Source: Desulfosarcina sp.
GTDB lineage: Bacteria > Desulfobacterota > Desulfobacteria > Desulfobacterales > Desulfosarcinaceae
Direction: 5' to 3'
Assembly: GCA_014237405.1 (NCBI GenBank)
Contig: JABZFO010000165.1
Coordinates: 1 to 43,819 of the forward strand
Length of the DNA stretch: 43,819 nucleotides
The notes below the pieces were generated by a model. That model searched no databases. It saw only the letters and a program-made list of their open reading frames with translations, and was not told where the DNA came from. Position numbers and translations under genes: made by a program. This document shows positions 1 through 43,819 of this stretch, piece after piece; the stretch's first letter is position 1, and each line of letters opens with the position of its first letter.

Positions 1-30
1 TGGGACAGAAACATTTATCAAGTTCCCTCA

Positions 31-46
31 TGGCTTGCCTCCAGCA
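31..46 (+). promoter_or_regulatory. weak sigma-54 promoter candidate for the first amt
   Basis: A TGGCTT-N5-CAGCA arrangement has the GG-N10-GC spacing of -24/-12 promoters, but four of the informative positions differ from the TGGCAC/TTGCA consensus. It lies about 93 nt before the Amt start, and an ammonium transporter is a typical sigma-54 target. Context supports it more than the sequence does. Confidence 0.25.
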
Positions 47-138
47 TGGATTATGAGATGCACTGGGGTAAGCCTAATACAACCAGGACACAATGTCAAC
101 TATATGGGGACATCACCCATTTTTGCAAGGAGAGAAAA

Positions 139-1542
139 ATGAAATTGAAAGTGTTTATCCTGCTGATACTGGTTGCCCTGCTGAGTGTTCCCGCTACCAT
201 GGCATCCGATCCCGAACCCACCGTTTTGACCAACAAGGAAGCCATCGATCTGGTTCAGACCCACGCCAACTATCTGTGGACCTTGGTTGCTGCCGCCCTG
301 GTGTTTTTCATGCAGGCCGGTTTTGCCCTGGTTGAGGCGGGCTTTACCCGGGCCAAGAACTCCATCAATATCATGATGAAAAATCTCATGGATTTTTCCA
401 TCGGCTCCATCGCCTTCTGGGCCATCGGCTTCGGGCTCATGTTCGGCGCCACCTCCACCGGCTGGTTCGGTACCACGGGTTTTTTCCTCAGCGATTTCAC
501 GCCGGACGGTGATCCGTGGGTGCTGGCCTTCTGGATGTTCCAGGTGGTGTTTGCCGCCACTGCCGCCACCATCGTTTCCGGTGCCATGGCGGAACGGACC
601 AAATTCACCGGTTACCTTCTATACAGCATTTTTGTCTCCGGCCTGATCTATCCGGTCTTCGGCTCCTGGGCCTGGGGCAGCCTGTTTAACGGCAGCGGCT
701 GGCTGGAAGGCTTCGGTTTTATCGACTTTGCCGGCTCCACCGTGGTCCACTCGGTGGGCGGCTGGACAGCCCTGGCCGGTGCCATCGTGCTCGGCCCCCG
801 TCTGGGAAAATACACCAAAGACGGCAAGATCAAACCCATCCTGGGGCACAACATGCCTATGGCCGCACTCGGTGTGTTCATCCTGTGGCTTGGGTGGTTC
901 GGGTTCAACCCCGGCTCCACCACCACGGCGGACACCAGTATCGCCATGATTTTCGTCAATACCAACCTGTCTGCTGCTGCCGCCGCTATTTTGGCCATGA
1001 TCGTCTCCTGGGTGAAATTCGGCAAACCCGAAGTGGGCATGAGCCTCAACGGCGCTCTGGCGGGCCTGGTAGCCATCACCGCAGGCTGTGCCAATGTGAC
1101 TCCCTCCAGCGCTATCATTATCGGGACCGCTGCCGGTGTCATCGTTGTCTTTTCGGTCATGTTCTTTGATAAGATCAAGGTGGACGACCCGGCGGGCGCC
1201 ATCTCCGTGCATGGTGTCTGCGGTGCCTGGGGCACCCTGGCCGCCGGCATCTTCAACATCGGCGGCACATCCGCCGGCCTCATCGGCGTCCAGCTGCTGG
1301 GCATTGCCGCCTGTTTTCTCTGGACCTTCCCCACGGCCTTCGTGATGTTCAAGCTCATCGACAAAACCATCGGCCTGCGGGTCTCGCCGGAAGAAGAGCT
1401 GGAGGGTCTGGATTCTGCCGAGCATGGCGGTATCGCTTACCCGGACTTCGGTGTTTCCACCCACGGCAGTATCTCGACGACTTCGGGGATGCCGGGCGCA
1501 TCCAGCTATGCGACGGCCACCCAACCGGCTACCCAGCCGTAA
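139..1542 (+). CDS. amt: ammonium transporter (Amt/MEP/Rh family), solo copy
   Basis: Inner-membrane ammonium channel of 467 residues. The start at 139 is chosen because AGGAGAG precedes it and the protein then begins with a signal-like hydrophobic segment (MKLKVFILLILVALLSVPA); an in-frame extension to 46 has no ribosome site. Family marks are visible: FQVVFAATAATIVSGAMAER, the two pore histidines (His204 in STVVHSVGGW, His358 in SVHGVCGAWG) and GWFGFNPGS. The C-terminal tail carries the conserved GLD segment that contacts PII in related proteins, then a Ser/Thr/Gly-rich extension. It stands alone, followed by its own terminator, about 3 kb from a second amt inside the glnD operon. The two proteins are clearly different paralogues, not a recent duplication. 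Confidence 0.93.
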   Translation: MKLKVFILLILVALLSVPATMASDPEPTVLTNKEAIDLVQTHANYLWTLVAAALVFFMQAGFALVEAGFTRAKNSINIMMKNLMDFSIGSIAFWAIGFGLMFGATSTGWFGTTGFFLSDFTPDGDPWVLAFWMFQVVFAATAATIVSGAMAERTKFTGYLLYSIFVSGLIYPVFGSWAWGSLFNGSGWLEGFGFIDFAGSTVVHSVGGWTALAGAIVLGPRLGKYTKDGKIKPILGHNMPMAALGVFILWLGWFGFNPGSTTTADTSIAMIFVNTNLSAAAAAILAMIVSWVKFGKPEVGMSLNGALAGLVAITAGCANVTPSSAIIIGTAAGVIVVFSVMFFDKIKVDDPAGAISVHGVCGAWGTLAAGIFNIGGTSAGLIGVQLLGIAACFLWTFPTAFVMFKLIDKTIGLRVSPEEELEGLDSAEHGGIAYPDFGVSTHGSISTTSGMPGASSYATATQPATQP

Positions 1543-1606
1543 TCGAACCGTTAATCAAACGGTTTTTTTAAGTGACCGTTTAACCCATTATCCGTTCCTC
1601 CCTCTG

Positions 1607-1653
1607 AATGCACCTTGAAGCGGCGGGTCCCGCGGCTTCAAGGTGCATTTTTA
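1607..1653 (+). terminator. strong rho-independent terminator after amt
   Basis: A 15-bp perfect stem (1607-1621 with 1635-1649) with a GC-rich loop is followed by a run of T. It separates the solo amt gene from the glnD operon. Confidence 0.85.
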
Positions 1654-1822
1654 GTTGAGTTTACCGAGTTTGCGGCAACTTCGTTTTTCAAGCCGGTAAT
1701 TACATTTTTGTAATTTATAGAAGATTTTAATTACACTTTTGAAGTATTAACGTAAATTCAAACAACAGCACAAATAGTCGCAACTTGCTTTTATCATAAT
1801 ATAATTTTGAAATTTGGTTCGC

Positions 1823-1838
1823 TGGCACGCGGGTTGCT
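1823..1838 (+). promoter_or_regulatory. sigma-54 promoter of the glnD operon
   Basis: TGGCACGCGGGTTGCT matches the -24/-12 consensus (TGGCAC, five bases, TTGCW) at every informative position. Transcription should start near 1849, about 30 nt before the GTG chosen for glnD. An AT-rich tract covers 1660-1815, as expected for a bendable enhancer-to-promoter region; I could not pick out a convincing NtrC site. Confidence 0.88.
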
Positions 1839-1878
1839 TTGCTCTATTCTCGTCGAACCGACACCAAAGGATACGGAT

Positions 1879-4521
1879 GTGACGGAAACTGCTCCCAACA
1901 ACCTGTACGCCAATGTCTCTCTGGCCCTGAAAAAAGGTCGGGCACGGCTCATCGATGATCTTCTTGCGGGAAACGCGCCTGGATTTCTCAATGACCATGC
2001 CCGGCTCATCGACGACTATTTTCGTCAAAGCTACGAAAAAAGCGTGGTGGGTCCGAAGATGAATATCGCCAAGAACCCCTATGCGGTGGTGGCTCTGGGA
2101 GGATACGGTCGGGCGGAGCAGTGCGTTTACTCTGATGTGGACCTGCTGTTCCTATTCGAAAAGAAGGTTCCCCGGGTGGCCGAGGAGCTGGTACGCGAGA
2201 TCATCTACCCCTTGTGGGACATGGGGCTGGATGTGGGGCATGCCACGCGGTCCATCAAGGAGTGCATCTCCCTGTCGCGCATGGATTTCGAGGTCCTGAC
2301 CTCTATCCTGGATGCCCGCTTTATCTGCGGTATGTCCCCCCTTTTCATGAAACTGATGAACCAGATCCGAACCAAATTCATCAACCTCAAACCCGAAAAT
2401 ATCATCGCCTGGCTGGTGGAAACCAACCGGGAACGGCACCGGCGCTTCGGCGATTCCTCTTATCTGCTGGAGCCCAACTTCAAGGAAGGCCAAGGGGGAC
2501 TGCGGGACTACCATACCATGTTGTGGATCGCCAAAATCAGGTCCGGGATCAAGCAGCGCCGGGACCTGGAGTACTATGGGTACTTTTCCCACGATGATTA
2601 TGTTCGCCTGTCCGAAGCCTTATCGTTCATCTGGAACGTGAGAAACCGGTTCCACCTGATGATGAACCGAAAAAGCGACCAGATTCATCTGGATCAGCAG
2701 CGAAAACTGGCGGATGTCATGGGCGTGCCGGCGATGAATGGCCACCTGCCCGTGGAGCACCTGCTGGGTGAACTGCACGGCCACATGGAATATGTGAAGC
2801 AGCAACACGAAATGTTCCTGTACGAGATAGAGCAGCAAAAACGGCTCAAACGGAAAAACAAGGGGTTAAAAACCACTGGCGTCAAGGGACTGAAATTCAA
2901 TCGGGGGATGCTGAACTTCATCTCACCGGAAAAGATTTTCAATAACCCCCGGCTGCTCATGGACATCTTTGCAGAGAGCGCATCACAGCGGGCACCACTG
3001 AACAGCGAAGCCAAACGGCTGGTAAAGGATTTTGCGCATCTGGTGGATGATGCATTCAGGCGCGATCCCTCAGTGGTTCAGCAGTTTGAACGGATCCTAA
3101 TCAGGTCCGGCCAGGCCTTCGAGGTGCTCAACCAGATGCTGTATACCGGCTTTCTGGCCCGATTCATTCCTGAGTTCAGAGCCGTCGTGAACCGGATCCA
3201 GTTCGATCAGTATCACCTTTACCCGGTGGCCAGGCATCTACTTTACACTATAAAAATTTTAAGAGGCATCGATACCGATGCGGGAGCCGAGGCCGATGCC
3301 CTCGCCCACAGCTTGTACAAAGAGTTGAAAAAAAAGAAACTCCTATTGTGGGCGGCCCTGCTCCACGATATCGGCAAGGGAGAGCCCAAAAGCGGTCACG
3401 CCGAGCGCGGCGCTGCCCTGGCGGAAAGAATTCTTTTGGACAAAGGGGCACACCCTGCCGATGCCAAATCCGTGGCGTTTCTGGTAGAACATCATCTGCT
3501 GCTGATACAGACGGCCACGCGACGGGACATCAACGATGAAGAGACCGCTATCACCATAGCCCGGATCATCAAGAAGGTGGATGTTTTAAAAATGCTCTAC
3601 CTGCTTACGGCTGCCGACTCCATGGCCACCGGGCCTAAGGCTTGGAATGACTGGACATCTTCGCTGCTCAGAAACCTGTTTTTCAAGGTGCTCAACATTC
3701 TGGAACATGGCGAACTGGCCACCGGGCGTGCCGTGAGAACCGTGGAGAAAAAGCGGCAGGCGGTGGCTGATGCCATGGCGGCAAAAATGGCGCCGGATCA
3801 GCTGGACATGCTGCTCAAATTCATGTCTCCCCGGTACATGCTCTACACCCCTGCCGGAAACATTCCCGGGCACCTTCAGCTCTATAAAGACCTGGGCGAC
3901 CGGCCCTTCGTATGGCAGATCGAAAAATCCCCGGGTGCGGACACCCGCACCGTAACCATCTGCGCCAAGGACCGGCCAGGCCTTATTTCCAGGATTGCCG
4001 GCGTCTTCACCCTGAACAGTATCGATATCCTCGATGTGCAGATATTTACCTGGCGCAACAACATCGCCCTGGACGTCTTTGAAGTGAACCCGCCGCCGGA
4101 TCCGATCTTTGAAGATGAGCGGTGGGAACGTGCCTGCCGGAACCTCGAGGATGCACTGGCGGACCGGCTGGATCTGGGCAACGAGCTGATCCGAAAAGAA
4201 AAGGATGCCACGCAGATCCGACCCTACACGGCTGAACGGTCCACCGAAATCGTGGTGGACAATGAAAGCTCCAGCTTTTTTACCATTGTCGAGGTGGTGA
4301 CATTTGATTTCTCCGGACTCCTGTTCCGGATCACCGATGCGCTTTTTAAATGCGGCCTGGACATCTGGGTTGCCAAGATTGCCACCAAAGTGGACCAGGT
4401 GGTGGATGTGTTTTACGTGAGGGATTTTGACGGCCAGAAGGTGGACGCACCGCAGCAGGTAGAAGCCGTCAAGACCGCCATTAAGGAGATTCTCCCGGGT
4501 GAAGATCCTATTCATGGCTGA
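1879..4521 (+). CDS. glnD: bifunctional PII uridylyltransferase/uridylyl-removing enzyme
   Basis: Cytosolic nitrogen sensor that uridylylates PII when glutamine is low and removes UMP when it is high. About 880 residues, the usual size. Order of domains: nucleotidyltransferase with GGYGRAE...SDVDLLFLF near residues 74-95; HD phosphohydrolase with LLHDIGKGEPKSGHAE near 494; two C-terminal ACT domains (near 690, DRPGLISRIAGVF, and near 802, DFSGLLFRITDALF) that bind glutamine in the family. The reading frame is open upstream to a TTG at 1807, but the sigma-54 promoter lies inside that stretch, and AAAGGA sits 7 nt before the GTG at 1879, so GTG is taken as start. First gene of glnD-amtB-glnK-glnA; 76 nt separate it from the next gene. 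Confidence 0.95.
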   Translation: MTETAPNNLYANVSLALKKGRARLIDDLLAGNAPGFLNDHARLIDDYFRQSYEKSVVGPKMNIAKNPYAVVALGGYGRAEQCVYSDVDLLFLFEKKVPRVAEELVREIIYPLWDMGLDVGHATRSIKECISLSRMDFEVLTSILDARFICGMSPLFMKLMNQIRTKFINLKPENIIAWLVETNRERHRRFGDSSYLLEPNFKEGQGGLRDYHTMLWIAKIRSGIKQRRDLEYYGYFSHDDYVRLSEALSFIWNVRNRFHLMMNRKSDQIHLDQQRKLADVMGVPAMNGHLPVEHLLGELHGHMEYVKQQHEMFLYEIEQQKRLKRKNKGLKTTGVKGLKFNRGMLNFISPEKIFNNPRLLMDIFAESASQRAPLNSEAKRLVKDFAHLVDDAFRRDPSVVQQFERILIRSGQAFEVLNQMLYTGFLARFIPEFRAVVNRIQFDQYHLYPVARHLLYTIKILRGIDTDAGAEADALAHSLYKELKKKKLLLWAALLHDIGKGEPKSGHAERGAALAERILLDKGAHPADAKSVAFLVEHHLLLIQTATRRDINDEETAITIARIIKKVDVLKMLYLLTAADSMATGPKAWNDWTSSLLRNLFFKVLNILEHGELATGRAVRTVEKKRQAVADAMAAKMAPDQLDMLLKFMSPRYMLYTPAGNIPGHLQLYKDLGDRPFVWQIEKSPGADTRTVTICAKDRPGLISRIAGVFTLNSIDILDVQIFTWRNNIALDVFEVNPPPDPIFEDERWERACRNLEDALADRLDLGNELIRKEKDATQIRPYTAERSTEIVVDNESSSFFTIVEVVTFDFSGLLFRITDALFKCGLDIWVAKIATKVDQVVDVFYVRDFDGQKVDAPQQVEAVKTAIKEILPGEDPIHG

Positions 4522-4597
4522 GCAGGCCTTCATGGAGAAATCAAAGATCGCATGTTCAAAGCGGAAACAACACCAGGAGGAGGAGGAAAATGATACC

Positions 4598-5887
4598 ATG
4601 AAATTGAAACACATATTACTGACACTGATGTTTGGATTGATCGCAACCCCGGCTTTTGCTGAAGACGCCCTCAACACCGGCGACACAGCATGGATAATCG
4701 TCGCCACGGCATTGGTGATGATAATGACCCCCGCCGGGCTGGCCCTGTTTTACGGCGGTATGTCGCGCTACAAAAACCTGCTCAATACCCTGGCCATGAC
4801 CTTTGTCTCCTACTGCCTGGCCAGCGTGATCTGGATGATGTGGGGATACACCCTGGCATTTGGCCCCAGCAAGGGGGGGGTTATCGGCGGCTTCGACCAT
4901 TTTTTCATGAGCGGCATCGGGGTTAACAGCCTGTCGGGCACCATCCCCACCTATATCTTCGCCCTGTTCCAGATGACATTTGCCGGTATCACCGTCGCCC
5001 TGGTGCTGGGATCCATCGTTGAACGGATGAAATTTTCCTCCTGGATCGTCTTCACCATCCTCTGGATCACCTTCATCTACTGCCCCATCGCCCATTGGGT
5101 GTGGGGAGGCGGCTGGATGGGAGAGATGGGCGCCCTTGACTTTGCCGGCGGCAATGTGGTTCATATCAACGCCGGTGTGGCAGGCCTGGTGCTCTCGCTG
5201 GTGCTGGGAAAGCGCATCGGCTACGGCAAGGAGGCCATATTCCCCTCCAGCATCACCCTTACCGCGCTGGGTGCGGCCCTGTTGTGGTTCGGCTGGTTCG
5301 GATTCAATGCGGGCAGCCAACTGGCCGCCGACGGGGTGGCCGCCTCGGCCTTTCTGGTGACCAATACCTCTGCCGCCACGGCGGCCCTGGTGTGGATGTT
5401 CTGCGAATGGATCGTCACCGGCAAGCCCACGGTCCTGGGAATCGCTTCAGGCGTGGTTGCCGGGCTGGTGGCCATCACACCGGCTGCCGGGTTCGTCAAC
5501 CTGCCTGCCTCACTGATCATTGGCCTGGTTTCCGGAGCATTGGGCTACTTTTCTGTGGCCGTGTTGAAACAGAAAATTGGCTACGACGATTCGCTGGATG
5601 CATTCGGTGTTCACGGCATGTGCGGTGTCTGGGGGGCCCTGGCCACGGGACTTTTCGCCAACCCCGCCATTACTGAAGGCAAGGCCGGACTCTTTTACGG
5701 CAACCCCGGGCAGCTGTGGATCCAAATGGTCTCCATTGTCGCCACAGCGATGTTCACCGCTGTGGGGACACTGATTGTCATTTACGTCACCAAGACGCTG
5801 ACCGGCGGCCTGCGCGTGGAACGTGATGATGAAATCCAGGGCCTGGACAACACCCTTCACAGTGAACGCGGCTTTGAGATTACATGA
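4598..5887 (+). CDS. amtB: ammonium transporter AmtB (operon copy)
   Basis: Ammonium channel of 429 residues. The ATG at 4598 follows an unusually long purine-rich ribosome site (AGGAGGAGGAGG, 4575-4586). An N-terminal signal peptide ends at PAFAED. Family marks: FQMTFAGITVALVLGSIVER, pore histidines His189 (NVVHINAG) and His339 (GVHGMCGVWG), and LWFGWFGFNAGS. The cytoplasmic tail is short and ends soon after the GLD motif. Its gene lies directly before that of the PII protein that would gate it, the usual amtB-glnK pairing. It lacks the Ser/Thr/Gly-rich tail of the solo Amt, so the two transporters may be controlled differently. Confidence 0.95.
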   Translation: MKLKHILLTLMFGLIATPAFAEDALNTGDTAWIIVATALVMIMTPAGLALFYGGMSRYKNLLNTLAMTFVSYCLASVIWMMWGYTLAFGPSKGGVIGGFDHFFMSGIGVNSLSGTIPTYIFALFQMTFAGITVALVLGSIVERMKFSSWIVFTILWITFIYCPIAHWVWGGGWMGEMGALDFAGGNVVHINAGVAGLVLSLVLGKRIGYGKEAIFPSSITLTALGAALLWFGWFGFNAGSQLAADGVAASAFLVTNTSAATAALVWMFCEWIVTGKPTVLGIASGVVAGLVAITPAAGFVNLPASLIIGLVSGALGYFSVAVLKQKIGYDDSLDAFGVHGMCGVWGALATGLFANPAITEGKAGLFYGNPGQLWIQMVSIVATAMFTAVGTLIVIYVTKTLTGGLRVERDDEIQGLDNTLHSERGFEIT

Positions 5888-5933
5888 GAAGTTTACAATT
5901 CGGGGAGACGTCCATCGCTCTCTCGGCCATTAA

Positions 5934-6290
<357 letters not shown>

Positions 6291-6349
6291 CCGGGAGTTT
6301 CTGTTTTATATAATTCATTCAACGTATCTATCAATTTGTGGAGGAAATT

Positions 6350-7708
6350 ATGACGCCAGAACAGGTATTGGCAATGGCAAAGGAAAACGGCGTAAAGGTC
6401 TTAGACATTCGTTTCATGGATTTTCCGGGTATGTGGCAGCACTTCAGCGTGCCCATCAGCGAGCTGGATGAGGACAGCTTCGAAGACGGCTTCGGCTTCG
6501 ACGGCTCCAGTATCCGTGGCTGGCAGCCCATCAACGCCAGCGACATGCTGGTGATCCCCGATGCGACCACCGCGAAAATCGACCCTTTTTTCAAGGTGCC
6601 CACCCTGGTGCTCATCGGCGACATCGCCGATCCCATCACCCGCGAAGCTTACTCCCGGGATCCGAGAAATATCGCTAAAAAAGCGGAGGCTTACCTCAAG
6701 AGCACCGGCATCGGCGACACGGCCTTTATCGGGCCGGAGGCCGAGTTCTTCATCTTCGACGATATCCGCTACAAGAGCGACCCCCAGAGCGCTGCATTTT
6801 CCATCGACTCGGCCGAAGGCATCTGGAACACGGCTCGGGAGGAAGGCCCCAACCTGGGCTACAAATCCCGCTACAAGGGAGGCTACTTTCCCGTACCCCC
6901 GTCAGACAAGTTCCAGGATCTTCGTTCCGACATGATGCTGACCCTTGAAAGCCTGGGTATTGACGTGGAGTGCCAGCACCACGAGGTGGCCACTGCCGGT
7001 CAGTCCGAGATTGACATGCGTTTCAAACCCCTGGTCCAGATGGCCGACCAGCTCATGTGGTTCAAGTATGTATTGAAAAATGTGGCCTACAAGGCCGGCC
7101 ACACCGTTACCTTTATGCCCAAACCGCTGTATGGCGATAACGGTACCGGTATGCACACCCACGTGAGCATCTGGAAAGAAGGCAAAACCCTGTTCGCCGG
7201 AGACAAGTACGCCGGCGTCTCCCAGGAGGCCCTCTGGGCCATCGGCGGCATCCTCAGGCATTGCCGGGCCCTGTGTGCCTTTACCAACCCCACCACCAAC
7301 TCCTACAAGCGACTCGTGCCGGGTTATGAGGCACCGGTGAACCTGGCCTACTCCAGCCGCAACCGTAGCGCGGCCATCCGCATCCCCATGTATTCGGCAG
7401 CCCCCAAGGCCAAACGCATTGAGTTCAGAACACCCGACCCCTCCTGCAACGGATACCTGGCATTTTCTGCTATCATGATGGCGGTTCTCGACGGAATCCA
7501 AAACAAAACCGACCCAGGCGATCCGCTGGACAAGAACATCTACGACCTGCCGCCCGAAGAGTTGGCCGAGATCCCCTCTGCGCCGGGATCCCTGGATGCT
7601 GCGCTGGCGGCCCTGGCCGAAGATCACGCTTTCCTGCTCAAAGGCGACGTCTTCACCAAGGATGTCATCGACATGTGGATCGACTACAAGACCGAAAACG
7701 AAGTTTAG
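6350..7708 (+). CDS. glnA: type I glutamine synthetase
   Basis: ATP-dependent glutamine synthesis from glutamate and ammonium; forms a cytosolic dodecamer in the family. 452 residues from the ATG at 6350, which follows GGAGGAA; an in-frame GTG 12 nt upstream lies within that ribosome site and is rejected. Visible motifs: beta-grasp [12 protein letters not shown]-binding and glutamate-binding segments around [11 protein letters not shown] and NRSAAIRIP, and [10 protein letters not shown] with Tyr398, the adenylylation site of GSI-beta enzymes. Activity is therefore probably controlled by a GlnE adenylyltransferase, not in this window. Last gene of the sigma-54 operon; 59 nt after glnK and followed by a terminator. 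Confidence 0.97.
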
Positions 7709-7764
7709 GTTTGAACGTCTTTGATGGTGTGATCGATTCCTCCCGACGATAATCGGTCCTCCCG

Positions 7765-7808
7765 AAAACGGCAGCCTGCGATATCCAGCAGCGGGTTGCC
7801 GTTTTTAT
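7765..7808 (+). terminator. terminator of the glnD-glnA operon
   Basis: Outer stem AAAACGGCA/TGCCGTTTT with an inner CCTGC/GCAGCGG pairing, then TTTTTATTTTT. Confidence 0.8.
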
Positions 7809-7925
7809 TTTTCACGCGGCCCTAATTACAGGCGTTTCAGGTGCGTCGGACCATGGCTGATGATTCATGGGTATCGTGTGACAATCGATGGCCCATCCCT
7901 AAACCCCTTCAGCCTATTCACCTTT

Positions 7926-7991
7926 TCGGATCAGCCAAACCTGAACCAAATCTGAGCGCCAATTCTGCGAAGTTATTTTTGCGCGAACCCT
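7926..7991 (+). repeat. 66-nt dispersed repeat, solo copy
   Basis: All 66 nt recur exactly at 40756-40821, same orientation. There the sequence is the right end of a 194-bp element with terminal inverted repeats. No matching left end is visible here, so this is probably a truncated copy. The outer end abuts TTA, similar to the TAA flanking the full copy. The rest of 7813-7925 shows no gene. Confidence 0.8.
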
Positions 7992-7996
7992 TAGCG

Positions 7997-8278
7997 TTAC
8001 TTTTCTCCTTTCAACAACGCTTCCAGAGCGGCAAAGGGCTTGTGAGTGAAGTCGGTGTCCGCCGGATCTTCTGCCGCTGAACTGCCATCATATGCCTCGG
8101 CCACCTCCAGGCGCCCATGCTCGTTGTCGTGGCAGTAGATGCAAAGCAGCTCCCAGTTGCTGCCGTCGGGCGGGTTGTTGTCGTGGTTGTGGTCACGGTG
8201 GTGGACGGTGAGTTCTTTAAGCTGCTTGCCGCTGAACTCCCGTCCACAGCGGCCGCAAACGTGAGGATACATCTTCAA
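7997..8278 (-). CDS. yajD: YajD-type HNH nuclease, 5' end probably frameshifted
   Basis: Small HNH protein of up to 93 residues, with CGRC, LTVHHRDHNHDNNP, the phrase DGSNWELLCIYCHDNEH and a conserved tail resembling E. coli YajD throughout. The only start codon in this frame is a TTG at 8278 without a ribosome site. A good start exists at 8291-8289 (ATG with AAGGAT six bases before it) but in another frame: removing one base from CCCAAAA just after it would give a protein beginning MPKALKMYPHVCGRC, matching the family N-terminus. So either a one-base insertion damaged the gene, or the TTG is used. Convergent with glnA. Confidence 0.75.
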   Translation of the reverse strand: MKMYPHVCGRCGREFSGKQLKELTVHHRDHNHDNNPPDGSNWELLCIYCHDNEHGRLEVAEAYDGSSAAEDPADTDFTHKPFAALEALLKGEK

Positions 8279-8539
8279 GGCTTTTGGGCATGGTCCGATC
8301 CTTATCTTTTTTTATGTGTGTCGCTGGTTCAGCCCCAGGGGTTTTAGACGACGAGTTGAACATATCATTCCCGACATGGCGGAACAAGTATTCGATAGCT
8401 GTAGACCAGGGCAATCTCATGTATTGTTGGGCAAAATGCTGTATGCAAGTTGTCACATGCCCGGTATCCTTGGCCGTGGCTACGATGATTCTCAGTTTGG
8501 GATTGATTTTCATCAGCAATGGAGTAAGCTGCGATACTG

Positions 8540-8604
8540 GAAACTGGAAAATAGATAAAGCATACAACTGGCCACATATCCTCCAGTTTCAAATTTCCAG
8601 TTTC
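8540..8604. repeat. intergenic inverted repeat
   Basis: GAAACTGGAAA (8540-8550) is mirrored by TTTCCAGTTTC (8594-8604), and shorter copies of the same word flank both arms. Region 8292-8720 holds no gene I can support: frames are open on both strands but without family resemblance, ribosome site or consistent codon use. Confidence 0.5.
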
Positions 8605-8720
8605 TATTAGCGAACGAAAAATCGATTTTTAAAAAACATATAACAAACTACCCCAAAATCATTATTTTAAGCATTATAGCACCGGATTCTCTCCATTCAC
8701 TTGCGGTTTGCTTGATAAAC

Positions 8721-10244
8721 ATGGTTACGACGCATATCAACAACATGCTCGGTCGCATTCCCTTCCGCATTTTCCTGCCGGTGGTGCTGACGGTGCTGCT
8801 GTTCATCATGACGATCTTCCTGCTCATCCTGCCCATGGTGGAAGAGCGCCTCCTGGAGGGTAAGCGAGAGGTCATCCGCGAACTGGTGGCGTCGGCCTGG
8901 AGCAGCCTGGATGGCTACGTCCGGCAGGAACGCCAGGGAGTGCTGACGCGGACCGAGGCCCAGGCACTGGCCATGAACCACATCCGGGGGTTGAGGTACG
9001 GGCAGGATTTCAAGGACTATTTCTGGATCAACGACATGCAGCCGCGCATGATCATGCACCCCTACCGCCCGGACATGGAAGGAAAGGACATTTCCACCTT
9101 TGCGGATCCGGCGGGCAAGCGGCTTTTCGTGGTTTGCGTGGAGATCGTGCGGGCAAGCGGCGCCGGTTTTGTGGACTACCAGTGGCAGTGGATGGATGAC
9201 CCGACACGGATCGTACCCAAGATTTCATACGTCATGGGCTTCGACCCGTGGGGATGGGTCATCGGCACAGGCATCTACGTGGAGGACGTGCACGCCCAGA
9301 TTTCCGCCATCACCCGGAAACTCTCCCTCATCTGCATCTCGATCCTTTTTCTGATCATCGTTCTCTCCATCCACATCATCTGGCACGGCGTGAAGGTAAC
9401 CCGGGAAAAAAAGCTGGCCGAAGAAAAGGCACTGGTCAAACAGGAACAACTCTTTCAGGCTGCCAAGATGGTTTCCCTGGGCACCCTGGTTTCCGGTGTT
9501 GCCCATGAGATCAACAACCCCATCACCTCGGTCATGCTCAACGCGCCCAACCTCACCCGAATGTGGGAGGCGGTACTGCCCATCCTCGATCGCCACCATG
9601 CGCAGCACGGTGATTTCCAGGTGGGGGCTACCGTCTACAGTCGGATCCGCGACCGGGTGCCCCAGATGCTGGCCGGCATCACCGACGATGCCCGGCGGGT
9701 CCGGAATATTGTGGCAGACCTGAAAGACTTTGCCCGGGACAACCCCTCCGATATAAAGGATGATGTGGATTTGAACGAGGTGGTGAATAAGGCCGTGGGG
9801 CTGACCGCCAATCTGATTAAAAAATCCACGAAACACTTTATCCTGACTTGCCGTCCGGATCTGACAGGCTTTTTGGGAAACGCCCAGCGCATCGAACAGG
9901 TGGTCATCAACCTGGTGGTCAACGCCTGCCAGGCGCTGCCGGGTCCTGATCGGTCAGTGACCGTGGTCACCGGGTTCGAGGCGGAAAAGAATCAGATCCT
10001 TCTTGAAGTGAGGGATGAGGGCCAAGGCATCGACGCGGACGCGCTAAAGCGAATCACCGACCCCTTTTTTACCACCAAGCGAGAGCGGGGCGGCACCGGC
10101 CTCGGTCTGGCCATTTCCGATCGCATTGTGAGGGACCATGGCGGCACCATGACTTTTGAATCGACGCCGGGTAAGGGAACAACGGTCCGCGTGACGTTTC
10201 CTCTGGCTATCGAACCCCATCGAAGGGAGAAACGGGTATCTTAG
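8721..10244 (+). CDS. Cache-domain sensor histidine kinase
   Basis: Membrane sensor of about 507 residues. A first membrane helix (near 10-35) is followed by an extracytoplasmic single-Cache-like domain with FKDYFWINDMQPRMIMHPYR and FDPWGWVIGTGIYVEDV, typical of sensors of small organic acids. A second helix lies near 205-228. The kinase core has the phospho-acceptor His262 in VSGVAHEINNPITS, and an ATPase domain with DEGQGID, PFFTTK and GTGLGLAIS. The start is uncertain: ATG at 8721 is preceded by no clear ribosome site, and TTG at 8712 is also in frame. Its stop lies one base before the start of the response regulator, so the two are translationally coupled. Confidence 0.9.
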   Translation: MVTTHINNMLGRIPFRIFLPVVLTVLLFIMTIFLLILPMVEERLLEGKREVIRELVASAWSSLDGYVRQERQGVLTRTEAQALAMNHIRGLRYGQDFKDYFWINDMQPRMIMHPYRPDMEGKDISTFADPAGKRLFVVCVEIVRASGAGFVDYQWQWMDDPTRIVPKISYVMGFDPWGWVIGTGIYVEDVHAQISAITRKLSLICISILFLIIVLSIHIIWHGVKVTREKKLAEEKALVKQEQLFQAAKMVSLGTLVSGVAHEINNPITSVMLNAPNLTRMWEAVLPILDRHHAQHGDFQVGATVYSRIRDRVPQMLAGITDDARRVRNIVADLKDFARDNPSDIKDDVDLNEVVNKAVGLTANLIKKSTKHFILTCRPDLTGFLGNAQRIEQVVINLVVNACQALPGPDRSVTVVTGFEAEKNQILLEVRDEGQGIDADALKRITDPFFTTKRERGGTGLGLAISDRIVRDHGGTMTFESTPGKGTTVRVTFPLAIEPHRREKRVS

Positions 10245-10245
10245 C

Positions 10246-11667
10246 ATGAGCATTTCGTTGAACCCACCTCGGCCTATTATGATCGTGGATGATGAACCCT
10301 CCATCTTGCTGGCCATCGATACGACCCTGCAGATGGCCGGGTTGAGCAACACGATCACCTGCCAGGACAGCCGCCGGGTGATGGGCATACTGGCCGACAC
10401 CCCGATCGAGGCCATGCTGCTGGACCTGAACATGCCCAACGTAGACGGCCACAGGCTGTTGGACGATGTGCGACGGGAATACCCGGATGTGCCGGTGATC
10501 ATCGTCACCGGCGCCGTGGATGTGGAAACCGCAGTGCGGTGCATAAAAGCGGGGGCCTTCGACTACATCGTCAAGCCGGAGGAGGCGGAACGCCTGATCA
10601 CTGCCGTCAACCGGGCGGTCTCCTTTAACGAACTCAAGCGAGAGAACCAGTCTCTTCGCCGGCACATGCTTCACAACGACCTGGAAAATCCGGAGGCCTT
10701 TAGCCGCATCATCACCGGGAATAAAGAGATGCTGACCATTTTCCAGTATGTGGAATCCATCGCAACCACGTCTCAACCGGTTCTGATTCGGGGGAAAACC
10801 GGTGTCGGCAAAGAGTTGATCGCCCGGACGATCCACCAGTTGAGCGGCCTGAAGGGGGAGTTTGTGGCGGTTAACGCAGCAGGACTGGACGACACCGTGT
10901 TTTCAGACACCCTGTTTGGTCATGTAAAGGGTGCTTTTACCGGTGCCGACACCCCGCGCTGCGGATTGATCGAACAGGCCAGGGACGGAACCCTGTTCCT
11001 GGATGAAATCGGGGATCTGACACAAGCCTCCCAGGTGAAACTGCTGCGGCTGTTGCAGGAAGGCGAATACCTTCCTCTGGGATCCGACGAGCCTAAGTTG
11101 GCAAACGCCCGGATTATCGCCGCCACCAACCAGAATCTGGCCACGCTCCAGCAGACGGGAGGATTCAGGAAAGATCTCAACTATCGCCTGCGGACTCATC
11201 GCATATACATCCCTCCGCTGCGGGAGCGGTTGGATGATATCCCGCTGTTGCTGGCGCATTTTCTGGAAAATGCCGCGTCTCGGCTGGACAAGCCCACGCC
11301 GTCGGTGCCCAACGAACTGATTAGCCTGTTGAAAACCTATGGTTATCCCGGCAATGTCCGGGAGTTGGAGTCCATGATTTTCGATGCCGTGAGCCGTCAC
11401 CGGTCAGGGGTCCTCACTCTTGACTCGTTCAAATCCCACATTGCCAGGGAACAGTCGGCGGGTACGCCCTCACCGGCATCCCCGGATGCCGATGCCCATC
11501 TCCTGATCGCTTTTTCCGAAAAACTACCCACCATCAAGCAGGCCACCCGGCTTCTGGTTGAAGAGGCCATGCGCCGCAGCCACGGCAACCAGTCCGTGGC
11601 CGCTAGAATTCTGGGCATATCCCAACAGGCGCTGAGCAAACGCCTGAAAAAAAATGCCAATCTCTGA
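10246..11667 (+). CDS. sigma-54-dependent response regulator (NtrC type)
   Basis: A 473-residue transcription activator. Receiver domain: acidic pair Asp15-Asp16, phospho-acceptor Asp60 (LLDLNMPNVDG), Lys in VKPEE. AAA+ domain: Walker A GKTGVGKE near 183, the sigma-54 contact loop GAFTGA near 229, Walker B GTLFLDEIGD. Fis-type helix-turn-helix at the C-terminus (NQSVAARILGISQQALSKRL). The Walker A has Lys where Glu is common (GKTG rather than GETG). The kinase gene directly upstream is its partner, and two palindromes directly downstream are its likely binding sites, so it probably controls the small HisKA gene and MFS transporter that follow. Confidence 0.95.
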   Translation: MSISLNPPRPIMIVDDEPSILLAIDTTLQMAGLSNTITCQDSRRVMGILADTPIEAMLLDLNMPNVDGHRLLDDVRREYPDVPVIIVTGAVDVETAVRCIKAGAFDYIVKPEEAERLITAVNRAVSFNELKRENQSLRRHMLHNDLENPEAFSRIITGNKEMLTIFQYVESIATTSQPVLIRGKTGVGKELIARTIHQLSGLKGEFVAVNAAGLDDTVFSDTLFGHVKGAFTGADTPRCGLIEQARDGTLFLDEIGDLTQASQVKLLRLLQEGEYLPLGSDEPKLANARIIAATNQNLATLQQTGGFRKDLNYRLRTHRIYIPPLRERLDDIPLLLAHFLENAASRLDKPTPSVPNELISLLKTYGYPGNVRELESMIFDAVSRHRSGVLTLDSFKSHIAREQSAGTPSPASPDADAHLLIAFSEKLPTIKQATRLLVEEAMRRSHGNQSVAARILGISQQALSKRLKKNANL

Positions 11668-11691
11668 CACTCCACAACATTTTTTGTAATC

Positions 11692-11705
11692 ACAACTTAA
11701 GTTGT
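11692..11705. promoter_or_regulatory. activator-binding palindrome, site 1
   Basis: ACAACTTAAGTTGT is a perfect 14-bp palindrome, repeated exactly at 11784. The two sites are 92 bp apart centre to centre and lie upstream of a -24/-12 promoter, as expected for enhancer sites of the adjacent NtrC-type regulator. Confidence 0.75.
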
Positions 11706-11783
11706 AGATGGTGACCGATCCCGATACAATCCATCAGCAGACCAGGAATTGCTCAATTCCGTGGCGATTTAGTTGTTCTCGTT

Positions 11784-11797
11784 ACAACTTAAGTTGT
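11784..11797. promoter_or_regulatory. activator-binding palindrome, site 2
   Basis: Exact second copy of the palindrome at 11692. It ends 76 bp before the -24 element, with an AT-rich stretch between. Confidence 0.75.
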
Positions 11798-11873
11798 GGG
11801 CAGCATCCCGTCCGATCAGCCTAAAATAAATTTATTCTTTATAAATTCAACACATTAATAAATTTTTTAGACA

Positions 11874-11889
11874 TGGCATGACTTTTGTT
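11874..11889 (+). promoter_or_regulatory. sigma-54 promoter for the HisKA-MFS unit
   Basis: TGGCATGACTTTTGTT has the TGGCA and TTG blocks with correct five-base spacing; the usual GC at -12 is GT. Transcription would start near 11901, 80 nt before the small HisKA gene. Confidence 0.65.
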
Positions 11890-11982
11890 TGTCCAAATTA
11901 AATGAATGCAATTCAGCTGATACCGACTGTTCAATCAATAGTGTCTATTAACCGCAACAGCTAAAACTGAGGAGAGAATTCC

Positions 11983-12204
11983 ATGGTTCCTGAAGCAACG
12001 AAGGCGCTTTCAGAAAAACAAGTGGTTACCCATGAGTTTGTAAATTCCCTGACATCCGTGCGGTCCCTTTCCGCGCTTCTGGCGGATTACCCGGGACTGG
12101 ATGCCGGCGACCGAAACCGATTCATAAACATCGTCCGCGATGAAACGGAGCGCCTGGTCCGGCTGATGGATCGTCTGAATGTGGTGACCGAAACCACCGC
12201 GTAA
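11983..12204 (+). CDS. stand-alone HisKA (DHp) domain protein
   Basis: A 73-residue protein that is little more than a histidine-kinase dimerisation and phosphotransfer domain. His17 sits in an H-box-like helix (VTHEFVNSLTSVRSLSALL), and the second helix (NRFINIVRDETERLVRLMDRL) matches the HisKA pattern. There is no ATPase domain, sensor or membrane segment, and the stop codon is followed by non-coding sequence, so it is not a frameshifted longer kinase. The H-box has Phe-Val-Asn where Leu-Arg-Thr/Asn is usual. GGAGAG precedes the ATG. It could be a phosphotransfer intermediate, or a decoy that dimerises with a kinase. Function is not known; the domain call is by pattern. Confidence 0.75.
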   Translation: MVPEATKALSEKQVVTHEFVNSLTSVRSLSALLADYPGLDAGDRNRFINIVRDETERLVRLMDRLNVVTETTA

Positions 12205-12218
12205 CTGTGAATGAACTA

Positions 12219-12295
12219 CCCCGCAGCAGAGCTGACGGGGTATCAACCGCTAACTGCTAAAAAGGAAACGCAGCAAGCTGCGGGGAATTTACCCC
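12219..12295 (+). other. leader with alternative RNA pairings
   Basis: Between the HisKA gene and the transporter, CCCCGCAGC (12219-12227) can pair locally with a following CGGGG, or perfectly with GCTGCGGGG (12277-12285); the latter can instead pair with ACCCC (12291-12295). Such mutually exclusive stems resemble attenuators, but there is no T-run. Confidence 0.35.
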
Positions 12296-12364
12296 AAGAG
12301 ATTAAAAAAGATTTAAGAATAAGACATATTTAAAATGCAAACAAACATGCAAACGGAGAAAACC

Positions 12365-13693
12365 ATGAACGAGATCAAGAACAGAGGATGGAGCGTGACT
12401 ATGGCGGGCCTGGGGATCAACCTGGCGCTTGGAATCCTTTACACCTGGAGTATATTCAAACAGACCATCAAGGAATCGGTGATGGCCAAAGATGGCGTGT
12501 TTAACTGGGATATGGCCTCGCTCAACGATCCCTTTGCCGTCTGCTGCCTGATGTTTACGGTGGCCATGATCTTTGCCGGTCGGCTTCAGGATAAACTCAG
12601 CCCCCGCCTGACCGCCGTCATCGGCGGTATCCTCACCGGTGCCGGTCTCATCGTCATCTCCCAGTCCAACGCCCTGTTTGCCTGGATTCTGGGCTTCGGC
12701 GTCCTTACCGGTCTGGGCCTAGGATTTGGGTATGCCTCGGCCACGCCGCCGGCCATCAAATGGTTTCCATCTTCGAAAACAGGGATGATTGCCGGCATCG
12801 TCGTTGCCGGGTTCGGTTTAGCCTCCGTATACATCGCCCCGCTGGCCAATTTTCTCATCGCCAATTTCGGTCTCAGCCGATCCATGCTCATTTTCGGTGT
12901 CTCTTTTCTGGCGGTGGTCTGCATCCTGTCCATGTTTCTCGTCAACCCGCCGGACGGGTACGTCCCTGCAGACGCGGCACCCACGGCAGATGCCGCTGCT
13001 ATGCCGGCCACACCCGCCGCCGATTTTGCTCCTTTGCAGATGCTAAAAACCGCTGCGTTTTACAAGTTGTGGTTCATGTATTTCATCGGTGCGGGAGCGG
13101 CGCTGATCATCATCGGCGGCGTCGCCGGCATGGCCAAGAAGAGCATGGGCGATCTGGCCTGGATGGTCGTGGCGCTGATGGCCATTGGAAATGCCGGCGG
13201 CCGGATCGTGGCCGGGGTGATTTCCGACAAGATCGGCCGCACCAAAACCCTGCTGATCATGATGAGCTTGCAGTCCGCCATAATCTTTACCCTGCTGTTC
13301 ATCGGTGAGTCCGAAGCCCTCCTCCTGGTGGCGGCCGCCACCATGGTGGGATTCAACTACGGCACCAATCTTTCCTTGTTCCCATCGGTCACCAAAGACT
13401 ACTTCGGCCTTAAAAATTTTGGAATAAACTATGGCCTGCTATTTTCCGCCTGGGGGATCGGTGGTTTCATCTTCCCCCGAGTTTCACAGATGATCGTGGC
13501 CCGTACCGGCTCCCAGCACACCGCCTACCTCCTGTGCAGTATCCTGCTGGCAGCCGCCGCCATCCTCTCTCTCACTACCGAGGCACCTGGTGCGTCCGAA
13601 AGAAAACAAACGGTGTGGGGGCAGTTCATGGAGAAGATTGCATTCTCCAGTGCCCAGCCCGTCGACGTCTATCTGGGGTCCCGGCATCTTTGA
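12365..13693 (+). CDS. MFS transporter, OFA (oxalate/formate antiporter-like) family
   Basis: Inner-membrane carrier of about 442 residues with twelve predicted membrane helices. The N-terminus shows the OFA pattern (MAGLGINLALGILYTWSIF), then FAGRLQDKLSPR between helices 2 and 3, GYASATPPAIKWFP, and a second half beginning after an Ala/Pro-rich loop near residue 215. Members of the family move oxalate, formate or other small carboxylates; the substrate here is not evident. GGAG six bases before the ATG at 12365 favours that start over two in-frame ATGs upstream. The neighbouring Cache kinase and its regulator probably sense the same small acid and turn this gene on through the sigma-54 promoter. 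Confidence 0.88.
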   Translation: MNEIKNRGWSVTMAGLGINLALGILYTWSIFKQTIKESVMAKDGVFNWDMASLNDPFAVCCLMFTVAMIFAGRLQDKLSPRLTAVIGGILTGAGLIVISQSNALFAWILGFGVLTGLGLGFGYASATPPAIKWFPSSKTGMIAGIVVAGFGLASVYIAPLANFLIANFGLSRSMLIFGVSFLAVVCILSMFLVNPPDGYVPADAAPTADAAAMPATPAADFAPLQMLKTAAFYKLWFMYFIGAGAALIIIGGVAGMAKKSMGDLAWMVVALMAIGNAGGRIVAGVISDKIGRTKTLLIMMSLQSAIIFTLLFIGESEALLLVAAATMVGFNYGTNLSLFPSVTKDYFGLKNFGINYGLLFSAWGIGGFIFPRVSQMIVARTGSQHTAYLLCSILLAAAAILSLTTEAPGASERKQTVWGQFMEKIAFSSAQPVDVYLGSRHL

Positions 13694-13716
13694 TGATTCG
13701 GTGATGGCCCATTCGC

Positions 13717-13745
13717 CCTTAAGGGCCGATAGCCGGCCCTTAAGG
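13717..13745. repeat. 10-bp inverted repeat after the MFS gene
   Basis: CCTTAAGGGC and GCCCTTAAGG form a stem with a nine-base loop, and the short palindrome CCCTTAAGGG is contained within it. No T-run follows, so it is not a classical terminator. Nothing else is recognised in 13694-13912. Confidence 0.5.
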
Positions 13746-13912
13746 AGACGGGCGCAAGAAGATCGTGCCGGCATTCAATTAACCAGGTGTCAGGGGGAGG
13801 TTTGCCGTGGGAGGCAAATTTTAAACAGGATGAAGGGACGCCAACAAGGAAAGGATCTTGATAGTGCGCTTTAGCCAATGCAGCAGCATCGATCACGAAG
13901 GCTTGGAACCGG

Positions 13913-14944
13913 TTATGGAGGACTGACAAGTTTTCTGTAAGGTACGCTATCGGTCCTTTGGGAGACAGTTATTCCCGAGTTATGCATTTTTTTATGAAAT
14001 AGCCGATCCCTGAAATCCGAGGGACTGTCCATATAAAGTCCCAACGCATCTTCAAACCCAAGATCACCCACCAGTCGGATGCCCTGAGCCCGGTATCGAT
14101 ACTGATGAAGTGACAGCGCCGATGCTTGCTCCCGGCTATTTAGATCCGGTATCTTCATATTGTAGCGGACGCCGTACCGCTTCAGCACACCTTTTACCAA
14201 GCCGCCCACCACCGACTCTTCAACGGCCATCCACTCCTCGGCCAGACGACGTGCTGTGGATAGATTCTCCGGCGGGTTTTCCTCCATCTCAGCAGCAATC
14301 TCCCGATCCGTAGCGGTTCCCAGATAATAGTGCAGGGTCTCTTCCACCGGGACCGACATGAGCGTATAAAGGTTTTTGGTGTCGTTCTGCCAGATGGTAA
14401 ACGGCTTGCGTTTCAATCCATAACGCCCCGGCTCCAACATCTCGATCTCCAGGTCAACCGCTCCCAGATGATTGGAAAATATAGCACCGTTGGCCTTGAA
14501 CTTTACACTGCGGCCAGATTCGGCGGTAAAACGGCATACGGCCTCATACTGTTTTGCCAGTCGGTGAACGAGAAACGCGGCAATACCGGTTTTTGGCAGC
14601 GGGGGATAGCTGACCTGAGGGCAGGTGATCGTTTCGTAAAAATTGTCCATCCGGTTCATTTCGAAAACGTAGTCGGTGATATCCCGGCAGTAACGGTGGT
14701 AGGCAGCGCTATGATTTTTCTCCAGTTGTGGAACAAACATCAGGCGAACCCGAAGCTGTTCCACCGACAGCTTTACTCGCTTTTCGAAACCGATTTTTTT
14801 CTTGAGCTGTGTTAACCAATCCTTTCGATGGCTCAGTTGCCGCTGGATGTGTCGCATCACCTCAGGGTCCGGGTCGTCAATAAAATCATGAAACACCAGC
14901 AAGGGGGCCGCCCGTCCCACCATTTGCGGGATGTGCGTGACCAT
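13913..14944 (-). CDS. protein of unknown function (343 aa)
   Basis: I do not recognise this gene. The protein is soluble, rich in charged residues, without signal peptide or membrane helices. It starts at an ATG (14944) with AGGA about nine bases before it; an in-frame TTG lies 18 nt upstream. Notable segments: VEETLHYYLG, followed some 40 residues later by EEWMAVEESVVGGLV, which gives a His/Glu pattern loosely like a metal site, and a basic N-terminal third (RKDWLTQLKKKIGFEKRVK). Codon use and length argue that it is real. It lies alone on the minus strand, convergent with the MFS gene and divergent from the sigma-54/leader module at 15148. Confidence 0.65.
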   Translation of the reverse strand: MVTHIPQMVGRAAPLLVFHDFIDDPDPEVMRHIQRQLSHRKDWLTQLKKKIGFEKRVKLSVEQLRVRLMFVPQLEKNHSAAYHRYCRDITDYVFEMNRMDNFYETITCPQVSYPPLPKTGIAAFLVHRLAKQYEAVCRFTAESGRSVKFKANGAIFSNHLGAVDLEIEMLEPGRYGLKRKPFTIWQNDTKNLYTLMSVPVEETLHYYLGTATDREIAAEMEENPPENLSTARRLAEEWMAVEESVVGGLVKGVLKRYGVRYNMKIPDLNSREQASALSLHQYRYRAQGIRLVGDLGFEDALGLYMDSPSDFRDRLFHKKMHNSGITVSQRTDSVPYRKLVSPP

Positions 14945-15147
14945 CTCCAAGTCTTCCTGCAAAGCTGCAGACGCTGTCCTTACCGGGTTCAGCAGCCATC
15001 CTGCGCTTCAGCAACTGGATTGTTCATCTATCGTTCATCTGTGCTTCGTTCTATCGTCTCTACATATCTATTTATCGGCACATTTATCTCTCTCCATGAG
15101 TCCAAAGACGGCTTCAATAGGTGGGCACACATGTAACATGCTATATA

Positions 15148-15405
15148 AATTAGCGATTTATAATAAGCTGCACCATAACAATGTTAACCTTCCTGTTTCC
15201 CCTACCGGTGCGCAAATTTGGGTATCCGGGTGCAATAAGTGAAACGATTGAAACGGCGAGTCTCCAATGAGAATATTTAATACATTTAATAATTCCAACA
15301 TGTTAGAAAGTTGGCATGCCCATTGCTTTTTCGTTTGGAAACAACACACCGTCGGTCGGTTCCGAAATGCTGAAGGTTCAGCAATGGGTGTGTTGGAAAG
15401 GAGGC
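15148..15405 (+). repeat. promoter/leader module, copy 1
   Basis: About 258 nt that recur at 42451-42709. The first ~115 nt differ at only two or so positions and contain TGCACC, CCGGTGCGCAA and CCGGGTGCAA words, candidate activator sites. A variable AT-rich spacer follows, then a sigma-54 promoter and a structured leader, again nearly identical. The conserved-variable-conserved pattern suggests selection on the enhancer, promoter and RNA rather than a recent copying event. Confidence 0.85.
15312..15327 (+). promoter_or_regulatory. sigma-54 promoter in module copy 1
   Basis: TGGCATGCCCATTGCT fits the -24/-12 consensus with five-base spacing. The predicted transcription start, near 15339, falls just before the structured leader. 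Confidence 0.82.
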
Positions 15406-15420
15406 AATTTCGCCTCCGCG
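15339..15420 (+). ncRNA. structured leader RNA
   Basis: A nine-bp stem (CAACACACC 15342-15350 with GGTGTGTTG 15387-15395) encloses TCGG-TT-CCGA and TGCTGAA/TTCAGCA hairpins. A further GGAGGC/GCCTCC hairpin follows (15400-15417). In copy 2 one base of the main stem changes from A-U to G-U, keeping the pair. It does not match the c-di-GMP (GEMM) riboswitch core or any other class I know. It may be a leader of the 58-residue peptide gene or an independent small RNA. Confidence 0.6.
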
Positions 15421-15425
15421 GGTAG
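15384..15425 (+). CDS. possible 13-residue leader peptide
   Basis: MGVLERRQFRLRG followed by a stop. GAAGG lies seven bases before the ATG, inside the TGCTGAA/TTCAGCA hairpin. Copy 2 encodes MGVLERRRF and then stops, so start, ribosome site and first seven residues are kept. This could simply follow from conservation of the RNA. Confidence 0.3.
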   Translation: MGVLERRQFRLRG

Positions 15426-15464
15426 AAAAGGGGTTATTATAACTTTTTTTAGGAGGTAATTACT

Positions 15465-15641
15465 ATGAAAAACGTTCAGAAAAACATCGTGATGGCAATT
15501 GTCGCCGCAATGCTCCTGGTTGTGGCCGGTGCCGGTCTGGCGATCGCAGAAGACAGCATTACCGGCACCATCACACAAAAGGGTGACGTGATCGTTCTTG
15601 ATTCCCATGGAGGAGGTAGCGAAATAGAAACTTCAAGTTAG
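15465..15641 (+). CDS. 58-residue exported peptide
   Basis: A very short gene with a strong ribosome site (AGGAGG, 15451-15456). The product has a Sec signal peptide (basic start, hydrophobic stretch AIVAAMLLVVAGAG, probable cleavage after LAIA) and a mature part of about 30 residues with the phrase EDSITGTITQKGDVIVLDS, then Gly-Gly-Gly and a polar end. No cysteines. It resembles the first strand pair of a small beta-barrel, but I do not recognise a family. It lies 126 nt downstream of the sigma-54 start site and behind the structured leader. The second copy of the module has no such gene after it. Confidence 0.7.
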   Translation: MKNVQKNIVMAIVAAMLLVVAGAGLAIAEDSITGTITQKGDVIVLDSHGGGSEIETSS

Positions 15642-15746
15642 CCCGTAGCCCCGACGTTCTCGAAAGTTCGGGGTTGCTGACCGAATGCAGTCGCCTGCAT
15701 CCTGGGAAGACCCCGGCCGGATGCAGGATCAGTTGGATCAAAGAAT

Positions 15747-15791
15747 AAAGGCAGGGAAGATTGCTGAAAGGCGGTTTTCCCTGCCTTTTTT
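15747..15791 (+). terminator. terminator after the small peptide gene
   Basis: Twelve-bp stem AAAGGCAGGGAA/TTCCCTGCCTTT followed by T residues. Between the gene and this site are two further hairpins: CCCCGA/TTCGGGG near 15649-15673, and CCTGCATCC/GGATGCAGG at 15694-15727. The 3' untranslated region is therefore highly structured. Confidence 0.8.
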
Positions 15792-15970
15792 AGTGCTATC
15801 CGGTTTTCCCGCATCGTCGACATCCGGGCCGACGATCTCTTCGAATCCGGATTCCTCGATCCGCAGTAGCCATTTTTCGCTGGAAGTGGTATATTTTGAA
15901 TTATGGGCTGCAATCGTGCCGCCCGGTCAAGGACCGTTTTTCACACCACGCGTTTCGATTTTAAAGCAAC

Positions 15971-16975
15971 ATGCATCGACCAGGAAAAACCAACGGATTG
16001 ACCGATGTTCCCGGTATTTGGGTAGGGCATTATACCGATACTGCGGCAGCCTCCGGCACGACCGTGGTGATGTGCCCCTACGGGGCGGTGGCCGGTGTCG
16101 ATATTCGCGGAGCAGCTCCCGGCACCCGTGAAACCGATCTGCTGGCCCCTGAAAACCTGGTGGAGAAAATCCAGGCCGTCTGCCTCTCCGGTGGGTCGGT
16201 TTTCGGGCTGGCTGCCGCAGACGGTGTGGTGCGGTATCTGGAATCTCGGGGAATTGGCTTCCCGCTGGATGGTATCCACGTGGCGCCCATCGTTCCGGCG
16301 GCCGTACTCTATGACCTGGGACGCGGCCCTGAATTCAGACCGCCGGTGGACACCGGCTGGGGCGACGCGGCCTGCCGGTCCGCCGGCCCGGGACCGGTGA
16401 AAACCGGCTGTGTGGGTGCCGGTACGGGCGCCATGTCCGGCGGCATCAGGGGCGGACTGGGCACCGCCAGCGTGGTTCTGGACACGGGCATTGCCGTGGC
16501 CGCCCTGGTGGCGGTCAACTCCCTGGGGTCGACCATCAATCCGGCCACCGGCACCTTCTGGGAGGCCCGGCTGGAAACCGGAAAAGAATTTGCCGGGTGC
16601 ATTCGCCATCCGGTAATGCTGCCCGCTCCGCCCGCAGGCGCGCCGGGAGAGAACACCACCTTGGCCGTGGTGGCCACCGATGCAGTCCTTGTCAAGGCCC
16701 AGGCGAAAAAGATCGCCATGATGGCCCATGACGGCATGGCCCGGGCCATCCGTCCCGCCCATACCATGTTCGACGGGGACATCGTATTTTGCCTCTCCAC
16801 AGGGAAACGGCCCCTGCCGGAGACTCCCGGTTTTTTTGCGGCGCCGGCGGCCCAGACCATCAACGATCTGGGCCATGCCGCTGCCGACTGCCTGGCCCGG
16901 GCCATCATCCGGGGGATTCTCGATACCGAAAGCGGGTATGGCCTGACTGCCTACCGTGATTTAAAAAAGCAATAG
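15971..16975 (+). CDS. P1 family peptidase (DmpA/BapA/NylC-like, S58)
   Basis: A 334-residue Ntn-type hydrolase that cuts itself into two chains in the family. Characteristic segments: GLTDVPGIWVGHYTD at the start, LSGGSVFGLAAADGVVRYLE, GAMSGGIRGGLGTAS, and ALVAVNSLGS around residues 178-187, where self-cleavage and the nucleophile are expected (Ser184 or Ser187, or Thr188; I cannot decide which). The C-terminal chain ends with the phrase GDIVFCLSTG and an Asp/Leu-rich helix. Family members release N-terminal D-, L- or beta-amino acids from peptides, or open amides. No signal peptide, so cytosolic. Starts the peptide-transport/pan operon; 47 nt before the next gene. Confidence 0.88.
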   Translation: MHRPGKTNGLTDVPGIWVGHYTDTAAASGTTVVMCPYGAVAGVDIRGAAPGTRETDLLAPENLVEKIQAVCLSGGSVFGLAAADGVVRYLESRGIGFPLDGIHVAPIVPAAVLYDLGRGPEFRPPVDTGWGDAACRSAGPGPVKTGCVGAGTGAMSGGIRGGLGTASVVLDTGIAVAALVAVNSLGSTINPATGTFWEARLETGKEFAGCIRHPVMLPAPPAGAPGENTTLAVVATDAVLVKAQAKKIAMMAHDGMARAIRPAHTMFDGDIVFCLSTGKRPLPETPGFFAAPAAQTINDLGHAAADCLARAIIRGILDTESGYGLTAYRDLKKQ

Positions 16976-17022
16976 TTGAAACAATCCGTTTTTCCACCGC
17001 TCCACCACTGAAAGGAGAAAAG

Positions 17023-18453
17023 ATGAAAAACGCCTTCCGGTCCCTTGTCCTGATCCTCTCCTTGGTTGTCATGGTTTCCCCCGCTTTTTCACAGACACCT
17101 GTCAAGGGTGGCATCCTGACGGTGTGCCAGCCGGCGGAACCGCCGGGACTGGACCCCACGGCCAATACCTCGGCGGCCATTGACCGGGTGGTGTACGCCA
17201 ATATTTATGAGGGGCTGGTGAAAGTGGACAGCACCGGCGGCTTTCTCCCCGGCCTGGCCAACGGCTGGAGCGTCTCCACATACGGACTCGTCTACACCTT
17301 CAACCTGAGAAAAGGGGTGGTCTTTCACAACGGGGAAGCGTTCGATGCGTCAGTGGCCAAATGGAACCTGGAGCGGGCCGCCATGCCGGAAAACGGCAAC
17401 CCCCATCCCGAGTATTTCAACGGCATCGACACCATCGAAACGCCGGACAGCCACACCCTGGTGATCCGGCTAAAGGCCGTGGACGCCCTGTTCATCGCCC
17501 ACATGGCCGAAGGGGACGCAGTGATGCTGCCCATGAAGGGAGTTGAAGACGTAAAATCCAATCCCGTGGGCACCGGCCCCTTCAGGTTCGAAAAGTGGGT
17601 ACGCGGGGACCGGGTGGAAATGGTTCGCTTCGACGGGTACTGGAACCCGTTCCTGCCCTATTTGGACCGGGTGACCTTCCGGTTCATCAGTGACCCGGCG
17701 GCCCAGATCGCAGCCCTCAAGGCCGGGGATATCGACGTGATCGGCTACATCGCCGCCCCCGAATCGGCCATGATGCTGGAAAAAGACAAGCGCTTCAAGG
17801 TCTATTCGGGCACCACGACCGGGGAGGTGATAATGTCCACCAACAACAAGGCCGCCCCCTTCGACAACCGGCTGGTGCGCCAGGCCATGGCCCATGCCAT
17901 CGACCGCCAGGCGGTGATCGAATTGGTGATGTTCGGCTACGGTACCCCCATCGGGTCCCACTGGTCACCCTCCACCCCCTACTACAAGGATCTCACCGGC
18001 CGATTCCCCTATGACCCGGACAAGGCAAAGGTCCTGTTGAAGAAGGCCGGCTACCCGGACGGATTCAAAGCCACCATTAAGCTGCCGGCCATCTATTCCT
18101 ACTCCAGACGGGCCGGCGAGGTGATCGCCGATATGCTCGGCAAGGTGGGCATCGACCTGACCATCGAGATCGTGGAGTGGGGCCAGTGGATCGATCGGAT
18201 CTTCAAGAAAAAAGAGTTCCAGCTGACCATGATCGGCCACGTGGAGGCTTGGGATATCGGCATCTACGCCAGGCCGAACTACTACTTCCAGTACGACTCG
18301 CAGGCGTTCCGGGATGCCTATGCCAGGGCGCTGGAAGCCCCGGACGAAGCGGAGAAAGCGAAATGGTTCGGCCGATGCCAGCGGATCATCGCCGAGGATG
18401 CGGTCAACGGATTTCTCTTTTCCGCCCCCAGTCTTCCGGTAATGATCCGATGA
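17023..18453 (+). CDS. ABC transporter periplasmic peptide-binding protein (SBP family 5)
   Basis: A 476-residue solute-binding protein with a clear Sec signal peptide (LVLILSLVVMVSPAFS). Typical family 5 words: GGILTVCQPAEPPGLDP, NIYEGLVK, LANGWSVSTYGLVYTFNLRK, VGTGPFRFEKW, NNKAAPFDNRLVRQAMAHAIDR. It delivers di- or oligopeptides (in some relatives nickel or glutathione) to the membrane permeases. Slightly shorter than the usual 500-530 residues. GAAAGGAG precedes the ATG. Its stop overlaps the start of the first permease (ATGA). Confidence 0.93.
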   Translation: MKNAFRSLVLILSLVVMVSPAFSQTPVKGGILTVCQPAEPPGLDPTANTSAAIDRVVYANIYEGLVKVDSTGGFLPGLANGWSVSTYGLVYTFNLRKGVVFHNGEAFDASVAKWNLERAAMPENGNPHPEYFNGIDTIETPDSHTLVIRLKAVDALFIAHMAEGDAVMLPMKGVEDVKSNPVGTGPFRFEKWVRGDRVEMVRFDGYWNPFLPYLDRVTFRFISDPAAQIAALKAGDIDVIGYIAAPESAMMLEKDKRFKVYSGTTTGEVIMSTNNKAAPFDNRLVRQAMAHAIDRQAVIELVMFGYGTPIGSHWSPSTPYYKDLTGRFPYDPDKAKVLLKKAGYPDGFKATIKLPAIYSYSRRAGEVIADMLGKVGIDLTIEIVEWGQWIDRIFKKKEFQLTMIGHVEAWDIGIYARPNYYFQYDSQAFRDAYARALEAPDEAEKAKWFGRCQRIIAEDAVNGFLFSAPSLPVMIR

Positions 18454-19397
18454 CCGGCTATTTGATTAAAAAGGCAGCTGCCCTAGCGGCCGTGCTCTTC
18501 CTGGTCTCTCTCACCGTCTTCTCGGTGCTTTTTGTGCTGCCCGGCGACCCGGCCCAAATTATCCTTGGCATCAATGCCTCCCCGGAAACCCTGGCAGCCT
18601 TGAGATCCCGGCTAGGACTGGACCAGCCCTTCCTGGTCCAGTATGGGCAATGGATCGGCAGTCTGCTGCAGGGCACTGGCGGCCGATCCATCACCTACGA
18701 CATGCCGGTGGCGGATCTTATCGGCTCCCGCCTGGCGGTGACCGGACCTCTGGCGATCATGGCCATGGCCATTGCCGTGGTCCTGGCCCTGCCCCTGGGC
18801 ATTTTTGCCGCCCGCCACCAGAACCGCCCCGGTGATGCCGCAGTGATGGCAGGCACCCAACTGGGATTGGCAATACCCGAATTCTGGCTGGGCATCCTGC
18901 TCATGCTGCTCTTTTCCGTCCACTGGGGGTTTTTTAGCGCCGGCGGCTTTCCCGGCTGGGATGAGGATCTCTGGGGTTCCCTGAAGGCCCTGTTTCTACC
19001 GGCCCTGGCCCTGGGGCTGATCCGGGCGGCCATCCTCACCCGGCTGACCCGCTCCTCCATGCTGGACGTGCTGCGGGAGGACTATGTGCGCACGGCCCGG
19101 GCCAAGGGGCTGAAGGAACGCACCGTGGTGTACGGCCACGCCTTGAAAAACGCCCTGATCCCGGTGCTGACCATTTTCGGCCTGCAGATGGGCCAGCTGC
19201 TGGCCGGGGCCATTATCATCGAAAATGTATTCACCCTGCCGGGACTGGGGCGACTGGTGTTCCAGGCCATCGGCCAGCGGGACCTGCCCGTGGTGCGGGA
19301 GGTGGTGCTCTTCATGGCGGCCGCCGTGGTGATCGTCAACTTTCTCGTGGACCTTTCTTATGCGGTCGTGGACCCGCGGATCCGGCTGGATGGGTGA
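18450..19397 (+). CDS. ABC peptide permease, DppB type
   Basis: Inner-membrane permease of 315 residues, normal for DppB/OppB. MTGYLIKKAAALAAVLFLVS is the usual N-terminal helix, with FVLPGDPA after it, and the coupling-helix EAA loop is YVRTARAKGLKERTVVYGHA. The frame is open for 90 codons upstream, but this start overlaps the previous stop by four bases and fits the family. Forms the channel together with the fused permease that follows. Confidence 0.93.
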   Translation: MTGYLIKKAAALAAVLFLVSLTVFSVLFVLPGDPAQIILGINASPETLAALRSRLGLDQPFLVQYGQWIGSLLQGTGGRSITYDMPVADLIGSRLAVTGPLAIMAMAIAVVLALPLGIFAARHQNRPGDAAVMAGTQLGLAIPEFWLGILLMLLFSVHWGFFSAGGFPGWDEDLWGSLKALFLPALALGLIRAAILTRLTRSSMLDVLREDYVRTARAKGLKERTVVYGHALKNALIPVLTIFGLQMGQLLAGAIIIENVFTLPGLGRLVFQAIGQRDLPVVREVVLFMAAAVVIVNFLVDLSYAVVDPRIRLDG

Positions 19398-21397
19398 TGG
19401 CCATGGGGCGCTATTTTAAAAATCTGAACTTCTCGCTGGGGGTTGCCCTGTCTACCGTGGTAGTGATCATGGCCCTCACAAGCCTGTTCTGGACGCCATA
19501 CAGCCCCAATACCATGGACGCCCGTCATCGCATGGTGAATTCCATCGTCGTGGGGTTGATGACCGTGGCCATCGGCATGGGGACGGGAATCGTCCTGGGG
19601 CTAATCAGTGCCTGGGGCGGCCGGCTGGCCGATGAAATCATCATGCGCTTTTCCGACCTGCTCTTCGGCTTTCCGGCGGTGCTGTCGGCCATTCTGATCA
19701 CCTCGGTCATGGGACCGTCGGCGGTCAACGCCATGCTGGCCATCGGCATCTTCTATATTCCGGTATTTGCCCGGCTCACCCGGGCGTCGGCCCTGACGGT
19801 GAAAGGGCTGGACTACATTACCGCGGCCCGGGCGGCCGGGCAGGGAGAAGTAGCCATCATCCGGCGTCACGTGCTGCCCAACATTCTCTCGCCGCTGATC
19901 ATCCAGGCCACTATCCAGTTCGCCGTGGCCATTCTGGCCGAGGCTGGTCTGAGCTATCTGGGCATGGGCACCCAACCCCCGCACCCCTCCTGGGGGCGGA
20001 TGCTCAACGAGGCCCAGACCTTCATGGAGTTGGCCCCGTGGATGGCCGTCTTTCCAGGCATGGCCATCGCCTGGACTGTTCTGGGCTTCAACCTGCTGGG
20101 CGACGGGCTGCGGGAGATAGCCAAAGAATTGATTAACAGGGTCTTGGAACAGATCGATCCCGAAGCGGTGATCGACCTCACTGCCCGCCTGGTGCGCTGC
20201 AACTCGGTGTGGGACCCGCAGGCAGGCACCAGTGAAGCCGAAACCGCGGCGCTGGTCGCCCGATGGACCCAGGACCGGGGCTTCGACGTGGCCGTTGAAG
20301 CCGTGGCCCCGGGCCGGCCCAATGTGATCGTCCGCTGGACAGCCGGCCCCGGCCCCCGAACCCTGATGTTCGAGGGGCACACGGATGTGGTGACTCCCGG
20401 CGACCTGTCCCGGTGGCAATACGACCCCTTCGGCGCGCAGATCGAAAAGGGCCGCATGTTCGGCCGGGGCACCAACGACACCAAGGGGAACCTGGCTGCC
20501 ATGCTGGTGGCCATGGCGGCCATGAAGGCGTCGGGCATTCCCCTGGCCGGATCAATTGTGGGCGGTGTACTGTGCGACGAAGAGGATATGATGACCGGTG
20601 TGCAGCATTTCATCGAGCAGGGCCATGCCGATCCGGTGACGGCCGCGGTGATCTGCGAACCCCAGGACGGGCTGGTCTGCATCGCCCAGAAAGGCGCGGT
20701 GCGGGCCCGTTTCACCATCCAGGGGCGCATGAGCCACGGGGCCATGCCCCTGTCCGGCCTCAACCCGGCCCCGGCCGTGGCCCGCATCATCGACGGGCTG
20801 GCCCGGCTTGAGGCCGATGCCGTCCAAACCTGTGGGCACGATCCCCTTTTAGGCTGGCCCAGCTTCACCCCCACGGTGGTCCAGGCGCCATCCCAGGGGC
20901 CGCCCCAGCTCAACGTGGTGCCCGGTGAGGCAAAGATCCTAGTGGATGTGCGCACCATCCCCGGCCAGCACCATGACGCCATCAGGGAAGCACTGTCTGT
21001 ACTGGCGCAGCAGACCGCCACGGAAGTCAACGACCGCTACCTGGAATATGACTCGCAGCTGGGCATCCAGCGGCCCTGGGAGCTGGACGTGACGGTGCAG
21101 TTTCTTTCCGATCGGCCCTGCACCCGCACTGACGACGGCGATCCGATAGTCGCGTCTGCCGTTTGGGCCAGCCGGCAGATCAGCGGTAGAGAACCTGAAT
21201 TCGCCGGTGTGCCCGGAGCCACCGACGGCACATTTCTCTGGGCACTGAAAGATATTCCCATCGTCACCATGGGCGCCGGAGATCGCCAGGTGCCCCACCA
21301 GGTGGACGAATGGGTGGACCTGAACCAGCTGGTGAACACGGCCCGCATATATGCCCTCACGGCTCTTCACTACCTCTATCCCGGTGACAGCCGGTGA
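19397..21397 (+). CDS. fusion: DppC-type permease + M20 peptidase
   Basis: A 666-residue protein with two domains not usually joined. Residues 1-~240 form a DppC-type permease: helices from ~10, EAA loop YITAARAAGQGEVAIIRRHV, and the terminal LLGDGLRE. From ~248 a zinc peptidase of family M20 (ArgE/DapE/carnosinase type) begins at INRVLEQIDPEAVIDLTARL: metal ligands EGHTDVV (His328, Asp330), GRGTNDTKGN, CDEED, ICEPQDG and a late His in VPHQVDEWV are all present. The frame is continuous, with no internal stop or ribosome site at the junction. The topology of DppC puts the C-terminus in the cytoplasm, so the peptidase would sit at the channel exit. Start chosen at ATG 19397, overlapping the upstream stop; GTG 19394 and ATG 19403 are alternatives. 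Confidence 0.9.
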   Translation: MAMGRYFKNLNFSLGVALSTVVVIMALTSLFWTPYSPNTMDARHRMVNSIVVGLMTVAIGMGTGIVLGLISAWGGRLADEIIMRFSDLLFGFPAVLSAILITSVMGPSAVNAMLAIGIFYIPVFARLTRASALTVKGLDYITAARAAGQGEVAIIRRHVLPNILSPLIIQATIQFAVAILAEAGLSYLGMGTQPPHPSWGRMLNEAQTFMELAPWMAVFPGMAIAWTVLGFNLLGDGLREIAKELINRVLEQIDPEAVIDLTARLVRCNSVWDPQAGTSEAETAALVARWTQDRGFDVAVEAVAPGRPNVIVRWTAGPGPRTLMFEGHTDVVTPGDLSRWQYDPFGAQIEKGRMFGRGTNDTKGNLAAMLVAMAAMKASGIPLAGSIVGGVLCDEEDMMTGVQHFIEQGHADPVTAAVICEPQDGLVCIAQKGAVRARFTIQGRMSHGAMPLSGLNPAPAVARIIDGLARLEADAVQTCGHDPLLGWPSFTPTVVQAPSQGPPQLNVVPGEAKILVDVRTIPGQHHDAIREALSVLAQQTATEVNDRYLEYDSQLGIQRPWELDVTVQFLSDRPCTRTDDGDPIVASAVWASRQISGREPEFAGVPGATDGTFLWALKDIPIVTMGAGDRQVPHQVDEWVDLNQLVNTARIYALTALHYLYPGDSR

Positions 21398-22365
21398 GTG
21401 GTGCACTGCTGGACATCCGGGGCTTGTCGGTCCACTTCCACACCCCGGAAGGAATCGGCCGGGCCGTGGAATCGGTAAGCCTGTCCATCGCCCCCGGTGA
21501 GACCCTGGGGCTGGTGGGAGAATCGGGCTGCGGAAAAAGTGTCACCGCCCTGGCCGTGGTGGGTCTGGTACCATCACCACCGGGCCGCATCGTGGCGGGA
21601 GAAGCCAGCTTCGAAGGGAAGGAGCTGCTGCGGGCCGCCCCCGATAGCCTGCGTCGCATCCGGGGCCGCGAGATCGGCATGATTTTCCAGGAGCCCATGA
21701 CCGCCTTGAACCCCGTGCTTACCATCGGCCGGCAGGTAGCTGAACCCCTGGTGACTCACCTGGGGATGTCGCGGACCGAGGCCCTGAAAAAAGCGGCCCG
21801 TTGGCTGGACCGGGTACGCATCCCGTCGGCGGAAAAACGGCTGGGGGCCTACCCCCACGAGCTGTCCGGCGGCATGCGCCAGCGGGTGATGATCGCCATG
21901 GCCATGATCTGCCGGCCACGGCTGCTCATTGCCGACGAGCCTACCACGGCCCTGGATGTCACCCTCCAGCGCCAGATCCTGTCGCTGATGGTCGGGTTGA
22001 AATCCGAATTGGGCTCGTCTATGCTGCTAATCACCCACGATCTAGGGGTGGTGGCCCAGACCGCTGGAAGGGTAGCGGTGATGTATGCGGGCCGGGTGGT
22101 GGAAACCGCCGGCGTGCGGCCCCTGTTTGCCGAGCCTCTGCATCCGTACACCCAGGGGCTCCTCCAGTGCATGCCGCGGCTGGGAGCCGGAAGTGGGCGG
22201 CTCCATGAAATTCCCGGCACTGTGCCCGCCGCCACGGAACCGATAAGCGGATGCCCCTTTGCCGGGCGCTGCCCGGCAGTGTTCGACCGGTGCCGGAACG
22301 AGGCACCGGTGCTGGCAACGGTCCGGCTGGGGCGGCAGGTCAGCTGCTGGTTGTACATGAATTGA
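21394..22365 (+). CDS. ABC peptide transporter ATPase, DppD type
   Basis: Cytoplasmic ATPase of 323 residues. Walker [10 protein letters not shown]-loop [12 protein letters not shown], signature LSGGMRQR, Walker [13 protein letters not shown], switch His in ITHDLG, and the C-terminal oligopeptide-transporter extension with [14 protein letters not shown], which may hold an iron-sulfur cluster in relatives. Starts with GTG overlapping the preceding stop by four bases (GTGA). Confidence 0.94.
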
Positions 22366-22447
22366 GGGATTAAGGGATTGAAGGAATGCTGTCTTTTTAT
22401 TATTGCTGGCTGTCAATCCCCCAATTCAGGCATGTCCGGGTGACGAA

Positions 22448-23448
<1,001 letters not shown>

Positions 23449-23452
<4 letters not shown>

Positions 23453-24360
23453 ATATCACAGTGATCGGTGCCGGGGCCATGGGCAGCCTTTTCGGCGCCC
23501 TGCTGGCCGAAGCCGGCGAAACGGTGACCCTGCTGGACATCCGCCGGGATCATGTGGATGCGGTGAATGCAAACGGTCTTTCCATCGAGAAAGCAGGTAC
23601 CCGGCGCATCGTCCGGGTTCAGGCAACCACCGATCCGGTCCGGATCGGGCCGGTAGATCTGTCCATCGTATTCGTCAAGTCCACCCACACCGCCGTGGCA
23701 GCGGAAACGGCTGCCCGGCTGTCCGGCAAAACAGGCCTGGTTCTGACCCTGCAAAATGGCATGGAAAATGCCGATACGCTTGCAGAAACCCTTGCCCCGT
23801 CTCATGTTATCGCCGGAACGACGTCCCACGGCGCCACCTTTCTGGGTCCGGGTGCCATTCGCCATGCCGGCTCGGGGGATACGGTCATCGGCCCCTGGGC
23901 AGCGGCGGGAATGACCGGTGCCGACCGGGTAGCCGAGGTGTTCCGTCGGGCGGACATCACCACCCGGGTGGTGGCCGATGTGCGCAGTGTGCTGTGGGCC
24001 AAGCTGTTCATCAATGTGGGCATCAACGCCATCACGGCCCTGACGGGCATCAACAACGGCCAGCTCCTGGACCTGAAACGGACCCGGCAGCTCTCCCGCG
24101 AGGCGGTGGAAGAGGCCATGGCCGTGGCCGGTGCCCAGGGTATTGCCATCGATCAAGATCCGGTAGAAAAGGTATTCCAGGTGGCGACGGCCACCAGCCC
24201 CAACCGTTCCTCCATGGGCCAGGACGTGGACAACCGCCGACTGACGGAGATTGCCGCTATCAACGGTTTTATCGTAAGGATGGCGGAGGCGGCCGGGGTA
24301 CCGGTACCGGTGAACCGGACGCTTGCGGCGCTGGTGGAGACGCTGCAGGCCCACTATTGA
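23449..24360 (+). CDS. panE: 2-dehydropantoate 2-reductase (ketopantoate reductase)
   Basis: A 303-residue NADPH-dependent reductase making pantoate. Rossmann start MNITVIGAGAMGSLFGALLAEAG, LQNGMEN, and the catalytic Lys segment VLWAKLFINVGINAITALTG. Overlaps the ATPase gene by four bases (ATGA), so it belongs to the transport operon. A second, more divergent paralogue lies at 28733. Confidence 0.9.
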
Positions 24361-24387
24361 CCCGACTTATGGAAAAGGAGGCAAGGC

Positions 24388-25242
24388 ATGACTGAAGGCA
24401 AGGTGAACGTACCGGACATCATTCAGGCAAAAAAAGAGGGCAGAAAGCTGGTCATGGTGACCGCCTACGACTACCCCTTCGGGCTTATGGCCGACGAGGC
24501 CGGCGTGGACATGGCCCTGGTGGGGGACTCGTTGGGTATGGTGGTCCTGGGTCTGGACAGCACGGTACCGGTAACCCTGGAAATGATGATCCACCACATC
24601 CAGGCGGTGGTGCGCGGATGCAGACGGGCAATGGTAATCGGTGACATGCCCTTCATGAGCTACAACACCGGCATTCGGGATGCCATCATCAGCGCCGGGC
24701 GGATGATGAAGGAAGGCGGCTGCGAGGCAGTCAAGCTGGAGGGTGGTGTGGATTTCGCCCCGGTCGTCCAGGCCATCGTCAAGGCCGGCATCCCGGTCCA
24801 GGGCCATGTGGGCCTCACTCCCCAGACGGCCAGCACTCTGGGCGGCTTCAAGATGCAGGGCAAGAATGCGGCGGCGGCCCGTAAAATTCTCGACGATGCC
24901 AAGGCACTGGAGGCGGCCGGTGCCTTTTCCATCGTGGCCGAGGCGGTCCCGGCCCCCCTGGGAAAACTTCTGGCCGAGTCGGTGACCGTGCCGGTCATCG
25001 GCATCGGTGCCGGCGTGGACGTGGACGGCCAGGTGCTGGTGACCCACGATATGGTGGGCCTCTTCGACCGGTTCGTGCCCAAGTTCGTCAAGCAGTACAC
25101 GAAGGTTCGACCCACGATCATCGATGCCATCAAGGCTTATGGGGAAGAGGTCCGGGCGTCGGCATTCCCCGCTCCCGAACACAGCTTCGGCATGTCCGAC
25201 GAGGCCCTGGCAGCGCTGAAAGCGTCCCTGAAGGAAAATTGA
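24388..25242 (+). CDS. panB: 3-methyl-2-oxobutanoate hydroxymethyltransferase
   Basis: Makes ketopantoate from 2-oxoisovalerate and methylene-tetrahydrofolate; substrate source for PanE. 284 residues, the normal length. Unmistakable segments: VTAYDYPFGLMADEAGVD, LVGDSLGMVVLG, GDMPFMSYN, VKLEGG, HVGLTPQ, VIGIGAG and VTHDMVGL. AAAAGGAGG precedes the ATG, 27 nt after panE. No terminator seen after it; 25243-25476 shows no gene I would support. Confidence 0.96.
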   Translation: MTEGKVNVPDIIQAKKEGRKLVMVTAYDYPFGLMADEAGVDMALVGDSLGMVVLGLDSTVPVTLEMMIHHIQAVVRGCRRAMVIGDMPFMSYNTGIRDAIISAGRMMKEGGCEAVKLEGGVDFAPVVQAIVKAGIPVQGHVGLTPQTASTLGGFKMQGKNAAAARKILDDAKALEAAGAFSIVAEAVPAPLGKLLAESVTVPVIGIGAGVDVDGQVLVTHDMVGLFDRFVPKFVKQYTKVRPTIIDAIKAYGEEVRASAFPAPEHSFGMSDEALAALKASLKEN

Positions 25243-25476
25243 AGCGCGACACGAATGGGAGTGATTTGCGCAAAGCGGGCCGACATGCATCGGCTGGATG
25301 CGGAGATCCAGTCCATGAATGACAATGTTCAATTGCCCGTTGACACCGGCCGAAAAAAAACCATTGTCCCATGCACCTGGGTCTGTGTTAAAGAACCTGT
25401 GATGATGGCCGAGAATAGAAAAAGGCTTCTGGATCATGCTGGAAGTGATTTGTTTGCAGATTGAGGGTAGTTGAAT

Positions 25477-26199
25477 ATGGGGGAAGCGGTAAAGGTACAG
25501 GGCAAGAAACTCGTCAGCCTGTTCAATGAGTTGATTGAGAAAAAGGTGATCATTTCCATGAACGTGGTAGGGGCCGGCTTCGATCGGCTCACCTGTATCA
25601 CCGGGCTCACGAAAGATGCGGACGGCAACCACCTGCTCGTCGACCCCCCGGACGATTTCGAGGAGGCCGCCGCCGTCAAGGACCTATGGCACCTGCGGTT
25701 CAATTTCAACGGGCCGGATCAATTGGAGTACATCTTCAGCACCCGGGGCGGCGAGTTTTGCGAGCAGGGTCTGAAAATCCCCTTTCCCGAGCACGTGGAG
25801 CGGTTGCAGCGGCGCCGGAATTTTCGGGTCAACGCATTTACCGGCACGAAAATGCATTTCAAGCTGAAAAAGATCCAGGGGGTTGTAGACCTGATCAATG
25901 TCAGCCTCGGGGGCGCCTACGGAGTTTTGGTCAAGCACAATTTCAAATTCATGCGGGGACCGGTGCTGAAAAAGGACCAGCTGGTCTATGATGTCAGCAT
26001 GTTGTTTCCAGGCGATCATGACAATCCGGGTGATACCGTTTATGTGAAAAAGGCCGAAGTCAAGCGGGTCGAACACGACCAGGACCGCGGTTTTTACCGC
26101 TACGCCTTCGAATTCAAGGAAATAGAAAAGGAAGAGCAGGGTAAGCTCACCCAGGCAATCTATGACCTTCAGCGCAGGTATCTCCAGCTCCGGAAGTAA
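25477..26199 (+). CDS. PilZ-domain c-di-GMP-binding protein
   Basis: About 240 residues. The N-terminal half fits the YcgR-like domain that often precedes PilZ. The PilZ domain has the two ligand motifs RRRNFR (residues 112-117) and NVSLGG (141-146). In this family binding of c-di-GMP alters motility, adhesion or secretion. GAGGG precedes ATG 25477; a TTG two codons upstream is also in frame. Neighbours give no hint of its partner. Confidence 0.88.
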   Translation: MGEAVKVQGKKLVSLFNELIEKKVIISMNVVGAGFDRLTCITGLTKDADGNHLLVDPPDDFEEAAAVKDLWHLRFNFNGPDQLEYIFSTRGGEFCEQGLKIPFPEHVERLQRRRNFRVNAFTGTKMHFKLKKIQGVVDLINVSLGGAYGVLVKHNFKFMRGPVLKKDQLVYDVSMLFPGDHDNPGDTVYVKKAEVKRVEHDQDRGFYRYAFEFKEIEKEEQGKLTQAIYDLQRRYLQLRK

Positions 26200-26217
26200 G
26201 GGTTTCGGCAAAAATAA

Positions 26218-26233
26218 ATGGTTTCAAAACCAT
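26218..26233. promoter_or_regulatory. candidate operator before yebG
   Basis: ATGGTTTCAAAACCAT is an inverted repeat of 7 bp with a two-base centre, 39 nt before the yebG start. It could be a repressor site. yebG is LexA-controlled in E. coli, but this does not fit the E. coli SOS box, and LexA sites in Deltaproteobacteria differ. Confidence 0.4.
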
Positions 26234-26271
26234 AGATCCTGAGCAATCGGTAAACCAAAGGAGCGTTCATT

Positions 26272-26619
26272 ATGGCCGTTATTACCAAGTATGTGGTGGT
26301 TCGAAATGGCGTGGAACTGGACAGGGAGTTTTTGGTAAAGAAAGAGGCCGAGGCCTACGACAAGATGCTGGATGCCGCCGAAAACCTGGCCGCCTATATC
26401 AAAAATGCCGGACTGGAGATTAACCTTGACGACAAAACCATCAACGCCATTTCGGTCTTTCTTGCCAAAAACGGACCCGAGGTCTCCCGGGTACTCAAAG
26501 GCTTGAAACCCAATGTACCGCCTGCCCGAACGCCGGGTGAGGAAAAAAAGGACGAGTCCCCGGTTGCGACGGCAAAAAAGAAAACCCCCGCGGCCAAGGC
26601 GAAACCCAAAAGCAAATAA
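26272..26619 (+). CDS. yebG: YebG family protein
   Basis: A 115-residue small protein matching E. coli YebG through most of its length: MAVITKYVVVRNG, KKEAEAYDKMLDAAENL, and INAISVFLAKNGPEVSRVLKGL. YebG is an SOS-induced protein of poorly known role. The C-terminal third is a Lys/Ala/Pro-rich tail (SPVATAKKKTPAAKAKPKSK) like those of nucleic-acid-binding proteins. AAAGGAG precedes the ATG. Confidence 0.85.
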   Translation: MAVITKYVVVRNGVELDREFLVKKEAEAYDKMLDAAENLAAYIKNAGLEINLDDKTINAISVFLAKNGPEVSRVLKGLKPNVPPARTPGEEKKDESPVATAKKKTPAAKAKPKSK

Positions 26620-26628
26620 CCTCCTGTC

Positions 26629-26829
26629 ATGGCCACCATTTCCAAAAAAGAGGCCGACGCATGGGACCGCATGCTCGATGCCGCCGCGGACCTGGCTGAC
26701 CTGATCGAATCCAGCGGAATCGAGATCGACGAGTACGATCTGGAGGAGCTGACGATCTTTCTGGCCACGCACGGATATGCCGTGCGCAACATGCTCAAGC
26801 ACTTGAAACGGTCATGGCCAGCAGACTGA
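26629..26829 (+). CDS. short YebG-like paralogue
   Basis: A 66-residue protein starting ten bases after yebG. It lacks the N-terminal strand pair and the basic tail but keeps the helical core: SKKEADAWDRMLDAAADLADLI and LEELTIFLATHGYAVRNMLKHLK, aligning with the same parts of the preceding protein. Tandem duplication followed by loss of both ends is likely. No good ribosome site, so translation may depend on the upstream gene. Confidence 0.75.
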   Translation: MATISKKEADAWDRMLDAAADLADLIESSGIEIDEYDLEELTIFLATHGYAVRNMLKHLKRSWPAD

Positions 26830-27019
26830 CAAACACAACTGGAACCACGGATGAATACTAATGAACGCCAATATCGCTTGTCGCGCACGGCATTGCCCGG
26901 TCATGGCAAAACGAGGAAAAAGACAGAAATGATGTGTGATCCGACATGTGGGCTTCAGGATAGCAGCCTCTCGTAGCGCCATCAGTGGCTATCCGTGGCT
27001 CAAACAAATTGAGAATACG

Positions 27020-27499
27020 ATGACGACATCATTAAACCACACAGACCTGCAGACATTCATCGACACCCATCACCTGGGTGCCGCCATCCTGCCCATGGAC
27101 GTGCACACCGCCACGGTAGGCGACGCGGCCAGAGCCCTGGGTGTGGACGCCGATCTGATCATCAAATCTCTGGTGTTCATGGCCGGGGATCAGCCGATCC
27201 TGGTGATCAACAACGGCCTGGCCCGGGTGGACCGCAGGAAACTGGCCGCATATCTGGGCATAAACCGAAAACGGGTAAAATTTGCCAGTGCTGAGCAGGC
27301 CCTGGAGATCTCCGGCTATGTGGTGGGAAGCATGCCGCCATTCGGCCATCGACAGACCTTGAGAACGCTGGTGGATGCTGCCACTGCTGAACTTGATACG
27401 GTATACGGAGGAGGCGGGGGCATCGATGCCATGATGCGGCTGTCATCATCGGAACTGCTCAGGGTGACCCATGCCGAGGTAGTCGATATTTCCGAATAA
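27020..27499 (+). CDS. YbaK/ProX-type aminoacyl-tRNA deacylase
   Basis: About 159 residues. Family segments: HTATVGDAARALGVDADLIIKSLVF, VLVINNGLARVDRRKLAAYLG, and GYVVGSMPPFGHRQTLRTLVDAA. The conserved Lys (IIKSLVF) and the GxxPPFGH loop form the editing site in the family, which hydrolyses Cys- or Ala-tRNA(Pro) mischarged by ProRS; the exact substrate cannot be told here. Start at ATG 27020 gives the usual length; the longer frame from 26936 does not look like protein. Confidence 0.88.
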   Translation: MTTSLNHTDLQTFIDTHHLGAAILPMDVHTATVGDAARALGVDADLIIKSLVFMAGDQPILVINNGLARVDRRKLAAYLGINRKRVKFASAEQALEISGYVVGSMPPFGHRQTLRTLVDAATAELDTVYGGGGGIDAMMRLSSSELLRVTHAEVVDISE

Positions 27500-27575
27500 T
27501 CGCTGGACCACACAACCATCTGTGCCGATCCGTACCCCTGTGGGGTTCTGAAAAAGGTGGGAACGCGATAAATGG

Positions 27576-27977
27576 TCACTCAAAAAACGGCGGAGCGGTC
27601 TGGAGCATCCATTTCTCCAGGGCTTCCTTGTAACGCCAGGATTGCTCATACTGAATCTTCTTCACGACATACCGGTCGAGAAAATAGTATTCCACTTCAA
27701 TCGTCTGGGTCACTTCCTGTTTATCTTCCGCCACGTTGACCCCAAGCACATCATAACTGACGATTTTCAGGTTCTCGTATCGCTTCAAACAATCTTTACG
27801 ACCCATTTCAGACGGATCGACATACTGGCAGGCGGCGTTGAAATCCGACAGCCGCATGGCCGTTTCATAGGAGTCCATGGTTCGTCCGTATTCCTCCATT
27901 TTTGCCTGCTCCGAGATGGCCGCACACCCCATCGTCAGCAAAAGAAGAAACGCTGCTGCAATTCTCAAAATATTCAT
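27576..27977 (-). CDS. putative lipoprotein (133 aa)
   Basis: Begins MNILRIAAAFLLLLTMGCAA: basic N-terminus, hydrophobic core and an LTMGC lipobox, so exported and lipidated at Cys18. The mature part is helix-then-strand, with EEYGRTMDSYETAMRLSDFNAACQYVD and an alternating stretch IEVEYYFLDRYVVKKIQYEQSWRY, recalling small NTF2-like folds. GAAGG lies 7-8 bases before the ATG. Function unknown. Confidence 0.72.
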   Translation of the reverse strand: MNILRIAAAFLLLLTMGCAAISEQAKMEEYGRTMDSYETAMRLSDFNAACQYVDPSEMGRKDCLKRYENLKIVSYDVLGVNVAEDKQEVTQTIEVEYYFLDRYVVKKIQYEQSWRYKEALEKWMLQTAPPFFE

Positions 27978-28040
27978 GCGATACGCCTTCAGTTTTATTC
28001 TTGCCGTGTCCCTTAGTTTGAATGTCTGCCATAAAAACAC

Positions 28041-28292
28041 AAATTGGTCCCCCGATCAACCGCTGCTTCACACGCTGTTGTTGAGGTGAACAGAAGGCCA
28101 CGGGCAAGCGCATATGGCCGCTCTTTGGAATCGTGTAAACAAATCGATAGCTCGCACGGTTGCGCCATATTTCATGGCGTGATAGGAATTAAAATAACAA
28201 TTTTCGGCATTGGCAATGCCGGAAACACCATATGCATAAACAGGTCCGCGTGGCTTTAATCTGCGGCACGCGACGTGACAAGCTTCGGTGTT
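28041..28292 (+). other. intergenic region, possible small RNA
   Basis: No protein gene seen. Several local hairpins (CGCCAT/ATGGCG near 28159; TTCGGCATT/AATGCCGGAA near 28203) lead into the terminator at 28293, which has no obvious upstream gene on its strand. That suggests a short transcript starting in this stretch, not matched to a known RNA class. Confidence 0.25.
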
Positions 28293-28334
28293 AAAAAGGA
28301 GGCGGCCTGCCGGCAAGCACCCGCCTCCTTTTTT
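28293..28334 (+). terminator. strong bidirectional terminator
   Basis: AAAAAGGAGGCGG (28293-28305) pairs perfectly with CCGCCTCCTTTTT (28321-28333). A-run and T-run on both sides let it work either way. Confidence 0.85.
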
Positions 28335-28350
28335 CAGAACAGGTGCATTA

Positions 28351-28638
28351 TTGAATACAACCGATTACATCATCATTGGTTTTATGGGGATAGCAGCGGT
28401 CGTCGCTGCCGGCGCCTTTTCAGCGATCGCAAAATACCTGTTTGACCGTGGCCTGGTCGATCGCAACGCATCACCACCGAATATAATGAATTTCTATAAA
28501 ACCTATATTGCTCACACCAGGAAAAAGACCGGCCGGATCGGTGGCGCATTCTGGATCCATAGTATGTCCGCAGGGATATTCATCTCCACCGGGGTGGTTT
28601 ACACGATTGTTCGGTTAGTTCTGCCCCGCTTTTTTTAA
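28351..28638 (+). CDS. small membrane protein (95 aa)
   Basis: Two membrane helices: one at YIIIGFMGIAAVVAAGAF near the N-terminus, one at the C-terminus (SAGIFISTGVVYTIVRLVL), joined by a basic loop. The TTG at 28351 with AGGTG six bases before it is the likely start; earlier starts lie inside the terminator. Not recognised. Confidence 0.55.
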   Translation: MNTTDYIIIGFMGIAAVVAAGAFSAIAKYLFDRGLVDRNASPPNIMNFYKTYIAHTRKKTGRIGGAFWIHSMSAGIFISTGVVYTIVRLVLPRFF

Positions 28639-28732
28639 ACCCATGAAGCATCTTTCCAAGGACCTAAAGCCGACTGCACGGGCTAAAACCGCTTCGCCTG
28701 TTTCACGATAGGCGGCACAGGGAGTGTCAAAA

Positions 28733-29656
28733 ATGACAGCGATTCGAAAAATAGCGATTCTGGGAGCCGGTGCCATGGGCGCGGCCTATGCGGCCATGTT
28801 CACCGACGCCGTGGGCTTTTCCGTCTCCTTCGTGGCACGGGGTGAGCGGTACGAGCGGTTGAAAAACAAAACCCTCACCGTAAACAGCAAGCTGTATAAT
28901 GTCTCCTGGGTTCACCCGGACAAGGTGTCCGAACCGGCGGACCTCATTCTTGTGGCGTTGAAACACCACCATCTGGACGGCGCCGTCGGTGACATCAAAG
29001 CGCTGGTGGGAAAGAATACGACGATCCTGTCGGTGATGAACGGCCTGGAGAGCGAAGAGACCATCGGTGCCGCCTGCGGCATGGACAAACTGGTCTACGC
29101 CATCGCCGTGGGCATCGATGCCGTGCGCGAGGACGGGCGCTTCACCTATGCCAGTCCCGGAAAAATCATTTTCGGCCCGGTGAAGGATGACGGCAGCGGC
29201 ACCCGGTTGGATCGCATTCAGGAGGCTTTGAACCGGGCGGGAATTCCCAACGAGGTGCCGGCGGACATCATGCGGGCCATGTGGTGGAAATTCATGATCA
29301 ATGTGGGCATCAACCAGGCCTCGGCCGTGCTGCGGGCTCCCTATGGCGTCTTTCAATCTTCTGCTGACGCCCGGGCGCTGATGCGGTCGCTGATGGGAGA
29401 GGTGGTCTCCCTGGCCCGGAAAGCCGGCATCGATCTGACCGAAAAAGACATCGATGAATGGGTCCGGATTTTCATGAGCCTTTCACCGACAGGAAAAACC
29501 TCCATGCTCCAGGATGTGGAAGCCGGAAGAAAAACCGAGGTGGCGCTTTTTGCCGGCAAGGTGGTTGCTCTGGGGAAAGCATATTGTGTCCCCACGCCGG
29601 TGAACGAGACGGTGCAGCGAATTATCAATGTCATCGAAAGCCGGAGCGGGGTTTGA
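28733..29656 (+). CDS. ketopantoate reductase family protein (second paralogue)
   Basis: A 307-residue NADP-dependent oxidoreductase. Rossmann start IAILGAGAMGAAYAAMF, VMNGLESEE, and the catalytic Lys in AMWWKFMINVGINQASAVLR. The ATG at 28733 follows GGGAG by eight bases. It differs strongly from the operon PanE at 23449, so true PanE activity or another 2-oxoacid reductase role are both possible. Confidence 0.85.
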   Translation: MTAIRKIAILGAGAMGAAYAAMFTDAVGFSVSFVARGERYERLKNKTLTVNSKLYNVSWVHPDKVSEPADLILVALKHHHLDGAVGDIKALVGKNTTILSVMNGLESEETIGAACGMDKLVYAIAVGIDAVREDGRFTYASPGKIIFGPVKDDGSGTRLDRIQEALNRAGIPNEVPADIMRAMWWKFMINVGINQASAVLRAPYGVFQSSADARALMRSLMGEVVSLARKAGIDLTEKDIDEWVRIFMSLSPTGKTSMLQDVEAGRKTEVALFAGKVVALGKAYCVPTPVNETVQRIINVIESRSGV

Positions 29657-29717
29657 GTTTATTGGGTTCGTTGAGTGTGTTGGGTTGTTTGGATTTTGGG
29701 GTCGATTTCACCGGATT

Positions 29718-30179
29718 TCAACCTTCTGCGCCACAGGTTGGTGGACGCTTCAGTTTGAAACGGATGCGCAGTACCCCGTTTTCGCAGTCGGACGATGTGA
29801 TCCTGAACCTTCCAATTGTGCCTGTCGATGGTACATGCGGGCCGATACACGGGCAGTGGTCGTAGTCACCAATACTTACGATGCGGATATGATCCCCGGC
29901 ATCGTCCGGAACCCGGGACAGGTTAAACCTCTCCCGGGCGTTGTCGGTAGCGATATACCGTGCCGAAACCTGCAGGTCAGCCTCGATCACGCCGTTCACT
30001 TCGTTTTCCAGGGATTTCAGTTCTTCGTCGGTCAGCGGCCTGCCGAATCGGTAGTCGCATTTGGATTTTTTCCGCTCGATATGGGCGCTGAAGCACCGGT
30101 CGCAGCCGAACCGGCGCCCCATGGCCTGGTTGAGGATGTGCTCGGCACTGTGCATGTAAGGGTCAGCCTGCTTTTTCAT
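29718..30179 (-). CDS. AlaX-like tRNA editing protein
   Basis: About 153 residues, resembling the free-standing editing domain of alanyl-/threonyl-tRNA synthetase. Zinc ligands are in place: HSAEH (His10, His14) and CIGPHVPSTGTIG (Cys111, His115), the latter close to the family CxGxH...TGxIG pattern. Extra Cys pairs (CDRC) near 26-29 could bind a second metal. GGAGG before ATG 30179 favours this start over a GTG 12 nt upstream. Removes Ser or Gly from tRNA(Ala) in relatives. Confidence 0.82.
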   Translation of the reverse strand: MKKQADPYMHSAEHILNQAMGRRFGCDRCFSAHIERKKSKCDYRFGRPLTDEELKSLENEVNGVIEADLQVSARYIATDNARERFNLSRVPDDAGDHIRIVSIGDYDHCPCIGPHVPSTGTIGRFRITSSDCENGVLRIRFKLKRPPTCGAEG

Positions 30180-30441
30180 GATCGCCTCCACGGCCCGCGC
30201 GGGCAGTGCTTTCGTCGAAACCGCAAATCGGGCCGGTTTTCCGTGCCGGCCGCGGTTTTATTCGTGACCCGGCAATCCTGTCCATCGATGCGGCGGTGCC
30301 TGCGATTCACGAGACCGTGTCTTTCGGCCTGGGATGATTCTGGGGAATCGAAAAAGCCCGATCGGGGCATTGTGGCTTTTTCCCATCACGTGAACAATCA
30401 GGGAGGCCGCCATTTCTGACGACGGAAATAATGACTGGTTC

Positions 30442-30723
30442 GTGTATATCCTTCGCTGCAGCAACGGTGCACTGTACACCGGCGTCACCACGGATGTACA
30501 GCGGCGGGTTCATGAACATAAAGACAAAGGCAGGCTTTCCGCCCGATTCACCCGGGCATTTTCTCCCGTAGAGCTGGTTTATAGCTGCTGTGTGGGGGCA
30601 AAAAGTCTGGCCTACCGGATTGAGTACCGCATCAAAAAATTGCCCCGGGAGAAGAAAGCCAATGTGGTTTCAGAGAACTTATCTAAAACGAAGCTACTGG
30701 ACTTTCTCGATATTAAGGAATGA
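30442..30723 (+). CDS. GIY-YIG domain protein
   Basis: About 93 residues: VYILRCSNGALYTGVTTDVQRR carries the GIY...YIG-type motif, with the catalytic Arg after it, and RIEYRIKKLPREKK follows, as in YhbQ-type single-domain proteins. The GTG used here lies within the first strand (DWFVYILRC), so the protein probably starts upstream; the only in-frame candidate is an ATT at 30412, six bases after GGGAGG. A TGA closes the frame above that. Its stop codon directly abuts the MITE at 30728. Confidence 0.82.
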   Translation: MYILRCSNGALYTGVTTDVQRRVHEHKDKGRLSARFTRAFSPVELVYSCCVGAKSLAYRIEYRIKKLPREKKANVVSENLSKTKLLDFLDIKE

Positions 30724-30727
30724 CGGA

Positions 30728-30839
30728 CTCGTAAAAAGTCCGATATCTGCGTTACGCTTCATCCTTCGTCACTGCGGAGTACGCTAAGTACACCTCATTC
30801 CTCAGGATTCGCAAGCCTTGATTTCGGACTTTTTACGAG
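30728..30839. mobile_element. 112-bp MITE-like element
   Basis: Perfect 16-bp terminal inverted repeats: CTCGTAAAAAGTCCGA (30728-30743) and its complement (30824-30839). No coding capacity of its own. Its right end supplies the last codons of the NYN gene. A degenerate relative lies at 39115. Confidence 0.75.
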
Positions 30840-31653
30840 AATGGAAGCTGCGGATAATGTACCCGCCGGACTTTTCGTCAGGCTCCAGCTCCATGAGGCC
30901 GCGGCTGGCGGCTTCGTCCAGCAGGCGCTTGAAGGAGCGGAACCCGTATTGAGATTCGTTGAATCCCGGGCGGCGGCGCTTGAGCGTCTGCTTGACCATG
31001 GATCCCCAGATTTTGTCTTCCGACCCCCGCTCTTCGGCCAGGGCCTCCAGAGTCTCCATCACCAGGTCCAGCGCTTCCTGGGTCAGAGTTTCCGCCGCCT
31101 CTTTCTTTGCCTCGGCAGCCGGTGCTTTAGCCTCCCTGGGCGGTGGTTTGCGGGCTGATTTCTTGGCCTTTTTCTTCTTTCTGACCAGGTCGTCGTAATA
31201 TATGAATTCATCGCAGTTGGCGATCAGCAGATCGGAACTGGAGTTCTTCACGCCCATGCCGATGACATCCTTGTTGTTCTCCCGCAGCTTGCTGACCAAC
31301 GGCGAGAAATCCGAATCGCCGCTGACGATCACGAAGGTGTCCACGTGTGATTTGGTGTAGCACAGGTCCAGGGCGTCGACCACCATACGGATGTCGGCGG
31401 AATTCTTCCCCGACTGGCGCACGTGGGGGATCTCGATGAGCTCGAAGGCCGCTTCGTGCATGGCCGCCTTGAACTCCTTGTAGCGCTCCCAGTCGCAGTA
31501 GGCTTTCTTCACCACGATGCTGCCCTTGAGCAGCAGTCGCTCGAGCACCTTGTTGATGTCGAACTGGGCGTGGCGGGCATCACGCACCCCGATAGCGATA
31601 TTTTCAAAGTCGCAGAACACGGCCAGGTTGGCTGTTTCCAGTGTCTTGCTCAT
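30802..31653 (-). CDS. NYN domain + OST-HTH/LOTUS protein
   Basis: A 283-residue putative RNA-processing nuclease. NYN (PIN-like) domain with acidic residues in FCDFENI (Asp15), NSADIRMVVDAL (Asp87, Asp93) and VSGDSDF (Asp113, Asp115), all in the expected places. A Lys/Ala/Pro-rich linker follows, then a LOTUS-type winged helix near 195-270 (FNESQYGFRSFKRLLDEAAS...). The combination is known in LabA-like and MARF1-like proteins. The last ten or so residues (RKKSEIKACES) are read from the end of the MITE, so the original C-terminus was replaced after the LOTUS domain; function is probably kept. Confidence 0.88.
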   Translation of the reverse strand: MSKTLETANLAVFCDFENIAIGVRDARHAQFDINKVLERLLLKGSIVVKKAYCDWERYKEFKAAMHEAAFELIEIPHVRQSGKNSADIRMVVDALDLCYTKSHVDTFVIVSGDSDFSPLVSKLRENNKDVIGMGVKNSSSDLLIANCDEFIYYDDLVRKKKKAKKSARKPPPREAKAPAAEAKKEAAETLTQEALDLVMETLEALAEERGSEDKIWGSMVKQTLKRRRPGFNESQYGFRSFKRLLDEAASRGLMELEPDEKSGGYIIRSFHSRKKSEIKACES

Positions 31654-31821
31654 ATTTTCCTTCCCGGATTTTCAACGGTTTCGAGGAATGACCAGCTTAA
31701 CCATACCCCGATTGACCAAAAAAAGAAACGATGGTGATTTCCATAGCAAGGCCTTGATTTACAAATGCCGAAAGCTTCTTATTTTCACTATATTACCAGG
31801 CTGAAATGAAAGGAGACACCG

Positions 31822-32121
31822 ATGGCTGAACTTCAAGCAACATCGACTGAATATGCCCTTGATACCGTTAACATCAGCGTTGAAGACCCGGCGCTGGGCC
31901 TGGCAACGGCAAGTGCCATAGCCAAGGCAAAGGCACGGGATATGGACAGCAACGCCATGATGCTGTCCTACCACAGCGGGAAAACCGGCGAATTCTGGCC
32001 CAAATACGAATGCGGCGGGGGCGGGAGGCCGCCTTGGATCGTCTTTGCCGAGTCCAGGGGATACAACCTGAAAATAGATATCAATAACGGCGAATATGAG
32101 TTCTTCTATTTGCGCTTTTAG
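31822..32121 (+). CDS. small conserved-looking protein (99 aa)
   Basis: AAAGGAG precedes the ATG. No signal peptide or helix of membrane type. It has EDPALGLATASAIAKAKARDMDSNAM, then SYHSGKTGEFWPKYECGGGGRPPWIVF. The pattern recalls the small archaeal AF1514-type family, but I am not certain. Function unknown. Its last codons overlap a methyltransferase fragment on the other strand. Confidence 0.65.
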   Translation: MAELQATSTEYALDTVNISVEDPALGLATASAIAKAKARDMDSNAMMLSYHSGKTGEFWPKYECGGGGRPPWIVFAESRGYNLKIDINNGEYEFFYLRF

Positions 32122-32289
32122 GGCCTCGGAAAAAATAACCGGATCGAGGTCTGCCTGCTGGGCAATTTCGATTATCCCCTGAAAGGCTTTCCTGCCCACA
32201 TGAACCCTCGGTTCCACCGCAAGGATCCGTCCCCGGGGAGTGAGCAGCCTCTCCAACTCACGAAGAAAAGACAAGGGTTCGGCGATTTT
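32110..32289 (-). pseudogene. C-terminal fragment of a SAM methyltransferase
   Basis: In this frame the minus strand reads EPLSFLRELERLLTPRGRIL, then AVEPRVHVGRKAFQGIIEIA and DLDPVIFSEALKAQ, which is the end of a class I methyltransferase (the LKPGGRLLLVEP strand and the final sheet). No start codon, SAM-binding part or ribosome site exists: it is wedged between two intact genes. A remnant of a lost gene. Confidence 0.6.
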
Positions 32290-33145
32290 ACCATTGCGGT
32301 TGAATGGATCGGATAAAGGCCGCCTCGCTGCGATACCGGTCAATGGTGTGCCGGTGCACGGGTATAGGGTTTTCAGGTGCTTTCGGCAGTGGCAGTCGGT
32401 ACCGCCGGTCGAACGGAGTTTGCCGGATTTTGAGGTTAAAGGCGGTAACCATCAATGATTCCAAATTGATGGCGTCCTGCAGGTTGTAGGCAAGCAAGGT
32501 CTCCAGTGCCTGATCGTCGCGGTTGCGAAGATATGCCTTCCACAACACCACGGCAAAAAGGCCATCGATCTCTTCCATCTCGCCGCGGTTCATGCCCAGC
32601 TGTGCCTCACAACGCTTGAGGCCGCCCTTCAACCCCAGGCTGGCGAGCACATATCGCAAGTCGATGTGAGCATGATCAAGACACCGGCCAAACGTTCTTT
32701 CGATTACCGGTACGTCAAAGCATTTACCGTTGTAAGTCACCAGCACTTTGTAGTGGTAAATATCGTCGATGAAGTCGTCCAGGTTCCGGCCCTGTACATA
32801 GGTAGCCATGGTCGATCCATCGTACACGGCGATGGTGGAAATCGTGCAGTCTTCATCCAGGCCCGTGGTTTCAATATCCAGGTAGGCGGTCCGGCTGCGG
32901 AACTCCGGGAAGAGCCGCCAATGCTGGTTGGCCGGCAGATGATGGGCAAAAAACCCAGGATTCCGGAGGTCCAGCTGCCGCCTGGATTCCTTGAGCACAT
33001 CGGTAATGGCTTCCCGTTTTGTTTTGGACAGCTTCAGGGATGCATCATCGAAAAAGGCGTTCCAGTCATCGACACCGCCCGCCCAGAACCCTGCTTCGGT
33101 CTTAGGTCCGATCCCCGGAATATGCAAAAAGGTGTGCCTTAACAT
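32288..33145 (-). CDS. HhH + RNase H-like (DEDD) exonuclease, YprB type
   Basis: About 285 residues. An N-terminal helix-hairpin-helix (FLHIPGIGPKTEAGFW) is followed by a ribonuclease H-like domain with the acidic set LDIETTGL (Asp90, Glu92), VTYNGKCFDVPVIER, HIDLRYVLASLGLKGGLKRCE and a final Asp in YNLQDAINLESL. Metal-dependent 3'-5' nucleic-acid cleavage is expected; the substrate is unknown. Start at ATG 33145 leaves the HhH motif intact; a longer open frame above it has no family look. Confidence 0.82.
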   Translation of the reverse strand: MLRHTFLHIPGIGPKTEAGFWAGGVDDWNAFFDDASLKLSKTKREAITDVLKESRRQLDLRNPGFFAHHLPANQHWRLFPEFRSRTAYLDIETTGLDEDCTISTIAVYDGSTMATYVQGRNLDDFIDDIYHYKVLVTYNGKCFDVPVIERTFGRCLDHAHIDLRYVLASLGLKGGLKRCEAQLGMNRGEMEEIDGLFAVVLWKAYLRNRDDQALETLLAYNLQDAINLESLMVTAFNLKIRQTPFDRRYRLPLPKAPENPIPVHRHTIDRYRSEAAFIRSIQPQW

Positions 33146-33193
33146 GCAGCGAATATTAGCTGATCGGTTTCGGGATGACAATGCATAATTTTC

Positions 33194-33221
33194 TTGCAAT
33201 TCTTTTGCTGTGTGTTATAAT
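33194..33221 (+). promoter_or_regulatory. sigma-70 type promoter of the cold-shock gene
   Basis: TTGCAA and TATAAT separated by 16 bp. It predicts a start near 33228 and a 125-nt leader, as is common for cold-shock mRNAs. Confidence 0.6.
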
Positions 33222-33352
33222 GCAAAAATCATAAAGGCCTGCCGGGGTTGGTGGGCCAGTTTCTTTCTCAGGGATTGATCCATTTGTCCAAGTGGCACCT
33301 GAAGTTTGAAGCAATGATTAATTTATTTTTTTATTAGCAGGAGGATGTTAGG

Positions 33353-33553
33353 ATGGCAAATGGTATCGTGAAGTGGTTCAATGACAGCAAGGGGTTTGGT
33401 TTTATCGAGCAGGAAGACGGTCCGGATGTATTCGTTCATCATTCGGCAATCAATTCCAGCGGATTTAGATCTCTCAACGAAGGCGACCGGGTTACCTTTG
33501 ACATCGAGCAGGGTCCCAAGGGTCCTGCCGCAGCTAACGTGACCGTGGGCTAA
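33353..33553 (+). CDS. cspA: cold-shock protein (CspA family)
   Basis: A 66-residue single cold-shock domain. RNA-binding motifs KGFGFIEQ (RNP1) and VFVHHSAI (RNP2) are intact, and the [17 protein letters not shown] start is typical. Binds single-stranded nucleic acid and melts RNA structure. AGGAGG lies before the ATG. A terminator follows 19 nt after the stop, so it is transcribed alone. Confidence 0.95.
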
Positions 33554-33571
33554 CGCTTCGTTTTCCATTTC

Positions 33572-33608
33572 AAAAGGGCATTCCTTGTTAACGGAATGCC
33601 CTTTTTTT
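33572..33608 (+). terminator. terminator of cspA
   Basis: AAAGGGCATTCC/GGAATGCCCTTT stem of 12 bp with an eight-base loop, followed by a T-run. Confidence 0.9.
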
Positions 33609-33746
33609 ATGCATCTGGAACACCATTCAAGCCGGCTCGCCGGCAACCCGCTAAAAGACCTCTTAGTGGGCCCTCACTAAAAGCCCTGGCCTGCCCTGAC
33701 TTTTTCACAACCAATTAAAAATATGGTTAATATTTTATTACTAAAT

Positions 33747-33762
33747 TGGTATTTGTCTTGCT
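33747..33762 (+). promoter_or_regulatory. sigma-54 promoter candidate for the DUF2892 gene
   Basis: TGGTATTTGTCTTGCT has correct GG-N10-GC spacing and a perfect TTGCT block; TGGTAT differs from TGGCAC at two positions. The predicted start is 34 nt before the gene. Confidence 0.45.
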
Positions 33763-33806
33763 TTGTATGCGCGGAAAAGTGAATTGAATGGTGAAAGGAG
33801 GCATCC

Positions 33807-34064
33807 ATGAAGTGCAATGTGGGTAAGACCGAACGGATCATTCGCATCGTCGCCAGTCTGACGTTCATGGCACTTGGCGCCGGTTGGTGGAAAGGTTTTT
33901 ATGTGGTGGGCGGTGTTGTTTTCTTAACGGCCGTCATTGCCTGGTGCCCCATCACCGCCGCGCTGGGAATCTCCACCTGCAGGGAGGAGGAGCGGGAAGA
34001 GATTCCCGCGGATACCGCGAGCACGGACAAGGACAAACGGATCCGAGAGCGCCGGTTCAAATGA
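33807..34064 (+). CDS. DUF2892 (YgaP-like) small membrane protein
   Basis: 85 residues: MKCNVGKTERIIRIVASLTFMALG and FYVVGGVVFLTAVIAWCPITAALGIST, two membrane helices with the family's CNVGKxER start and WCP motif. The tail is highly charged. AAAGGAGG precedes the ATG. Related domains are found at the C-terminus of rhodanese-type YgaP; a role in sulfur chemistry or thiol transfer is possible but not shown. Confidence 0.85.
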   Translation: MKCNVGKTERIIRIVASLTFMALGAGWWKGFYVVGGVVFLTAVIAWCPITAALGISTCREEEREEIPADTASTDKDKRIRERRFK

Positions 34065-34148
34065 GGATGATAGAATCGCGTGTGAGATGGGGTAATTGAT
34101 TTTTTCCGCGATTGCATCAATCTTGCGGCAATGCAGGATAGGGGGGAG

Positions 34149-34675
34149 TCAGGGGGTTTGCTCGAACAATAGATGAACGGCATCGGGGGATTTGAAATCA
34201 ACTTTGTATCCAGGACCAATGACGCCTTTGGCGGTAAGCAGGACTTCTTTTTTTCTGACGGTGATTCCTTTGCGCCCCTCCATGAGAAGATAGGTACCGT
34301 TGGAGCTCAGGTCGGTGAGATAATACTTTCCGTTTTTGTGCTCGATTAACGCGTGCGTCCGCGACACCCGGTTGTTCACCACCTGGATGTCATTGCTCTT
34401 CTGGCGACCGATTTCCACGCGGGCGTTGGCTTCGTTTACAATGACCACCACTTTGCCGTATTTCAGTATCAGGCAGGACCGCTGCGCCTTTTTGAGCTTG
34501 GGCGGCGGTGCTTTTAGCGCTTTGGCCTTCAGCCCGTAAAAGCGCAGGAACTCCCCACACTTCTTACAGGGTATCTGAGGCCTTTGGCCTTTGATGCGTT
34601 CCTCATCAACAATTAAACGATAAACCGTTACATTTCAACTCAAATACCTTCAACAATCAAGCCTTTTTCACTCAT
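34149..34675 (-). pseudogene. FHA-domain protein with broken zinc-ribbon N-terminus
   Basis: The C-terminal part (34149-34451) is a complete FHA phosphopeptide-binding domain: VEIGRQKSNDIQVVNNRVSR, THALIE, LSSNGTYL. The same frame continues upstream to 34634 and reads VYRLIVDEERIKGQ and IPCKKCGEFLRFYG, the second half of an MJ0042-type zinc ribbon, plus a Pro/Lys linker. The first CxxC half is missing: pieces of it (ELKCN) and a plausible start with GGAG (ATG at 34675, MSEKGLIVE) lie in other frames. A small deletion and a frameshift would explain it. A shortened FHA protein from the GTG at 34451 is possible, but no ribosome site precedes it. Confidence 0.65.
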
Positions 34676-34735
34676 CGGGTGGTTCTCCGGCGGCAAGATT
34701 GGGCAATTTATTTTTTCTGCGGCCCTTACTACAAA

Positions 34736-37309
34736 TTATATCTTTTTCGGTGGTTCTGTTTCCGAAGCTGCTCCGGGATTCATGGCATCGACGGTCTTGG
34801 CGGCATCATCGGCCTTGACCTTCGCCTTGACCGCACGTCGATAGGCCTTTTCGGCGCCGGATTCGGCCTCCTTAATTTCGTCTTTCAGGTTCTCCCGTGC
34901 ATCCAGAGGCACCGCACCGGAAACACCCTTCTCTTCCAGCGCTTTGAACCGGTTGTTGAGCTTTTCCAGGGCTGCTTTTTTCACGGCGGCCGCCTTTTCA
35001 GCTGCCGCAGCTTTTTTTCGGGCCGCTTCCAGATCGTCGGCCGCCCGGGCAACCTGGGCCGCCAGTCCCTCCTCGGGAGCTGCATCCAAGTCGATGTCCT
35101 CGGCGGCCATAACCACGGCAGAAACCGGCAACCGGGGAAGGGAGCGTTCAAAAGATTTGCCGGTCGGGTCAAGAATGCGGTTCTGTTCAATTTTCATGGG
35201 CAGGAAAACAAAGGCCGCGTCGGCCGACTGCTGCACAATGGTGTCGGCATCAAAACCCTCAACGATATGGGCGGTTGCATCGATGCGAATATCCTCCAGG
35301 ATTTTATTCAAGTTCTCTTTTTCGGCTTCGATGCGCGTGCCATCGCCCTGCGTCAGCACCCGGAGCGAAGTTTTGTCCCACGGTGCATTGCGGGTCATCA
35401 GGTGCCCCAGTAACAGCATCAGGCGACTGGTGGCATCTCCCTGCCACCATACGTCGATCCGGCGGCCCTCCCTCGGCTCGGCCTGAAGCCGGTTCCAGGA
35501 TTCCGGATCCATGTGGAGAACCACCAGGTTTTTCCCTTGCCGGAAAACAAGCCTGAGGTTTTTCACGTAATTATAAGCGCCGATGCCGGAAATGGCTTTC
35601 CCGGATTCACCCAACCAGTTTACGACCACCGTATTTGGACGCAACGGGCCGATTCCCGCGCTTTGAATGAGAATGCCCATGGTCTGGGTATAATCCGGCC
35701 CACACACGGTGAGGGGAAACATGGGGTGGCGGCCGCGCGCAATAGCGTCCGACAGAGCCTTATGGGCCGATTCCCGCCTTTTTCTGGCCGCTGCCCCCTC
35801 GCCTTCAATGATCTGAACCGCCTCCGTGAAACCGCTGCCGCCTTCAATCCATGCGGCAAAGGCCAGCAGCGGGGCACGACGCTCCGAATCGTTTGTAAAC
35901 ACCAGCAGCTGGGGACGCCAGTCGCGGGCATGTTCAGGATTTTCTTCGGCGGCGAGCAGATGCTGGCGCACCTGCTGCAAATGGTGGGATCGGGCGCTGT
36001 CCGCCCACCGGGCCGGCCCGGCAGTGCGTTTCAGATACTGGTACACGGAAAACATCAGGGCAATGGCTGCCGCACCGCTCTTGGCGTCGATGGCCAGCAT
36101 GGCGCCTAAACATATGACGAAACCCAGCAGGCTCAGCGGCGGGGAGAACCATTTGAACCGTGGCCGAAATGAGGGGCGTTGGGTTCTGGCTTCAAAATAG
36201 GTGGCATAGTTGAGCAGTCCGTAGGAAATAAGAAAAAACATGGAAACCACACTGGCCACCAGGTTCAACTGCCCCAGGGCAATGGTGACAAAGGCGATGC
36301 CGGCGGACAGCAGCACTCCCCGTCGTGGGTTGCCCGACGGTTCACTGACCTTGGCAAAGGGCGTCAGCACCGAGAAGATCCGGTCGGCGGCCAGGGACTG
36401 CAGAATTCGCGGCGCCCCCATAAAGGATGCCATGGCCGAGGAAAGGGTCGCGGCGATCACCCCGGCATCGATTAAAAACCCCACGGCGGATATGGTTTTC
36501 ATGGCACCATAGTCCGTCGACAGGATGCTGTTGGGCATAGCTGCCGCAAACAGAACCGCCGCGGAAAAATAGACAAAAATAGAGAGCCCCACGGCCAGAA
36601 AGGTCCCGAAGGGGATGCTTTTTCCCGGGTCTGCCAGATCTCCGGACATGCTCACGCCCTGGGTAAACCCGGTAGCGGCGGGGAAAAAGATGGCAAAAAG
36701 AACCCAGAAGGCAGCCCCGTTTTCCGGTGCCGCCCAGTTGGCGGCCAGCAGCGCCGAATCCCAGCTGCGGATGCCCCCGATGAAAAAGGAGATCAGCGCG
36801 GCGACCAGCAGCGCCATGACAAAGAACTGGAACCTGGTGGCCCAGTCCGCGCCCTGCCAGGCGAAAATGAAAAGAAAAGCCACGGCACCGGCAGCAATCA
36901 GCTGGACCGTCAAATGGTGCGCCTGGGGAAAAAAGGCGGCCACCGCCTCTCCAAACCCGATGCAGTAAAAGGCGATGGACACGCTCTGGGCCAGGAAAAG
37001 CACCAGGCCGATGGAACCGCCGAACTCCAGCCCCAGGGTGCGTGAGATCAGGTAGTAATCGCCGCCCCCCCGAACCTTGACGTTGGTGGCCACGGCAGAC
37101 AGGGAAATGCTGGTGAGCACGCTGATGGCGTTGGCCAGGGCGATAATGATCAAGCCTCGCCCCAATCCGGCGGAACCCACCACATACCCGAGCCTCAGGA
37201 AGAGGATGATCCCCAATATGGTCAGAATGCTGGGGGTAAACACGCCGGCAAAAGTACCCAGCCGGCTGCCTGAGATGTGGGATTCCGGTGGTGATGATGG
37301 TCTGTTCAT
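34736..37309 (-). CDS. cation-chloride cotransporter-like protein (SLC12/CCC, APC superfamily)
   Basis: An 857-residue membrane protein. The first ~450 residues form twelve helices with the CCC pattern: GVFTPSILTILGIILFLRLG in helix 1, VRGGGDYYLISRTLGLEFGG, and FFPAATGFTQGVSMSGDLAD. A large cytoplasmic domain follows (residues ~455-750), with two halves, as in eukaryotic NKCC/KCC proteins. The last ~100 residues are an unusual Ala/Lys/Glu-rich coiled coil (ARKKAAAAEKAAAVKKAALE) with a Pro/Lys end. Expected to move chloride with Na or K, but bacterial relatives differ in substrate. The start has no clear ribosome site. Confidence 0.82.
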   Translation of the reverse strand: MNRPSSPPESHISGSRLGTFAGVFTPSILTILGIILFLRLGYVVGSAGLGRGLIIIALANAISVLTSISLSAVATNVKVRGGGDYYLISRTLGLEFGGSIGLVLFLAQSVSIAFYCIGFGEAVAAFFPQAHHLTVQLIAAGAVAFLFIFAWQGADWATRFQFFVMALLVAALISFFIGGIRSWDSALLAANWAAPENGAAFWVLFAIFFPAATGFTQGVSMSGDLADPGKSIPFGTFLAVGLSIFVYFSAAVLFAAAMPNSILSTDYGAMKTISAVGFLIDAGVIAATLSSAMASFMGAPRILQSLAADRIFSVLTPFAKVSEPSGNPRRGVLLSAGIAFVTIALGQLNLVASVVSMFFLISYGLLNYATYFEARTQRPSFRPRFKWFSPPLSLLGFVICLGAMLAIDAKSGAAAIALMFSVYQYLKRTAGPARWADSARSHHLQQVRQHLLAAEENPEHARDWRPQLLVFTNDSERRAPLLAFAAWIEGGSGFTEAVQIIEGEGAAARKRRESAHKALSDAIARGRHPMFPLTVCGPDYTQTMGILIQSAGIGPLRPNTVVVNWLGESGKAISGIGAYNYVKNLRLVFRQGKNLVVLHMDPESWNRLQAEPREGRRIDVWWQGDATSRLMLLLGHLMTRNAPWDKTSLRVLTQGDGTRIEAEKENLNKILEDIRIDATAHIVEGFDADTIVQQSADAAFVFLPMKIEQNRILDPTGKSFERSLPRLPVSAVVMAAEDIDLDAAPEEGLAAQVARAADDLEAARKKAAAAEKAAAVKKAALEKLNNRFKALEEKGVSGAVPLDARENLKDEIKEAESGAEKAYRRAVKAKVKADDAAKTVDAMNPGAASETEPPKKI

Positions 37310-37684
37310 ATATGGCGTTCATCTTCGTTTGCAAATCGGTCAGCAGCTGACGCCGGCCCGAACCAGCACCAGAATTTCACTCGCAACCTGGCACTTAGGG
37401 AGCCCGGCAAAAATAAAAAGGTTCAACGCGAAAATGAAAATCTCGTACAAACCGATGAACATCCCACCCTCTATTTTGCAGGAAACAACCCGTTGGCATC
37501 ATAGGTGATTCCCAGGAGAAGGTCAAATATTTTGCCCGGTGTCCGAGCGGAAAAGGATGATGGGTGCATCATTTTTAAATCACCTGGCAGGTCCGTATCC
37601 GGTTTCCCGGGAAAACAGATCAAGTTTTTCGGAAAACGGCCGAAAACAGAAAATGAGATTCAGATCCAAAGGGTTGATTCTATC
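37310..37684. other. intergenic, no gene seen
   Basis: Divergent promoter region between the CCC-like transporter and the small gene at 37685. I see no convincing promoter box, repeat or gene. A frame is open along 37505-37684 but looks non-coding. Confidence 0.4.
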
Positions 37685-37903
37685 ATGAGATCGTTCATTA
37701 CAAGAGACCGGCTCATCGCGGCGACAGTTGCCGTCTTGCTACTGGTCACCGTTTTTCTGGCTGGCGCCCATCATGGTTATGATCTGGGATATACTGACGG
37801 GGAGAACCAGGCGAACGGCTGGTGGATCGACAAAAAAAGCCACTACTACGAATCTGCCGAAGTCAAAAAAAAGCGAGTCAACCTCAAACACAACCAGATT
37901 TGA
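37685..37903 (+). CDS. small single-pass membrane protein (72 aa)
   Basis: MRSFITRDRLIAATVAVLLLV begins with a basic end and one membrane helix. A conserved-looking outside part follows: HHGYDLGYTDGENQANGWWIDKK, then SHYYESAEVKKKRV. GYxxGYxxGxxxANxWWIDKK has the look of a family, but I cannot name it. A ribosome site is weak (AAAGGG 11 bases upstream). Confidence 0.6.
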   Translation: MRSFITRDRLIAATVAVLLLVTVFLAGAHHGYDLGYTDGENQANGWWIDKKSHYYESAEVKKKRVNLKHNQI

Positions 37904-37977
37904 GCACATCTCCGATTCATGGCAACAGCACACAAAACTGCCGGCAGAATCCGCCGGCCCCATTGATGCACCACTCC

Positions 37978-38003
37978 AAAATTGCCATCCCGTGTGCAAT
38001 TTT
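37978..38003 (+). terminator. possible terminator
   Basis: AAAATTGC/GCAATTTT stem of eight bp with T residues at its end, 74 nt after the small gene. Confidence 0.4.
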
Positions 38004-38491
38004 CGTTACCGGCCCGCCGAACGCCCTCCTTGGTAAAAGTAAAAGTCATATGATTACAGGCGATTAAGAAACAGGCATTCTATTTGCTATGTATATCCGT
38101 TTCAGTTCCCAAATGGAGGGCCGTAATCCCCGCTTATAAATCGGACCTTCACGAAAGTTTAAATTTTTCGCTAATCGCGTGTCTTGACAACATGGAAATC
38201 CCTCTGGATTGACGTTGACTCGGTTGGTTTCATCGAAACGCTGACTGCCTGAGACTTCCTTTCTCTTTTCCGACACGCTGCAACCATCGACAAATGATCC
38301 CTCCGGCCTTCAGGTTGCCGCTATGGTCCATGGAGGTCGACGCCTTGCCGGGGAATCCTTTCTGAAACGCGACCCGACAAGGCTAACCATTTGGAAAAAA
38401 GGAGGTGATGCCGACAGACACCCGCCCATGTCATGTTTGATTCAAAGCGAAAATATGCAGTCCAACAACCTATCAAGAGGGAGGAGCGCCA
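38004..38491. other. intergenic, no gene seen
   Basis: About 490 nt without a supportable gene. Near 38184 a TTGACA word occurs without a matching -10 box. AAAGGAGGTGATG near 38398 looks like a ribosome site, but the frame after it closes soon. Confidence 0.35.
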
Positions 38492-38959
38492 ATGAAAAGA
38501 TCAATCCATACTACCGCCATCGCCGTTATCCTGATTACCTGCTTTGCCGCCCTGGTGTGGGCCGAAGGAGCCACGAAGGAAGAGGTGGTCGCCAAATGCG
38601 AATCGGCCGCCAAACTGGTTCAGGAAAAGGGTGTGGAACTGGCCAGCAAGGCCATCGGAGACAAGGAAGGACCATTCGTCTGGAAAGATACCTATGTATT
38701 TCTGATGGACCTGGACGGCAAAATGCTTGCCCATCCCATCAAGCCTGAACTGACCCAGCGGGACAATCTGGTCCAGGTGAAGGATACCGACGGCAAACCT
38801 CTGTTCGTGGAGTTCATCCAGGTGGCCGGCAACACGGGAAATGGGTGGGTGGACTATATGTGGCCCAAACCGGGCGAGGAAAACCCGGCAGCCAAGAGCA
38901 GCTACATCTATCGGGTGCGCGGCACTCCTTATTTTGTTGGAGCCGGTATTTACAAATAG
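38492..38959 (+). CDS. secreted single-Cache domain protein
   Basis: A 155-residue exported protein: signal peptide ending at LVWAEG, then a single-Cache (sCache_2-like) domain with FVWKDTYVFLMDLDGKMLAHPIK, the word GNGWVDYMWPKP and the end YRVRGTPYFVGAGIYK. The same fold is the sensor part of the kinase at 8721, but here nothing is attached to it, so it would be a free periplasmic ligand-binding protein. GGGAGGAGCG precedes the ATG; a strong terminator follows, so it is a single gene. Confidence 0.88.
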   Translation: MKRSIHTTAIAVILITCFAALVWAEGATKEEVVAKCESAAKLVQEKGVELASKAIGDKEGPFVWKDTYVFLMDLDGKMLAHPIKPELTQRDNLVQVKDTDGKPLFVEFIQVAGNTGNGWVDYMWPKPGEENPAAKSSYIYRVRGTPYFVGAGIYK

Positions 38960-39035
38960 TCCTATTGAAACATAGACTGAGTGCTTGAATTTTGAAAGCT
39001 GTGAATTTGTCTATGATTTAACGGTATTATGTCAC

Positions 39036-39076
39036 AAAAAAAAGCCAGCGCGGGCATTCTGCGCTGGCTTTTTTTT
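39036..39076 (+). terminator. terminator of the Cache gene
   Basis: A stem of 16 bp including A8/T8 around GCCAGCGC/GCGCTGGC; usable in both directions. Confidence 0.92.
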
Positions 39077-39114
39077 CCATTGAACTGTTTTATGTTGTAT
39101 TATAAATTTATAAG

Positions 39115-39236
39115 TTTGTAAAAAGTTAAAAAATACATTTTTTTGTCATTCCGGCGAAAGCCGAAATCCAGTATTTTCAGTTAGTTGAAACTACTATAGA
39201 CTCCGGTTCTCATCGGAGTTGCGACTTTTTACGAGA
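39115..39236. repeat. degenerate MITE-like repeat
   Basis: TTGTAAAAAGTT at the left and GACTTTTTACGAGA at the right are imperfect counterparts of the ends of the element at 30728. In between lies TCATTCCGGCGAAAGCCG, a hairpin word of a kind often dispersed in bacterial intergenic DNA. The remainder of 38960-39312 is AT-rich, without a gene. Confidence 0.5.
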
Positions 39237-39312
39237 GCATCATAAACTCATTGAAGTCTATTCGCCATGTTTTTTATGCAACGTTAGAGATGATAAAGAA
39301 AAACGGTGAGAT

Positions 39313-39945
39313 ATGAAAGTCTATTTTCACGATAATTTTTATACCGTCTACACTTCCGACCCTGCCGCTGCACCGGGCAGAATGGAGGCGGTTGTCGACA
39401 CCATTGCACCGCATGTGGATATCTGCTCTTTTTCCCCGGCCACGCAAAACGATCTGCTGACCGTCCATCCAAAGAGTCACCTTGAACGCATCCGCCGCAA
39501 GGGGCTATATGAAATCGCCGCCCTGGCGGCAGGAGGGGCCATTCAAGCAGCGCAAACCGGTATGGATGAGCCCAGTTTCGCCCTGATACGGCCGCCGGGC
39601 CACCATGCCTCGGCCGACAGTTGTTGGGGTTTTTGTTTCTTTAACAACATGGCCGTCTCCCTGCATCAGCTGCGATCGACAGGCCGGATCGAAACCGCGT
39701 TTATCCTGGATTTCGATCTTCATTACGGGGACGGCAACGTCAATATCCTGGGCAATGAACCGTGGGTTGAAATTCTCAATGCCGAATCTCACAGCCGCCA
39801 GGCCTACCTGGATCAAGTAAAACATGCCCTCCATCTCACAGCCGCCGATGTCATCGCCGTATCCGCCGGGTTCGATAACCACGTCCAGGACTGGGGGGGC
39901 CTGCTCACAACAGCGGACTACCGAACGCATTTCTGGAGGGATTGA
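39313..39945 (+). pseudogene. histone deacetylase-like amidohydrolase, 3' truncated
   Basis: 210 residues instead of roughly 250-340. Zinc and catalytic residues of the HDAC/acetylpolyamine amidohydrolase fold are present: PPGHHA (His97, His98), CFFNN, LDFDLHYGDGN (Asp135, His137) and SAGFDNH (Asp188). After LLTTADYRT the protein ends at once (HFWRD), so the last helices and the catalytic Tyr segment (EGGY) are missing. A group II intron remnant begins 12 bases after the stop, so a rearrangement removed the 3' end. Probably inactive. Confidence 0.75.
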
Positions 39946-39956
39946 TTGACAATTTT

Positions 39957-40340
39957 TAGGAGCCGCCTTTGGGTTTGGCGACAGATAGGCGGCGTGCAGT
40001 CGTTCGATGTCGATGTGGTGCAGCAGATTAGTGAAACGCAGATCCTTGTCCCGCTTCGTTGCTTCTCGTACCCTGTTCAGTCTGATCGACGCTGCTTTCG
40101 GCCCCTGTGTGCCTGTCACACCTGAGATCTCCCGGTTTCCGTACAAAGAGTTTGCATACATGCTCCGGTTCTCTGACTCCGCGGGTCCGGGGCGCCACTC
40201 GCGTTAGCGCGACGTACCGTATTGCCTTCCCCACCAAGTCACAAGGTCGACAACCCGAATTAGGTGATTTCGGAGATCAATAGCCAGGCCTGAACGCCCC
40301 CTGTCAATGCTTCACCGCCCAGATAAACGGTACCTTGCAG
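39957..40340 (-). mobile_element. group II intron remnant
   Basis: On the minus strand, sequence resembling the late part of a group II intron RNA leads into the beginning of its reverse transcriptase. CTAATTCGGGTTGTCG, GGACCCGCGGAGTCAGAGAA and CCGGAGCATGTATGCAAAC are typical. The 3' side is cut off at 39957, and I cannot place the 5' end with certainty. Confidence 0.65.
39958..40161 (-). pseudogene. N-terminus of a group II intron reverse transcriptase
   Basis: 68 residues only: MYANSLYGNREISG at the start, then RDKDLRFTNLLHHIDIERLH and LSPNPKAAP, where intact proteins continue with GVDGVTW. The match stops exactly at that point. Catalytic, maturase and endonuclease parts are absent. Confidence 0.78.
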
Positions 40341-40469
40341 GCGTCAAGAGAAGATATCGCCAAGGGTCAACGGAAAGGAGATCCGAAATGGCGATAAGAC
40401 GGGCCTTGAAGCTGAGGCACCAGAGCGCTATTTAAGGGCCGCGGAAATAATAAATTACAGGAGGAACGT

Positions 40470-40523
40470 ATGAAACGAATTGCACTGATCGGCGGATTCG
40501 CTGGTTCGGATGATGCCGGATAA
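40470..40523 (+). other. 17-codon open frame with good ribosome site
   Basis: AGGAGG stands before an ATG reading MKRIALIGGFAGSDDAG and stop. It may be the start of a lost gene. The stretch 40341-40626 holds nothing else I can support. Confidence 0.25.
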
Positions 40524-40626
40524 ACGTAACGATCAGATCGTACGTTCGCCGAAGGAAGAGAGAATATCTCGCCAACAATTTTCATTAGACACAACCAGGA
40601 GAAGTGCGCACTGTGAACTACACTAA

Positions 40627-40820
40627 GGGCTCGCTCAAAAATAACTTCACATTTTTACATCTCCGCTTCAGCTCATCTTTGGCCGATGCCTCACTCGTAC
40701 CCGATCTTATAAAATTGGCCGCGAAATAGCTCACTATTCCTGTAGTTTTACTCTCTCGGATCAGCCAAACCTGAACCAAATCTGAGCGCCAATTCTGCGA
40801 AGTTATTTTTGCGCGAACCC
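40627..40820. mobile_element. 194-bp MITE with terminal inverted repeats
   Basis: The outer 24 bases (GGGCTCGCTCAAAAATAACT and on) match the complement of the right end at 21 of 24 positions. TAA flanks it on both sides (40624-40626, 40821-40823), a likely 3-bp target duplication. No coding capacity; presumably moved by a transposase elsewhere. Its right 65 bases plus flank recur at 7926. Confidence 0.8.
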
Positions 40821-40882
40821 TAAATCATAACTCATTGTCTGATTCCTGTCCCTATTGAGCGAGATCCCGTTTCCCATAGGCT

Positions 40883-40918
40883 CCCTCACCCCCTTTGGAG
40901 AGAGGGCCGGGGTGAGGG
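40883..40918. repeat. REP-like hairpin
   Basis: CCCTCACCCC and GGGGTGAGGG form a perfect 10-bp stem. No T-run on either strand, so REP-like rather than a terminator. Confidence 0.6.
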
Positions 40919-40974
40919 AATAACTTTAGTTCCGTCTTTTTGAAAACCGGCTGGACGTCTTTGGGATCATCAAT

Positions 40975-42210
40975 TTATCTGGGGGCCATCCGGTCGGCCA
41001 GCGCCAGGAATCGTCTGGCCTCGGTCTCGTTGCCCAGGGTCTGGTATATCCGGCTGACCTTGGCATAATACGCAAAGGCCTTCTGGGGCAGTTCCTGGGC
41101 CAGGGAGAGATAGAGTTCCAAAATGGCGGTGTCGTGTATGCCGGCGGCGAAGGAGAGATCGGCAACCTTCTCTTTCACCAGCGGATCGATGCGGCTGTGA
41201 CAGCCGCTGCAGTGACCCATGATCTCCTGATACATCCGGCGCGCATGATCCATTTCGTTCAGGGCCTCATGGGTTCTGGCCAGCGCGCGTGCGATGGATT
41301 CGTCCCAGCCGTATGTTGCTATGAAATCGCGATAGAAGATTTTGGCGTCGTCGAAGCGGCCGGCCTGAAAAAGGGTTTCGCCCTCGAGGACAAATACGGC
41401 CAGAGACGCCGCCAACTCGCCGGGGATCGAGGCCAACAGCGCTTCGGCCCGGTCGAAGGCCCCCTGTTCCCAGTAAATTTCGCATAAGATCTGATAGGCC
41501 GGCAGGGCATCCGGGTGGTGGTCCAGCAGCGTCTCCAGCAGCTGCCGGGCCTGTTCCGGCCGGTTGAGGTGCAGGTAGGCCGTGGCCAGTTCCAGGGGGA
41601 TATAGCTGTCCGCCGCATTCTGGGTTTCCAGGGCGCGGGCAAGATAGCGTGCGGCGGTCTCAAAATCGCCGTTGTTCAGTGCGAGGTAACCGGTTTTAAA
41701 ATCCGCGCCATACCCCAGATAAGCCCGTCGCACCGGATCGGGCAACGTGCCGCACAAGGCGCTGAACTGTTCATCCGGCGCCTGGAAACCCACATTTTCT
41801 TCGTCCGGGTCCCAGTCATATTCCGGATCTGAGAGGGTCGGTTGGTGCTCCCCGGCCCGGGCCGCCTCGATCGTCTGATGTTGCTGCGCGAGGGTCTCTT
41901 TCAATGACGCATCGCCGGTCAGCTCCAGGGCCAGTTCCACCAAGTCCAAGGCCTCTTTAAAATCGCCGCTTACCGCCAATTGCAATGCATTCTGGTGATG
42001 CTCACGGGCCAATTCATCCTTGGTGCCCGCGATCTTCCCCTCAAGCCGGCCCAAGCTGTCCCGATCCTGGTCAGTAACCGCTTCCAGTTTCCGGCGAGCA
42101 CGTTCATATTCCAGCTTGGCCTCGCCCCAAAACCCGGCCGTGCCCAGAGCATCCCCTTTTTGTTCCAGCTTTTCAACAGTAGGGCCCGAAAACAGGTTGA
42201 ACCATGCCAT
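40975..42210 (-). CDS. tetratricopeptide-repeat protein with CxxCH motif
   Basis: A 411-residue soluble helical-repeat protein without signal peptide. TPR units are clear in the middle and end (NNGDFETAARYLARALETQ, LNRPEQARQLLETLLDHHPD, QGAFDRAEALLASI, AGRFDDAKIFYRDFIA). A CSGCH motif (Cys334, Cys337, His338) interrupts the repeats near the C-terminus; with no export signal it more probably binds zinc than haem. Begins MAWFNLFSGPTVEKLEQKGDA after AGGAG. Likely a scaffold protein; partners unknown. Confidence 0.82.
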   Translation of the reverse strand: MAWFNLFSGPTVEKLEQKGDALGTAGFWGEAKLEYERARRKLEAVTDQDRDSLGRLEGKIAGTKDELAREHHQNALQLAVSGDFKEALDLVELALELTGDASLKETLAQQHQTIEAARAGEHQPTLSDPEYDWDPDEENVGFQAPDEQFSALCGTLPDPVRRAYLGYGADFKTGYLALNNGDFETAARYLARALETQNAADSYIPLELATAYLHLNRPEQARQLLETLLDHHPDALPAYQILCEIYWEQGAFDRAEALLASIPGELAASLAVFVLEGETLFQAGRFDDAKIFYRDFIATYGWDESIARALARTHEALNEMDHARRMYQEIMGHCSGCHSRIDPLVKEKVADLSFAAGIHDTAILELYLSLAQELPQKAFAYYAKVSRIYQTLGNETEARRFLALADRMAPR

Positions 42211-42450
42211 CGCCGATCTCCTTTTGCGTCACTGTCCCTTTGTCGTCAATCAAGCCGATCTTAGAAGAATGCTCACAAGTCGTCAATAATTACGAAGTGA
42301 TTCCGATTAGGACGCATGTGCGGTGGGCGATGATTGATGGATCAGCGATATGCCCGGGCAGGAGCATTTGCGGCTTGTCCGCAGAATGTTGTTGGGTGCT
42401 TATCTCTTAAATGTCTGTTTGTGGGGTCAAAAAGGTGAGTTTAAGCCCCC

Positions 42451-42709
42451 AATTAGAGATTTATAATAAGCTGCACCATAACAATGTTAACCTTCCTGCT
42501 TCCCCTACCGGTGCGCAAATTTGGGTATCCGGGTGCAATAAGTGAAACGATTGAAACGGCGAGTCTCCAATGATATAATTTGATAAATTTAATAATCCCA
42601 ATATGTTAAAAAGTTGGCATGCGCATTGCCATTTCGTATTGGAAACAACGCACCGTCGGTCGGTTCCGAAATGCTGAAGGTTCAGCAATGGGTGTGTTGG
42701 AAAGGAGGC
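42451..42709 (+). repeat. promoter/leader module, copy 2
   Basis: Near-identical to 15148-15405 in its enhancer-like first part and its leader, diverged in the spacer. No counterpart of the 58-residue peptide gene follows: 42718-43023 has no gene I can see. Region 42211-42450 before it is also empty. Confidence 0.85.
42615..42630 (+). promoter_or_regulatory. sigma-54 promoter in module copy 2
   Basis: TGGCATGCGCATTGCC keeps TGGCA, the five-base spacing and TTGC. Transcription would start near 42641. Confidence 0.72.
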
Positions 42710-42717
42710 GGTTTTAA
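42641..42717 (+). ncRNA. structured leader or small RNA, copy 2
   Basis: CAACGCACC (42646-42654) pairs with GGTGTGTTG (42691-42699), with a G-U pair where copy 1 has A-U. The TGCTGAA/TTCAGCA hairpin is unchanged, and the following hairpin has a different sequence but still folds (GCGG/CCGC). With no gene behind it, this copy may act as an RNA in its own right. It also encodes MGVLERRRF before a stop. Confidence 0.55.
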
Positions 42718-43023
42718 GCCGCTGTGGGTGGGCGGCACTAAAGACCCTTTATAGATCCGTTACACTGGATCAAAAGGCGATGCCCGGAGCGGTTTTCACC
42801 ATTCAGACATTCGGGGATTTTATTGGGTTTCCTCCCCATCTGCATATCCTGATTTCCGATGGGTTTATATCAAATCATTAACAATTTGTTACCTGCCTGC
42901 GCTAATAGCCGAAGATCGAACTGCAAATTAGAAAGAATATCAAGCTTATAAAAGCTTATACCTATTTTTCGAGTGGACCGGCGGTGACACTTCCGATCGT
43001 AAAAAATATTGTTGAAAGGGGGG

Positions 43024-43817
43024 ATGAATATAGCCAAGAGTAAAATGTCCGCACTGCCCCCGTTTTTTTGTTAAACATGATCCTATGTATTGCAGTGCTG
43101 TCAGCTTTCTCACCGGCAGCATTTTCACAATCTTCGAAAAACATGCTGAAAATGGTGTTTATCGAGGTCGATTCTCCTGAAAAAGTTAAAAAGCTTGCCC
43201 GTATGGGTATTGATATCGCAGCAGTCAGGAAATTGGAGGACGCAGGGAAAAAGGAACTCAAAGCAGCCAGATACCGCGTTGAGGCCGTGGTCTCATCAAA
43301 AGATGAGAAAAAACTGGCACGGGAAGGGCTTGATTGGTCACTCGCCGTAAGCAGCCGGCAGGCAATGGCGGCCGAGGTAATGAGAGCCGCGGAGAGTGTG
43401 TATCACAGTTTTGAAGAACCCACCCTTGGCATCAAGGATCAACTCCATCAAATTACCGCGGATTATCCTGATATCACCTACCTCACCACCATTGGATACA
43501 GTATTCAAAACCGCCCGCTGCTGGCGATGTGTCTGTCAAAAAACAAGGCGCGACACGGAAGGGGTGCCAAGCCTGAGGTGCTGATTCTGTCGACCCATCA
43601 TGCGAGGGAATGGGTGGCCACGGAAATGGCCATGCGTCTGATCAAATATCTCACGGCAAATTATGGAACCGACGACCGGGTAACCAGCTTGTTGGACACG
43701 AGTAAAGATCCGCACCCAAAGGGTGCGGCTTTGAAAAATCCCCCCATAGGGGGGACAAGGCCCTGCCCCCAAATAGGGGGCGGGCCGTGCGAGTTGTGCC
43801 GTCGTTATGATACTTAA
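43024..43817 (+). pseudogene. zinc carboxypeptidase (M14), damaged at both ends
   Basis: The main frame (ATG 43077) gives a hydrophobic start without basic residues, MILCIAVLSAFSPAAFSQ, then a pro-region and the M14 domain to the first metal site: STHHAREWVATEMAMRLIKY (His175, Glu178 in HAREW). A better start lies at 43024 (after AAAGGGGGG) and reads MNIAKSKMSALPPFF before a stop; adding one base to the T7 run at 43063 would join it to the signal peptide. After VTSLLDT, where relatives continue into the substrate-binding half, the sequence turns into a hairpin-rich insert and the frame ends. Pseudogene, or a gene with slippage at T7 plus an insertion. Confidence 0.7.
43710..43783. repeat. cluster of three hairpins inside the carboxypeptidase
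   Basis: CCGCACCC/GGGTGCGG, CCCCCC/GGGGGG and CCCTGCCCCC/GGGGGCGGG follow one another within 75 nt. This is the start of foreign sequence that interrupts the gene; the rest lies beyond the window. Confidence 0.6.
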
Positions 43818-43819
43818 TC

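Follow-up and report, generated by a model that had tools for sequence, protein, structure and literature searches.

Translational leaders and riboswitches mask or free the Shine-Dalgarno site. The leader described here, from a 43,819-nt stretch of a Desulfosarcina genome (the window), resembles them in being a structured 5′ UTR between a promoter and a start codon, with a predicted multi-helix core that has conserved loops and with a hairpin that could act as alternative partner of the ribosome site. Unlike them, it has no match in Rfam, shows no significant covariation in its helices P1-P3, and has been found in one genus only. IS91/ISCR-type one-ended transposition carries neighbouring DNA along, and one of the two copies of our module abuts a fragment resembling a Y2 transposase, although this fragment scores below the Pfam cut-off. 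The small proteins encoded behind the leader in related genomes belong to DUF5818 (PF19135), whereas the window's ORF keeps only a signal peptide and the start of that domain.

The sigma-54 regulons of Desulfovibrio vulgaris depend mostly on response-regulator activators, and ncRNAs are among their listed targets in the part of the account considered here (PMC4641369). The Desulfosarcina locus, with a candidate response-regulator activator and an RNA, is similar in description, but its RNA leads into a coding gene in the relatives. We found no literature on DUF5818, on noncoding RNA in Desulfosarcina, or on Desulfosarcina sigma-54 together with small RNA; under Desulfosarcina and riboswitch nothing was found on this leader, the part of PMC12316311 considered here included. 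We conclude that the module is probably the control region and cis-acting 5′ leader of a sigma-54 unit that makes an exported DUF5818 protein of ∼93 residues in relatives where the gene is intact.

Two copies of one module

Exactly two copies of the module are present in the whole 4.9-Mb Desulfosarcina assembly, with 94% identity over 258 nt and start points separated by 27.3 kb (Table 1); chance similarity is rejected (E = 4e-111). There are 15 differences in 259 aligned columns: two of 121 in the enhancer block, eight of 41 in the spacer, one of 17 in the promoter core, three of 11 in the initial transcribed stretch, and one of 69 in the RNA. With region borders taken from the annotation, and hence not blind, the spacer and initial transcribed stretch differ at 11 of 52 columns versus four of 207 for enhancer, promoter, and RNA (P = 6e-6, Fisher's test). 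Set singly against the same 11 of 52, the RNA (P = 0.0004) and the enhancer (P = 0.00004) are each more conserved. The sole difference in the RNA, A15346 to G, lies opposite U15391 and turns an A-U pair into a G-U pair.

These results agree with the first-pass annotation of this DNA, which had described two loci 27 kb apart with ∼258 nt in common, a spacer that had diverged while enhancer, promoter, and RNA stem were held, and one stem pair changed from A-U to G-U. Its proposal of a sigma-54 enhancer, promoter, and RNA-leader module is likewise borne out: The parts are constrained between the copies, are conserved in relatives, and match no Rfam family. Random decay in stems and promoter, which it had named as the pattern that would speak against the proposal, is absent from the copies and from the relatives. 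A MITE-like mobile repeat would have many copies per genome; we find two in this genome and one leader match in each leader-bearing relative.

The copy 1 promoter has no mismatch to the TGGCAYR-N4-TTGC spacing in a scan, and the copy 2 promoter, on reading, has the −24 GG and −12 GC. In the whole genome, the enhancer pattern has two hits and no more, one in each copy; the reversed control has none.

Table 1. Positions of features in the window
Feature	Position	Strand	Remarks
sCache_2 histidine kinase	8712-10244	+	
Sigma-54 response regulator	10246-11667	+	candidate activator
MFS transporter	12335-13693	+	NCBIfam L-lactate MFS transporter, above cut-off
Divergent Tat-type gene	13913-15004	-	no Pfam family; twin-arginine region out of frame in window
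Copy 1 of duplicated module	15148-15405	+	
Enhancer core, copy 1	15208-15245	+	GTGCGCAAATTT...GGTGCAATAAGTGAAACG; 38-nt block
Sigma-54 promoter −24/−12, copy 1	15311-15326	+	TTGGCATGCCCATTGC; fits consensus
RNA core P1-P2-P3, copy 1	15342-15395	+	predicted three-way junction; loops UCGGUU (15356-15361) and AGGU (15374-15377)
P4 hairpin (predicted)	15400-15417	+	5′ arm Shine-Dalgarno-like; 3′ arm complementary to the real one
Shine-Dalgarno site of small ORF	15451-15456	+	AGGAGG
58-codon ORF	15465-15641	+	signal peptide and DUF5818 start, then out-of-frame tail
3′ UTR hairpin	15694-15727	+	GGGAAGGACCCCGACC-like loop; similar sequence in most loci of the genus
Intrinsic terminator of unit	15747-15791	+	present in relatives too
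ModE-like gene remnant	15798-15866	+	last 23 codons
Copy 2 of duplicated module	42451-42709	+	
Enhancer core, copy 2	42511-42548	+	
Sigma-54 promoter −24/−12, copy 2	42614-42629	+	TTGGCATGCGCATTGC; fits consensus
RNA core P1-P3, copy 2	42646-42699	+	one A-U to G-U change
Y2 (IS91-type) transposase-like piece	42726-42878	+	directly after copy 2; PF04986, E = 0.0014, 19.2 bits (cut-off 20.9)

The unit in related genomes

Seven other genomes of the genus (G012, G014, G018, G019, G021, G022, and G023) share one arrangement of the sigma-54 promoter with its leader, the DUF5818 gene, and the divergent Tat gene. A DUF5818-type gene stands opposite a divergent Tat-type gene in nine of the 13 genus genomes, the window's included (G000, G012, G014, G017, G018, G019, G021, G022, and G023), and promoter and leader lie between the two in all of these except G017. 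In G013, the kinase and the divergent gene are present with no adjoining leader or DUF5818 gene; in G015, G016, and G020 we found no match to either the DUF5818-type or the divergent Tat-type protein. The small exported protein of the relatives has ∼93 residues, and both of the two tested score above the PF19135 cut-off (E = 2e-7 and 5e-9).

Between the DUF5818 gene and the next gene or remnant there is a terminator, a strong hairpin followed by a T run, in all seven relatives inspected. Two dehydrogenase genes lie downstream of the unit in six relatives (G012, G017, G018, G019, G022, and G023); those of G018 are an L-glutamate gamma-semialdehyde dehydrogenase and an L-piperidine-6-carboxylate dehydrogenase, both above the NCBIfam cut-off. 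Because the terminator lies between, an operon with the dehydrogenases is unlikely, though read-through is possible. Genome G014 has only a shortened remnant of the second dehydrogenase downstream of its unit (L106, 10750-10980). A ModE-like gene comes next in several relatives, the G012 protein scoring under the cut-off of its domain model.

At the window locus, the first-pass annotation had copy 1 precede a tiny gene for an exported peptide. A 58-codon ORF with a signal peptide does follow, and to judge from its sequence it is a frameshifted remnant of the ∼93-residue DUF5818 gene, broken by an internal deletion of about 119 nt (reckoned from a 282-nt gene). Positions 15605-15627 resemble the last codons and stop of the relatives' genes, in another frame; the match exceeds 300 shuffles for G014, G018, and G021, and not for G012, G019, G022, and G023. 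No Pfam family, PF19135 included, matches the 58-residue product at E = 0.001. The assembly of the window genome is fragmented, with 201 contigs and 92% completeness, so that the deletion could be an artefact. Both dehydrogenase genes are missing from the window locus, and the second dehydrogenase has no close copy elsewhere in the assembly (best 28% identity). In the window genome, the leader and its switch are better preserved than the gene behind them.

The first-pass annotation had also suggested a search of related genomes for an RNA family outside the known classes, and a list of the genes downstream of all copies. The list gave the DUF5818 gene in seven relatives and the Y2-transposase-like piece after copy 2. 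The search recovered the leader in relatives within the genus and nothing above chance outside it, so that a broad family is unsupported. An RNA model (R1), run against 389 genomes of the order at E up to 0.1 with stricter filters, which lose weak matches, matched in 33: nine of the genus and 24 of other genera, the latter with E values of 0.002 to 0.1 and below the ∼39 expected by chance. The match in G015 (20.3 bits) lies in a coding stretch and looks like chance. Among 389 genomes of the class, a set overlapping that of the order, the model gave seven matches at E = 0.001, all in the genus. A pattern scan of GTDB contigs, which detects near-identical cores only, returned five stretches. Four belong to the group studied here (D. 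alkanivorans PL12, D. widdelii PP31, a Desulfosarcina MAG, and a Deltaproteobacteria MAG); the fifth, in Asanoa, was judged chance. The RNA core pattern has no occurrence in viral contigs and none in plasmids. With the model used, the leader thus appears so far in one genus.

The 38-nt enhancer block lies 61-64 nt from the promoter in all seven loci measured. Its core, at two mismatches or fewer (background 0.04 per 600 nt), is found upstream of all nine units of the genus and also of the units of G003, G005, and G011, which belong to another genus; five more matches, with a different layout, occur among 30 loci (G022b, G013, G023b, G003b, and G027). The kinase and sigma-54 regulator adjoin the unit in six genomes (the window's, G012, G018, G019, G022, and G023). 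Seven of the 13 genus genomes have the kinase, as judged from at most 50 scored candidates per genome, and a leader of at least 77 bits, a line chosen after the data were seen, is present in six of those seven versus none of the other six (P = 0.005, Fisher's test). Genome G014, whose unit has a leader of 47 bits, gave no kinase match at 1e-60, and G013 has the kinase and no leader. In the other genus, G003 and G011 carry a 79% identical kinase, and G005 has none at 1e-60. Because of the distribution of the enhancer pattern and the co-occurrence of kinase and leader, the neighbouring response regulator is likely the activator of the unit. The MFS transporter is present in the window, G018, and G019, and as a fragment in G017; it was not seen in the inspected stretches of G012, G014, G021, G022, and G023.

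Across the bacterial family, we examined 30 DUF5818-type loci drawn from 44 matches. A sigma-54 site (one mismatch at most) lies within 400 nt upstream in 24 of them, against a background of ∼0.03 per 400 nt, and in 16 of 21 when the nine loci of this unit are left out. A PF19135 search of 116 genomes of the order at E = 1e-6 found one, and was too strict to extend this link. With 24 of the 30 loci so placed, DUF5818-type exported small proteins in the bacterial family are usually behind sigma-54 promoters, which puts these uncharacterised proteins in a regulatory setting.

The RNA leader

The leader begins just after the predicted transcription start. The RNA folds with a z-score of −3.9 in copy 1 and −2.9 in copy 2 (200 dinucleotide shuffles). 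Over the six pairs formed by four kinase-bearing loci (G012, G018, G019, and G022), mean identity is 87.4% for P1-P3, 83.8% for the promoter, 71.8% for the enhancer, 70.7% for the coding sequence, 66.1% from P4 to the start codon, and 53.3% for the spacer. The means over all seven loci measured are 84.3% for P1-P3, 84.9% for the promoter, 73.5% for the enhancer, 62.1% from P4 to the start, and 53.7% for the spacer, with 70.9% for the coding sequence over six loci (the broken gene of the window left out). The locus thus offers a concrete case in which a structured leader, under an enhancer-dependent promoter, exceeds in conservation the protein encoded behind it. P1-P3 is poorly kept in G021 (23.6 bits), though the gene there is intact.

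The proposed P1-P3 bases can pair in 94.8% of alignment cells, a level reached by 29 of 500 shuffles, versus 26%-52% when the structure is slid along the alignment. Covariation above shuffles was not found in P1-P3: The score is matched or beaten by 424 of 500 shuffles, and only one pair is changed on both sides (261 of 500 as high). The P1-P3 structure therefore rests on conservation and folding energy.

P4 is predicted in copy 1 and in each of the seven relatives (all eight loci), with energies between −11.3 and −15.9 kcal/mol; no more than seven of 1000 mononucleotide shuffles reach the stability of the natural sequence. In G018, G014, and G021, both arms have changed in concert (register set by eye). 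For the 3′ arm paired instead with the real ribosome site, the predicted energies lie between −7.7 and −14.2 kcal/mol (−13.1 in G019), and when the full leader of G018 is folded, this alternative has the lowest energy. Such an alternative is almost automatic, because the P4 arm is Shine-Dalgarno-like. We do not claim a contact between the P2 loop and the 3′ UTR hairpin, which is weak in five of eight loci (25-51 of 500 shuffles as strong) and absent in three (243-331 of 500).

As in translational leaders, a predicted RNA structure is conserved within the 5′ UTR. We file it as a candidate structured (translational) leader only, because its core shows no covariation beyond shuffles. An Rfam search of positions 15100-15700, around copy 1, gave no match at E up to 5.

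Proposed working and alternative readings

In the scheme that we propose, the neighbouring Cache kinase and sigma-54 response regulator would act through the GTGCGCAAWTTT...GTGCAA enhancer, and the enhancer-bound regulator would fire the sigma-54 promoter ∼100 nt downstream. The first ∼60 nt of the transcript would fold as a three-way junction, P1-P3, with two conserved loops, followed by P4, whose 5′ arm would mimic the Shine-Dalgarno site and whose 3′ arm would be able to pair with the genuine site. On binding a ligand or a protein, P1-P3 might then decide whether P4 forms and the ribosome site stays free or the 3′ arm covers the real site; the transcription unit would end at its own terminator. 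In the window genome, the DUF5818 gene has suffered its frameshifting internal deletion, and a second copy of the control-plus-leader module stands beside the transposase-like fragment. A choice between P4 and ribosome-site pairing, controlled by P1-P3, is the most likely role that folding predictions let us propose for the leader, and we put it forward tentatively. The gene being broken while its leader was kept and copied, the locus is a natural experiment on whether leaders of this kind have an existence apart from their gene.

Copy 2 is flanked by a TPR gene and a gene for an M14 peptidase. Where the first-pass annotation had seen nothing recognisable after it, a piece resembling the start of the Y2 transposase domain follows at once, just under the Pfam cut-off; over 103 nt, its DNA matches another contig of the same genome (C183) at 76%. 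Its position suggests that a rolling-circle element may have carried the module to this site. The TPR gene is found in only two other genomes of the genus, and in an empty-site comparison its flank is not conserved there.

Both copies might then be relics, copy 1 decaying and copy 2 a fragment passively copied by an IS91-type rolling-circle element, with neither working in the window genome. The frameshifted ORF, the divergent gene without an in-frame Tat region, the loss of the two dehydrogenase genes, and the transposase-like fragment are all consistent with such a history. Copy 2 has, moreover, lost P4, inside which the similarity of the copies stops, and its spacer has a sigma-70-like site, TTGAAA-17-TATAAT, at 42551-42579 (11 of 12 to consensus), in a stretch with six promoter-like sites observed and 2.4 expected; in copy 1, GAATAT replaces the second box. 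However, the differences between the copies concentrate outside the functional parts, and we consider it rather doubtful that both are dead.

The P1-P3 RNA could instead be the selected product, acting on other transcripts or binding a protein, with the small protein secondary or dispensable. We retain this as an unlikely reading because no intact DUF5818 gene follows either copy, yet the RNA survives in both, and enhancer, promoter, and RNA, and the RNA by itself, have changed far less than the rest. P1-P3 is also more conserved than the coding sequence, and the listing of ncRNAs in D. vulgaris sigma-54 regulons, in the part of that account considered (PMC4641369), points the same way. However, in intact loci the RNA continues into a gene whose ribosome site is well placed, and the terminator comes after that gene. 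In each relative a single leader match was found, copy 2 may have arisen too recently for a verdict, and the divergence of the AT-rich spacer may reflect nothing more than a higher mutation rate. A stand-alone small RNA would have its own terminator directly after the RNA, and no plus-strand terminator is among the predicted sites after copy 2. It is similarly improbable that the transcript has a dual function under sigma-54 control, its three-way-junction RNA being selected as RNA, evolving more slowly than its protein, and having been duplicated after loss of the protein into an RNA-only pair.

A further possibility, that a protein binds the conserved P1-P3 stretch as a downstream DNA site and that no RNA fold is involved, would account for the near absence of covariation in P1-P3. 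It is very unlikely, given that P1-P3 starts directly downstream of the predicted start of transcription, that its pairing falls away when the structure is slid, and that the P4 arms, by eye, change together in three lineages.

Two further features were noted near copy 2. The only Rfam match in the whole window at the gathering cut-off is a group II intron (D1-D4-6, RF02005, 90.7 bits) on the minus strand at 40167-40359. Towards the end of the contig (43690-43819), the ORF of the M14 peptidase runs into short inverted repeats, CCGCACCC/GGGTGCGG and CCCCCC/GGGGGG, and is possibly interrupted.
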